Positions 1 to 41,959 of a stretch of DNA of 41,959 nucleotides are shown here, in pieces; the first letter of the stretch is position 1, and each line of letters begins with the position of its first letter. The stretch is from NCBI GenBank assembly GCA_944390895.1, contig CALXRQ010000015.1, positions 1 to 41,959 on the forward strand, in the 5' to 3' direction. Source of the stretch: an uncultured Alphaproteobacteria bacterium. Its GTDB lineage: Bacteria; Pseudomonadota; Alphaproteobacteria; RF32; CAG-239. Made by a program: the position numbers and the translations under genes. The notes under the pieces are model-generated. The model was not told the origin of the DNA. It saw only the letters and a program-made list of their open reading frames with translations, and ran no database searches.

Positions 1-77
1 AGACCCACAAAAAAAGCTCCTGATGGAGCTTTTTTTGTTATGGTGAATAGTCCTTGTTGCGAGCAAGGGAAGCGACA
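1..77. repeat. 77-bp direct repeat, copy 1
   Basis: Bases 1-77 recur without a visible mismatch at 156-232, a period of 155 bp. The unit holds a hairpin terminator and the motif TCCTTGTTGCGAGCAAGGGA, which can itself fold. The copies diverge after position 77/232. Because the window begins at the first base of the repeat, further copies may lie upstream. No function is assigned. Confidence 0.9.
9..36. terminator. Bidirectional intrinsic terminator, copy 1
   Basis: A 12-bp perfect stem (AAAAAAAGCTCC / GGAGCTTTTTTT) with loop TGAT. The A- and T-rich flanks mean it could stop transcription in either direction. Confidence 0.75.
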
Positions 78-155
78 GCAACCGCAGCAAGCTTACAAGG
101 ATTTTGACCGAAGCGAAGTTGTTGAGCTTGTATATTAAGCGAAACTTACGAAGCA

Positions 156-232
156 AGACCCACAAAAAAAGCTCCTGATGGAGCTTTTTTTGTTATGGTG
201 AATAGTCCTTGTTGCGAGCAAGGGAAGCGACA
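156..232. repeat. 77-bp direct repeat, copy 2
   Basis: Second copy of the repeat at 1-77, with the same terminator hairpin. The 78-bp spacer between the copies (78-155) is purine-rich and has an open reading frame without a clear start. It could be the remnant of a gene end duplicated together with its terminator. Confidence 0.9.
164..191. terminator. Bidirectional intrinsic terminator, copy 2
   Basis: Identical to the hairpin at 9-36, carried in the second copy of the 77-bp repeat. It insulates the small membrane protein gene at 352 from upstream transcription. Confidence 0.75.
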
Positions 233-351
233 TTTTTTATCGGCCGGTTCTGGCAGCTCGCCAGCAGGCCTGAGCAATAAAAAAGATTTCGGTTGCAATT
301 TGCAGATTATTGCTTAATATAATCCGAACGTAACCAATTATTTTTACTATC

Positions 352-597
352 ATGAAGTTAAAATTAAAAAAAATTATCAAGAGCTGGCTGGTCTTTGCAT
401 GTATTTGCGTCTTTGTCGTGTTGCTCAAAGGACTGCATCCGACGTTTGTTTATTTTGCCTTGGGTGTTTTTGTTTTGATTGCGGTTTTTATCCTTTTGGG
501 ATGGGATCGGCATATCACCTACGGAGACAGCGAACCGCCCTATAAGAGCCAGAGAGACAACCAGTATTACGAAGATGCCGACGACTATCTGTATTGA
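352..597 (+). CDS. Small membrane protein, unknown function
   Basis: An 81-residue protein. A lysine-rich N-terminus (MKLKLKKIIK) is followed by two hydrophobic segments at about residues 11-25 and 31-49, then a polar acidic tail rich in D, E and Y. This suggests two membrane helices with a cytoplasmic basic start. A TATAAT hexamer at 318-323 could be its -10 box, though no good -35 is seen. An intrinsic terminator follows at 620. No family is recognised. It stands alone, convergent with the glycosyltransferase run on the other strand. Confidence 0.6.
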   Translation: MKLKLKKIIKSWLVFACICVFVVLLKGLHPTFVYFALGVFVLIAVFILLGWDRHITYGDSEPPYKSQRDNQYYEDADDYLY

Positions 598-619
598 CCG
601 GTTCGGCATAAGTTTTTAT

Positions 620-646
620 CCCGCTGTTTTGCAGCGGGTTTTTTTA
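620..646 (+). terminator. Intrinsic terminator after the small membrane protein gene
   Basis: Stem CCCGCTG (620-626) with CAGCGGG (632-638), followed by seven T residues. It lies between two convergent genes, and its T-run touches the stop codon of the minus-strand glycosyltransferase gene. Confidence 0.8.
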
Positions 647-1846
647 TGCTCTTTTAGTTAAGAACGGAATGCCGAAGATTTTTAACACCTTTCGGTTGCC
701 GCTCTTTTCTTTGGAATAGGGACGGAGATAGAGGCTGATTTTCTGCCACCGTTTCAAATGTCGAAGCCGTCTTTGAAATTCGGGGCTGTTTTGATAAATT
801 TCTTCATAAACCCGTTCAACGTCTTTAATATAATCATGGTCGATGAAGCGTTTTTTGGCGGAGCAGAATGCTTTCTCCGCCAATATTTTACGCAGGTCTT
901 CATCCTCAAACAGCAATTTAAGTTTTTCTGTATATTCGCCTTGTGATTTTGCAAAAAATCCGCCGTCGGCAATGGTTTCCTTATGCGCGTTCTGCTTGCG
1001 CGCTCTGTGCCCGAGGCAGGGTAAACGGTGAATCATGGCTTCGGCAAAAACATAGCCGAATGTTTCTCCGTCCCGTCTTCCGTGAGCAAATATGTCCAGT
1101 GTGTTCAAAAATTTAGATATCATGACGCGGTCGCTGCTGTGCGGCAGCTGAATGAAGTTTTTAATGCTAAGTTTGCGAGCCTGTTCGCCGTATTTTGAAC
1201 CGCCGCCAAGAATAATAAAATAGCGGTCTTTCTGTTGCAGTTTGGCAAAACTGTTCAATGGCACCGGCGAAAAAATATCATCGGCATTACGTTGATGAAA
1301 ACCGGCAATGACGGCATTATGCGGAATTCCCAATTCACTTCGGAGATCGTCGCTGCAGAGTGGCATGGAAACACCGGCCGGAACCACCGAACCGAGCCGA
1401 TAAACGCCGCCGAGCCGGGCATTGCGTCTGTGCATCCATTCCGACAGAAAAAAACTATGGCAGACGTTGGACGAGGTATCGGCATAATGCCCCAAATGCA
1501 CACTGTGTACCACCGGTTTTTTCATCAGATAAAATGGCCATTGTTTGGGACCGGCAATGGCGCTCTGGATGATATCGTAATTTTCTTCGTTGAACAATTG
1601 GTCGAAGTCGCTGTCCAGCCATTTTCCGTTTTCTTTTTCATCGATTCTGCCGCATTGAACCTTAATCAGGCGCACGCCGTGGCTGGTCAGAAAAGCGGCG
1701 CGGCCGGCATCTGTCTCTCCGGTATAGAAGTAGTCGGCCTCAAATTTTTGCTTGTCGATTCCTGCGGCAATGTTTTGCAGCCAAAGTTCTGTGCCGCCGC
1801 ATGACAGTCCGTCTTGTTTAATGAATGCGATTTTGATTTTAGCCAT
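644..1846 (-). CDS. GT4-like glycosyltransferase (GT-B fold)
   Basis: A 400-residue protein. The N-terminus resembles the GT-B start (KIKIAFIKQDGLSCGGTELW), with the GG-T-E pattern that opens many GT4 enzymes. The C-terminal half has the donor-binding pattern ETFGYVFAEAM, the E-x7-E motif of the family. It probably transfers a sugar from a nucleotide-sugar to a growing surface glycan at the cytoplasmic membrane. It is the last gene of the minus-strand run and starts inside the end of the previous gene (8-bp overlap, ATGGCTAA). The C-terminal tail VLKIFGIPFLTKRA resembles tails of another transferase in this locus (8462-9349). Donor and acceptor cannot be predicted. Confidence 0.85.
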   Translation of the reverse strand: MAKIKIAFIKQDGLSCGGTELWLQNIAAGIDKQKFEADYFYTGETDAGRAAFLTSHGVRLIKVQCGRIDEKENGKWLDSDFDQLFNEENYDIIQSAIAGPKQWPFYLMKKPVVHSVHLGHYADTSSNVCHSFFLSEWMHRRNARLGGVYRLGSVVPAGVSMPLCSDDLRSELGIPHNAVIAGFHQRNADDIFSPVPLNSFAKLQQKDRYFIILGGGSKYGEQARKLSIKNFIQLPHSSDRVMISKFLNTLDIFAHGRRDGETFGYVFAEAMIHRLPCLGHRARKQNAHKETIADGGFFAKSQGEYTEKLKLLFEDEDLRKILAEKAFCSAKKRFIDHDYIKDVERVYEEIYQNSPEFQRRLRHLKRWQKISLYLRPYSKEKSGNRKVLKIFGIPFLTKRA

Positions 1847-2708
1847 GGTTGAAGTCTCCGAACATTTTCATTGCTTGGGCAAATTTGTCGTGCTTGCCGC
1901 CCCACTGCGCGCCGCCGATAATGTGAAGCCATTTTTCGTCAATCAGTTCAACGGCGTTTTCGTATACGGCGTCGTCCCAGTTTTTGTAGACGTCTTTGTC
2001 CCACACGAAGTTTTCGCCGCTGCGGACATCGATGTAATGTTCGCAGCTCTCGCGCCACAGGCCGGCCGCAAGATTTTTATAAACTGATTTGTAATTTCCG
2101 CCGCCGGTATCCAGATGTTTGCGTTTGTAGCGGCAGGGCATGAAATTTATGTCTTTGTTTCTTAAAAATTCGTAGTCATAAAAGCTGAAAGCCGCCCACG
2201 GATACCAGCAGCCGTGCCGTTCCCTTTTCACGCCGCGGAGCGGCCGGTCCGTATATTCGGACAATTGCAGCGGCCTAATCGGAAAAATATCATGGTCAAT
2301 AAAGGCAAAGCGGTTTTTGCGCTGCCGGATGACGTAGCGGTAAATCCAATTCAAGGCATAACCGTGACTGCGGCTAGGGTCGACATACAAAAAACGGGGC
2401 AGACGATAGTAGGTAATGTTATGCTTGCGGCAGAATTCGAAAATCTGCCGGGCAGCATCTGTTTTATTTGAGTTGTCACAGATAATATAGTGATATTCGC
2501 TGCTGCGGAGATTTTTTTGCATGAAATGATATTGACATTCTATCAGCTTGGCGTCGTTAAAGGCAACGACAAAAATGTCCAGTGCTTTGGGCTGCATAAA
2601 GTCGCTGGCTTCAAAACTTTGTCTGGATTTAGTCTTAACCGTCATATAAATGCGGTTAAGCGCCCGTTTCAGATACTTCAATATTTTGTTCAGATGTTTG
2701 CACAACAT
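1839..2708 (-). CDS. Putative GT-A type glycosyltransferase
   Basis: A 289-residue protein. After a basic N-terminal segment (about residues 1-30, possibly membrane-associating) it has a GT-A-like core, with strand ALDIFVVAFND, then IICDNSNKTDA, and FAFIDHDIFPIRP at about 135-147, whose D-H-D acts as the metal-binding DXD motif. The remainder is rich in W and Y. The start ATG has an AGG ribosome site 7-8 bases upstream. It follows the upstream GT2 gene by 8 bp and overlaps the downstream GT4 gene by 8 bp, so it is part of the same transcript. Substrate unknown; a glycosyltransferase assignment is an inference from the fold-like motifs and the context. Confidence 0.7.
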   Translation of the reverse strand: MLCKHLNKILKYLKRALNRIYMTVKTKSRQSFEASDFMQPKALDIFVVAFNDAKLIECQYHFMQKNLRSSEYHYIICDNSNKTDAARQIFEFCRKHNITYYRLPRFLYVDPSRSHGYALNWIYRYVIRQRKNRFAFIDHDIFPIRPLQLSEYTDRPLRGVKRERHGCWYPWAAFSFYDYEFLRNKDINFMPCRYKRKHLDTGGGNYKSVYKNLAAGLWRESCEHYIDVRSGENFVWDKDVYKNWDDAVYENAVELIDEKWLHIIGGAQWGGKHDKFAQAMKMFGDFNHG

Positions 2709-2716
2709 TTTTTTAC

Positions 2717-3706
2717 CTATATCTTAGCCAATATAAGCGCCGGCAGATAATAACCGTTGCTTAGGAGTTTCCATATTGCCCGCAGCCGCGGATTCATCAA
2801 TTCGGGATTGAAAATGCCGTCGTTTTGCATTTGTTGCAGAAGTCTGGTTTCAAATTTGATTTTGTCTTTGCACTGATTTTGCCGCAATGGATTCAAAATA
2901 TGTTCCCGGAAGACGATTCTTTCGCTGAGATATTTTCGGCATGCGCGTTTTTTCAAATCATCGGAACTCTGCCGGCAGAATTCTTTAACGATTCTGATTA
3001 GTTGTTTTTCGATTTCCAGACGATTTTTTCTCATCTTCGCGGCATCGGTTTTATGCATAATGGAATCAGGGTTTTGCATATAATAGCTAAATATGTTGTT
3101 TAACAGAATAACTTTGCCGGCGCGAAGCATAATTTCAAAAGTGTAAATGTCGTCTTCTCCCGGGTGTATAGGCAGAAAAGCAATGCTTTGCGCCAGTTCA
3201 GTCCTGTATATTTTGTTCCAGACCAGAACCCCGGTTTTTATTTTGCGGCGCAGAAAACTGACGAGAGGCGCCGTGCAGGATCGGAATGCCGGTGCGGAAG
3301 CATATGGCGGAAAAACGATTTGCTCGTCAGGATAAACTTTCCGGTAGTTAAAACATCCGAGGTCAGCGTCGGATTCTTCCATGGCATTAACTAAGAGCTC
3401 CAACGTCTGCGGATGCCAAAAGTCGTCGCTGTCCAAAAACATCAGATATTTTCCGCGGGCACGCGGCAGTCCCGAATTTCTGGCACCGGCCAATCCTTGG
3501 TTTTTCTGGTCGATAATCTGAAACCGCGGATCTTTTTCCGCGTATTTCTTCAAAATTTCCAACGAGTTGTCCGTACTTCCGTCATTAATGCAGATAGCCT
3601 CCCAATGCGGATATGTCTGTGCCGAAACGCTGTTCAGACAGTTGCCCAGAAATTTATCAACGTTATAAACGGGAATAATGATGCTGATTAAAGGTGTTAG
3701 GTCCAT
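2717..3706 (-). CDS. GT2 family glycosyltransferase
   Basis: A 329-residue protein starting at ATG 3706 (MDLTPLISIIIPVYN). An upstream in-frame TTG exists but lacks the AGG-type ribosome site seen before this ATG. Family GT2 signatures are clear: SIIIPVYNVDKFL, AICINDGSTDNS (nucleotide-binding D), GLAGARNSGL, and MFLDSDDFW (DXD metal site) near residue 90. EDDIYTFEI near residue 180 is the usual acceptor-side acidic motif. Soluble or peripheral, with no transmembrane segments seen. It probably adds one sugar to a surface glycan. An AT-rich 183-bp gap separates it from the upstream gene, so it may begin a second transcript. Confidence 0.9.
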   Translation of the reverse strand: MDLTPLISIIIPVYNVDKFLGNCLNSVSAQTYPHWEAICINDGSTDNSLEILKKYAEKDPRFQIIDQKNQGLAGARNSGLPRARGKYLMFLDSDDFWHPQTLELLVNAMEESDADLGCFNYRKVYPDEQIVFPPYASAPAFRSCTAPLVSFLRRKIKTGVLVWNKIYRTELAQSIAFLPIHPGEDDIYTFEIMLRAGKVILLNNIFSYYMQNPDSIMHKTDAAKMRKNRLEIEKQLIRIVKEFCRQSSDDLKKRACRKYLSERIVFREHILNPLRQNQCKDKIKFETRLLQQMQNDGIFNPELMNPRLRAIWKLLSNGYYLPALILAKI

Positions 3707-3825
3707 TTTCTGCCTGCTTACGAATAGATAATGCTGCAAGCGGCATTTTATGAAATTTATATATTGATTGCAATAATTTGTGTTGCCTTGAAAAAAATTT
3801 TTTTCTAATTTGTTTCGAACATAAC

Positions 3826-3831
3826 ATTATA
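3826..3831 (-). promoter_or_regulatory. Possible -10 box for the 3706-644 gene block
   Basis: On the minus strand the sequence GTGTATATAATG contains a perfect TATAAT hexamer. At 17-bp spacing the -35 would be TTTTCT, a poor match. It lies in the only sizeable gap (3707-3889) of the minus-strand run, which supports an internal promoter. The AT-rich context makes chance matches likely. Confidence 0.35.
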
Positions 3832-3889
3832 TACACCGAATTGTCAGAAGAAAACTCGGAATTAGGCAATGTCAGACAGCTTGTGCCGG

Positions 3890-4765
3890 TCAGATTTTTT
3901 TTCTCAAAATTTTTTCCAGAAAAGTTCCCGAAATTTTTCTGGCGGGATCATATTTATAGGACAGTTTGTGAATATGCGTATTGTCCGTTATCTTTTGCCA
4001 CAGGCTTTCGTCAAATTTGGTGAAATAGTTTTTTTCAAGCAGATAACAGTTGTCCTCGTGTTTGACCGGCATCAGAGACCACAGGTTTTTCAGATCAGGG
4101 TCGTTATCAACCAAAAAATCAAAGGCCAGCGGATATAAAAAATAGTCAATCAGACGGTTTTCTTTTTTCCAGTATTCAAACAAAAACGCCTTCTCCGCCG
4201 CCATCAGAGGATTTTGGGCTCTGGCGCCGATCATCCAGTTGACGTTTCTGTAAATGCCTTTGCTGCTGAGGCAGAAAAAGTCCTGTTGCGTGAAAAGAGG
4301 GCTGAGCGGGGCCGTGAGCAGCACTGTGGCATCAATCCAGATGCCGCCGCAGTCGGCGAGCAGTGTCGCTCGCAAAATGTCGGAAAACTGCATCGGCGTA
4401 ATCAGTTTTTTCCGGCGTTTTTCAAAAATATAATCGGGAATGTCGGCATATTTTTTTATGTTTTCATTGTCAACCAGTACGACTTTGCGGCCGTTTGCGT
4501 TTTGGCGGATGCTTTCCAGACAGCGCTTGACAATTTCCGGTGCCTGCGCTTCGCCCTGAAACCAGCATACCCAGATGTTTCTTTCTTCCTCGGAATATGC
4601 CGGATTTTTGTCAATGCCGTTCAGAATATGCAGATATCTTTTCAGATATTTTCGCTCGGCTTTCAAAATCTGTTCTTTTCTGAACTTTTTCCTTTCGTTT
4701 TTGGATGAAATGAACAGGCCGGCATAAATTCTGTACCACAGTTTTTTTACAAATACCCAAAACAT
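3890..4765 (-). CDS. Capsular polysaccharide synthesis-type glycosyltransferase
   Basis: A 291-residue protein of the capsular polysaccharide synthesis family, related to GT32. An N-terminal hydrophobic or basic stretch (about 1-30) could tether it to the membrane. The core holds IWVCWFQGEAQAP, then the hallmark SDILRATLLADCGGIWIDATV at about 126-146, in which the aspartates correspond to the DXD metal site. The family makes or extends capsule and lipopolysaccharide side chains. It follows the GT10 gene by 12 bp. The product ends in a basic, very AT-rich coding stretch (KILRKKI). Confidence 0.85.
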   Translation of the reverse strand: MFWVFVKKLWYRIYAGLFISSKNERKKFRKEQILKAERKYLKRYLHILNGIDKNPAYSEEERNIWVCWFQGEAQAPEIVKRCLESIRQNANGRKVVLVDNENIKKYADIPDYIFEKRRKKLITPMQFSDILRATLLADCGGIWIDATVLLTAPLSPLFTQQDFFCLSSKGIYRNVNWMIGARAQNPLMAAEKAFLFEYWKKENRLIDYFLYPLAFDFLVDNDPDLKNLWSLMPVKHEDNCYLLEKNYFTKFDESLWQKITDNTHIHKLSYKYDPARKISGTFLEKILRKKI

Positions 4766-4777
4766 ATTCCGTTCTCC

Positions 4778-5824
4778 TTATTTTAGGTCGTCCGCCAAAT
4801 ATTGCTCCCAGAGCAGGTCGTAGGCATTTTTGTATTTCTGCGCTCTCTGAAAGTTGTCGAGTATCGCCGGCATCCGGCTTTCGTAATCCTGCGGCGAGCA
4901 TTGCTTAATGACTTCGTCGATGTGTTCAAAGTCCTTTTCCCGAACCAAAATGATGCCGTCGGGGTTAAACTTGGTCAGAATGTTCGGATGTCCGACATAA
5001 ATCGGAACCGTATAGGTGGCAAAGCAGTTTAAGATTTTTTCTGTAAACCAGAACGGCAAAATGGCGTTTTCGACAACAACGGAGTAGCGATAGTCGCGGA
5101 GCGTGTCTATGGCGCGGACAAATTTTCCGCCGTCGAAAGTGCCGAAAGTGTCGGCGCTGCCGCTGTTCTTGAAACTGACGGCCCAGTCATATCTGAGTCT
5201 GTGCAGGGCGCATGACTTTTTGTCGGAAGACAAGATGGAAATGTTTTTGCTTTTGAAGCGGCAGGCCTCAAGTTCTCGGGGCGAAACGCCGTCTCCCAGC
5301 GATATGTTGGCGCATTGGCAGAATTCGCGGGCATTTTCATATTTGTTCAAAATGTCTTCGTCATAGGTAAAGATCAGGTCAAAATCCCGGTTTAATCCCG
5401 GATGGCGGTCAAATATCAAATAGTCGTTGGGCACAATTTCCTTGGATTCGCACAACAGTCCGTATCTCTTGTCTGGTGTGCCCATGGTTTGCCGCATGCA
5501 GTTGTGCGTATAAAAGTGCACCGGCAGTTCAAAATTATATCTGTCAAAAAGAAAATGCTTGGAAACTTGCGCAAAAGAAGCGCTGAAACATTTGTCCCGC
5601 AAAAAGAAAGTCCGTATCGGGGTTCCGTCGCGGTTGTAAATGTCAAATTCTCTGGCGTCAATATGATGAAAACGGCTATATACGGGAACGTATATTTTTC
5701 CGTAAAGCCTGTTGTTGATCGTTTGGGTGTCCAGGTCAAAAAAATCAAAATTGGATTGCAGATATTGCCGCCATTTTCTTTTGGGAACAAGCGCCAAAAT
5801 CAGTTTTACGATAAATTTTCTCAT
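4778..5824 (-). CDS. GT10 fucosyltransferase-like glycosyltransferase
   Basis: A 348-residue protein. The ATG at 5824 (MRKFIVKLILALVP) overlaps the upstream stop as ATGA; the longer in-frame TTG at 5851 is less likely. Family GT10 is indicated by the C-terminal donor-binding block at roughly 255-290: YSVVVENAILPFWFTEKIL followed by CFATYTVPIYVG, matching the V-x-E-N ... T-E-K ... P-I-Y-x-G pattern of alpha-1,3/1,4-fucosyltransferases. GT10 enzymes use GDP-fucose, but no GDP-fucose synthesis genes are in this window. The N-terminus LVPKRKWRQYLQ resembles that of the CDP-glycerol transferase at 16644. Fucose specificity is not proved; other GDP-sugars are possible. Confidence 0.8.
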   Translation of the reverse strand: MRKFIVKLILALVPKRKWRQYLQSNFDFFDLDTQTINNRLYGKIYVPVYSRFHHIDAREFDIYNRDGTPIRTFFLRDKCFSASFAQVSKHFLFDRYNFELPVHFYTHNCMRQTMGTPDKRYGLLCESKEIVPNDYLIFDRHPGLNRDFDLIFTYDEDILNKYENAREFCQCANISLGDGVSPRELEACRFKSKNISILSSDKKSCALHRLRYDWAVSFKNSGSADTFGTFDGGKFVRAIDTLRDYRYSVVVENAILPFWFTEKILNCFATYTVPIYVGHPNILTKFNPDGIILVREKDFEHIDEVIKQCSPQDYESRMPAILDNFQRAQKYKNAYDLLWEQYLADDLK

Positions 5825-6749
5825 TTTGCATACTTTCTGCAGATAAGCCAAAGTTCAAGCTTCATTTTCAGCGGCAGCCGGTGTCCGCTGACGGCGCCCA
5901 GCTTTTTCAGCCGGCAGATTTCGCGGCAAATGCGTTCGCTGCGGATATTGTTTTGTTGAGTTTTTTTCATTACAAACTTCAAATTCAGGTTTGAAATATT
6001 TTGCCGCAGTCGGGCAAAAAACGGCTCTCTGCCGAATTGTTCATAAAGTTTCCGGCAGATAAGCAAAAATCCCCAGGCTTTTTGCTCCGAGAAGGCTGAA
6101 GTCGTGATGGAGCCCTCGTGTTTAACGTTGCAATAAAGTTTTTCATCAATGCAAACGGCCGTCTTAAGGTTGTGAAAGGCCAGAATATTGAAATATAAAT
6201 CCTCTCCGTATATAATTTCGGGAACAAAACGAAGCGCACCGATGCATTTTCTGCGAAACATCTTGGTCCACAAGTTGTGACTGAACGGCCCTCTGTATGT
6301 CAGAAAACTGTCAAACGGACAGTCAATGCGTGTCAATGTCGGATGCTGCGGCCGGGAAAAGGCAAAGCCGTAATCCCTGGTTTCGGCATAGTCGCAACAG
6401 ATGCAGTCAGGTTCTTCCCGGACAATCAATTGCTTTGCCAGTTCAAAAAAATAAGGGGAAACATAGTCGTCCGCATCCATAAAATACACATAGTCTCCTT
6501 GGGCGGCATCAAGTCCGGCATTGCGTGCCGCGCTTACCCCCCCCTAGCTTTCTGCGGGATTGCGAGGATTCGCAAATCTTTTTTTGCATATTCTTTTAAG
6601 ATTTCCGACGAATTGTCCGAGCTTCCGTCATCAATGCAGATGGCTTCCCAGTTCGGATAGGTCTGAGCCAAAATGCTGTCCAGACATTTTCTTAAATATT
6701 TTTCGGCATTATAAATCGGAACAATGATACTGATGAGCGGTTCTTTCAT
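5821..6749 (-). pseudogene. GT2 glycosyltransferase split by a frameshift at a G8 tract
   Basis: The N-terminal part (6749 down to 6534, 71 codons) has SIIVPIYNAEKYL and AICIDDGSSDNSS, then runs through AGGGGGGGG into a TAA. In another frame the sequence resumes immediately as VSAARNAGLDAAQGDYVYF and then MDADDYVS (the DXD site), continuing to a normal end at 5821. The longest in-frame piece after the break with an ATG start is 6489-5821, 222 residues. A tract of six G would join the parts with the family's usual spacing (QKARG then VSAARN); nine would also restore the frame. As given, the gene is off. This could be slipped-strand phase variation, a fixed mutation, or a sequencing error in a homopolymer. 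Both ends overlap neighbours by 4 bp (ATGA), so the intact gene belongs to the operon. Confidence 0.85.
6537..6544 (-). repeat. Homopolymeric G8 tract (C8 on the plus strand)
   Basis: Eight consecutive C on the plus strand, inside the coding region of the GT2 gene and exactly at its frame break. Apart from the C7 tract at 19403-19409 I saw no G/C run longer than five in this window, and both lie in surface-glycan genes. Confidence 0.95.
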
Positions 6750-7807
6750 GCTTTCTCGCCTCCCGAAACAATGCTGAGAACGGCATTTCTGAGTTTTGCG
6801 CCGGCCTGGCTTGCAATGTATCTGGCATTAACCAGTTGGTATCCGTTCCGTGCCATATCTTCGGCCAGAGAGGTATCTGCCAGCACCATCTTTAATTGTT
6901 CCGCCAGCCGTGCGGGACTTTCTCGGGGGTAAAGCAGAGCCGCCTTGGTGCCGGAAAAAATCTCGGCGGGGCCTTCCGCGTCGGAGCTGACAATCGGCTT
7001 GGAGTGCATCATGGCTTCCAAAAGGACAATGCCGAACGGTTCCGATACCGACGGCAGCACAAAAATGTCGATCATCTCGAAAAACTTGTTTTTGTCTTTA
7101 ATCCATCCCGGAAAAAAGATGTCGTCTTCCAGAGCAAAGCTTTTTGTTTTCTGCATTATTCGCGCTTTCTCTCCGGCATAAGAACCGTCGTCGTCACCGC
7201 CGATAACCGCTCGAAAAGCGATTCCCTCTTTTTTCAAAATGCTCAGCGCTTCAATCAGGTGCGGAAAACCTTTCATCGGATCAAAACGCCCCATCGTGCC
7301 GATAACCGGCGGTTTTTTGTAAGGAAGGGGCGGCCGGTAGGGAAGACGTTCCTCAATCATGTTCGGAACGACAAAAATTTTTTCTTCGGCAATGCCTTGA
7401 GCGGCAAAAAGCCGTTTCTGGCATTCGGTGATTGAAATGATTGCATCGCACTGGTCCAGACGTTTGGGTTTGGGGTTGTGGGCAACGCCTGCAACTTTTA
7501 TGTTCAGCCGTCGGGCGGCTTTCCGTACCAGCGGGATAGCTTTTTTGTTGTGGACGATAATCAGATCCGGTCGGTAAGACTTAAACTTGCGATACAACAG
7601 ATACGCCAGAAAATAATTAATCTGATTGAAGCGGATTTTATATTGTTCAAGGTTTTTATGGCAGCTGAGCTTTTCTCCCGCCTGTCCCCGGATGTCCGTA
7701 ACGGCCAGCACTTCAAAGCCGTTTTCCAGCAGCGCGTTGTTATAATCCAGAAACGCCTGTTCGATTCCTCCCCAGGTTTTGCTGATCATCAAATTAACTA
7801 TTTTCAT
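6746..7807 (-). CDS. GT4 family glycosyltransferase
   Basis: A 353-residue GT-B enzyme of family GT4. The N-terminal domain has KTWGGIEQAFLDYNNAL (acceptor-side G-G motif). A linker PPVIGTMGRFDPMKGFPHLI (about 165-184) begins the donor domain, and the nucleotide-sugar site is VSEPFGIVLLEAMMHSKP (about 255-272, E-x7-E). A GPAEI motif and a final basic or hydrophobic segment follow. This is the first gene of the minus-strand glycan run, and its stop overlaps the next start as ATGA. Sugar specificity is unknown. Confidence 0.92.
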   Translation of the reverse strand: MKIVNLMISKTWGGIEQAFLDYNNALLENGFEVLAVTDIRGQAGEKLSCHKNLEQYKIRFNQINYFLAYLLYRKFKSYRPDLIIVHNKKAIPLVRKAARRLNIKVAGVAHNPKPKRLDQCDAIISITECQKRLFAAQGIAEEKIFVVPNMIEERLPYRPPLPYKKPPVIGTMGRFDPMKGFPHLIEALSILKKEGIAFRAVIGGDDDGSYAGEKARIMQKTKSFALEDDIFFPGWIKDKNKFFEMIDIFVLPSVSEPFGIVLLEAMMHSKPIVSSDAEGPAEIFSGTKAALLYPRESPARLAEQLKMVLADTSLAEDMARNGYQLVNARYIASQAGAKLRNAVLSIVSGGEKA

Positions 7808-8247
7808 ATTTCTTCAAACGCCTTTCGGTGCCGATTTTGTCATATTCTGTAAAACAACCGTCAATAGTATATTATAATTTTTGATAAGTTAAACAACTAA
7901 ATTGCGTTTGCTGAATTAAAAATTTTCCGAATGATATTTTTAATTTCAATATCCCCGTAAATTTCACTTGCTAATTGATTTTATTTATCATAGGCTGGAA
8001 CCAGTCAGAAAGCATATTTCTGATCAGTGCCTGGAAAGGTGCGGAGCCGTCGAAAGCTCTCTTATATCGTGCGGTGCAGATATGCATCGTCAGTCAGACG
8101 TAACATATACACAATATGTTATGATTGACAAAATATCCCCGACTGCAGGCCGGGGAGCTGTCAGTATATGTTCAGAGCGGTGTTTATTGTCCTTGAAAAA
8201 AACACGGCTTAAAAACTGCAGGATCATTTCACGATATATGATTTTCG
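7808..8247. other. Divergent non-coding region between two glycan runs
   Basis: About 440 bp between the divergent gene runs. The left part (7850-7980) is AT-rich, as expected for promoters. The right part (about 7990-8180) is more GC-balanced and holds several short hairpins, for example CCCCG-ACTGCAGGC-CGGGG near 8138-8156 and AGAAA-GCATA-TTTCT near 8009-8023. This may be a 5' leader RNA of the plus-strand run. A reading frame at 7968-8285 starts with TTG, lacks a ribosome site and looks unlike a protein. No known riboswitch or RfaH ops motif was recognised. Confidence 0.5.
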
Positions 8248-8302
8248 AACTCTCCGACCACCTTAAACAGGTGGTTTTTGTTTAGATCTGTACCGGAGAG
8301 TT
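8248..8302 (+). promoter_or_regulatory. Leader structure: attenuator-like hairpin and sequestered ribosome site
   Basis: AACTCTCCG (8248-8256) is the exact complement of CGGAGAGTT (8294-8302), which is the ribosome binding site just before the ATG at 8304. Between them lies a hairpin, ACCACCT (8257-8263) with AGGTGGT (8269-8275), followed by TTTTG, which resembles a weak intrinsic terminator. The combined fold would both end transcription and hide the ribosome site. This is read from the sequence; regulation is inferred. Confidence 0.5.
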
Positions 8303-8303
8303 T

Positions 8304-8465
8304 ATGAGAAACGTCCAAAACGTCAAAAAGACAATCGCCGAGATGGTTCGCCACATGAGCCGTCAGGACGCGCATGAACTTCTGGATTCTCTTGATAAAG
8401 ATTTGTTTCGGCAGGTTTTGAAAGAAATGCTGGAATATGTCTGTGGTTTGAAAAAGGTAAAGTGA
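8304..8465 (+). CDS. Small 53-residue protein at the head of the glycan run
   Basis: The ATG at 8304 has a strong ribosome site (CGGAGAG) and the frame ends in GTGA at 8462-8465, overlapping the start of the GT32 gene. This is typical translational coupling. The product begins MRNVQNVKKTIAEMVRHMS and is predicted helical, with alternating charged and hydrophobic residues, one Cys and no signal or membrane segment. No family is recognised. Its position suggests either a coupling leader or a small regulatory protein for the locus. Confidence 0.6.
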   Translation: MRNVQNVKKTIAEMVRHMSRQDAHELLDSLDKDLFRQVLKEMLEYVCGLKKVK

Positions 8466-9349
8466 CGGTCATGGCGGCAGTTCCTCGCAGAGTTTTTTAT
8501 ATGTGGTGCGGCGCTGAAAAGCCGCTTGACGTCAGGTTGTGCATTTTCGGGTGGCGGCAGCGGCTGCCGGATTTTGAGCTGATTGAGCTCAGCGAACGGG
8601 ATTCCGAATGGTTTGATTTTAAAGCCGAGCTGCGCCGGAACGACTGGTTTCGGGCTGTTTATGAACGCAAAATGTGGGGCTTTGTCGCCGATTATGTCCG
8701 CTTTAAGGTTTTGTATGAACACGGCGGCGTCTGGCTGGATACGGATGTTTCCGTAATTAAGGATTTTTCGCCTCTGACCGGTAGCAGCGTGTTTCTCGGC
8801 CGCGAAAATCCCCGTCACGTAGAAACGGCCGTTATCGGTGCCGTCAAAGGACATCCTCTTTTGAAAAATATTCTTGATTTTTATGATAATGAAATATGGC
8901 ATGCGGAAATTTATACTTCGCCGATGCTGCTGACCGAGGCGCTGAAGCGCGGCTGGGGTTTGTCCGGAGATATGCGGGGCGTCGTTTCCCTTGAAGACGG
9001 CATTCGCATCTATCCGCCGGAATATTTCTATCCGCTGGCTCTGAAAGGAAACGAGCCGGAGCTTGCGCCGGATTCTTATGCGATTCACTGGTGGAAGGCG
9101 TCCTGGAACCGGGCCGAAATCAAATACTGGCTGAATCATAAGCATATATGGGGACGCGCCAAAGCGCTGAAAATTAATCCGGCGGCTTATAAAAAAGTAT
9201 ATCTGTTCGGGTTTATTCCCTGCGGCCGATACGAATATGAAGAACGGCGCTTCTCGGTCTGCGGCATTCCGCTGCTGCGTCTGAAAAAAACGCCGCGCAA
9301 AGAGCTGCTTATGCTGTTTGGCTGTATCCCCTTGCTGAAACTGAAGTAG
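8462..9349 (+). CDS. GT32-like glycosyltransferase (DXD sugar-binding family)
   Basis: A 295-residue protein starting at GTG 8462 (GTGA overlap, AAGG ribosome site) or at ATG 8471. The family pattern is clear: IPRRVFYMWCG-like start, then DYVRFKVLYEHGGVWLDTDV at about 77-96, where D-x-D binds the metal and nucleotide-sugar. A conserved AIHWWKASW lies near residue 205. The C-terminal 55 residues are odd: they hold three variants of one motif (VYLFGFIP, FSVCGIPLLRLK, LMLFGCIPLLKLK). Such a tail also occurs once at the end of the GT at 644-1846. It may associate the enzyme with the membrane or with partners. Likely adds a sugar to the surface glycan. Confidence 0.88.
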   Translation: MTVMAAVPRRVFYMWCGAEKPLDVRLCIFGWRQRLPDFELIELSERDSEWFDFKAELRRNDWFRAVYERKMWGFVADYVRFKVLYEHGGVWLDTDVSVIKDFSPLTGSSVFLGRENPRHVETAVIGAVKGHPLLKNILDFYDNEIWHAEIYTSPMLLTEALKRGWGLSGDMRGVVSLEDGIRIYPPEYFYPLALKGNEPELAPDSYAIHWWKASWNRAEIKYWLNHKHIWGRAKALKINPAAYKKVYLFGFIPCGRYEYEERRFSVCGIPLLRLKKTPRKELLMLFGCIPLLKLK

Positions 9350-9357
9350 GAGAGGTT

Positions 9358-10284
9358 ATGTCCGAGACTTTGATTTCAGTAATAATTCCCGTTTACAATG
9401 CAGCGCCCTATCTGGAGCGTTGTCTTGCCAGCATATGCGCTCAGAGTTTTGAGTGTTTGGAAATAATCTGTGTTAATGACGGTTCAACAGACGATTCTGC
9501 ACAGATTCTGGAATGTTTAGCCGCCAAGGATGCCCGTATCAGAATTATAAGTCAGGCCAATGCCGGTCAGAGCGTTGCGCGCAATGCAGGGCTAAATGCC
9601 GCTTGCGGAAAATATGTCGGTTTTGTGGATGCCGATGACTGGCTTGACCGGGATTTTTATCAGAAGCTGTATCAGGCGGCGGTTGACTCTTCGGCCGAAA
9701 TTGTGCAATGCGGATTTAAGGCTGTCTCTGCGGACAAAAGCAAATGCCGTGAATTTGTTCCCGGAAAATATGAGGGGTTTGTTTCTTGTATCAGGGCTTT
9801 GGGAGGCGGTTTTGTCTGGAACAAGCTTTATAAACGGGATTTTTTGTCGGCCTGCGGTCTGAGTTTCACCGAGGGACTGATTTTTGAAGACGTTTTGTTT
9901 GCTGTCGAGGCCATATACCGTGCCGGCCGGATAATTATAATCGGCGGCAGCGGCTACAACTATTTCTCTAATCCGGAATCTACGGTAAACAACGGCGCTT
10001 TGGCTGTACGGCGCCAAACCGACAGTTTGAAGGTCGTCAGAAGGTTGCTGGACTTTGCCGCTCGGGAAAGCCTTTCCGCGGAAGAAGAGCTGGCGCTGAA
10101 AGATTTTATATGCGCGCAGATGGTGCTGCCGGAGAACCTGTCTTCAAAACCGGAATATGAAACATATTTGCGCCTTTTGGGGGCTCATCCTCTTCTGAAG
10201 CGGAAATATCGTCGAGCTCTCCGTCGCAGAATATTTAATTTCTTTACAACTTTCGGGAGGAAAAATGGCTGTTTATGTTTTTGA
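9358..10284 (+). CDS. GT2 family glycosyltransferase
   Basis: A 308-residue GT2 enzyme. Motifs in order: SVIIPVYNAAPYLERCL at 6-22, IICVNDGSTDDSA at about 36-48, GQSVARNAGLNAACGKY at about 73-89 and VDADDWLDRDF (DXD) at about 93-103, then FVWNKLYKRDFL and the acidic EDVLFAVE near 180. A cytosolic inverting transferase acting on lipid-linked or surface glycan precursors. The start ATG lies 9 bp after the GT32 stop with an AGGAG ribosome site. Its 3' end overlaps the next gene by 20 bp, so the next gene's GGGAGG ribosome site lies inside this coding region. Confidence 0.92.
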   Translation: MSETLISVIIPVYNAAPYLERCLASICAQSFECLEIICVNDGSTDDSAQILECLAAKDARIRIISQANAGQSVARNAGLNAACGKYVGFVDADDWLDRDFYQKLYQAAVDSSAEIVQCGFKAVSADKSKCREFVPGKYEGFVSCIRALGGGFVWNKLYKRDFLSACGLSFTEGLIFEDVLFAVEAIYRAGRIIIIGGSGYNYFSNPESTVNNGALAVRRQTDSLKVVRRLLDFAARESLSAEEELALKDFICAQMVLPENLSSKPEYETYLRLLGAHPLLKRKYRRALRRRIFNFFTTFGRKNGCLCF

Positions 10285-10996
10285 TATGGACGGGACGTTG
10301 ACTCCGGCAAGATTGCCTATGACGGCAGAATTCGCCGCTGACTTTTATGAATGGCAGAAAAATCATAAATGTTTTATTGCGACCGGATCTGATTTGAAAA
10401 AGGTTAAAGAGCAGCTTCCTCAAAATGTTGTGGATTCTTTCAGCGGTATTTACAGTTCAATGGGCAATGTTCTGACGGTGCAAGGAGAGGTCGTGTATGA
10501 AAGAAACTTCAAGCCCGAACCGGAATTGTTGAACAGATTGGAACAATACCGTCAGGAAACGGCTTATCCGGGAACGCTTTATTCCAATTATATCGAAGAA
10601 AGGGTAGGCATGATAAATTTTTCGATATTGGGACGGAACTGCCCGTTTGAAGAGCGAAATAAATACGGCATATGGGACAAAGAAAATTGTGAAAGGCTGA
10701 AAATTGCCGGAGAACTGGGAGCGTCGTTTCCTCAATATGATGTCAGCATCGGCGGAACCATTTCAATTGACATCACCCCAAAAGGTTTTGGAAAGGGACA
10801 GATTGCAAGGCATTTAAGAGAGAGCTGTCCAAATGAAAAATTAGTTTTCTTTGGAGACAGAACTTTCAAGGGCGGAAACGACTACGAATTGGCACAGGCA
10901 TTACTCCGTCTGAGTAACACTCAGGTAGTTCAGGTCGCATCGCCGGAAGAGGTGTTGATGCACTTGAAGAACAACAGGTTTGAGCCAAAGAGTTGA
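10265..10996 (+). CDS. Eukaryotic-type phosphomannomutase-like HAD protein
   Basis: A 243-residue HAD protein. It starts AVYVFDMDGTLTPAR (D7 and D9 as nucleophile and acid/base). The middle shows ERVGMINFSILGRNCPFEER, closely matching the R-x-G-M-x-N-x-S-x-x-G-R cap region of the eukaryotic-type alpha-phosphomannomutases. This is followed by VSIGGTISIDITPKGFGKGQ and then FFGDRTFKGGNDYEL, which corresponds to the GDKTMPGGNDYEI motif of that family. Members interconvert mannose-6-phosphate and mannose-1-phosphate. Most bacteria use an unrelated phosphohexomutase (ManB/AlgC). Next to a nucleotidyltransferase gene, it probably supplies a sugar-1-phosphate for activation. Phosphatase activity only is an alternative. 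Confidence 0.8.
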   Translation: MAVYVFDMDGTLTPARLPMTAEFAADFYEWQKNHKCFIATGSDLKKVKEQLPQNVVDSFSGIYSSMGNVLTVQGEVVYERNFKPEPELLNRLEQYRQETAYPGTLYSNYIEERVGMINFSILGRNCPFEERNKYGIWDKENCERLKIAGELGASFPQYDVSIGGTISIDITPKGFGKGQIARHLRESCPNEKLVFFGDRTFKGGNDYELAQALLRLSNTQVVQVASPEEVLMHLKNNRFEPKS

Positions 10997-11024
10997 AGAC
11001 CATAAATTTATGCAGGAGAAAGAA

Positions 11025-11465
11025 ATGAATACATATTATATCGTCAGCGGAGGGTTCGACCCCATTCATGAAGGCCACATTGCAATGATTAAAGCAAGTG
11101 CGGAGGAGAGTGACGGCGTTATTTTGCTGTTAAATTCTGATGCTTGGCTTTGCCGGAAAAAAGGCACAAATTTTATGAATTTCAACACGCGCCGAATTAT
11201 TTGCGAAAATCTCAAAGGTGTTATGGACGTGATAGCTTTTAATGACGATGATAACTCCGCTTCTGATGGGATAGCAAAGGCCAGAAGCAAATATCCCAAT
11301 GCCCGTCTTGTTTTTGCCAATGGCGGAGACCGCACCAAAGATAACATCCCTGAAAGCGCAACGTGCGCCGCGTATAATGTCGAACTGAAATTTGGCGTTG
11401 GCGGCGAAAACAAAGCCAATGCATCCTCAAAAATATTAAATGATTATGTAAAAAAGGTAATCTGA
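11025..11465 (+). CDS. Cytidylyltransferase-like nucleotidyltransferase
   Basis: A 146-residue protein from ATG 11025, chosen for its GCAGGAGAAAGAA ribosome site; an upstream in-frame start at 10980 overlaps the previous gene and has none. The N-terminus YYIVSGGFDPIHEGHIAMI carries the H-x-G-H nucleotide-binding motif (here HEGH) of the cytidylyltransferase superfamily. FANGGDRTKDNIPE near residue 95 and GGENKANASSKIL near the end replace the usual RTxxISTT block. The family joins CMP or AMP to a phosphorylated alcohol or sugar (as in RfaE C-domain or TagD). The substrate is unknown; adjacency to the phosphomannomutase-like gene suggests a shared pathway. Confidence 0.75.
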   Translation: MNTYYIVSGGFDPIHEGHIAMIKASAEESDGVILLLNSDAWLCRKKGTNFMNFNTRRIICENLKGVMDVIAFNDDDNSASDGIAKARSKYPNARLVFANGGDRTKDNIPESATCAAYNVELKFGVGGENKANASSKILNDYVKKVI

Positions 11466-12626
11466 ATGAAAAATTTTAAAACGCCGATAGTAAAATCTGT
11501 TTGCTTTTTTATCCCGTACAAACCGTTGCGAAAAAAACTGCGGAAGTTTTTGCTGGAATGGAGCTTGCCGGGAGCTTTGAACTTTCGGCAGTTGAAAAAA
11601 CACAAAATTAGCCCCGAGACAGTCCTCGTAATTGAGCCTAACGACTGCCACGGAGAAGTTGTGCCGGGTTATGTAAAATACTTTTTGGATATGGGATTTA
11701 ATGTTGACGTTATTTTGCATTCCTCCGTGTCTAAAGATCGTCCGCTTTGCCGGATGGATTCGCCAAGGCTGCGAGTGTTCGCGCTGGATTACTATTATTT
11801 GCGAAAAATATCTGAAGCCGGGAGACTGGGAGAATATGCTCATGTCCTTCTGACTTCCGGAGCCTATTATCATTACAGCCAGTTTGAAGATTTTTCGGCC
11901 GTAAAAATCTTAGGGCTGGAACAGATGAAAAATCTGCTTATCGTTGAACATGATCTGAATGATATTAAAAATTTCAATGAAACGCATTTTTTGAAAAACA
12001 ATCAGGTCATCGTTCTGGGAAATTTGCCGGAAGGGATAATGGTTAATCCGCATTGTTTTGGCAATGTTAAAATCACGCCGAAAAATAAAATAACCAATTT
12101 TGTTGTCGTCGGCGGCATCAATCCCAAAAGAAAGAACCATCATTTAATTGAAAACGCTGTTCAGACTTTAGTGAGAAAAGGATATAAAAACTTCAAAATA
12201 AAAGTTATCGGCGGAAAAGTATCGGATATATCCAAAGATTTAGAAAGATATATTGAATGTTCTAAAGGTTATGTTTCTTTTCCTGAAATGTATAAGGAAA
12301 TGGAAAATGCCGATTTCTTTTTAACGCTTTTAGATGAAAACAATCCGGCTCATGAACGCTATATAACGACCGGGGTGACCGGTTCGGCGCAGCTTGTTTA
12401 CGGCTTTTGCAAACCGGCGGTTATTCCTGCCAAATTTGCAGATTTTTATGGGTTTGACGAAACGAATGCCATGATCGTAAATAACGGGGATTTAGCTGCG
12501 GCAATGCAGGATGCAATTGATATGAGTGAAGATGAATATAACCGCATTCAGGGCAACCTCAGCACCTTGGCGACAGCCGTTTATAGCTTATCTTTTAACA
12601 ATTTGAGAGATATAATAAATGCCTAA
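11466..12626 (+). CDS. Putative GT-B (GT4-like) glycosyltransferase
   Basis: A 386-residue protein whose ATG is the second base after the previous stop. The N-terminus FFIPYKPLRKKLRKFLLEW is amphipathic and basic, like other membrane-touching ends in this locus. The donor domain begins with FVVVGGINPKRKNHHLIENA near 211-230, typical of GT4 enzymes. The expected E-x7-E block is not obvious, as the region reads ERYITTGVTGSAQLVYGFCKP, so it may be a divergent member. The 3' end overlaps the next gene by 8 bp (ATGCCTAA). Confidence 0.7.
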   Translation: MKNFKTPIVKSVCFFIPYKPLRKKLRKFLLEWSLPGALNFRQLKKHKISPETVLVIEPNDCHGEVVPGYVKYFLDMGFNVDVILHSSVSKDRPLCRMDSPRLRVFALDYYYLRKISEAGRLGEYAHVLLTSGAYYHYSQFEDFSAVKILGLEQMKNLLIVEHDLNDIKNFNETHFLKNNQVIVLGNLPEGIMVNPHCFGNVKITPKNKITNFVVVGGINPKRKNHHLIENAVQTLVRKGYKNFKIKVIGGKVSDISKDLERYIECSKGYVSFPEMYKEMENADFFLTLLDENNPAHERYITTGVTGSAQLVYGFCKPAVIPAKFADFYGFDETNAMIVNNGDLAAAMQDAIDMSEDEYNRIQGNLSTLATAVYSLSFNNLRDIINA

Positions 12627-13629
12627 AGTATCAATAATAATTCCTGTTTATAATGTTGAAAAATATCTAACAGAATGTATTGAAAGCGTTTTGGAGCAGA
12701 CGCTTTCAGATTGGGAATTAATACTTGTTAACGATGGAAGTCCTGACGGTTCTGAAGAAATTTGTTTGAATTATGCAAGATCAGACCAGCGCATTAAATA
12801 TATCAGCCAGAAAAATCAAGGTGTTTCCATTGCGCGTAATAATGGTTTGAAAGCTGCATCTGGAAAATATATTTTCTTTATGGATTCAGATGATACGATA
12901 GATTGTAATTTTTTAAAAAGCTCTTATCTTGTTGCAGAAAAAGAACAGGCCGATATTGTTGTTATCGGTGCATATTTTCTTAAGAAACCTTTATCGGAAA
13001 TTCCAGCTCTGCCGGTAATGGCAAGTATGATTAGATGCCATTTTTTAAGAATACATAGAGATATTTGTTTTCCAGCAGCCATTCAGCCTTGTGAAGATGG
13101 ACTGTTCACTCATCGACTTTTGGCTTTGACAAATAAGTTGGCTGCAAATCCTGACGGAGTATATAATTATCGTTCGCACGAAGAACAAAATCATATTCGA
13201 ATAAATCAGTCCTGTACAAAGGTTTTGGAGCAAATCCCGCAATGGTTTAAAATCTTGGATGATTTTTACAAAAAATATAATTTATATCAAACAAAATCAT
13301 TGCATTTAGCTCGTTTCATTGAACATGAACCATTTGGAATGAGACTGATTTCCATGCCGTTTACATTTAATCAGAAAAAAGAACTGATTAAAATAATTCA
13401 GACATTTATGATACAAAACGTTTTACCGCATCTTTCAAAAGAAGAATTTGAATTATTAGATTGGAAATTAAGGCATTTAATAAAAAATTACAATCCGAAC
13501 TTACTGATTTGTATTCATTTGCTCCAATTAAAAGTGGAAAAGATTATTTTTTTCGTTCTTCGTCGTCTGATAAACCTGTTTCCAATCAAAAATTTAAGAC
13601 ATCGGTTGCGGGAGAAATATTTACGATGA
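12619..13629 (+). CDS. GT2 family glycosyltransferase
   Basis: A 336-residue GT2 enzyme. Motifs: VSIIIPVYNVEKYLTECI at 4-21, ELILVNDGSPDGSEEIC at about 34-50, GVSIARNNGLKAASGKYIFF at about 74-93 and FMDSDDTID (DXD). EDGLFTHRL at about 158 is the acidic acceptor-side motif. The C-terminus (LINLFPIKNLRHRLREKYLR) is a basic amphipathic tail of the kind seen at the N-termini of neighbouring enzymes. This gene starts the visibly AT-rich stretch of the locus. It overlaps the preceding gene by 8 bp and the next by 4 bp (ATGA). Confidence 0.92.
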   Translation: MPKVSIIIPVYNVEKYLTECIESVLEQTLSDWELILVNDGSPDGSEEICLNYARSDQRIKYISQKNQGVSIARNNGLKAASGKYIFFMDSDDTIDCNFLKSSYLVAEKEQADIVVIGAYFLKKPLSEIPALPVMASMIRCHFLRIHRDICFPAAIQPCEDGLFTHRLLALTNKLAANPDGVYNYRSHEEQNHIRINQSCTKVLEQIPQWFKILDDFYKKYNLYQTKSLHLARFIEHEPFGMRLISMPFTFNQKKELIKIIQTFMIQNVLPHLSKEEFELLDWKLRHLIKNYNPNLLICIHLLQLKVEKIIFFVLRRLINLFPIKNLRHRLREKYLR

Positions 13630-14873
13630 AAATTCTTTTAATACAAAGTAAGGGATTTATTAATGGTGCTGGTGGAACGGAAAAAGTTTGTACAACCTTG
13701 GCTAACCATTTTGTCAATAACCACAAAGTATTTATTGCTTGTAATGAAAATAAACAAGGCAATGCTTTTTTTGAATTAGATTATCGAATACGTTTGGATA
13801 ATATTTATAATCCAAATATTCCTTATTTGAAAAAGAAATATATTGAAAAATATAAAGGTAATAATTTATTTCAGAAAATAAGATACCGTATTAAGCGATT
13901 TGCAATTTCGATTTATAATAAATTAACATGTGGATTTCGTTCAAATGATAAAATTTATGAGTATAATCTTAAACAACAGGCACGGCATTGGTGTAAATAT
14001 ATTAATACAATAAAACCAGATTTAATTGTCACAATGTCTATTGGATCGTTATTAGAAATTAGTTATTGCCAAGAATACGATATTCCTATTATCAATTCAA
14101 CCAATGGTCGTCCAGATTATGATTTTAGTGACATTCTCTGGTATCGTTCATCGCAGGAGATGCAGCATCTCCGTCAAGCTTATGCCAAACTTGACGCAAT
14201 TCAGATATTGTTTGACGAATATCAAATATATCTCCCCGATACATTTAAAGGTTTTTGCAGAGTCATTCCAAATATTGTTCCTCAAGTATCAGATGAAAAT
14301 ACCGTTTTTCATAAAAAAGCAGAACATAAAAAAATTATAATGGTTGCAAGGCTTGATGGAGGAAAAAGTCAAAATATAGCTATTGATATATTTGCAAGTC
14401 TGGCAAAAAAGTATCCGAATTGGACTCTCCATTTCTGGGGAGATGGGGAAGTAGAACCAATGTTGCGAAAACAGATTACAGAATATGGTTTGAGTGCACG
14501 CATATTTCTTCATGGAAGAACTTCTGAACCATTAACAAAGATGAAAGAGGGAGACATATTTATTTTTCCCAGCCAGTATGAAGGATTTCCATTGGCGTTA
14601 ACAGAAGCCATGTCAATAGGTTTACCTTGCTTGGGATTTGCTTATTGTTCAGGAGTAAATGAGTTAATCAAAAATGGAGTTAATGGTTTTCTGGCAGAAA
14701 ATAAAGATGAAATGGCATTCCAACTTGAACAACTTATGCAATCATTTGAACTGCGTTACAAATTTGGGTGGCAGGCGCATAATGATATGAAAAGATATAA
14801 TAAAGAAATAATTTTGGAGAAATGGGACAAAATGATAATCGATGTGATGGAGAAAAGAAGTGAAAAAATTTAA
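13626..14873 (+). CDS. GT4 family glycosyltransferase
   Basis: A 415-residue protein from ATG 13626 (MKILLIQSKGFINGAGGTEK), chosen because it forms an ATGA overlap with the previous stop and begins with the canonical GT-B strand; a longer frame opening at 13461 would read through the preceding gene. The donor domain has KIIMVARLDGGKSQNIAIDI at about 238-257, then WGDGEVEPMLRKQ and the nucleotide-sugar site PSQYEGFPLALTEAMSIGLP (E-x7-E) at about 318-337. AT-rich codon use throughout. It probably adds a sugar to the repeat unit. Its end overlaps the deacetylase gene by 14 bp. Confidence 0.92.
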   Translation: MKILLIQSKGFINGAGGTEKVCTTLANHFVNNHKVFIACNENKQGNAFFELDYRIRLDNIYNPNIPYLKKKYIEKYKGNNLFQKIRYRIKRFAISIYNKLTCGFRSNDKIYEYNLKQQARHWCKYINTIKPDLIVTMSIGSLLEISYCQEYDIPIINSTNGRPDYDFSDILWYRSSQEMQHLRQAYAKLDAIQILFDEYQIYLPDTFKGFCRVIPNIVPQVSDENTVFHKKAEHKKIIMVARLDGGKSQNIAIDIFASLAKKYPNWTLHFWGDGEVEPMLRKQITEYGLSARIFLHGRTSEPLTKMKEGDIFIFPSQYEGFPLALTEAMSIGLPCLGFAYCSGVNELIKNGVNGFLAENKDEMAFQLEQLMQSFELRYKFGWQAHNDMKRYNKEIILEKWDKMIIDVMEKRSEKI

Positions 14874-15951
14874 AATTCCAGCAGAACATTTTGCTGCAGT
14901 CCTTTGCTATCATCGTATTGGCGACCCTTATTCTGGTAAAGAGCCGATTAGTGATGGCCTTAAAGTTAGCCCGGATCTTTTTGAAAAAACTATAAATTAT
15001 TTTCTAAAAAACGGATATAGCTTTATTTCGCTTGATGAGCTTTCCTCCTATATGTCGGAAGAAAAAATGCCGCATGATAATAAAAATATTTGTCTCACAT
15101 TTGATGATGGATACAAAGATAATTTATATGATTTGCTGCCAATAGCAGAGAAGTATAATATTCCTTTTGCCGTTTATGTGGCTGCTTACGCCCCAGATGG
15201 AAAACTATTTACATGGTGGAATACTTTGGAGGAACTATTACTAAACAATGATAGACTAATACTTTCTGATGGTTCTGTTTATGAATGTGAAACAATGGAT
15301 AAAAAATGGAATTCTTTCTGGGCGCTAAGAGAAAAGGTCATAGCCATGGCAAAAGGTGTTGAACTAGAAGAAGTATTTACGAAGTTATTCGCTTCATATA
15401 CCTTTGATTTGTATCATTATTCTCTTGAACAATATCTAAATTGGAAAGAGTTGAAAAAACTGAAGGCATCGCCTCTTTGCACCATAGCTCTTCACACTTG
15501 TACTCATCTGGCCTTAGATGTTTCTTCTCCGGAAGTTATTGAAAAGGAAATGATTGAAAGTCAAAAAATTATGAAACAGCACTTAGGATATGTCCCGCGT
15601 CATTTTGCTTATCCTTTTGGGGCTTATGATCAAAAATCTTTAGAGATAATGAAAAAATTTCAACCGCAAATAAAGACATTTACAACGACAGATTTTGGTT
15701 ATGTCAGTACCAGAACAAATAAACTTTTAATTCCGAGGATTGCATCAATTGAACAATTATTGTTCAACCAATATTTATTTCATTGGAGTGATTATAAAGG
15801 AAAGCGCTTTATAAAGGGACTGATAAAAATAAAGGTTTCTCGAAAAAATGTGCGTTGCGAACTTTTCAAAATTTTAAATATGAATGTATGTTGTCTCAAA
15901 GGATATTTAGGTGGATGTGAGTTTAAGTTTACTATCGGAGAAGAAAAATAA
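14860..15951 (+). CDS. Polysaccharide deacetylase (NodB/CE4 family)
   Basis: A 363-residue protein with a GTG start and an upstream GGAGAAAAGAA ribosome site inside the preceding gene. Family CE4 motifs: AVLCYHRIGDP near the N-terminus, ICLTFDDGYKDN at about 77-88 (motif 1, catalytic base and metal Asp), IALHTCTHLALDV at about 208-220 (motif 2, metal histidines H-x3-H) and HFAYPFGAYD at about 248-257 (motif 3). Such enzymes remove N- or O-acetyl groups from glycans. No signal peptide is seen, so it probably acts in the cytosol on a lipid-linked precursor. About 60 extra C-terminal residues are basic, with several Cys. It overlaps the methyltransferase start by one base (TAATG). Confidence 0.88.
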   Translation: MKKFKIPAEHFAAVLCYHRIGDPYSGKEPISDGLKVSPDLFEKTINYFLKNGYSFISLDELSSYMSEEKMPHDNKNICLTFDDGYKDNLYDLLPIAEKYNIPFAVYVAAYAPDGKLFTWWNTLEELLLNNDRLILSDGSVYECETMDKKWNSFWALREKVIAMAKGVELEEVFTKLFASYTFDLYHYSLEQYLNWKELKKLKASPLCTIALHTCTHLALDVSSPEVIEKEMIESQKIMKQHLGYVPRHFAYPFGAYDQKSLEIMKKFQPQIKTFTTTDFGYVSTRTNKLLIPRIASIEQLLFNQYLFHWSDYKGKRFIKGLIKIKVSRKNVRCELFKILNMNVCCLKGYLGGCEFKFTIGEEK

Positions 15952-16640
15952 TGTTTAAAAAACTAAAAAGAAAATTTGCGTCTTATCAAGAGAAGAAGCG
16001 ATTATCAAACATGTTTGCAGCTTTTGATGGATTGAAAACGAAGCACTATCCCCGTGGGTGGAATTGGATTGACAGAGTTTATATTGAAGATTTTCTTGAA
16101 AAAAACAAAAAATATATTTGTGGAGATATACTTGAATTTAAAGAAAATCTTTATGCAACAAAATTCGGACATGATATTAAAACGGTGGATATTGTAACTC
16201 ATCCAAGCGATATCAATAATAAAAAAGCCAAATATTTTATGGATATTTCTCAGTTGGAAAAACTACCGAGTGAGAAATATGATTGTATAATTTGTACACA
16301 AGTTCTGCCTTTTATTTATGACTATGAACAGGGAATAGCTGGTTTGCATAAATTATTAAAACCAGGTGGACACTTGTTAGTTTCTGTTCCGGGATTAATT
16401 GCACTAGTTGCAACATCTGAAATGCAGGAAACAGGTCATTTTTATGGCTTTTCTCCTCAAACAATGCAACGGTCGTTTGTGAAATATTTCAAAAATTTTA
16501 GTGTTTCAAGTTATGGAAACGCTAAAGCAGCAATGCTTTTTGTCGGGTTTGGCGATTCTGAACTTTTGCCTAAGGAAGAGCTTTTGCGCGAAAGTCCAGA
16601 TCATATAATTACAGTAACCATTTTAGCAGAAAAGGAATAA
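15951..16640 (+). CDS. SAM-dependent methyltransferase (class I)
   Basis: A 229-residue protein. A basic N-terminal stretch precedes ICGDILEFKENLYATKFG (first strand and helix, rather degenerate SAM site), KYDCIICTQVLPFIYDYEQG at about 104-123, and LHKLLKPGGHLLVSVPG (about 127-143), the usual post-motif of small-molecule methyltransferases. The C-terminal half has the pattern HFYGFSPQTMQRSF found in sugar or lipid methyltransferases. It is expected to O-methylate a residue of the surface glycan. It overlaps the deacetylase by 1 bp and ends 3 bp before the next gene. Confidence 0.75.
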   Translation: MFKKLKRKFASYQEKKRLSNMFAAFDGLKTKHYPRGWNWIDRVYIEDFLEKNKKYICGDILEFKENLYATKFGHDIKTVDIVTHPSDINNKKAKYFMDISQLEKLPSEKYDCIICTQVLPFIYDYEQGIAGLHKLLKPGGHLLVSVPGLIALVATSEMQETGHFYGFSPQTMQRSFVKYFKNFSVSSYGNAKAAMLFVGFGDSELLPKEELLRESPDHIITVTILAEKE

Positions 16641-16643
16641 TTT

Positions 16644-17876
16644 ATGAATTATATATTTCTATTTCTTAAAACATTATTCAGACTATTTTCTTTACTGCTC
16701 CCTCGTAAGAAATGGCGTCATAGCCTGTTAGACCTGTTTGATAAAATAAAAAATTTATATGATCAATATTATTATAAAACGTTATCTATAAATGAGGACT
16801 GGGTTGTTTTTTGGGATGGAGTTAACATTAATGGACTTGGCGATAATATTGGACCGGTATATGATTTGCTCAAGAAAAAAAAGCCTGAATGGAAATATTT
16901 TTTTGTCGCTGAAGATAAATATAAATATGATTTCTTAAATAAGATAGAACCACAAAAAGTAGTATATCCAGAAACTCCTGAATTTAATAAATTAATTGCT
17001 AAAAGCAAGTATTATGTAGGCAATACATGTCATTTAACGCAAGCAAAGAAAAAAGGACAAGTATGGATGCAGTTATGGCATGGAACGCCTTTGAAAGATA
17101 TAGAATTTACTTTAAAAGAGGCATCAACGTGGCCAGAAGAACTTATAAAGAATAAAAAACAAATATTTAACAATCATCAACATATATCCAAAGGAATAAA
17201 AGATAAAGAGCGTATGCAAAAAGGTTTTTGTCTAAATTCATTGGAAAAAACAGGATATCCTAGAAATGATATTTTATTCAATTCTGATATAAGTAAAAAA
17301 TCAGATTTACGAAAAAAGTTAAAAATTCCCGAAAATAAAAAGATTATTTTATATGCACCTACATATCGAGATGGAAGTCAATATACAAAAATGCCTTTAG
17401 ATATAAAGAAAATGGCAGAACACTTTTCTGATGATTTTGTTTTATTGCTCCGTAGTCATTTTTATTCTTCCGGTTTTGATAAAAAAGATTTTTCTGAATA
17501 CAAAGATTTTCTAATAAATGTTTCTACTTATCCTGAATTGAGCGAATTATTACTGATTACAGATATTTTAATTGCTGATTATTCATCATTAATTACAGAC
17601 TTTACTTGTACTCGTAGACCAATGATCTTTTATGCTTATGATATTGAAAAATATAAAAAAATTAGAGGACTTTATTTTGATTACGAAGCAGAAATGCCAG
17701 GCCCTATTGTTTTTGACAATGAAGGTTTAATTAAGGCTATTAATGATGTTGAGAAAAACAAAATCAAATATGCCCAAAAATATCAAGAATTTTATGACAA
17801 ATATTGTACTTATGAAGACGGTCATGCCGCGGAAAGGGTTGTAGATTATATTTTAGAGGAGAAACACAATGGATAA
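16644..17876 (+). CDS. CDP-glycerol glycerophosphotransferase family protein (TagB/TagF-like)
   Basis: A 410-residue protein. The N-terminus is hydrophobic and basic (SLLLPRKKWRHSLLDLF). The catalytic family is shown by VWMQLWHGTPLKDIEF at about 143-158, TGYPRNDILF, IILYAPTYRDGSQ at about 231-243, and ILIADYSSLITDFTCTRRPM at about 308-327, with the conserved D-Y-S-S of polyglycerol-phosphate polymerases and primases. It transfers glycerol phosphate from CDP-glycerol to a glycan or to a growing chain. In Gram-negative bacteria this decorates capsule or O-antigen. The genes that follow (17869 and 19524) could provide the activated donor. It overlaps the next gene by 8 bp (ATGGATAA). AT-rich. 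Confidence 0.9.
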   Translation: MNYIFLFLKTLFRLFSLLLPRKKWRHSLLDLFDKIKNLYDQYYYKTLSINEDWVVFWDGVNINGLGDNIGPVYDLLKKKKPEWKYFFVAEDKYKYDFLNKIEPQKVVYPETPEFNKLIAKSKYYVGNTCHLTQAKKKGQVWMQLWHGTPLKDIEFTLKEASTWPEELIKNKKQIFNNHQHISKGIKDKERMQKGFCLNSLEKTGYPRNDILFNSDISKKSDLRKKLKIPENKKIILYAPTYRDGSQYTKMPLDIKKMAEHFSDDFVLLLRSHFYSSGFDKKDFSEYKDFLINVSTYPELSELLLITDILIADYSSLITDFTCTRRPMIFYAYDIEKYKKIRGLYFDYEAEMPGPIVFDNEGLIKAINDVEKNKIKYAQKYQEFYDKYCTYEDGHAAERVVDYILEEKHNG

Positions 17877-19509
17877 TTATGCTGTCATTCTTGCCGCAGG
17901 AGTAGGGAGCCGGCTGTTGCCCATAACCGATGCAATGCCAAAATCGCTGGTTCGGGTAAACGGGCGCGAAATTATAGATTATCAAATCAAGGGATATTTG
18001 AGCTCCGGTATCAAAGAGGAAAATATTACGGTTGTAACGGGATATATGTCTGATAAAATTGCAGAATTTTTGGTTCGGCATTATCCGCAGGTTAATGTTG
18101 TGGAAAGCATTAACTATAAAACCACTAATAATATGTATTCGCTGTATTTGGCATTGAAAACGCTTTATGAAAAAAATTCTTTCAATTTCGGAACGCTGTT
18201 TATAAATAATGCCGATTGCCTGTATGATGAAAAACTGATGAATGAGTTTGCCCGTTCATCGATTGATAATGCTATTGCCACGGAAATCGGAACCTATATT
18301 GAAGAATCTATGAAAATTGTTCTTGACGCCGCAAGAGGCAATATTGTCAACATTGCCAAAACCATTATGCCGGAAGATGCTGCCGGCGTGTCTGTTGATT
18401 TGTATAAATATAGTGCGGAAGCGGTAAAACAGCTTTATGATATTGTTTGTGATTTCATTGAGATAAAAAAAGATTTGAAACAGTGGACTGAAGTTGCTTT
18501 TCCGGAATTGTTCAAAAGAGTAGACGTATTTCCTTTTGACATAAAACATAAAAAATGGGTGGAAGTCGATAATAATGATGATTTGCTGCTTGCAGATAAA
18601 TTGTTTTCAGATTTTGATGCCGCGTCTAAAAAGGCATATGTTTGTGATTTGGACGGCACATTGTTTGTTGGCAGTACGCCCATTAAACCGGCGATTGATT
18701 TCGTAAAAAAATATAAAGATCGGTTTGATTTCTATTTTCTTACAAATAATACGTCGCGTACGCCGGAAGATTATGTCAAAAAACTTGCCTCTGCCGGCAT
18801 CACTGCTCAAAGCGAACAAATTGCAACGCCGCTTTATCCTTTGGCAGATCATATAAAGGCTAAGGGATATAAATCGGTTTATTTGGTGGCCAATGACAAG
18901 GTAAGGAATTTTATGGCAGCCAATCTTCCGAATATTTCGTTTGAGTTTGACTTAGACAAAAACGAAGCCGTCATTCTGACTTATGATACAGAACTAACAT
19001 ATGAAAAATTAAAAAACATGGCTGTTCTGCTGAATAATAAAAACGTAGAATATATTGCCACGCACAATGATGTTTTTTGTCCGAATGAACAAGGTCCGAT
19101 CCCTGATATTGGAAGTATAATAAGTTTAATGAAAACCACCAACGGTTTTGAACCGAATATCATTCTGGGCAAACCGTCAGCGGCATTAATCAACCGTTAT
19201 ATTCAACAATATGGTGCAGACAAAGTTGTTGTTGTCGGAGATCGTCTGTATACGGATAAAAAACTGGCTGATAATGCCGGTTGTGACTTTATTTGTGTTT
19301 TGTCTGGGGAAACTCGGCGAGTAGATGTTGCAAAAGATAATAGTCGCCATCCGGCCTTAGTTGTTTCAAATTTAGGTGAAACTAAAGTTTCAGAGTACCT
19401 TACCCCCCCATTAAGTAGAAAACAAATATATATAAATATCAATAATTGCATATTGCTTGACTTAATGTCTAAGCAATATGCATTTTTTGTTTTAAATGTA
19501 AAAAAATAA
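17869..19509 (+). CDS. LicC-like nucleotidyltransferase fused to a HAD-IIA phosphatase
   Basis: A 546-residue protein as read here. Residues 1-245 form a nucleotidyltransferase: ILAAGVGSRLLPITDAMPKS, NNMYSLYLAL and KWVEVDNNDDLL match LicC-type CTP:phospho-alcohol cytidylyltransferases. Residues about 257-500 form a HAD-IIA hydrolase (NagD or glycerol-phosphate phosphatase type), with CDLDGTLFVGSTPI, FLTNNTSR and VVVGDRLYTDKKLADNAG. The normal HAD domain ends near LVVSNLGETKVSEYL. The last 35 residues follow a C7 tract and run across a perfect terminator hairpin, so the true end is probably at 19414 (one C fewer) rather than 19509. The fusion likely handles a phosphorylated alcohol such as glycerol phosphate for the neighbouring transferase. 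It overlaps that gene by 8 bp. Confidence 0.85.
   Translation: MDNYAVILAAGVGSRLLPITDAMPKSLVRVNGREIIDYQIKGYLSSGIKEENITVVTGYMSDKIAEFLVRHYPQVNVVESINYKTTNNMYSLYLALKTLYEKNSFNFGTLFINNADCLYDEKLMNEFARSSIDNAIATEIGTYIEESMKIVLDAARGNIVNIAKTIMPEDAAGVSVDLYKYSAEAVKQLYDIVCDFIEIKKDLKQWTEVAFPELFKRVDVFPFDIKHKKWVEVDNNDDLLLADKLFSDFDAASKKAYVCDLDGTLFVGSTPIKPAIDFVKKYKDRFDFYFLTNNTSRTPEDYVKKLASAGITAQSEQIATPLYPLADHIKAKGYKSVYLVANDKVRNFMAANLPNISFEFDLDKNEAVILTYDTELTYEKLKNMAVLLNNKNVEYIATHNDVFCPNEQGPIPDIGSIISLMKTTNGFEPNIILGKPSAALINRYIQQYGADKVVVVGDRLYTDKKLADNAGCDFICVLSGETRRVDVAKDNSRHPALVVSNLGETKVSEYLTPPLSRKQIYININNCILLDLMSKQYAFFVLNVKK
19403..19409 (+). repeat. Homopolymeric C7 tract near the end of the fusion gene
   Basis: Seven consecutive C follow the codons for SEYLT. 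One C fewer ends the protein at 19414; one more ends it as TPPIK at a TAG (19417 shifted). Only seven lets it continue 34 codons into AT-rich sequence containing a terminator. Confidence 0.9.
19447..19488 (+). terminator. Intrinsic terminator inside the predicted 3' extension
   Basis: A perfect 12-bp stem, TGCATATTGCTT (19447-19458) with AAGCAATATGCA (19471-19482), 12-nt loop and six T residues. Its position within an open frame suggests that the frame, not the hairpin, is accidental. The following gene would then need its own promoter or read-through. Confidence 0.8.
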
Positions 19510-19523
19510 AAAGGATTTATGAT

Positions 19524-19922
19524 ATGAAAAAAATAATTACATATGGTACATTCGATTTATTGCATTACGGACATATAAATTTATTGCAAAGAGCAAAAGC
19601 TATGGGAGACTACTTGTTGGTCGGATTATCATCGGACGAATTTAATGCGCTTAAACATAAACAGTCGTATTATTCTTATAATGAACGTAAAACAATTTTA
19701 GAAGCGATTAAATATGTTGATGAGGTTTTTCCTGAAAATACGTGGGAACAAAAACCTGATGATATTCAAAAATATAAAGCTGATGTTTTGGTTATGGGAG
19801 ATGATTGGAAAGGAAAATTTGATAATTTAAAAAAATATTGTCAAGTGATATATGTGCCAAGAACACCTCTTGTTTCAACAACAAAATGTAAGGAATATTT
19901 AAGGGCTTTTATTCCTAGATAA
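19524..19922 (+). CDS. Glycerol-3-phosphate cytidylyltransferase-like (TagD-like)
   Basis: A 132-residue protein, the usual length for the TagD/GCT family. The signature is complete: YGTFDLLHYGHINLLQRAK (H-Y-G-H nucleotide site), GLSSDEFNALKHKQSYY, ERKTILEAIKYVDEV, VMGDDWKGKFD, and RTPLVSTTKCKEYL near the end (R-T-x-x-x-S-T-T). The family forms CDP-glycerol from CTP and sn-glycerol-3-phosphate. With the CDP-glycerol transferase at 16644 this provides both steps needed to place glycerol phosphate on the glycan. It is AT-rich, with an AAAAAGGA ribosome site 10 bases before ATG. A related FAD-synthetase-like or heptose use cannot be excluded. Confidence 0.88.
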   Translation: MKKIITYGTFDLLHYGHINLLQRAKAMGDYLLVGLSSDEFNALKHKQSYYSYNERKTILEAIKYVDEVFPENTWEQKPDDIQKYKADVLVMGDDWKGKFDNLKKYCQVIYVPRTPLVSTTKCKEYLRAFIPR

Positions 19923-20000
19923 TAAGTTCGCTTTTTCTTGAATTTGTCCTTTTTTATGGACATATCTCAAGGAGGGAATAAACAATCGGGGAGAAAAACA

Positions 20001-20411
20001 ATGGTTAAAAATATTTTCTTGTACATGCTGGTGCTGATTTTTCTGTTTGCCTGCGCAACGCCGGCAAAATATGACGCCAAACTGAACGCCATGGTCGGTC
20101 AGAGCGCGCAGACGTTGGTCAAGAGCTGGGGACGTCCCAGTGCCAAGATAATCAAGGACAACGGCGATGAAATATATGCCTATACCAAAGCCGATGACGT
20201 CTACGTTCCGTCGGAGTTTTATATGTACAATCAGGGTTTTGAGCCCAGTGAAGACGTTGTTTACGGTCCGTTCTTAAATGATTACAATTACGGCCCGTTT
20301 GGAGAAACTTTCGGTTACCAGGTTGAAGAATACTGCCAGACCGCGTTTCTGATTAAAAACGGCATTGTCAGCGGCTGGAAGTGGCGCGGAAACAATTGCG
20401 TCGCCGATTAA
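20001..20411 (+). CDS. Small outer-envelope lipoprotein, unknown function
   Basis: A 136-residue protein from ATG 20001, preceded by GGGGAGAAAAACA. An upstream in-frame start at 19938 would place a hydrophilic stretch before the signal peptide and is rejected. The signal peptide VKNIFLYMLVLIFLFAC ends at a lipobox (LFAC, Cys18). The mature part begins with a short helix-loop pattern, VGQSAQTLVKSWGRPSAKII, recalling the small SmpA/BamE-like fold, followed by DNGDEIYAYTKADD. It ends in two conserved Cys-containing pieces (EEYCQTAFLIKNG and GNNCVAD). GC content is higher than in the glycan genes before it, so it lies outside the transferred island. Confidence 0.7.
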   Translation: MVKNIFLYMLVLIFLFACATPAKYDAKLNAMVGQSAQTLVKSWGRPSAKIIKDNGDEIYAYTKADDVYVPSEFYMYNQGFEPSEDVVYGPFLNDYNYGPFGETFGYQVEEYCQTAFLIKNGIVSGWKWRGNNCVAD

Positions 20412-20528
20412 GCGGGATTCGCCGTGCCGTAACCAATTCTTAACTAAACTATGCTCAAATTTATAAAGTAACGGCTCTCAGAATAAGAGTCGCAAATCAA
20501 TTTTAAGGTAGAATACAGGGGTTATAAG

Positions 20529-20852
20529 ATGGGACTGTTTATTGAACTGCAGAATAAGGTGAAAAATTCCGGCATTCTCATTTTTTGCACCCTGCTGTCT
20601 TTATATTTTTTGTTTCACGGCATCAGCGGCGATCGCGGTCTGCTGAAGCTCCTTTATTTGAAGAGCGAAATTGCCGAGGCTCAGAAAATAGCCGATTCCT
20701 ACAGTCTCCAAAAACAAAAGCTGGAAGAGAAAGTCAGGCTTCTTTCCTCTTCCAGCTTGGATCTTGACCTTTTGGACGAGCGTGCCCGCGTGGTTTTGAA
20801 CCTGATCGGACACGACGAGTTTATTATCTTAGATTCTGAAGATAAAGAGTAA
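20529..20852 (+). CDS. ftsB: Septum formation initiator family protein (FtsB/DivIC-like)
   Basis: A 107-residue bitopic membrane protein. The N-terminal cytosolic part is short, one membrane helix spans about residues 16-32 (ILIFCTLLSLYFLFHGI), then GDRGLLKLLYLKSEIAEAQK opens a coiled coil at about 34-75 and an acidic tail follows. The G-x-x-G-L and L-x-x-x-I-x-x-x pattern is typical of alphaproteobacterial FtsB, which connects FtsQ and FtsL in the division complex. The 3' end overlaps the convergent pgpA gene by 29 bp. The symbol is based on family match rather than on synteny with eno. Confidence 0.8.
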   Translation: MGLFIELQNKVKNSGILIFCTLLSLYFLFHGISGDRGLLKLLYLKSEIAEAQKIADSYSLQKQKLEEKVRLLSSSSLDLDLLDERARVVLNLIGHDEFIILDSEDKE

Positions 20853-21348
20853 ATGCGGCCCAGTCGCCGTTTGAAGCGCCGATTAGAAAGCCCGCAATGC
20901 AAATCAGGCTGACAATGCCGGCCAGAATGTCATCTGTCATAATTCCCAGTCCGCCGCCGATTTTTTTATCTGCCCAGCCGATCAGCGCCGGTTTGGTAAT
21001 GTCAAAAATCCGAAACAGCACAAATCCTGCCGCATATAAATAAAGGTTGGTTCCGGCCAGAATCAGCGCAATGCTCTGGCCTGCCGTTTCGTCGATTACA
21101 ATTTCGCCGGGATCTTTTTTGTTGATAGCCTTGGCATAGGCGTCCGCAATCGGAATTCCGGCCAAAGAAACGATGACGGCAAAAACGATGACGCCGATTA
21201 TTCCGTAAAAATAAGCAATAAAATACACAAAGGGCAGCGTGGCGAGAGAACCGCAGGTGCCCGGCGCTTTTCCTGACTTTCCGCTGTAAAACCAGGTGGC
21301 AAAAAATTCTAAGATTCTGTATTTTATGCTTTTTTTATCATTTTTCAT
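20824..21348 (-). CDS. pgpA: Phosphatidylglycerophosphatase A
   Basis: A 174-residue membrane enzyme of the PgpA family, which removes phosphate from phosphatidylglycerol phosphate in the inner membrane. The family blocks are complete: SGKAPGTCGSLATLPFVYF near 23-41, DPGEIVIDETAGQSIAL near 77-93 (catalytic acidic residues) and FRIFDITKPALIGWADKKI near 110-128, then GGGLGIMTDDILAG. Four hydrophobic segments lie around 35-52, 54-70, 88-108 and 138-160. It is divergent from the M23 peptidase gene and convergent with ftsB, with which it shares 29 bp. Confidence 0.95.
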   Translation of the reverse strand: MKNDKKSIKYRILEFFATWFYSGKSGKAPGTCGSLATLPFVYFIAYFYGIIGVIVFAVIVSLAGIPIADAYAKAINKKDPGEIVIDETAGQSIALILAGTNLYLYAAGFVLFRIFDITKPALIGWADKKIGGGLGIMTDDILAGIVSLICIAGFLIGASNGDWAAFTLYLQNLR

Positions 21349-21486
21349 TTTAAAAAACCTTTTACTTGTGTTATAGATGTATTGTATTAATTATCAAAAG
21401 CTCTAAAAAAACAAGGAATTAATTATAGAGAGTTGATAAGTTTGTAAAAAAAGCTGTATTTTAAAATTTTTTTTGGTATATATACG

Positions 21487-21514
21487 AAACCGTGTGTCTG
21501 AACAGACGCGGTTT
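21487..21514 (+). promoter_or_regulatory. Hairpin in the 5' leader of the M23 peptidase gene
   Basis: AAACCG (21487-21492) pairs with CGGTTT (21509-21514) and an inner GTCT-GAAC-AGAC can extend it. It lies 24 bases before the ATG, without a T-run, so it is unlikely to be a terminator. It may affect translation or mRNA stability. Confidence 0.35.
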
Positions 21515-21538
21515 GGTTCAATTTTGTAGGTTTTATTT

Positions 21539-22762
21539 ATGGGTAAAAAAGCCGGAAAAAACAAGAAAAACGAATATAGTCCGCAGTTCCGCGAAAAGAA
21601 GACGTTCTTTTCGGACAAGGAGATTATATTCAGAAGTCAGAACCGGGCCAAGGTTTTGACCATATCTTCCAAGGCGCAGATTATCTTTATAGGAATTCTG
21701 CTGTTTATTGGTGTCTGGAGCTTTTATTCTTATCATATTTACAACAAGTCCGGCGTGATTATTTCCGTCAAGGACCGCGAGTTGGAGTCCACCCGCGACG
21801 CTTACGTCGATCTGATGGGCGATTTCCTGTCTTTGCAGAAAAACATCTCTAATATGCTGTCTTCGCTGGGTAACAAAGGCCCCAGGCAGGATATTGAAAA
21901 ATATAAGCGTCAGGCGACTGCCGTTGAAGATAAAATCAAACAGATTACGGCCGAGCGCGAATGGGCTTCCAATGAAAAGCTTGAAGAAAAGATCACGTTG
22001 AGCGAGGCTGTTTTGCAGCGCGACATTGCCGCGTCCGAGCGGGATGAACTGAAAAAACAGATTAACGCTCTTGAAGACACGATAGACGAGCTGAAAGAAG
22101 CCGAAATGGAAGTGTTGGAACGTGTTGCTCAGATTTCGTCGCGCGAGGTGGGCAAAATCAAAAGCGCTTTCAGGGACATTAACGTTCCCCTGAAGAAAAA
22201 CGGGCTGTATTTCAATCCTCAGGCCAACCGTAAAAACGCCAAGGGCGGTTTGTTTGTGCCGGAACCGAAGGCCAAGGTCAACGACAAGAACATCAGCCGG
22301 AAAATTTCCCAGATTTTTAATGACGTCAGCGACTTTGAATATTATCGCGAAGTCGCGCAGTATGTTCCGCTCGGCAAACCGGTATGGAGTTACTGGGTAA
22401 CTTCTCCTTACGGCGGCCGTGCGGATCCGTTCAACAAAAAGCAGGCGCGTCACAAGGGCGTGGATTTGGCCAGCCGTACCGGAAACAAAATTAAGGTTCA
22501 GGCCAAAGGAAAAGTGACCCGTGCCGAATATGCCGGCGGCTACGGCAATCTGGTCGTTGTTGACCACGGAAACGGTTTCGTTACCAAATATGGACATATG
22601 CATAAGATATATGTGAAAAAAGGCCAGTATGTAGACGTCAACGAGGCTTTGGGCGAAGTGGGCAACACCGGGCGTTCAACCGGTCCGCATCTTCATTATG
22701 AAGTTTTGTTTCAGGGGAAAACGGTTGACCCGATGCCTTTCGTAAAAGCTAAAATTTCTTAA
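21539..22762 (+). CDS. M23 (LytM) family metallopeptidase, membrane-anchored
   Basis: A 407-residue protein. A basic cytosolic N-terminus is followed by one membrane helix at about 46-64 (AQIIFIGILLFIGVWSFYS), a long coiled-coil region at about 75-200, a linker and an M23 domain at about 290-400. Zinc ligands are visible in RHKGVDLASRTG (H-x3-D) and GPHLHYEVLF (H-x-H). Such alphaproteobacterial proteins with an N-terminal anchor cleave peptidoglycan crosslinks or act as activators in cell-shape control. The start ATG follows the hairpin leader. Bactofilin lies 10 bp downstream, a typical pairing in which both proteins shape the cell wall together. Confidence 0.92.
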   Translation: MGKKAGKNKKNEYSPQFREKKTFFSDKEIIFRSQNRAKVLTISSKAQIIFIGILLFIGVWSFYSYHIYNKSGVIISVKDRELESTRDAYVDLMGDFLSLQKNISNMLSSLGNKGPRQDIEKYKRQATAVEDKIKQITAEREWASNEKLEEKITLSEAVLQRDIAASERDELKKQINALEDTIDELKEAEMEVLERVAQISSREVGKIKSAFRDINVPLKKNGLYFNPQANRKNAKGGLFVPEPKAKVNDKNISRKISQIFNDVSDFEYYREVAQYVPLGKPVWSYWVTSPYGGRADPFNKKQARHKGVDLASRTGNKIKVQAKGKVTRAEYAGGYGNLVVVDHGNGFVTKYGHMHKIYVKKGQYVDVNEALGEVGNTGRSTGPHLHYEVLFQGKTVDPMPFVKAKIS

Positions 22763-22772
22763 GAATGAGGTA

Positions 22773-23225
22773 ATGATGAAAAAGTTGAAAAAATTGATTT
22801 ATTTAAAGTTTGCCAGATCGCTGAACAAAAACAATTCGGGCTCTCCGGTTCCGACGATTATCAGCGAAAATACCCGTGTCAACGGAGATATTATCAGTTC
22901 TGCAACTTTGCACATTGACGGCCATGTTGAAGGCGATATTACCTGTGACGAACTGATTATCGGCGTGCGTGGCAGCGTTGAGGGTTCGGTTACGGCCAAG
23001 ACCCTGCAACTGTACGGTACCCTGAGCGGTAAAGCGGCGGCCGAAAAGATTTTTATTGCCAAATCGGCCAAACTGCTGGGTGATGCGACCCATACCTCAA
23101 TCGCCATTGAGCCCGGTGCTTATATTGACGGGCGCTGTATGCGCGTCGGAGATCCGATTCCGGCGGAAGCCGCCAAGCCCGAACTGCTGCTGACGGATGC
23201 GACCAAAGGCAAGAAACGCGCTTAA
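22773..23225 (+). CDS. Bactofilin family cytoskeletal protein
   Basis: A 150-residue protein with the polymer-forming bactofilin core (about 25-130). ISENTRVNGDIISSATLHID is followed by the periodic G-x-V/I-x-G-x-I pattern (GHVEGDIT, VRGSVEGSVT, LYGTLSGKAA) of a right-handed beta helix. Bactofilins polymerise without nucleotide and recruit cell-wall enzymes. The short basic N-terminus may bind the membrane. The gene directly follows the M23 peptidase gene, with which it is probably co-transcribed, and ends with a terminator at 23243. Confidence 0.92.
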   Translation: MMKKLKKLIYLKFARSLNKNNSGSPVPTIISENTRVNGDIISSATLHIDGHVEGDITCDELIIGVRGSVEGSVTAKTLQLYGTLSGKAAAEKIFIAKSAKLLGDATHTSIAIEPGAYIDGRCMRVGDPIPAEAAKPELLLTDATKGKKRA

Positions 23226-23242
23226 AAGTTAAGATTATGAAA

Positions 23243-23281
23243 AGAATGGAGCAGTTTTTAATTGTCTCCATTCTTTTTTTT
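23243..23281 (+). terminator. Intrinsic terminator after bactofilin gene
   Basis: AGAATGGAG (23243-23251) pairs with CTCCATTCT (23266-23274), and a run of about eight T follows. It closes the M23 peptidase-bactofilin unit before smpB. Confidence 0.85.
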
Positions 23282-23327
23282 GATTATAACAGAAGCAAGA
23301 TAATGAATAACGGTTAAAGGATGTTTC

Positions 23328-23816
23328 ATGGCTGCCAAATCCAAAAAAAGCGACTTTATTGCAACCGGCGTTGTTGCGCAGAACCGCCGTGCGCATTTCG
23401 ATTATTTTATTGAGGAAAAATATACGGCCGGTCTGCAGTTGAGCGGCACGGAAGTCAAGTCCCTGCGGCTGGGGCACGCCAATATAAACGATGCCTACGG
23501 CGTTGAGAAAAACGGCGAATTATATATGTCTAATATGTTTATTGCCGAATATGCCAATAAAGGTTACGAGTCCCATGTTGAAAAAAGAGATCGGAAGCTT
23601 CTTCTCAAAAAGAAGGAAATTACCGATATCATCAACGCGTTGTCCCGCAAGGGAGCAACGTTAATTGCAATCAGTCTGTTTTTCAACGACAAGGGGCGTG
23701 CCAAACTGGAAATCGGCCTCGGCCGGGGCAAAAAACTCTATGATAAGCGCGAAACGACCAAAGAACGCGACTGGAATCGCGAAAAGCAACGCATATTAAA
23801 CAATGCCAACCGCTGA
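23328..23816 (+). CDS. smpB: SsrA-binding protein SmpB
   Basis: A 162-residue protein with the complete SmpB pattern: ATGVVAQNRRAHFDYFIEE, LSGTEVKSLRLGHANINDAY, LYMSNMFIAEY, GRAKLEIGLGRGKKLYDKR and the basic tail ETTKERDWNREKQRILN. It binds tmRNA and positions it on stalled ribosomes for trans-translation. No tmRNA gene was found nearby, which is common. The start ATG has an AAAGGATG ribosome site. It is a single-gene unit, convergent with tadA. Confidence 0.97.
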   Translation: MAAKSKKSDFIATGVVAQNRRAHFDYFIEEKYTAGLQLSGTEVKSLRLGHANINDAYGVEKNGELYMSNMFIAEYANKGYESHVEKRDRKLLLKKKEITDIINALSRKGATLIAISLFFNDKGRAKLEIGLGRGKKLYDKRETTKERDWNREKQRILNNANR

Positions 23817-23831
23817 TTTTGTTCGCGGAGA

Positions 23832-23865
23832 CAAAAAGCAAAGGAGACTGTGTGCCGCAGTCTCC
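23832..23865 (-). terminator. Intrinsic terminator of tadA (minus strand)
   Basis: On the minus strand GGAGACTG-CGGCACA-CAGTCTCC is followed by TTTGCTTTTTG. The same hairpin could act weakly on smpB transcripts in the other direction, but that side lacks a T-run. Confidence 0.65.
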
Positions 23866-23995
23866 CTCTTAATGTTGCTGCCTGCTTTCTAATAGGCTTT
23901 AGTTCCACACACATCAACATCATAAATAAACTATATCATATAATATGTATTTTGCAGCATAAAATTTTATGTGCTTTAGTTCTAGAACTTTGGTT

Positions 23996-24457
23996 CTATT
24001 TGCGTTTGTTTTTGAAAAAATCTTTCAGTATCTGTGCGCACTCGCTTTCCATTATGCCGCCTTCCGTTGTCGGTTTATGGTGACAGGTCGGCGCCTCGTA
24101 AAACCTGACGCCGCTGACGACGGCTCCGCCTTTGGGATCTCTTGCGCCGAAATAAAGTTTAGCAATCCGCATAAAGGAAATTGCCGCGGCACACATGGTG
24201 CAGGGCTCTAACGTTACATACAAGTCAAGTCCGCGCAACCGGTTTTGCCCGAGTTTTCGGCAGGCCTCGCGCATGGCCAGAAGTTCGGCATGAGCCAGAG
24301 CATCCTGACCGTGTTCGCTCAGATTATACGCGCCGGCAATTATGTCGCCGCTTTCTGGATCAACCACCACGGCGCCGATCGGCACTTCGTCATTTTCGGC
24401 AGCCTGCCGCGCCAGGGCAAAAGCTTTCCGCATGTAAAATTCTTTGTCCATTGTCAT
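23996..24457 (-). CDS. tadA: tRNA-specific adenosine deaminase TadA
   Basis: A 153-residue zinc deaminase that converts A34 to inosine in tRNA-Arg(ACG). The active-site signature is full: DALAHAELLAMREACRKLG (H-A-E) and LYVTLEPCTMCAAAISFMRI (P-C-x2-C), followed by YFGARDPKGGAV. The start could be Met1 or Met3, both within nine bases. It is divergent from the pseudouridine synthase gene. Downstream (23870-23995) are AT-rich sequences with two perfect palindromes, and the terminator lies at 23832-23865. Confidence 0.95.
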   Translation of the reverse strand: MTMDKEFYMRKAFALARQAAENDEVPIGAVVVDPESGDIIAGAYNLSEHGQDALAHAELLAMREACRKLGQNRLRGLDLYVTLEPCTMCAAAISFMRIAKLYFGARDPKGGAVVSGVRFYEAPTCHHKPTTEGGIMESECAQILKDFFKNKRK

Positions 24458-24522
24458 CCTGTTGTTGCTAAGAACCGTTTTATATATTAATATACGGACA
24501 GATTGTAAAAGGAAAGAAAAAT

Positions 24523-25245
24523 ATGGCGGAAAGAATTGCTAAGTTTATTGCCCGTTCGGGTGTTTGCTCCCGGCGCAAAGCCGAGGAGCTGATTTTGCAG
24601 AAAAGGGTCAGTGTCAACGGAGAAACGGTGGAAAGTCCGGCTTTCAATGTAACCGGAACCGAAAAGATTCTGCTTGACGGAGAAAGGCTGCCGCAAGTGG
24701 AGCAAACCCGTCTCTGGATATATTACAAGCCGGAAGGACTGGTAACCAGCCATAAAGACGAAAAAGACCGCCCGACGGTTTTCGAGCATCTGCCCGAAGG
24801 TATGCCGCGCGTTATTTCTGTCGGTCGTTTGGATTTGAATTCCGAAGGACTGTTGCTGCTGACCAACAACGGAGAGCTTTCCCGCCGGTTGGAACTGCCG
24901 TCCAACGGTTGGGCTCGGCGCTATAAGGTTCGGGTTCACGGTCCTCTGGATGACAAAAAGCTGAACAGCCTGCAAAACGGCATTGAGGTAGACGGGGTGA
25001 AATACGGTTCAATCAAGGTTGAAGTCGAAACGGTCAAGGGAACCAACGCCTGGCTTTTAGTGACGCTGAGCGAAGGCAAAAACCGCGAGATCCGCAGGGT
25101 AATGAAGGCGATCGGACTGGAGGTCAACCGTCTGATTCGTCTTTCCTACGGTCCTTTCCAGCTTGGCAGCCTGCGCAAGGGCGAAGTGCGGGAGATTCCG
25201 CAAAAAGTTCTGAAAGAGCAGTTGGGAGCCAAGTTTCCGCTATGA
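24523..25245 (+). CDS. rluB: rRNA pseudouridine synthase of the RluB/RsuA family
   Basis: A 240-residue protein. The N-terminal S4 RNA-binding domain (about 1-60) starts with RIAKFIARSGVCSRRKAEEL and has KRVSVNGETVESPAFNV. The catalytic domain has SVGRLDLNSEGLLLLTNNGE, whose Asp is the nucleophile of the G-R-L-D motif, and EGKNREIRRVMKAIGLEV. The family modifies uridine in 23S or 16S rRNA. RluB is favoured by length and the common pairing with rsmD in alphaproteobacteria, but RluE or RsuA specificity is not excluded. It overlaps rsmD by 4 bp (ATGA). Confidence 0.88.
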   Translation: MAERIAKFIARSGVCSRRKAEELILQKRVSVNGETVESPAFNVTGTEKILLDGERLPQVEQTRLWIYYKPEGLVTSHKDEKDRPTVFEHLPEGMPRVISVGRLDLNSEGLLLLTNNGELSRRLELPSNGWARRYKVRVHGPLDDKKLNSLQNGIEVDGVKYGSIKVEVETVKGTNAWLLVTLSEGKNREIRRVMKAIGLEVNRLIRLSYGPFQLGSLRKGEVREIPQKVLKEQLGAKFPL

Positions 25246-25784
25246 GAATAATTTCGGGAACATACCGCGGCAAAAAACTTCTGTCGCCGGCCTCGGAGGC
25301 AGTCCGTCCGACTTCGGACCGGGCGCGGGAAGCCGTTTTTAACATCTTATATTCCAAGTTGTCCGGCGCTTTGGCCGAATACAGTCTGCTGGACGTTTTT
25401 TCCGGCAGCGGAGCTTTTGCTTTGGAAGCCGTTTCCCGCGGAATACAAAAGGTGGGAATGATTGATATTGATACGCGTCCCCTGCTGAAAAACACGGCCC
25501 TTTTCCCCAAAGAAAAAAACAAAATTTCCGTTATGCGGCTTGATGCCTGCAATCTTCCGCCCGCTTCGGAAAAATACGATTTGCTGTTTATGGATGCGCC
25601 CTACAACCAAGGACTAAGCGAACGGGCTTTGCAGCAGCTGCAACTCAAAGGCTGGCTGAAACCGGGAGCCTTGTGTATGGTTGAGCTTGAGCGAGGTGAA
25701 CAGATAATGCTGCCCGACGGTTACGAACAAATTGACGAGCGCCGTTACGGCCTGGCCAAAGTTTTGTTTCTTAAATTGCGCTGA
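25242..25784 (+). CDS. rsmD: 16S rRNA (guanine966-N2)-methyltransferase RsmD
   Basis: A 180-residue SAM-dependent enzyme. MRIISGTYRGKKLLSPA and RPTSDRAREAVFNIL form the family N-terminus, DVFSGSGAFALEAVSRG is the SAM-binding motif I, and FMDAPYNQGL is the D-P-P-Y-like catalytic motif (here D-A-P-Y, as often in RsmD relatives). It starts inside the pseudouridine synthase stop (ATGA), so the two rRNA-modifying enzymes are coupled. It ends one base before the convergent DUF2125 gene. Confidence 0.93.
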   Translation: MRIISGTYRGKKLLSPASEAVRPTSDRAREAVFNILYSKLSGALAEYSLLDVFSGSGAFALEAVSRGIQKVGMIDIDTRPLLKNTALFPKEKNKISVMRLDACNLPPASEKYDLLFMDAPYNQGLSERALQQLQLKGWLKPGALCMVELERGEQIMLPDGYEQIDERRYGLAKVLFLKLR

Positions 25785-26885
25785 TTATTTGTTTTTCCAT
25801 TTTTTCACGGCAATTTTTTCTATCAGCAGCGCGTCTTCCTGAATTGTAATCGGCGAGGTCACGGTAAGATATTTGTCTTCCGGATCGGCTTTGTAAGCCT
25901 TGTTGCTGAGCAGGATTTTCGCCACGAAAACACCTTTGCCGTCCAGCCACTTCTTGTCGTCAAGCTCGTCCAAAAGCTCCAACAGCGCTTTAGATGACGT
26001 GTTCAGGCGTACAATCGGTTTCATATTGTCGTTGAGATATAAATCGCCTCTGGCTACCATAATCAGCGGCAGCCAGTTCAGTGTCATATCCCGGATTTCA
26101 ATGTCTCCGCCGCGAGCCAGCCAGCTGTTCAGCGCCTGCATAAAATTGTCTTCGGCTTTGAATTGTCCGATAACGTCGCTTTCCAAATAAATGCGGTCTA
26201 TATTCTGAGACAAAGGATAATCAAGCAAACCGTTGAGTTTGATGTTTTCGGCTTCCAGATAGATTTTTAAGAACGGAGAATGGTCGCTGATCTGCTGCGG
26301 TGCAATGATTCTCGATGCCAGACTGATTTTGGCAATGTCTGCCCAGCCGCTGATTTTAATGTTTTCCGCCTGCCAGACAATATTGTTGAGCAACTGCCCG
26401 CCGGAAGCTTCAGCGCTGAAATCGTAATTTTCAAACGAAACTTTATGTTCCTGTCCCGAACCTGAGATGACAAGTCCCTGCGGAAACCGGACGCGGAACT
26501 TTCCGGCATTGATAAAGCCGCTGCGGATAACCAGTTCCGGAATTTTTATCGAGAGACCGTTCGTCCCGTCCGGGCTGTAAAACGTCAGGTTTTTGAAACG
26601 AACCAGATCTCCGGGATAGGCGGGATTAAATGCCACTTCGTCATAAGCGGCGTCCCAGCCGGACAGGTTTAATGATTTTATGGTATAGTTTATGCCGTTT
26701 TTAATCTGATGAATGACGGCGCTTCTTTGCAGATATGAATTGATGATAACCGTTCCGCCGATGAAAGCCAGGGCGCCGGCCCCGATCAGCCAGGCATATT
26801 TCTGATACCACTTCGGCTTGAGGGCAGGTTCGGCTTCCCGCAGGGAAAATAAATTGGGCATCTGTTCTGAAATCGGCTCGGTCAC
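25785..26885 (-). CDS. DUF2125-type membrane-anchored periplasmic protein
   Basis: A 366-residue protein. A cytosolic stretch of about 30 residues is followed by one membrane helix at about 32-50 (WLIGAGALAFIGGTVIINS). The rest is a beta-rich periplasmic domain with repeated strand patterns (LVIRSGFINAGKFRVRFPQG and similar), the general look of alphaproteobacterial DUF2125 proteins of unknown role. The start is GTG at 26885 with a weak AAAGG site; ATG at 26861 is an alternative. It lies 5 bp downstream of plsC, so it is likely in the ftsE-ftsX-ydcF-plsC transcript. Confidence 0.7.
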   Translation of the reverse strand: MTEPISEQMPNLFSLREAEPALKPKWYQKYAWLIGAGALAFIGGTVIINSYLQRSAVIHQIKNGINYTIKSLNLSGWDAAYDEVAFNPAYPGDLVRFKNLTFYSPDGTNGLSIKIPELVIRSGFINAGKFRVRFPQGLVISGSGQEHKVSFENYDFSAEASGGQLLNNIVWQAENIKISGWADIAKISLASRIIAPQQISDHSPFLKIYLEAENIKLNGLLDYPLSQNIDRIYLESDVIGQFKAEDNFMQALNSWLARGGDIEIRDMTLNWLPLIMVARGDLYLNDNMKPIVRLNTSSKALLELLDELDDKKWLDGKGVFVAKILLSNKAYKADPEDKYLTVTSPITIQEDALLIEKIAVKKWKNK

Positions 26886-26890
26886 GGCTT

Positions 26891-27652
26891 CTAACCTTTC
26901 TTGTATTTGTCCAGAATGGTTTGGGCGGCGGGATAGTTTTTTACGCTTTCCGCATTAAGTTCGGCACATTTGGCTTCTATGCGGGACTGAAGCTCTTTCA
27001 TAAATTCTTTCTTTTCCAGCCCCAGCGGCAGCGGTTTCATAAATTCGATGATAATTTTGCCCGGATGCCGTAGGAAAGAATTTTTTTCCCAAAACAGGCC
27101 GGTGTTTAAAGCCACCGGAACCACCGGAACATTAAGGTTCTGATACAAAAAGACCAAGCCGGGCTTATATTCGGTCGTCAATCCCGGTTTGGTCCGGGTT
27201 CCTTCGGGAAAAATGATGATGGGCCGTCCCTGTTTCATTCTGTCGCGGGCTTCTTTCAGCAGCTTTTTCAGCGTTGCACCGCCGGCAGCGCGGTCAACCG
27301 CAATCATGCCGTAAAAATGCTGAGCCCAGCCGAAAATGGGGATATACGTAAGCTCTTTTTTCAAAATAAACGTTGCTTTGGTAATGTATGAAGACAGGCA
27401 ATAGGTCTCAAGGGCCGACTGGTGTTTAACCGCGTAAATAACGCCTTCCTGACGGATATTTTCCCGGCCGCGGATTTCAATTTTCAAACCGCAGATTTTG
27501 AGATAAGAACAGCACAGCGGCATCCAGAAGTGATTCCACATCGGAATTGTGGCTTTTCTTGAAAACAGTCCGACGACGGAGCCGAAAACACAGCCGATGC
27601 CCAAGGTTGTATAAAACAGAACGTTAAAAATCAGCGAACGCAGATATATCAT
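26891..27652 (-). CDS. plsC: 1-acyl-sn-glycerol-3-phosphate acyltransferase (PlsC)
   Basis: A 253-residue acyltransferase that makes phosphatidic acid from lysophosphatidic acid at the inner membrane. The N-terminus holds a membrane helix (about 5-27). Motif I reads VKHQSALETY, that is H-x4-E where most families have H-x4-D. Motif III is FPEGTRTKPG, and VPVVPVALNTGLFW follows as motif IV. It sits in a minus-strand block with 4-bp spacing to the ydcF-like gene. The H-x4-E form is known from alphaproteobacterial relatives and is probably functional. Confidence 0.92.
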   Translation of the reverse strand: MIYLRSLIFNVLFYTTLGIGCVFGSVVGLFSRKATIPMWNHFWMPLCCSYLKICGLKIEIRGRENIRQEGVIYAVKHQSALETYCLSSYITKATFILKKELTYIPIFGWAQHFYGMIAVDRAAGGATLKKLLKEARDRMKQGRPIIIFPEGTRTKPGLTTEYKPGLVFLYQNLNVPVVPVALNTGLFWEKNSFLRHPGKIIIEFMKPLPLGLEKKEFMKELQSRIEAKCAELNAESVKNYPAAQTILDKYKKG

Positions 27653-27656
27653 AGGC

Positions 27657-28232
27657 TTATTCCTTTTTGGTTATTCTTCTGGCCAGCCAGACATATAAAA
27701 ATTTATTATATTCCGAAGCAATTAAATAGAAACTTCGCGCACTTTTCCACCATTCTTTTGCCACAAAGTCCGAATAAACCGGATGAACGATGATTTTCAT
27801 GTCCGGGTTTTGAAAATAAAATTCCTCAATGCTGCGCGGCATATGGTAGTTGGAGGTAACCAGCCGGATGGACTTTATGTCGTTTTGTTCCATCCACAGC
27901 TGGGTTTCGATGGCGTTTTCAATGGTGTTGGTTGATTTTCGGTCCAGAAGAATGCCTTTGCGGCGGGTAAAAGTAACGGCCTGTCGTTTGCTGATGGCGT
28001 CAAGGGAAGTGTTTTTTTCCACGCCGGAAATGAACAGCTTGTCGGCCAGTCCCTTGTCCCAGAGCCTGACGGCTTCGCTGATGCGGTTGCGTCCGCCGGT
28101 GAGCACCACGATGGCGTCAGTCTTTGTCGTCTCGTCCGTTTGATAGTCGTTAATTTTGCCGGCGAAGGCCGCAAACCCTGCAAACCAGCCGCATAAAGCC
28201 AAAAATCCGCCGATTGTCAAAAGTTTTTTCAT
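27657..28232 (-). CDS. YdcF/SanA-like DUF218 family protein
   Basis: A 191-residue protein. An N-terminal membrane helix (about 4-25, LLTIGGFLALCGWFAGFAAF) may be a signal anchor, then DAIVVLTGGRNRISEAVRLW (about 39-58) opens the DUF218 fold, followed by LFISGVEKNTSL, RKSTNTIENAIETQLWM (the S-T-x-x-N motif) and LVTSNYHMPRSIEEF (the T-x-x-x-H/Y motif). The family is thought to bind nucleotides or cell-wall precursors, and ElyC and SanA members are linked to envelope synthesis. It is 3 bp from ftsX and in the same block. Confidence 0.85.
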   Translation of the reverse strand: MKKLLTIGGFLALCGWFAGFAAFAGKINDYQTDETTKTDAIVVLTGGRNRISEAVRLWDKGLADKLFISGVEKNTSLDAISKRQAVTFTRRKGILLDRKSTNTIENAIETQLWMEQNDIKSIRLVTSNYHMPRSIEEFYFQNPDMKIIVHPVYSDFVAKEWWKSARSFYLIASEYNKFLYVWLARRITKKE

Positions 28233-28234
28233 TG

Positions 28235-29152
28235 TTACATCATTTTCTGCAAGGTTTTCTTAACGGTATAATAAGCCGTAGTCATGGCAATGAAGGAAGC
28301 CAGCAGCGGCAGACTCAAAATGACGCCCCAGGCCTCGAAAGAAAGCTTGGCTTCGCTGATGATTCCGCCTTCAATCTGCTGTGCCAGGGAGGCAATGCCG
28401 AAAATCGTCGGAATGGCGATGGCCAGACCGATCAGACCGCCTTCCAGAGCCAGAATGGCCGTGCGTTTGGCATACTGCTGCGCCACATACGTGTCTTTGG
28501 CGCCCATCAGGTGCAGAATGCCGATGGTATAGCCGTGCAGTCCCAGACTGGTTTGCGTGGTATAGAATATGGCGCCGGAAGTAATCATGATAACCAGAGC
28601 CAAAATGCACATTGCCAGCATTTTCAGGCCGTCGGCAAACTTAATCAGCTTGTTGAGCCAGAGCTTGTGGTTGTCTATGGAAGCCATCGGCGTCACCTGC
28701 GCCAGCTGCGCCGCCAGCTTGACAAAGTCAACTTCCGCGCCGCGTTTGATTTTCACGTCTATAATCCGCGGCATCGGCAGATCGGTAATGTTAATGCCGT
28801 CTCCGAGCCAGGGCTGAATCAGTTTTTCGAGCTGACCGTCGTTCAGCGGCGTAACTTTTTCAATTTCGGGCAGGCTGCCCAGAAATTCCACGGCCTTTTC
28901 CTGATGCGCCAGCGTTTCGGCCATGGCCTTGTCGCGGTTGACGTGATTTACCGGCATAATCTGCACGGTCAGCGAACCGAGAATGCTTTCGTTCCAGTTT
29001 TGCAGCATGGTATTGATGGAAAGAACGCCCGACAATGTCACGGCAAACAAAAAGACGGCAATGGATATCATAATCTGCAAAAACAGACTGGTGCTGTCGC
29101 CTTTCAGCGGCAGTTCCTCATGGCGGGATATAAAGGTTTTCTGGTTAGACAT
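28235..29152 (-). CDS. ftsX: Cell division protein FtsX
   Basis: A 305-residue membrane protein with the FtsX plan: membrane helix 1 at about 25-46, a periplasmic domain at about 50-175, then helices 2-4 at about 177-197, 232-255 and 273-295. LHLMGAKDTYVAQQYAKR in the loop after helix 2 is the typical cytosolic FtsE-contact region. FtsX with FtsE controls peptidoglycan hydrolase activity at the septum. The start overlaps the end of ftsE by 8 bp (ATGTCTAA). The neighbouring M23 peptidase could be a target, but it is in another operon. Confidence 0.93.
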   Translation of the reverse strand: MSNQKTFISRHEELPLKGDSTSLFLQIMISIAVFLFAVTLSGVLSINTMLQNWNESILGSLTVQIMPVNHVNRDKAMAETLAHQEKAVEFLGSLPEIEKVTPLNDGQLEKLIQPWLGDGINITDLPMPRIIDVKIKRGAEVDFVKLAAQLAQVTPMASIDNHKLWLNKLIKFADGLKMLAMCILALVIMITSGAIFYTTQTSLGLHGYTIGILHLMGAKDTYVAQQYAKRTAILALEGGLIGLAIAIPTIFGIASLAQQIEGGIISEAKLSFEAWGVILSLPLLASFIAMTTAYYTVKKTLQKMM

Positions 29153-29870
29153 GGCACCCCCTCATTCCGGAAGCGTCGCAGGGGCCGAAAATTTTGAGTC
29201 CTCTGTTCTGCAGGTGCAGCCGCGGAAACGCAAAGTCGGTAATCAGCTTTTCGCTGTGGGTTGCAATCACCACCGTGGTTCCGAGTTTGTTCAGCTCGAC
29301 GAAGAGTTTCATCAGTTTCGGGGCAATGTCGTTGTCAACGTTGCCGGTCGGCTCGTCCGCAAGCAACAGGTCCGGGCGGTTGATGACGGCGCGGGCAATG
29401 GCGATTCTCTGTTTTTCACCGCCGGACAGCGTTGAAGCCGCGGCCTGAATATGTTTGTCGAGCTCAACCCATTGCAGAATTTCCAGAACTCTTTTGCGCA
29501 CTTCGCGTTCGTCCATGCCGCAGACCCGGAGCGGCAGGGCGACGTTGTCAAAGGCGGACAAGTGGTCGATTAGGCGGAAATCCTGAAACACGACGCCGAT
29601 CTTGCGGCGCAGCATGGCCAGAGAATCCCGGTTGGTAAAATTCACGTTTTTACCGAACACGCTGACGATTCCCCGGCTGGGCTTCTGAGCCAGATACATC
29701 ATGGAAAGCAAAGATGTTTTGCCGGCACCGCTTTTTCCAGTCAGAAAGTGAAAAGACCCTTTTTTCAAAGAGAGCTTGATGTCGCTGAGAATTTCCGGTC
29801 CCTGTCCGTAGCGGATGCCGACGTTTTGCATCTCGATAATTGAATTTTGGCTATTGTCGACGTTTAACAA
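29145..29870 (-). CDS. ftsE: Cell division ATP-binding protein FtsE
   Basis: An ABC ATPase of about 241 residues. Walker A is GKSGAGKTS, the Q-loop is VVFQDFRLIDHLSAFDNVAL, the signature is LSGGEKQRIAIARA, Walker B is LLLADEPTGNVD and the H-loop is VVIATHS. The start is uncertain. A TTG at 29870 has a good AGGAG site nine bases upstream, while a TTG further up (29924) would lie before a possible -10 (TATTAT) on the minus strand. An ATG at 29831 is too far inside, since the first strand IIEMQNVGIRYG begins before it. It is the first gene of the ftsE-ftsX-ydcF-plsC-DUF2125 block and is divergent from the zinc-ribbon gene. Confidence 0.93.
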   Translation of the reverse strand: MLNVDNSQNSIIEMQNVGIRYGQGPEILSDIKLSLKKGSFHFLTGKSGAGKTSLLSMMYLAQKPSRGIVSVFGKNVNFTNRDSLAMLRRKIGVVFQDFRLIDHLSAFDNVALPLRVCGMDEREVRKRVLEILQWVELDKHIQAAASTLSGGEKQRIAIARAVINRPDLLLADEPTGNVDNDIAPKLMKLFVELNKLGTTVVIATHSEKLITDFAFPRLHLQNRGLKIFGPCDASGMRGCHV

Positions 29871-30013
29871 CTGCGTTTGCTCCTGTTTCAAATTTCTGTC
29901 CCGTATAATAAAGGATGAGAACAAATAGGTCTACCAAATATTTCATTTAATAAAATGGTTTTTTTCTTTGCTTAAATCTGTTTTCTGCCTATATTGCTAT
30001 ACAAGAGGTAATA

Positions 30014-30892
30014 ATGCAGATATATTGTCCTAAATGCAAAACCGGTTATGAGATTGAGGCCGATGTCGTTCCAGAAAAGGGACGTCGTCTGCGTTGCGCC
30101 GTCTGCGGAAAAGTATTTAAATGTATGCCCGAAGACCTGATTGACGGTTCCAAACTGCGCACGGCCGAGTTTACCGAAGAGGAGAAGCTGCGTTTGGACG
30201 AAGCCGGTCATCTGCGGGACGAAGATGCCGAAGGAACAGCCGATGAGCCTGCCACCGACGGAGAAGAGACCGCGGAGGATGATCTGCCCGGCAAGAGCCT
30301 GGAAGAGCTGGAAGAAGAGGCGCGCGAGGCCGATTCTGAAGACGTTAAGGATATCTTCAAGCGTCTTTCTGAAGAAACCGAAGCTTTGTTTAAGGCCGAA
30401 AGCGAAGAAAAACCGGCTCAAAAAGCCTGGAAAGGCGTCATCAAAAATTTGGGTTTGAAAAATCCCCGCAACTACAAATATTACTACTTTGCACTGTTGG
30501 TTTTTGTGCTGCTCGGCGCTTATTATGCGCGTTATGAAATTGTCCGCGCCTTTCCGAGCATGGAGCCGATATATACGGTGCTGGGCATCAAGTCTCGCGT
30601 CACCGGCGAAGGTCTGGAGTTTCAAAACGTTACCCGGCGCGAATATGAGGAAGACGCGGTTCGTTATTTGGAAATCAAAGGCTTTATTGTCAATAAAACC
30701 AAACGCACGCTGGATATTCCGACGATTTATGCCGAGCTTTTGGATAAAGACGCCAAGCTGATTCAAACGCAGAAAGCAACTTCGGTTATTCCGATTATCA
30801 CCGCGGACGGCAGGGTCGCTTTCAGCTTTGTCGTTGACCGTCCCTCAAAACTGACCAAGTATATTTATCTGACTTTCAGCGATGAAAAGTAG
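30014..30892 (+). CDS. MJ0042-type zinc-ribbon membrane protein
   Basis: A 292-residue protein. The N-terminal zinc ribbon has C5-x2-C8 and C28-x2-C31 (IYCPKCKTGYEIE, RRLRCAVCGKVFKC), then an acidic low-complexity stretch (about 45-125, rich in E and D), one membrane helix at about 158-176 (YYFALLVFVLLGAYYA) and a C-terminal beta domain (about 195-290). This layout is common next to ftsE in alphaproteobacteria, and its function is not established. The gene is divergent from ftsE. Its 3' end overlaps the convergent ankyrin gene by 17 bp. Confidence 0.82.
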   Translation: MQIYCPKCKTGYEIEADVVPEKGRRLRCAVCGKVFKCMPEDLIDGSKLRTAEFTEEEKLRLDEAGHLRDEDAEGTADEPATDGEETAEDDLPGKSLEELEEEAREADSEDVKDIFKRLSEETEALFKAESEEKPAQKAWKGVIKNLGLKNPRNYKYYYFALLVFVLLGAYYARYEIVRAFPSMEPIYTVLGIKSRVTGEGLEFQNVTRREYEEDAVRYLEIKGFIVNKTKRTLDIPTIYAELLDKDAKLIQTQKATSVIPIITADGRVAFSFVVDRPSKLTKYIYLTFSDEK

Positions 30893-31919
30893 TTCGTCTG
30901 GGTCTCCTTTGTGCGACGTATGTTTTTTCTCCGTCGTTTGAAACATCAGCGGAAGGCCGGACAGCCTCGTGTTGCTGTTCGCCGTTGCCGGCGTCTGTAG
31001 TTTCGGCGTTTATTTCAATTGAAGCACTGATTTCCTTAAATTCATTGTAGAGCTGGCCTTTGTTGTTGCGTATGGACGTGTCCGCGCCGGCCGCTTTCAA
31101 AAGTTCGATTGCCTGATTGTTGCCGGAAAAGTAAGCCCAGAACAGCGCCGTATTTCCGCTGTTGTCGCGGATATTTGGATTTGCGCCCCGCGCCAGAAGC
31201 AGTTTCAGCGGTTCGCTGCTGCCGTCTTGGGGAGCCATGGCTGCGGTCATCAGCGGTGTCGATCCGCTGACGGCCTGGTTAACGTCGGCGCCGTTGTCAA
31301 TCAAAAGGTTTAATATTTCCATGAGGTTTGAATCGATTTGCCGCCGCATTGCGCCAAAACCATCGTCGAGCTGCCGTTCAATCTGCTTTTTCTCCGCATC
31401 GGAAACTTCCGCGCAGGGTTTGCAGTCGCCGTCAATGCAGCAGTTCCCTTCCTTCGCATTGCTCATCATACCGGAGAACATTCCGCCGAAAGCTTGCATT
31501 ATCTGCAATCGAACCGGCAGCGCCAGAGCCGCGGTAAGCGGCGTTTGTCCGCAGGCTTCCATATTTACGTCGGCACCGGCTTCAATTAACGTTTTTACCT
31601 TTTCTGACGCATGGGAATTCTGGCTGGAAGCAACATCGGGGTTGGCCAGGCTTTGGATTGCGGTGTTGAGCATGCTGCCGCAGTCGTAGTCTTTGTTGAC
31701 GTCGTGTCCTTCCGCCAAAAGTTTTTTTATGTCTTCGGCGGAACCGGATATGATTGTGTCTTTGATTTTTTGGTTCTTTTCATTCTCCTCAAAATCGTAG
31801 ACTTTCACCTGAACCGGTTCGCCGTTGACGGTCGCCTGAATGTCTAAATCCGTTTCCTGTGCCTGAATATTGCCGCAAAAGAGCGCGGCGGCGGTGCAAA
31901 AAGGCAAAAATTTTTTCAT
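30876..31919 (-). CDS. Secreted ankyrin-repeat protein
   Basis: A 347-residue protein with a signal peptide (about 1-20, MKKFLPFCTAAALFCGNIQA, cut after AQA-like sequence). At least four ankyrin repeats are visible: IKKLLAEGHDVNKD at about 64-77, VKTLIEAGADVNMEACGQTP at about 108-127, LNLLIDNGADVNQAVSGSTP at about 204-223, and LKLLLARGANPNIRDNSGNT followed by IELLKAAGADTSIRNNKGQL. A Cys-rich insert (NCCIDGDCKPCAEVSDAEKK, about 158-177) interrupts the repeats and could bind metal or form disulfides. The tail is polar and basic. It probably acts in the periplasm by protein binding; the partner is unknown. Confidence 0.78.
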   Translation of the reverse strand: MKKFLPFCTAAALFCGNIQAQETDLDIQATVNGEPVQVKVYDFEENEKNQKIKDTIISGSAEDIKKLLAEGHDVNKDYDCGSMLNTAIQSLANPDVASSQNSHASEKVKTLIEAGADVNMEACGQTPLTAALALPVRLQIMQAFGGMFSGMMSNAKEGNCCIDGDCKPCAEVSDAEKKQIERQLDDGFGAMRRQIDSNLMEILNLLIDNGADVNQAVSGSTPLMTAAMAPQDGSSEPLKLLLARGANPNIRDNSGNTALFWAYFSGNNQAIELLKAAGADTSIRNNKGQLYNEFKEISASIEINAETTDAGNGEQQHEAVRPSADVSNDGEKTYVAQRRPRRTTFHR

Positions 31920-32027
31920 AATAAAGCTCCGTGCTGTTGTAACAGCATCCAGATTAAAACCTTATGGTTAATAAAAATATAAGTCAGACAGAGGCTTATC
32001 ATATTTGTTATCATCTTTTTATTATTT

Positions 32028-32044
32028 TTGGCACGCTTCTTGCA
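32028..32044 (+). promoter_or_regulatory. Sigma-54 (-24/-12) promoter of the flagellar operon
   Basis: TTGGCACGCTTCTTGCA contains the complete TGGCAC-N5-TTGCA consensus, with GG at 32030-32031 and GC at 32042-32043, twelve bases apart. A start about 12 bases after the GC would give a 39-base leader before flgF. Flagellar rod and ring genes in alphaproteobacteria such as Caulobacter use this sigma factor with an activator; no activator site was identified here. Confidence 0.88.
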
Positions 32045-32093
32045 TTAACGTTTTGTAAAGAATTTAATTATCCAAACTATTGGGGAGAATATA

Positions 32094-32837
32094 ATGGATA
32101 ATACCAAATATATAGCCTTGTCGCGTCAGATGGCGCTGTGGAAGCAGATGGACTTTGTTTCCAACAACATGGCTAATATGAATACGGCCGGTTACAAGCA
32201 GGACGAGGCGGTTTTCAGCTCTTATCTGGTGCGCACGACCAACGGCCGCGAGCTGGCCAAAGATCCGGTTTATTTCACACAGGATTATGCTACGTTCAAG
32301 GACTTTACCGAGGGTATGATTGCCGAAACCGGAAACACCTTTGACGTCGCCATCAAGGGCGAAGGTTTTTTTGCGGTTCAGACCGACGCCGGTGAGCGTT
32401 ATACACGCAAAGGTCAGTTTACCCTGAATGCGGACGGCCAGTTGGTAACCAATGAAGGCTATACGGTTTTGTCCGAAAACAACGAACCTTTTTTCATTGC
32501 GCCGGGCGAACGGGAAGTGACCATTGCCGAAAACGGCGAGGTTTCGACCGAAAACGGCAATCTCGGCCGTTTGAAACTGGTAACTTTTGCCGACAATCAG
32601 AAACTTTTGAAAGTCGCCGGCACCATGTTTGAAAACACGGCCGGCAACGACATGCTGATCGGCGCCGCGGATGCCCGGATTTTGCAGGGATCCGTAGAAA
32701 AATCAAACGTAAATGCAATCGCGGAAATGACCAAAATGGTCAACCTGCAGCGCTCTTACGAAATGGTGCAGCAGATGATAGACGAAGAACACGACCGCGT
32801 ATCCAACACAATCAGTGCTTTTGCCCAAATGGCATAA
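32094..32837 (+). CDS. flgF: Flagellar basal-body rod protein FlgF
   Basis: A 247-residue protein of the flagellar rod/hook family. The N-terminus KYIALSRQMALWKQMDFVSN with NNMANMNTAGYKQDEAVF is the conserved axial start, GNTFDVAIKGEGFFAVQT begins the middle domain, and the C-terminus NVNAIAEMTKMVNLQRSYEMVQ is the shared rod-family end. It forms part of the proximal rod through the periplasm. First gene of the operon, under the sigma-54 promoter, with a strong GGGGAGAA ribosome site. flgF rather than flgG is chosen from length, position and the less conserved N-terminus. Confidence 0.9.
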   Translation: MDNTKYIALSRQMALWKQMDFVSNNMANMNTAGYKQDEAVFSSYLVRTTNGRELAKDPVYFTQDYATFKDFTEGMIAETGNTFDVAIKGEGFFAVQTDAGERYTRKGQFTLNADGQLVTNEGYTVLSENNEPFFIAPGEREVTIAENGEVSTENGNLGRLKLVTFADNQKLLKVAGTMFENTAGNDMLIGAADARILQGSVEKSNVNAIAEMTKMVNLQRSYEMVQQMIDEEHDRVSNTISAFAQMA

Positions 32838-32858
32838 ATTTTATAGGGGAATAAAATT

Positions 32859-33647
32859 ATGAGATCATTAAATATCGGTGCCACCGGAATGCTTGCCCAG
32901 CAAACCAATGTTGACGTCATTTCCAACAACATCGCCAATATGAACACCACCGCTTACACCAAACGGCGCGCGGAGTTCAACGATTTGATTTATCAGAACA
33001 TCATCCGTCCCGGTGCTACGTCTACGGCTGCCCAGACCATCGTGCCGTCCGGCATTCAGCTCGGCACCGGCGTCCGCACCGCGGCCGTTTACCGCATTAC
33101 CGACGGCGGCGGCGTCAGCAAAACCGACAATCCGCTGGATCTGGCCATTCAGGGGCGCGGCTATTTTCAGATTGAGCTGCCGGAAGGCAAAGGCATCGGC
33201 TATACCCGTGACGGCGCTTTTCAGCGCAACGGCGACGGTGTCATCGTCACTCATGACGGCTATATCGTTCAGCCCGAAATCACCATTCCCGAAGATGCGG
33301 TTGAAGTTTTTGTAAACGCTTCGGGCGAAGTCTGGGTCAAACAGGACGGCGAAACCGACGAAGTAAACGTCGGCCAGCTGGAACTGGCGGCTTTTACCAA
33401 TGAAGCCGGTCTGGAAGCCATCGGCAACAATATGTTCACCGAAACGGAAGCTTCCGGCGCGCCGATTTTGGACAACCCGGACACCGAAGGTTTCGGTTCC
33501 ATTTTGCAGGGCTATCTGACCACGTCCAACGTCAATGCCGTTGCCGAAATTACCGAGCTGGTTTCCGCGCAGAGAGCCTATGAAATGAACTCCAAGATTA
33601 TCCAGACCTCGGATCAGATGCTTAATACGATTACGCAGCTTCGTTAA
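32859..33647 (+). CDS. flgG: Flagellar distal rod protein FlgG
   Basis: A 262-residue protein. The start MRSLNIGATGMLAQQTNVDV and VISNNIANMNTTAYTKRRAEF are the classical FlgG sequence. It continues with DNPLDLAIQGRGYFQIELPEG and IGYTRDGAFQRNGDG, and closes with LTTSNVNAVAEITELVSAQR and AYEMNSKIIQTSDQMLNTI. FlgG forms the distal rod, and its length regulates passage through the peptidoglycan. It follows flgF by 21 bp with a GGGGA ribosome site, and flgA follows by 12 bp. Confidence 0.97.
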   Translation: MRSLNIGATGMLAQQTNVDVISNNIANMNTTAYTKRRAEFNDLIYQNIIRPGATSTAAQTIVPSGIQLGTGVRTAAVYRITDGGGVSKTDNPLDLAIQGRGYFQIELPEGKGIGYTRDGAFQRNGDGVIVTHDGYIVQPEITIPEDAVEVFVNASGEVWVKQDGETDEVNVGQLELAAFTNEAGLEAIGNNMFTETEASGAPILDNPDTEGFGSILQGYLTTSNVNAVAEITELVSAQRAYEMNSKIIQTSDQMLNTITQLR

Positions 33648-33659
33648 GGATGTAAGTTG

Positions 33660-34367
33660 ATGTTGAAGTTTGTCACCCGGGTTTTGTTCGTTTTGTTTTT
33701 AGCCTCGGCCGCAAAAGCGGAAGAAGCGCCGCTTTATGTCGGCGAAGAAGAGGTCATGTCTGCGGTGCGCAAAGAGTTTGCGGAGCAGGGCGCGGACAGC
33801 GAGTTTGAAATAGAAGCTTTCGGCGGGCAGACTTCTTTCAGCCTTCCCGGCGCCAAAAAGGCCAAGCTTTTGGTTTCAAAGCTCAAATATGACGAAACGC
33901 AGAACAAGTTCAGCTGTGCACTGGAAGTTTTTGCCGATGGCAAAGCGGCAGCCAAAACACAGATTCAGGGACGTTACTTTCCGCTGAAAGAAGTTTATGT
34001 TCCGGCGCGGGTGATAGGCAAAGGCGAAATTATCGGGACAGAAGACCTGAAAGTCATAAAAGTCCGTTCCGGCCGGGTCAAGCCCAATATGGTTACCGAG
34101 GCTGAAAAACTGGCGGGAATGGAAGCCAAACGTTCTCTGAAAGAAGGAAAGTTAATCAGCGAACGGGAAATCGGAGAGGTGGTTTTGATAAAGAGGGGAA
34201 ATGTCATTACCGCCGTGTATAAAACCGGTCAGATGACCATTACGGCTCAGGCCGTGGCATTGGAAGACGGTGCCCGCGGTCAGAAGATTGAGGCGGAAAA
34301 TTCCAAGAGCCGCAAAAAAGTGTACGGCGTGGTCATTGATGCCGATACCATTGAAATTAGTCAATAG
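33660..34367 (+). CDS. flgA: Flagellar basal-body P-ring assembly chaperone FlgA
   Basis: A 235-residue protein starting at ATG 33660; a TTG one codon upstream is also possible. A signal peptide (about 1-21, ending SAAKAEE) directs it to the periplasm. The C-terminal half carries the SAF-type domain: YVPARVIGKGEIIGTEDLKV, RSGRVKPNMVTEAEKLAGME, KRSLKEGKLISEREI and GQMTITAQAVALEDGARGQ, typical of FlgA, which assists P-ring assembly. It sits between flgG and flgH, the usual alphaproteobacterial order. Confidence 0.92.
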   Translation: MLKFVTRVLFVLFLASAAKAEEAPLYVGEEEVMSAVRKEFAEQGADSEFEIEAFGGQTSFSLPGAKKAKLLVSKLKYDETQNKFSCALEVFADGKAAAKTQIQGRYFPLKEVYVPARVIGKGEIIGTEDLKVIKVRSGRVKPNMVTEAEKLAGMEAKRSLKEGKLISEREIGEVVLIKRGNVITAVYKTGQMTITAQAVALEDGARGQKIEAENSKSRKKVYGVVIDADTIEISQ

Positions 34368-34384
34368 AAGGGGGAACTGTTGAA

Positions 34385-35152
34385 ATGAAAAGCTTAAACC
34401 AAAACCGATACGGGCGCTGTGCCATGGCGTTGCTGATGGCAACCTCGCTGTCGGGCTGCGTCGGAATGTGGGATCGGCTGACCCATGTCGGCGCCGAACC
34501 GGCTCTGGCCAAAATCGAAAATCCGACCGAAGTGCCCGGATATCAGCCGGTGTCAATGCCGATGCCGGAGACCAACACGGCGGAATCGAGCCCCAATTCT
34601 TTGTGGCGCAAGGGTTCCAGCGGTTTCTTTAAAGACCAGCGCGCCGCCAAAGTCGGAGACATCATCACCGTTAACGTTTCGGCCAAAGATACGGCGCTGA
34701 TGGAGAACGAAACCGAGCAAAACCGCGACAACAACAAAGACTCCATGGGCATTAACGCCATGGCCGGCTTTGAAAACAAGGTCAGCGACTATCTGCCGAG
34801 CGGCAATAATATGAGCTCGTTGATAGACATTACCTCCAACCGCGAGATTTCCGGCGACGGCAAAATTGACCGCAAGGAAAAAATAGAGATGACCATGGCC
34901 GCGGTTGTGACGCAGGTTCTGCCCAACGGCAATCTGGTGATAGAGGGCACGCAGGAAATCCGCGTCAACTATGAACTGCGTCAACTGACGGTCAAAGGCA
35001 TTATCCGCCGAGCCGACATCAGTTCCAACAACACGATTGAATCGAGCAAAATTGCCGAACTCAGAGTTTCTTACGGCGGCAAAGGCGTCATCTCGGATGT
35101 CCAGCAGCCGCGCTACGGACGGCAGTTCTTAGACATATTGTCGCCGTTCTGA
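34385..35152 (+). CDS. flgH: Flagellar L-ring lipoprotein FlgH
   Basis: A 255-residue outer-membrane lipoprotein. The signal peptide ends at lipobox LSGC (Cys25). The L-ring signature is clear: SLWRKGSSGFFKDQRAAKVG, DIITVNVSAKDTALMEN, then GDGKIDRKEKIEMTMAAVVT, VLPNGNLVIEGTQEIRVNYE, LRQLTVKGIIRRADISSNNT and the C-terminal YGRQFLDILSPF. It forms the ring around the rod in the outer membrane. Last gene of the operon before two hairpins at 35186 and 35254. Confidence 0.97.
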   Translation: MKSLNQNRYGRCAMALLMATSLSGCVGMWDRLTHVGAEPALAKIENPTEVPGYQPVSMPMPETNTAESSPNSLWRKGSSGFFKDQRAAKVGDIITVNVSAKDTALMENETEQNRDNNKDSMGINAMAGFENKVSDYLPSGNNMSSLIDITSNREISGDGKIDRKEKIEMTMAAVVTQVLPNGNLVIEGTQEIRVNYELRQLTVKGIIRRADISSNNTIESSKIAELRVSYGGKGVISDVQQPRYGRQFLDILSPF

Positions 35153-35185
35153 TCCATTTCCCTAAATTATTATGTTCTCAAAAAG

Positions 35186-35215
35186 TTGAGAAAAAATCTC
35201 CCCATTTTTTCTCAA
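35186..35215 (+). terminator. AT-rich hairpin after flgH
   Basis: A perfect 12-bp inverted repeat, TTGAGAAAAAAT with ATTTTTTCTCAA, and a CTCCCC loop. It may protect or end the flagellar mRNA. It lacks a long T-run after the stem, so the following hairpin at 35254 is the better terminator. Confidence 0.5.
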
Positions 35216-35253
35216 AACCAAAGAGCAGCAAATGCTCTGTATTCTCCCTAAAG

Positions 35254-35292
35254 AAGCCTGCTTTCGGCAGAAGCCGCAGGCAGGCTTTTTTT
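35254..35292 (+). terminator. Intrinsic terminator of the flagellar operon
   Basis: AAGCCTG (35254-35260) pairs with CAGGCTT (35281-35287), enclosing an inner CGGC-AGAA-GCCG hairpin, and is followed by a T-run. It separates flgH from the FlaF-like gene, so the latter needs its own promoter, perhaps in the AT-rich 35300-35390. No sigma-54 match was found there. Confidence 0.8.
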
Positions 35293-35399
35293 AGAGAAAG
35301 TTGTGGATAGCAGCCGCTGCCGTATTTAAAAAAATAATGCAGCGATTATATATGAAATCAGAAGTGTGAATTTAAAATTTTAGAATCAAGGAAGCTGAA

Positions 35400-36077
35400 A
35401 TGAACGAACAGATAAACCCAATCTCTGCTGCAGAGCGTGAGGCAAAGATATTTATGGACTTTGCTCTGGAACTTTCCAAAGCCTCGTCTGGCGATGATGC
35501 TCACGAAAAACTCGTTGCTCTGGAGCATAACCTGAAACTTTGGGTAGAGATAGAAACATCGCTCAAAAGCGCAAAGAATTTGCTTCCCGACGGTATTAAA
35601 GAAAATCTTTATAAACTTTCAAAATATGTTGAACGCCTGATCTTGTCCAAAGGCGTTAACAATATGACCAAATCGGACTATGACACTATGATTAATATCA
35701 ATATGCAGATTTCGGAAGGCCTGCTTGAAGCCATAAAAAATTCTCTGGCTCAGGAAGAGGCGTTTTCTCTGCTGCGTTGTGCCATAGACTTGTCTTCCGC
35801 TCGCGAAAAGTCAGATACCAGAGACCTGGTTGAGGCGCTGGACAACAATATGAAACTGTGGGTCTATATCAAGACGCTGGCTTCTTCCAAAGACAGCAAG
35901 TTGCCCAAAGAAACCAAAAGCAATCTGATTAAGCTTGCGGACTATGTTTCGCAGAAAACGCTTGAGGTCGGCCAGAATATCGATTCCATCAATGCCAAAA
36001 CGCTGGATTCGATGATTATGACCAACTTGCAGATTTCCGAAGGGCTGATGAGCTCCCAAATGCAAAGAGCCTGTTGA
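35400..36077 (+). CDS. Tandem FlaF-like protein (two FlaF repeats)
   Basis: A 225-residue, mostly helical protein made of two homologous halves. Half 1 (about 15-110) has LEHNLKLWVEIETSL, LPDGIKENLYKLSKYVERLI and MININMQISEGLLEAI. Half 2 (about 118-218) has LDNNMKLWVYIKTLA, LPKETKSNLIKLADYVSQKT and MIMTNLQISEGL. The pattern N-x-x-LW ... LP-x-x-x-K-x-x-L-x-x-L-x-x-[YF]-V ... IN-x-x-I-x-x-GL is that of FlaF, the alphaproteobacterial regulator of flagellin synthesis, normally about 115 residues. The family call is from motifs by eye. It follows flgH by 247 bp and may regulate flagellin levels, but a second function is possible. Confidence 0.75.
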   Translation: MNEQINPISAAEREAKIFMDFALELSKASSGDDAHEKLVALEHNLKLWVEIETSLKSAKNLLPDGIKENLYKLSKYVERLILSKGVNNMTKSDYDTMININMQISEGLLEAIKNSLAQEEAFSLLRCAIDLSSAREKSDTRDLVEALDNNMKLWVYIKTLASSKDSKLPKETKSNLIKLADYVSQKTLEVGQNIDSINAKTLDSMIMTNLQISEGLMSSQMQRAC

Positions 36078-36089
36078 TTTATTAAAAGA

Positions 36090-36121
36090 AAAAAAGCCTT
36101 ATTTTTTAATAAGGCTTTTTT
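36090..36121. terminator. Intrinsic terminator after the FlaF-like gene
   Basis: AAAAAGCCTTATT with AATAAGGCTTTTT around a TTTT loop, followed by T residues. The symmetry and A-rich upstream arm would also stop transcripts from argS on the minus strand. Confidence 0.85.
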
Positions 36122-36144
36122 TGTATGCCCTTTACCTCAAAAAC

Positions 36145-36294
36145 TGTCATCCTGAGCCTGTCGAAGCATCTCAGCCTTACCACAATTGTCATCCTGAACA
36201 AAGTGAAGCAACGAAGTGAGTGAGCAACATCGATGTCGAACTCCATCCCAGCCTTATAATATTGCTGAGACCCTTCGACAAGCACAGGGTGACA
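36145..36294. repeat. MITE-like palindromic element
   Basis: A 31-bp left terminus (36145-36175) beginning TGTCATCCTGAGCCTGTCGA and ending ATCTCAGC matches in inverted orientation a 31-bp right terminus (36264-36294), with five differences in 31. The inside (88 bp) holds another copy of the TGTCATCCTGA half motif (36187-36197). The termini match the inverted repeats that frame the GIY-YIG gene at 39369-39759. No coding frame, and no obvious target duplication. Confidence 0.8.
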
Positions 36295-36348
36295 TTTTGT
36301 TGTGCCGACAACGGAGGCGGTGAGGCAGTTGACTGTTGACTCCGAGTG

Positions 36349-38094
36349 CTACTCGGCCTCGCGTTTGAGCATAACTTCGGGCGCTTCGATACCGAGGAGT
36401 TCCAACAGCTTTTTCAGAATATCGCGAACCAGCGTTGCCAGCTTCAGGCGCGAAGCCGCGGCTGAAGCAGATTCGGCGTTCATAATTGAAGAGGTGCTGT
36501 AGAAAGAACTGAAAGCCTGCGCCAGCGTATAAACATAGTCGGAAATAATGCTTGGTTCATATTCGTTGTAGGCGCGCATGACCGTATTGCCGAACTGGGC
36601 CAGTTTGAGCGCCAAATCACGTTCTTCCTTGTTGGTGATGACAATTTCCCCGGGAACGATGCCGGCGGCCGCCGCCTTGCGAATGATGGAATTAATGCGC
36701 GCAATGGCATATTGAATATAAGGGCCGGTCTTGCCTTCAAATTTTGCAAAATCGTCGAGTTCAAAGACATAACCGGACGCAATGTTGTTTTTCAAATCCT
36801 GAAACTTGATGGCGCCGATGGCAATCTGCGTTACCAGCTTTTCGATTTCGGCTTCGCCGTATCCTTCGACTTCGCCGGGCTTGGGCATGGATTCGCGAAC
36901 TTTGTCTTTGGACAGCTTAATCAGGTCTTCCAGATTCATAACGCCGCCGTCACGGGTTTTGAAAGGTTTGCCGTCGGCGCCGTTGACGGTGCCGAAACCG
37001 ATGTGTTTCAGAGTTACGCCGGGTGCGATTCCGAGTTTTCCCGCCACCTCAAAAACCTGCTCAAAATGCAGGGACTGGCGCTTGTCGACCACATAGATGA
37101 TTTCGTCGGCCTTGAGGTCGTCATAGCGCATTTTGATGGTGGCAATATCGGTAATCTGATAGCCGAAACCGCCGTCGCTTTTAATCAGGATAACCGGCGG
37201 CATAGGTTTTTTGTCTTCTTCCAGCCGGATGATGGTCGCGCCGTCGTCCACTTCGGACAGTCCCTTGGCCTTGGCAATGTCTGTAATCTCAAAGCTGGCC
37301 TGATGTGCATCGCTTTCTCCGAGCCACAGGTCAAAATGCGCGCCGAGTTCGCTGTAGTTTTGCTTGACCGCCTCAATCGAAACCCTGCGCAGGTGCTGCC
37401 AGGCTTTGTAATATTCGGGAACTTTGTCCTGGATTTTGGTGGTAATCAGGCGTGCGTTTTCTTTGGCGCTTTCGTCTTCCTTGCAGCGAATGTTGGCCTG
37501 TTTGTAAAAAGCCGAAATCCGGTTGATATCATAAGATTCGGTTTTGCTCAAATCTCCGTCCTGACGGATGATTTCCGACAAAATCATTCCCATCGGGGTG
37601 CCCCAGTCGCCGAAGTGAACGTCGGAAACCACCTCGTTGCCGGCAAACTTTTCAATGCGGCGGATGGCCTCGCCGATAACGGCCGAGCGCAGGTGACCGA
37701 CGTGCAGGGCTTTGGCCACGTTCGGCCCGCCGAAGTCCATAACCACTTTTTTGGGCGCGGCGGTCTTGCCGCAGCCGAAGCGATCGTCTGCGGACATCTT
37801 GTCCATCAGGCGTCCCAGAAACGCGTCATTGAGGGTGATGTTGATAAAACCCGGGCCGTCAATTGATATCTTGGCAAAGTCGGCGTCTTTTTCCAGTTCC
37901 GCGCCGATGAGCGAGGCAATTTCACGCGGATTTCTGCGGGTGGATTTGGCCAGAGCCAGAGCGCCGTTACACTGAAAGTCGCTCAAATCCGGGCGGTCTG
38001 ACGGCTTAACCAAGGCAAACTTCTCGTCCAGGCCGAGCTTTTGAAAAATTGCGCCGAGTTTTTGATTGATGACGTTTTCGATTGACAAGTCCAT
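36349..38094 (-). CDS. argS: Arginyl-tRNA synthetase
   Basis: A 581-residue class I aminoacyl-tRNA synthetase of normal length. The N-terminal tRNA-recognition domain (about 1-110) is followed by the ATP site GGPNVAKALHVGHLRSAVIG, with H-V-G-H as the HIGH motif, then VHFGDWGTPMGMILSEI, DKRQSLHFEQVFEVAGKLG and FGTVNGADGKPFKTRDGG. The DALR anticodon-binding region is at the C-terminus (about 455-581). As in many ArgRS a canonical KMSKS is not evident. It is divergent from the HAD hydrolase gene, with an 89-bp promoter region between. Confidence 0.97.
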   Translation of the reverse strand: MDLSIENVINQKLGAIFQKLGLDEKFALVKPSDRPDLSDFQCNGALALAKSTRRNPREIASLIGAELEKDADFAKISIDGPGFINITLNDAFLGRLMDKMSADDRFGCGKTAAPKKVVMDFGGPNVAKALHVGHLRSAVIGEAIRRIEKFAGNEVVSDVHFGDWGTPMGMILSEIIRQDGDLSKTESYDINRISAFYKQANIRCKEDESAKENARLITTKIQDKVPEYYKAWQHLRRVSIEAVKQNYSELGAHFDLWLGESDAHQASFEITDIAKAKGLSEVDDGATIIRLEEDKKPMPPVILIKSDGGFGYQITDIATIKMRYDDLKADEIIYVVDKRQSLHFEQVFEVAGKLGIAPGVTLKHIGFGTVNGADGKPFKTRDGGVMNLEDLIKLSKDKVRESMPKPGEVEGYGEAEIEKLVTQIAIGAIKFQDLKNNIASGYVFELDDFAKFEGKTGPYIQYAIARINSIIRKAAAAGIVPGEIVITNKEERDLALKLAQFGNTVMRAYNEYEPSIISDYVYTLAQAFSSFYSTSSIMNAESASAAASRLKLATLVRDILKKLLELLGIEAPEVMLKREAE

Positions 38095-38183
38095 TTTTGA
38101 TATTCCCGATTTTAGTTCCCTTAAGAGTAAATTTACTCTATAATGATATTATTAAAACATTGAACACACTTTATAAAAGAATT

Positions 38184-38903
38184 ATGAAAAACACAATAGC
38201 AAAAACTCAGAGCTTTTCAATAATTTCAGCCCCGAACATTAAGGATTTGGCTGAAGTTAAATATTGGATTTTTGATATTGACGACACCTTGTATCCCAAA
38301 TCGAGCGGACTGGATAAAATCATTCAGGATTCGATAACCGCGCACATCTGCAAATATCTTGGCGTGGATGAAGAAAAAGCCCGCGAACTCTGCGTGGAAT
38401 ATTATCATCAATACGGTTCTACCATCTGCGGGCTGATGCAGACCACCGACATCAAACCCCGCAAGTTTGTCCGCGAGGTACACCAGAACCTTGATTTAAG
38501 CTGTATCCGTCCCAACCCGCGCATGAACGCGGCCATAGCCAAAATTCCCGGGCGCAAATATGTGTTTACCAATGGCAGTTATTGCCATGGTTTAAGAATT
38601 TGCAAAAAACTGGGTATTGAAAAGAACATCGACGGTTTTTTCGGAGCGCAGAGCACCAATTTCATTCCCAAGCCAGATCCCCGGGCGTTTAAGGAGTTTT
38701 TCGAGCGTTACCGGATTGACCCGGAAGCGGCTATCTTTTTTGACGACAGTTTCCGCAATCTGGAAAGCATTCACAAAATGGGAACCAAAACCGTTTGGGT
38801 TGCCGAGTCAGAACAGGAACTGGACAACTATAAGATTCTGCCGGCTTATGTAGATTATGCTACCGCCGACATCACTTCCTGGCTGGAAGATTTAATCAGT
38901 TAG
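38184..38903 (+). CDS. HAD hydrolase, pyrimidine 5'-nucleotidase-like
   Basis: A 239-residue protein from ATG 38184; the open frame extends upstream to 38082 but would overlap argS and lacks a ribosome site. Motifs of the HAD family: WIFDIDDTLYPKSSGL (D-x-D nucleophile and acid) at about 28-43, FTNGSYCHGLRICKKLG (motif II, T/N) at about 131-147, and FFDDSFRNLESIHKMG (motif IV) at about 190-205. The family (YjjG-like, SDT1-like) dephosphorylates UMP, CMP or related nucleotides. The 3' end overlaps the convergent gene at 38896 by 8 bp. Confidence 0.85.
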   Translation: MKNTIAKTQSFSIISAPNIKDLAEVKYWIFDIDDTLYPKSSGLDKIIQDSITAHICKYLGVDEEKARELCVEYYHQYGSTICGLMQTTDIKPRKFVREVHQNLDLSCIRPNPRMNAAIAKIPGRKYVFTNGSYCHGLRICKKLGIEKNIDGFFGAQSTNFIPKPDPRAFKEFFERYRIDPEAAIFFDDSFRNLESIHKMGTKTVWVAESEQELDNYKILPAYVDYATADITSWLEDLIS

Positions 38904-39249
38904 CTTTTTCGGGTATCGGTCCGGCACATTTGAAGTAAAAATGGTTGGGAATGAGCAGTCGGCAGGTGAAAACCGTTTGCTTTTCCGCCACGGCATAGCT
39001 GCCGGTCCGCTGTTTGCGGCATTCTTCGTCGGCAAGCTTTTTGACCTCGGCGTAAGGAGTTGTCAGGGCATTGTAGCATACGGCGGGAGCATCGGGTTGG
39101 GACGCGCCGACGTATAATGTCTGCGGTGTGGCGGCACCGGCCTCGCGGCGGCGGTCAATAAACGGCGCCGTGACCGAACAGGCTTCGGTCAGCATTGCGG
39201 CGGCTAAAATAAAACCTAATTTTTCCCTAGACAAATCTGAAAACTCCAT
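38896..39249 (-). CDS. Small exported or lipoprotein-like protein, unknown
   Basis: A 117-residue protein. The N-terminus has a hydrophobic stretch (LGFILAAAMLTEACSVTAPF, about 11-30) that could be a signal peptide with a weak lipobox (LTEAC). The rest is charged, with four Cys (after the possible lipid Cys), and the end (YFKCAGPIPEKAN) is polar. No family was recognised. It is convergent with the HAD hydrolase gene, and its start is divergent from the region of the mobile element. Confidence 0.5.
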   Translation of the reverse strand: MEFSDLSREKLGFILAAAMLTEACSVTAPFIDRRREAGAATPQTLYVGASQPDAPAVCYNALTTPYAEVKKLADEECRKQRTGSYAVAEKQTVFTCRLLIPNHFYFKCAGPIPEKAN

Positions 39250-39282
39250 TAAATTGAACTTAACGATAATATGTATAGACGA

Positions 39283-39308
39283 AGAAGAACAAAATGAAAA
39301 GCGAAAAT
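39283..39308 (+). repeat. 26-bp direct repeat, left copy (target-site duplication)
   Basis: Identical to 39775-39800 over 26 bases. It contains the ribosome site and first five codons (MKSEN) of the gene at 39786. Here the codons run on into the inserted sequence and stop at TAA 39339-39341 after 15 residues (MKSENCWVEVFPFVI). Confidence 0.92.
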
Positions 39309-39774
39309 TGCTGGGTTGAGGTTTTTCCTTTTGTTATATAATCCTGAGCAAAGCGAAGGATACGTGATTGTCATGTTGAGCGTAGCGAAACATCTCAGCA
39401 AATTATATTACTAAGAGAAAAATGAAAGATTACTATGTATACATAATGACCAACAAGATATGCTACGTACTTTATATCGGTGTGACCGGTAATTTGGTCA
39501 GAAGGGTTTATGAACACAAAAATAAATTGATAGAAGGTTTTACTAAGAAATACAGTATTAATAAATTAGTTTATTTTGAAACAACTGAAAATATCAAAGA
39601 TGCCATTCGGCGAGAAAAGCAATTGAAGGGATGGCGCCGGGATAGAAAAAATAACTTGATAGAACAAAAAAATCCTTTATGGAAGGATTTGTATGAGGAT
39701 ATAATCGGCTGAGATTCTTCCTCAAGCAAAAAGAGACTTTTTGCTTGGTCAGAATGACAGCAGCAGTAAAGCAG
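39309..39774 (+). mobile_element. GIY-YIG nuclease element with inverted repeats and 26-bp target duplication
   Basis: The insert is 466 bp between two 26-bp direct repeats. From left to right it has a degenerate half motif (39341-39361, ATCCTGAGCAAAGCGAAGGA), an inverted repeat at 39369-39399 beginning TGTCATGTTGAG and ending ATCTCAGC, the GIY-YIG gene (39422-39712), and the opposite inverted repeat at 39708-39759. The right repeat carries an extra perfect hairpin, CAAGCAAAAAG-AGA-CTTTTTGCTTG. The nuclease stop codon lies inside the right repeat. The termini match those of the MITE-like element at 36145-36294. The structure is seen directly; that it moves, and that the nuclease drives the movement, is inference. 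Confidence 0.75.
39422..39712 (+). CDS. GIY-YIG endonuclease of a palindromic mobile element
   Basis: A 96-residue protein of the small single-domain GIY-YIG family (COG2827-like). The sequence begins DYYVYIMTNKICYVLYIGVT, giving the GIY (VYI) and YIG motifs. GNLVRRVYEHK carries the conserved Arg and His, KLVYFETTEN the usual acidic strand, and RREKQLKGWRRDRKNNLIE the characteristic C-terminal region of the family. The gene starts 22 bases after the left inverted repeat, and its stop (TGA 39710-39712) lies in the right repeat, so the coding frame is shaped by the element. It is AT-rich compared with flanking genes. It could nick or cleave DNA during transposition; this role is proposed, not known. 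Confidence 0.85.
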   Translation: MKDYYVYIMTNKICYVLYIGVTGNLVRRVYEHKNKLIEGFTKKYSINKLVYFETTENIKDAIRREKQLKGWRRDRKNNLIEQKNPLWKDLYEDIIG

Positions 39775-39800
39775 AGAAGAACAAAATGAAAAGCGAAAAT
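39775..39800 (+). repeat. 26-bp direct repeat, right copy (target-site duplication)
   Basis: Exact copy of 39283-39308. This copy provides the ribosome site and start codon of the downstream gene. Confidence 0.92.
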
Positions 39801-40382
39801 AAATACATTGGTGATGAAACCTTCGGGAAAATGCTTGAACATTATAAATGCCCGACCCCTTTGGACATTGTCCGCCTGCGTTTTGCGGGAGCGGTTTGCA
39901 GTCCCAATCTGGAGCTGCGCCCCTCGGACGTCATTTCGTCTTTTTGGCCGCAGGGACAGGCGCCCCGGCTTGAAACCAAAGACGAGGCCGATTTGTTTTT
40001 CAAGTTTTTCATGGGGTTGTGGGATGAGGTTTTTGAAAACGTCAAACTCAACCGTATTCGTTTGCCCAAGCAGAACCCTGCCGATTTGAAATTTTGGTGC
40101 GAAGCGCGCTTTAACGAGATAGAATGGGGCTATGTCGAAGGTTTCTGGGGCGGAAAGCAGGATTTGAAGATTCCGGCCTATCTGGCGGAAATGATTGATT
40201 CTTTGAGCGATCTGGCCGGCGTTTACAGGAGTCTGGAGAAAAAACTTGACAATTCCGAAAATTCGGATGAAATAATTCAAACTCTTGAACATACCGACAA
40301 AATGGTTGAAAAATCAATGGCTTTCATTATTGAAAATTCGGTATTGCCGCGGATAGAAAGCCTGACGAGAGTTGTGCATTAA
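39786..40382 (+). CDS. Hypothetical protein interrupted upstream by a mobile element
   Basis: A 198-residue protein from ATG 39786 (MKSENKYIGDETFGKMLEHY), chosen because an identical ribosome site and start survive in the upstream repeat. An in-frame TTG at 39741 lies in the mobile element. It is mostly helical and polar, with a W-rich middle (WGYVEGFWGGKQD) and a helical C-terminus (LEHTDKMVEKSMAFIIEN). It has no signal peptide or membrane helix and no family was recognised. The insertion separates it by about 490 bp from its presumed original promoter near 39250-39282, so its expression may have changed. Confidence 0.7.
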   Translation: MKSENKYIGDETFGKMLEHYKCPTPLDIVRLRFAGAVCSPNLELRPSDVISSFWPQGQAPRLETKDEADLFFKFFMGLWDEVFENVKLNRIRLPKQNPADLKFWCEARFNEIEWGYVEGFWGGKQDLKIPAYLAEMIDSLSDLAGVYRSLEKKLDNSENSDEIIQTLEHTDKMVEKSMAFIIENSVLPRIESLTRVVH

Positions 40383-40400
40383 ACAAGCAGGAGAACCCAA

Positions 40401-40937
40401 ATGGAATTAATGGAAGGTTTGTTAACCCGCCGTTCGGTACGTCAGTACGACACTTCTAAAAAAATCTCTAAGGAAACTATCAGGGAAATCATTAAGGCCG
40501 CCCAATATTCCCCGACCGCGCATAACAAACAGCCGTGGGAATTTTTGGTTATCGACGACCGCGAATTTTTAACCAACCTCCGTCACATTCAGCGCTGGAC
40601 GTCCTTTGCCAAAGACGCCGACTGCGTAATTATTGTCTGCGGCGATGTGGAGAAGTCTTTCAGCCGCAACAAGGAAGACGAAAAATGGAGCTTTATTGAC
40701 GTTGACTGCGCCATTGCCACCCAGAGCCTGATGCTGGCCGCCTGGTCCAAAGGCATCGGAACCTGTTATTGCGGCGCCGCGCCGATGCAGCGCGTGGTCG
40801 ATTCTTTGAAAGAACATTTAAACCTGCCGGAAAACATTCGTCCGTTTGCCATTGTTACCATGGGCTATCCGCTGGAAGCACCCAAGCAGCCGGATGACCG
40901 CTATCATGAAGAAAAAATCCACTGGGGAAAGTGGTAG
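40401..40937 (+). CDS. Nitroreductase family protein
   Basis: A 178-residue flavoprotein of the nitroreductase family. The N-terminus LLTRRSVRQYDTSKKISKET is the FMN-phosphate binding start, AAQYSPTAHNKQPWEFLVID at about 34-53 the central motif, and LMLAAWSKGIGTCYCGAAPM (about 110-129) with FAIVTMGYP near the end complete the fold. Such enzymes use FMN and NAD(P)H to reduce nitro groups, quinones or related compounds; the physiological substrate is not predictable. It follows the hypothetical gene by 18 bp with an AGGAGA ribosome site and ends at a terminator (40947). Confidence 0.9.
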   Translation: MELMEGLLTRRSVRQYDTSKKISKETIREIIKAAQYSPTAHNKQPWEFLVIDDREFLTNLRHIQRWTSFAKDADCVIIVCGDVEKSFSRNKEDEKWSFIDVDCAIATQSLMLAAWSKGIGTCYCGAAPMQRVVDSLKEHLNLPENIRPFAIVTMGYPLEAPKQPDDRYHEEKIHWGKW

Positions 40938-40946
40938 GAAGAAAGT

Positions 40947-40974
40947 AGGGATGTTCAAAAGGCATCCCTTTTTT
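40947..40974 (+). terminator. Intrinsic terminator after the nitroreductase gene
   Basis: AGGGATG (40947-40953) pairs with CATCCCT (40963-40969), followed by a T-run. It isolates the gap gene from upstream transcription. Confidence 0.85.
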
Positions 40975-41022
40975 GTGAAACTGAATTTTAATTTGTTGAT
41001 GTGCAGCAAAATGAAATTTTTC

Positions 41023-41947
<925 letters not shown>

Positions 41948-41959
41948 GATCAGGTTGTT

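Follow-up and report, generated by a model that had tools for sequence, protein, structure and literature searches.

Results

The insert and its site

The window, by which we mean the whole stretch of 41,959 nucleotides that was analysed, carries a small GIY-YIG nuclease gene in an insert that lies between two direct repeats and contains hairpin repeats of the REP type (Table 1). The direct repeats at 39283-39308 and 39775-39800 are identical at 26 of 26 positions; by our own estimate, which assumes an even base composition, chance would produce a perfect pair of 26-mers within 1.5 kb with a probability of the order of 1e-10. Read by eye, the frame that runs through the left repeat stops after 15 residues (M-K-S-E-N-C-W-V-E-V-F-P-F-V-I-stop), and the 198-aa ORF downstream (39786-40382) takes its start from the right repeat, both as stated in a preliminary description of this DNA. 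The product of this ORF, the target gene, had no Pfam match at E 0.001 and no NCBIfam match at E 0.01.

Table 1. Positions of the features in the window, and clear duplications at other copies of the element
Feature	Position	Strand	Remark
Gene-less REP cluster of the same family as the window's repeats	36145..36294	no strand	beside an ORF like argS
Left copy of the 26-bp target-site duplication, with dead-end start of the next gene	39283..39308	+	26/26 identity to right copy
Insertion, 466 bp	39309..39774	no strand	missing in 6/6 congeners
Degenerate REP hairpin, ATCCTGAGCAAAGCGAAGGAT, without GTC tag	39341..39361	+	by eye; core found by search
Left REP, TGTC-(hairpin)-CTCAGC, TGTCATGTTGAGCGTAGCGAAACATCTCAGC	39369..39399	+	exact match to the 62-copy genome pattern
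GIY-YIG nuclease gene, 96 aa	39422..39712	+	PF01541, E 1.4e-13
Right REP, inverted, TGTCATTCTGACC...GGAAGAATCTCAGC; GCTGAG-(hairpin, long inner stem)-GACA	39708..39759	-	nuclease stop inside
Right copy of the 26-bp duplication	39775..39800	+	downstream gene start regained
Target gene, 198 aa	39786..40382	+	in 7/7 genus genomes
Duplication at L140, 49 bp			3' end of helicase-like gene; clear single-copy target
Duplication at L146, 16 bp			clear single-copy target
Duplication at L242, 54 bp			start of mce-like gene; clear single-copy target
Duplication at L051, about 24 bp			around gene start; by eye; clear single-copy target

In all six congeners the 26-mer is found as one copy before the target gene, with 0 to 3 mismatches, and the site is uninterrupted, the 26-mer being directly continuous with both flanks and the insert absent. 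A single, uninterrupted copy of the site in six relatives indicates that the insertion is derived in the lineage of the window and that the 26 bp were duplicated from the target. The insertion at 39309-39774 is thus real and derived, and the insertion with target duplication proposed in the preliminary description is borne out. An empty site (6/6 congeners) and a target duplication, two hallmarks of a transposable element, are both present at this locus. The inverted repeats had also been taken for the ends of the element. This has to be corrected: beyond the left REP (39369) the insert continues for another 60 bp, and beyond the right REP for another 15 bp, so that it does not end where the repeats do. 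Because the 466 bp contain no transposase, a simple IS element was discarded.

The nuclease gene

The one gene of note in the insert, whose other ORFs are of no note, belongs to the GIY-YIG superfamily: the 96-aa ORF scored 51.4 bits against the Pfam profile PF01541, which has a curated cut-off of 22.6. The invariant columns of a 19-sequence alignment include Y7, Y18, G20, R28, H32, E65 and N84, conserved residues that presumably have catalytic roles. By sequence, the only solved structures matched were those of two UPF0213 proteins and of UvrC; the UPF0213 proteins are the nearest (1zg2, E 5.1e-8). As previously noted, the stop codon falls within the right repeat; the TGA (39710-39712) is part of its inner tail, GCTGAG. 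No intron or intein was seen within the 466-bp insert.

The window's genome holds a second GIY-YIG gene, 59% identical to that of the window, on contig C14. Of the six congeners, two have a further member of the family, with 61 and 62% identity, and the other four gave no match at E 0.001. Relatives of the nuclease occur in 33 of 72,556 plasmid records. A phage homing gene was set aside, since no match was obtained in 50,697 phage records at E 1e-5, and so was a defence gene, for which there was no PADLOC match.

Hairpin repeats in the window and in its genome

The preliminary description counted two inverted repeats. Both are present, and the count was incomplete, since each is a hairpin and a degenerate third one precedes them at 39341-39361. 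A first pattern had 46 sites in the window's genome vs 2 for the reversed pattern; the form TGTC-(hairpin)-CTCAGC occurs as 62 units, the window's left REP included, vs 0 for the reversed control. None of the six congeners contains a single unit of this type, including the two with another member of the nuclease family. Many of the units are paired in inverted orientation, tags outward, across a short spacer, and it is the place of this spacer that the nuclease gene takes in the window. The genome has a second repeat class, with the tail CCAGGT. The ORF beside the gene-less cluster of the window is, from its sequence, one that we take to be argS.

REPs with such features were described by Di Nocera et al. 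(2013; PMC3733652) as CGTC REPs. They begin with CGTC, often TGTC, have AT as first stem pairs and a CCA tail, and form head-head dimers with the tags outside; they include dRS3 of Neisseria and RPE-4 and RPE-6 of Rickettsia, and are also found in alpha-proteobacteria and Bacteroidetes (PMC3733652). The window's repeats share with them the head-head dimers, the many dispersed copies, and TGTC at both ends. They depart from them in the stem, which starts with AT pairs but has only 5 bp (ATGTT/AACAT or ATTCT/AGAAT) before mismatches instead of 8-9 bp, and in the tail, which is CTCAGC instead of an unpaired tail that is mostly CCA. Stems of 8 bp are present in many relatives. Each of the window's inverted repeats is one half of a head-head dimer of CGTC-type REP palindromes, in a divergent form, with the gene in the spacer. 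The preliminary description knew of no well-described element of this type; its ends at least resemble a published class.

Only one match to a Y1 transposase was found in the window's genome, on contig C29; a GTAG-type hairpin lies upstream of it, and the 1852 bases examined contain none of the CTCAGC REPs. Mobilisation by a RAYT was set aside on these grounds. The GTAG tag and the Y1 transposase gene of RAYT/REPtron elements are both lacking in the window's insert, which has TGTC ends and a PF01541 gene. On C29 a GTCACTCCGGGCTTGATCCGGAGT unit starts directly behind the Y1 profile match (L294, about 1400-1852).

The gene between outward-tagged hairpins in other genomes

We assembled 176 loci of the nuclease family: 28 from relatives, 28 + 40 from 397 genomes of the phylum, and 80 named GTDB loci, which are the best 80 of at least 565 confirmed GTDB candidates. 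Flanks were counted at 170 of them, the other six having less than 150 bp on one side. Two sets served as controls, 30 more distant GIY-YIG genes and 135 positions shifted by 2.5 kb. In the strict test a hairpin consisted of a GTCAY tag and a stem of 8 bp in which one mismatch was allowed; in the relaxed test two were allowed. Outward-tagged hairpins were present on both sides of the gene at 68/170 loci in the strict test (relatives 3/27, phylum 30/67, named 35/76) and at 104/170 in the relaxed one (8/27, 38/67 and 58/76, respectively). The distant genes had them at 0/30 (strict) and 1/30 (relaxed), and the shifted positions at 0/135 and 1/135. The short-stemmed repeats of the window itself pass the relaxed test only. 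The reversed arrangement was also seen, as expected if neighbouring arrays contain both orientations, at 29/170 loci in the strict test (relatives 1, phylum 15, named 13) and at 61/170 in the relaxed one (3, 27 and 31).

A scan that presupposed no tag, with all 64 tags and six exact stem pairs, ranked TCA, GTC and CAT, which are frames of GTCAT, as the top three in the phylum and named sets. GTC stood on both sides at 31/67 phylum and 28/76 named loci; among the relatives its signal was weak (2/27, rank 6). No tag occurred on both sides at more than 1/30 control loci. In the 68 strict cases the gene fits tightly between its hairpins, with a median distance of 28.5 nt from the hairpin to the start codon and 16 nt from the stop codon to the hairpin. 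Judged by record titles, the strict cases within the named set belong to Proteobacteria, Bacteroidota, Chloroflexi, Spirochaetes, Elusimicrobia, Ignavibacteria, Omnitrophus, Clostridia and several Patescibacteria. These counts support the idea, already put forward in the preliminary description, of a general class in which the gene and its ends make up a compact unit.

Tails of the hairpins and co-occurrence with the nuclease

The search imposed GTC and a stem that begins with A/T, and left the base before GTC and the tail free. The 68 strict cases have 136 ends. C or T preceded GTC at 130 of these; CCA was the tail at 95, CTC at 20, CTA at 12 and another at 9. Both results fit the C/TGTC tag and the CCA tail of CGTC REPs. 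Left and right tails were of the same class (CC or CT) in 66/80 elements (Fisher p 2.6e-8), after 23 of the 103 two-ended elements, with another tail on at least one side, had been left out. The tail class required 12 changes on a tree of 118 nucleases, vs at least 27 when it was shuffled freely and at least 22 when it was shuffled within host classes (200 shufflings each). The tail class follows the nuclease tree, which indicates that gene and ends travel together, although linkage alone could produce such agreement.

We also asked how often the nuclease and one dRS3-like repeat pattern (at most one mismatch) occur in the same genome, a strong family match being one with a best E of at most 1e-20. 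Such a match was found in 108/397 genomes, and at least 10 copies of the pattern in 29/397, of which 22 had a strong family match and 7 did not (odds ratio 10.3, p 2e-8). The seven exceptions had 12 to 92 copies, and 62 of the 108 family-bearing genomes lacked the pattern, which covers one repeat type only; both figures limit what the co-occurrence can be taken to mean.

Duplications and empty sites at other copies

Direct repeats were searched in 70-nt flanks, counting non-REP repeats just outside the ends with a score of at least 12. They were found at 14/115 gene-bearing elements vs 0/567 mismatched flank pairs, and at 13/110 gene-less dimers, several of which are from the same locus, vs 0/854 mismatched pairs. 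The window's 26-bp repeat scores just 9 in this test because it lies partly outside the 70-nt flank. Four clear cases are listed in Table 1; the gene at L140 is presumably a helicase and that at L242 presumably mce, for methylmalonyl-CoA epimerase. At L126, L135, L161, L122 and L099 the duplications are spacers of repeat arrays, and tandem REP-spacer arrays do occur. The recurrence of 20-30-bp duplications envisaged in the preliminary description holds in part: duplications occur elsewhere, but in a minority of elements, several are array spacers, and the length varies from 16 to 54 bp in the clear cases; at most copies they are absent or decayed. A survey of the 164 loci flanked by 350 bp to either side contributed the duplications at L242 and L051, and also that at L237 (G336), where an imperfect duplication of 124 bp, apparently of the 3' end of the neighbouring gene, brackets a GIY-YIG gene with its repeats.

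Sites with and without the element could be compared on Sphingobium plasmids. Seven records have it in the spacer that separates fnrL from a response-regulator gene, and five lack it. Eight of the twelve were aligned: three have the full element, two a solo hairpin, and three no element, one of these last having an unrelated palindrome and one another hairpin. The solo hairpin (L258 and L259, Sphingobium TomTYG64 and TomTYG74) is tagged on both sides, GTC...GAC, as if two ends had merged, and could be the scar of a collapse or a precursor. No target duplication was evident at this plasmid site. At L242, a search of 40 genus genomes (33 matched, 30 loci inspected) gave no clean empty site because the upstream sequences are too divergent; the element stood before the mce start in 3/30 inspected loci. 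For the Shinella and Rhizobium plasmids, too, no clean empty site was obtained. Two of the palindromes met in these comparisons occupy sites where relatives carry the GIY-YIG element. Upstream of mce in G505 (L272) there is a different, non-CGTC palindrome, CCCCTCCCC...GGGGAGGGG, around which about 36 bp of the mce start are duplicated, and a similar one, CCTCTCTCC...GGGGAGAGGG, lies in the fnrL/response-regulator spacer of TomTYG72 (L260). The long duplication at L272 implies that such duplications need not be made by the nuclease.

Discussion

That the gene moves together with its ends is well supported. The insertion is derived and flanked by a target duplication, the gene-end unit recurs, and gene-less relatives of its ends are present at high copy number. 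We think it likely that this is a mobile element built like a REPtron, that is, a head-head dimer of CGTC-type REPs whose spacer holds a stand-alone GIY-YIG gene, with the nuclease as the mover. The nuclease would recognise its own hairpin ends, either as a single-strand hairpin or as a cruciform, and nick the DNA there; the gene-bearing dimer, or a gene-less dimer acted on in trans, would then go into intergenic DNA, and the repair of far-apart staggered nicks would leave a long target duplication, 26 bp in the window. We infer that the GIY-YIG protein is the catalyst and that it reads both hairpin and tail; DNA transfer and the formation of the duplication may follow the route just outlined. 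Branched DNA is the substrate of Slx1, a member of the YhbQ/YazA family, which makes it plausible that such a nuclease acts on hairpins. Several observations weigh against this reading: the insert reaches beyond the REPs, duplications mark a minority of copies and vary in length, none is evident at the Sphingobium site, seven genomes rich in the dRS3-like pattern lack a strong family match and 62 of the 108 with such a match lack the pattern, few of the close relatives have both ends, and two congeners have a nuclease of the family but no REP of this type.

A first alternative makes the nuclease a structure-specific endonuclease of the Slx1/UPF0213 kind that cuts REP cruciforms or hairpins; it would accompany the REPs as a selfish passenger or because it keeps the genome stable, and other enzymes would spread them. 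The sequence-matched structures are, after all, limited to two UPF0213 proteins and UvrC, Slx1 works on branched DNA and has YhbQ and YazA in its family (PMC7017083), prokaryotic Slx1-like proteins are described as having the domain in its minimal, free-standing form (PMC1564403), and REP-rich genomes without a strong match to the nuclease family exist. This explanation nevertheless seems unlikely to us, because gene and ends moved in one insert and recur as a unit across phyla, because the ends are found at 0/30 (strict) or 1/30 (relaxed) of the more distant GIY-YIG genes, and because the one Y1 transposase match of the genome has a GTAG-type hairpin and no REP of the window's type within 1852 bases.

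A second alternative dispenses with an enzyme altogether: the insertion and its 26-bp repeat would result from errors of replication or repair, such as template switching at palindromes, and the nuclease gene would be a passenger. The variable length of the duplications (16-54 bp in clear cases, 124 bp at L237), the duplication of about 36 bp at the non-CGTC palindrome of the G505 mce start, the mismatch between insert boundaries and REP ends, and the tandem REP-spacer arrays all fit with such errors. They leave unexplained, however, why one nuclease subfamily so often sits within the dimer and why the tails agree with the nuclease tree, and we regard this alternative as improbable. An element that spreads by homing ends up in the same allele and leaves no target duplication. 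Free-standing homing, in which repair would copy the element into unoccupied alleles cut by the nuclease, could appeal to the homing endonucleases among GIY-YIG enzymes (PMC1564403) and to the element before the mce start in 3/30 inspected loci, but it appears very improbable, given that the element lies at unrelated sites, that some copies have duplications, that no intron or intein is visible in the insert and that 50,697 phage records gave no match (E 1e-5).

A REPtron-like element moved by its nuclease can be compared with several known systems. The ends of the relatives share with CGTC REPs the C/TGTC tag, the AT first pairs, the short tail, the head-head dimers and the high copy number, and the window's copies are a divergent form of them, in which the stem has 5 bp and the tail is CTCAGC. 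The difference is the GIY-YIG gene inside the dimer: Di Nocera et al. found no transposase gene associated with these REPs, which according to them apparently have no dedicated transposase (PMC3733652). The REPtron or REPIN-RAYT system likewise has one small nuclease gene between inverted REP hairpins and gene-less dimers at high copy number, but there a GTAG tag goes with a tyrosine transposase, and here a GTC tag with a GIY-YIG nuclease and, at some copies, long target duplications. Stand-alone proteins of the UPF0213/YhbQ/Slx1 kind have the same domain family and minimal size; the more distant GIY-YIG genes of the phylum, which we would guess to be YhbQ-like, lack the flanking hairpins. Finally, Penelope-like retroelements and GIY-YIG homing endonucleases also place such a nuclease in a mobile element, in contrast with a 466-bp insert devoid of an intron, an intein or another notable ORF. 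Among the matches listed in the open PMC literature (bioRxiv being outside its scope), none appears to link a GIY-YIG nuclease to CGTC REPs, and within open PMC no paper mentions both 'GIY-YIG' and 'REP sequences'. The sole paper with both 'GIY-YIG' and 'extragenic palindrom' names a RAYT and a GIY-YIG gene as clade-specific genes and does not link the two.

We lean slightly towards a wider proposal, namely that this GIY-YIG subfamily is the dedicated mobiliser of the CGTC REP superfamily in many phyla and the counterpart of the RAYTs, in elements free of transposase and recombinase, where a structure-specific nuclease acts on hairpin ends and leaves long, variable duplications. CGTC REPs, catalogued in 2013 without an enzyme, would thereby gain a candidate, and because this candidate is encoded between the repeats themselves the question of the enzyme becomes directly testable. 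If the proposal is true, GIY-YIG nucleases alone can drive DNA transposition, and many proteins annotated just as 'GIY-YIG nuclease family protein' acquire a function; the package of gene and hairpins found in several phyla may then be the missing engine of a large class of bacterial repeats. In the window's genome the second GIY-YIG gene also lies among such repeats: at the end of its contig (L001, G000:C14:1-2379) there is a direct duplication of about 1 kb, each copy of which has four-unit CTCAGC arrays and CCAGGT dimers, and the gene stands between two copies of a repeat array.
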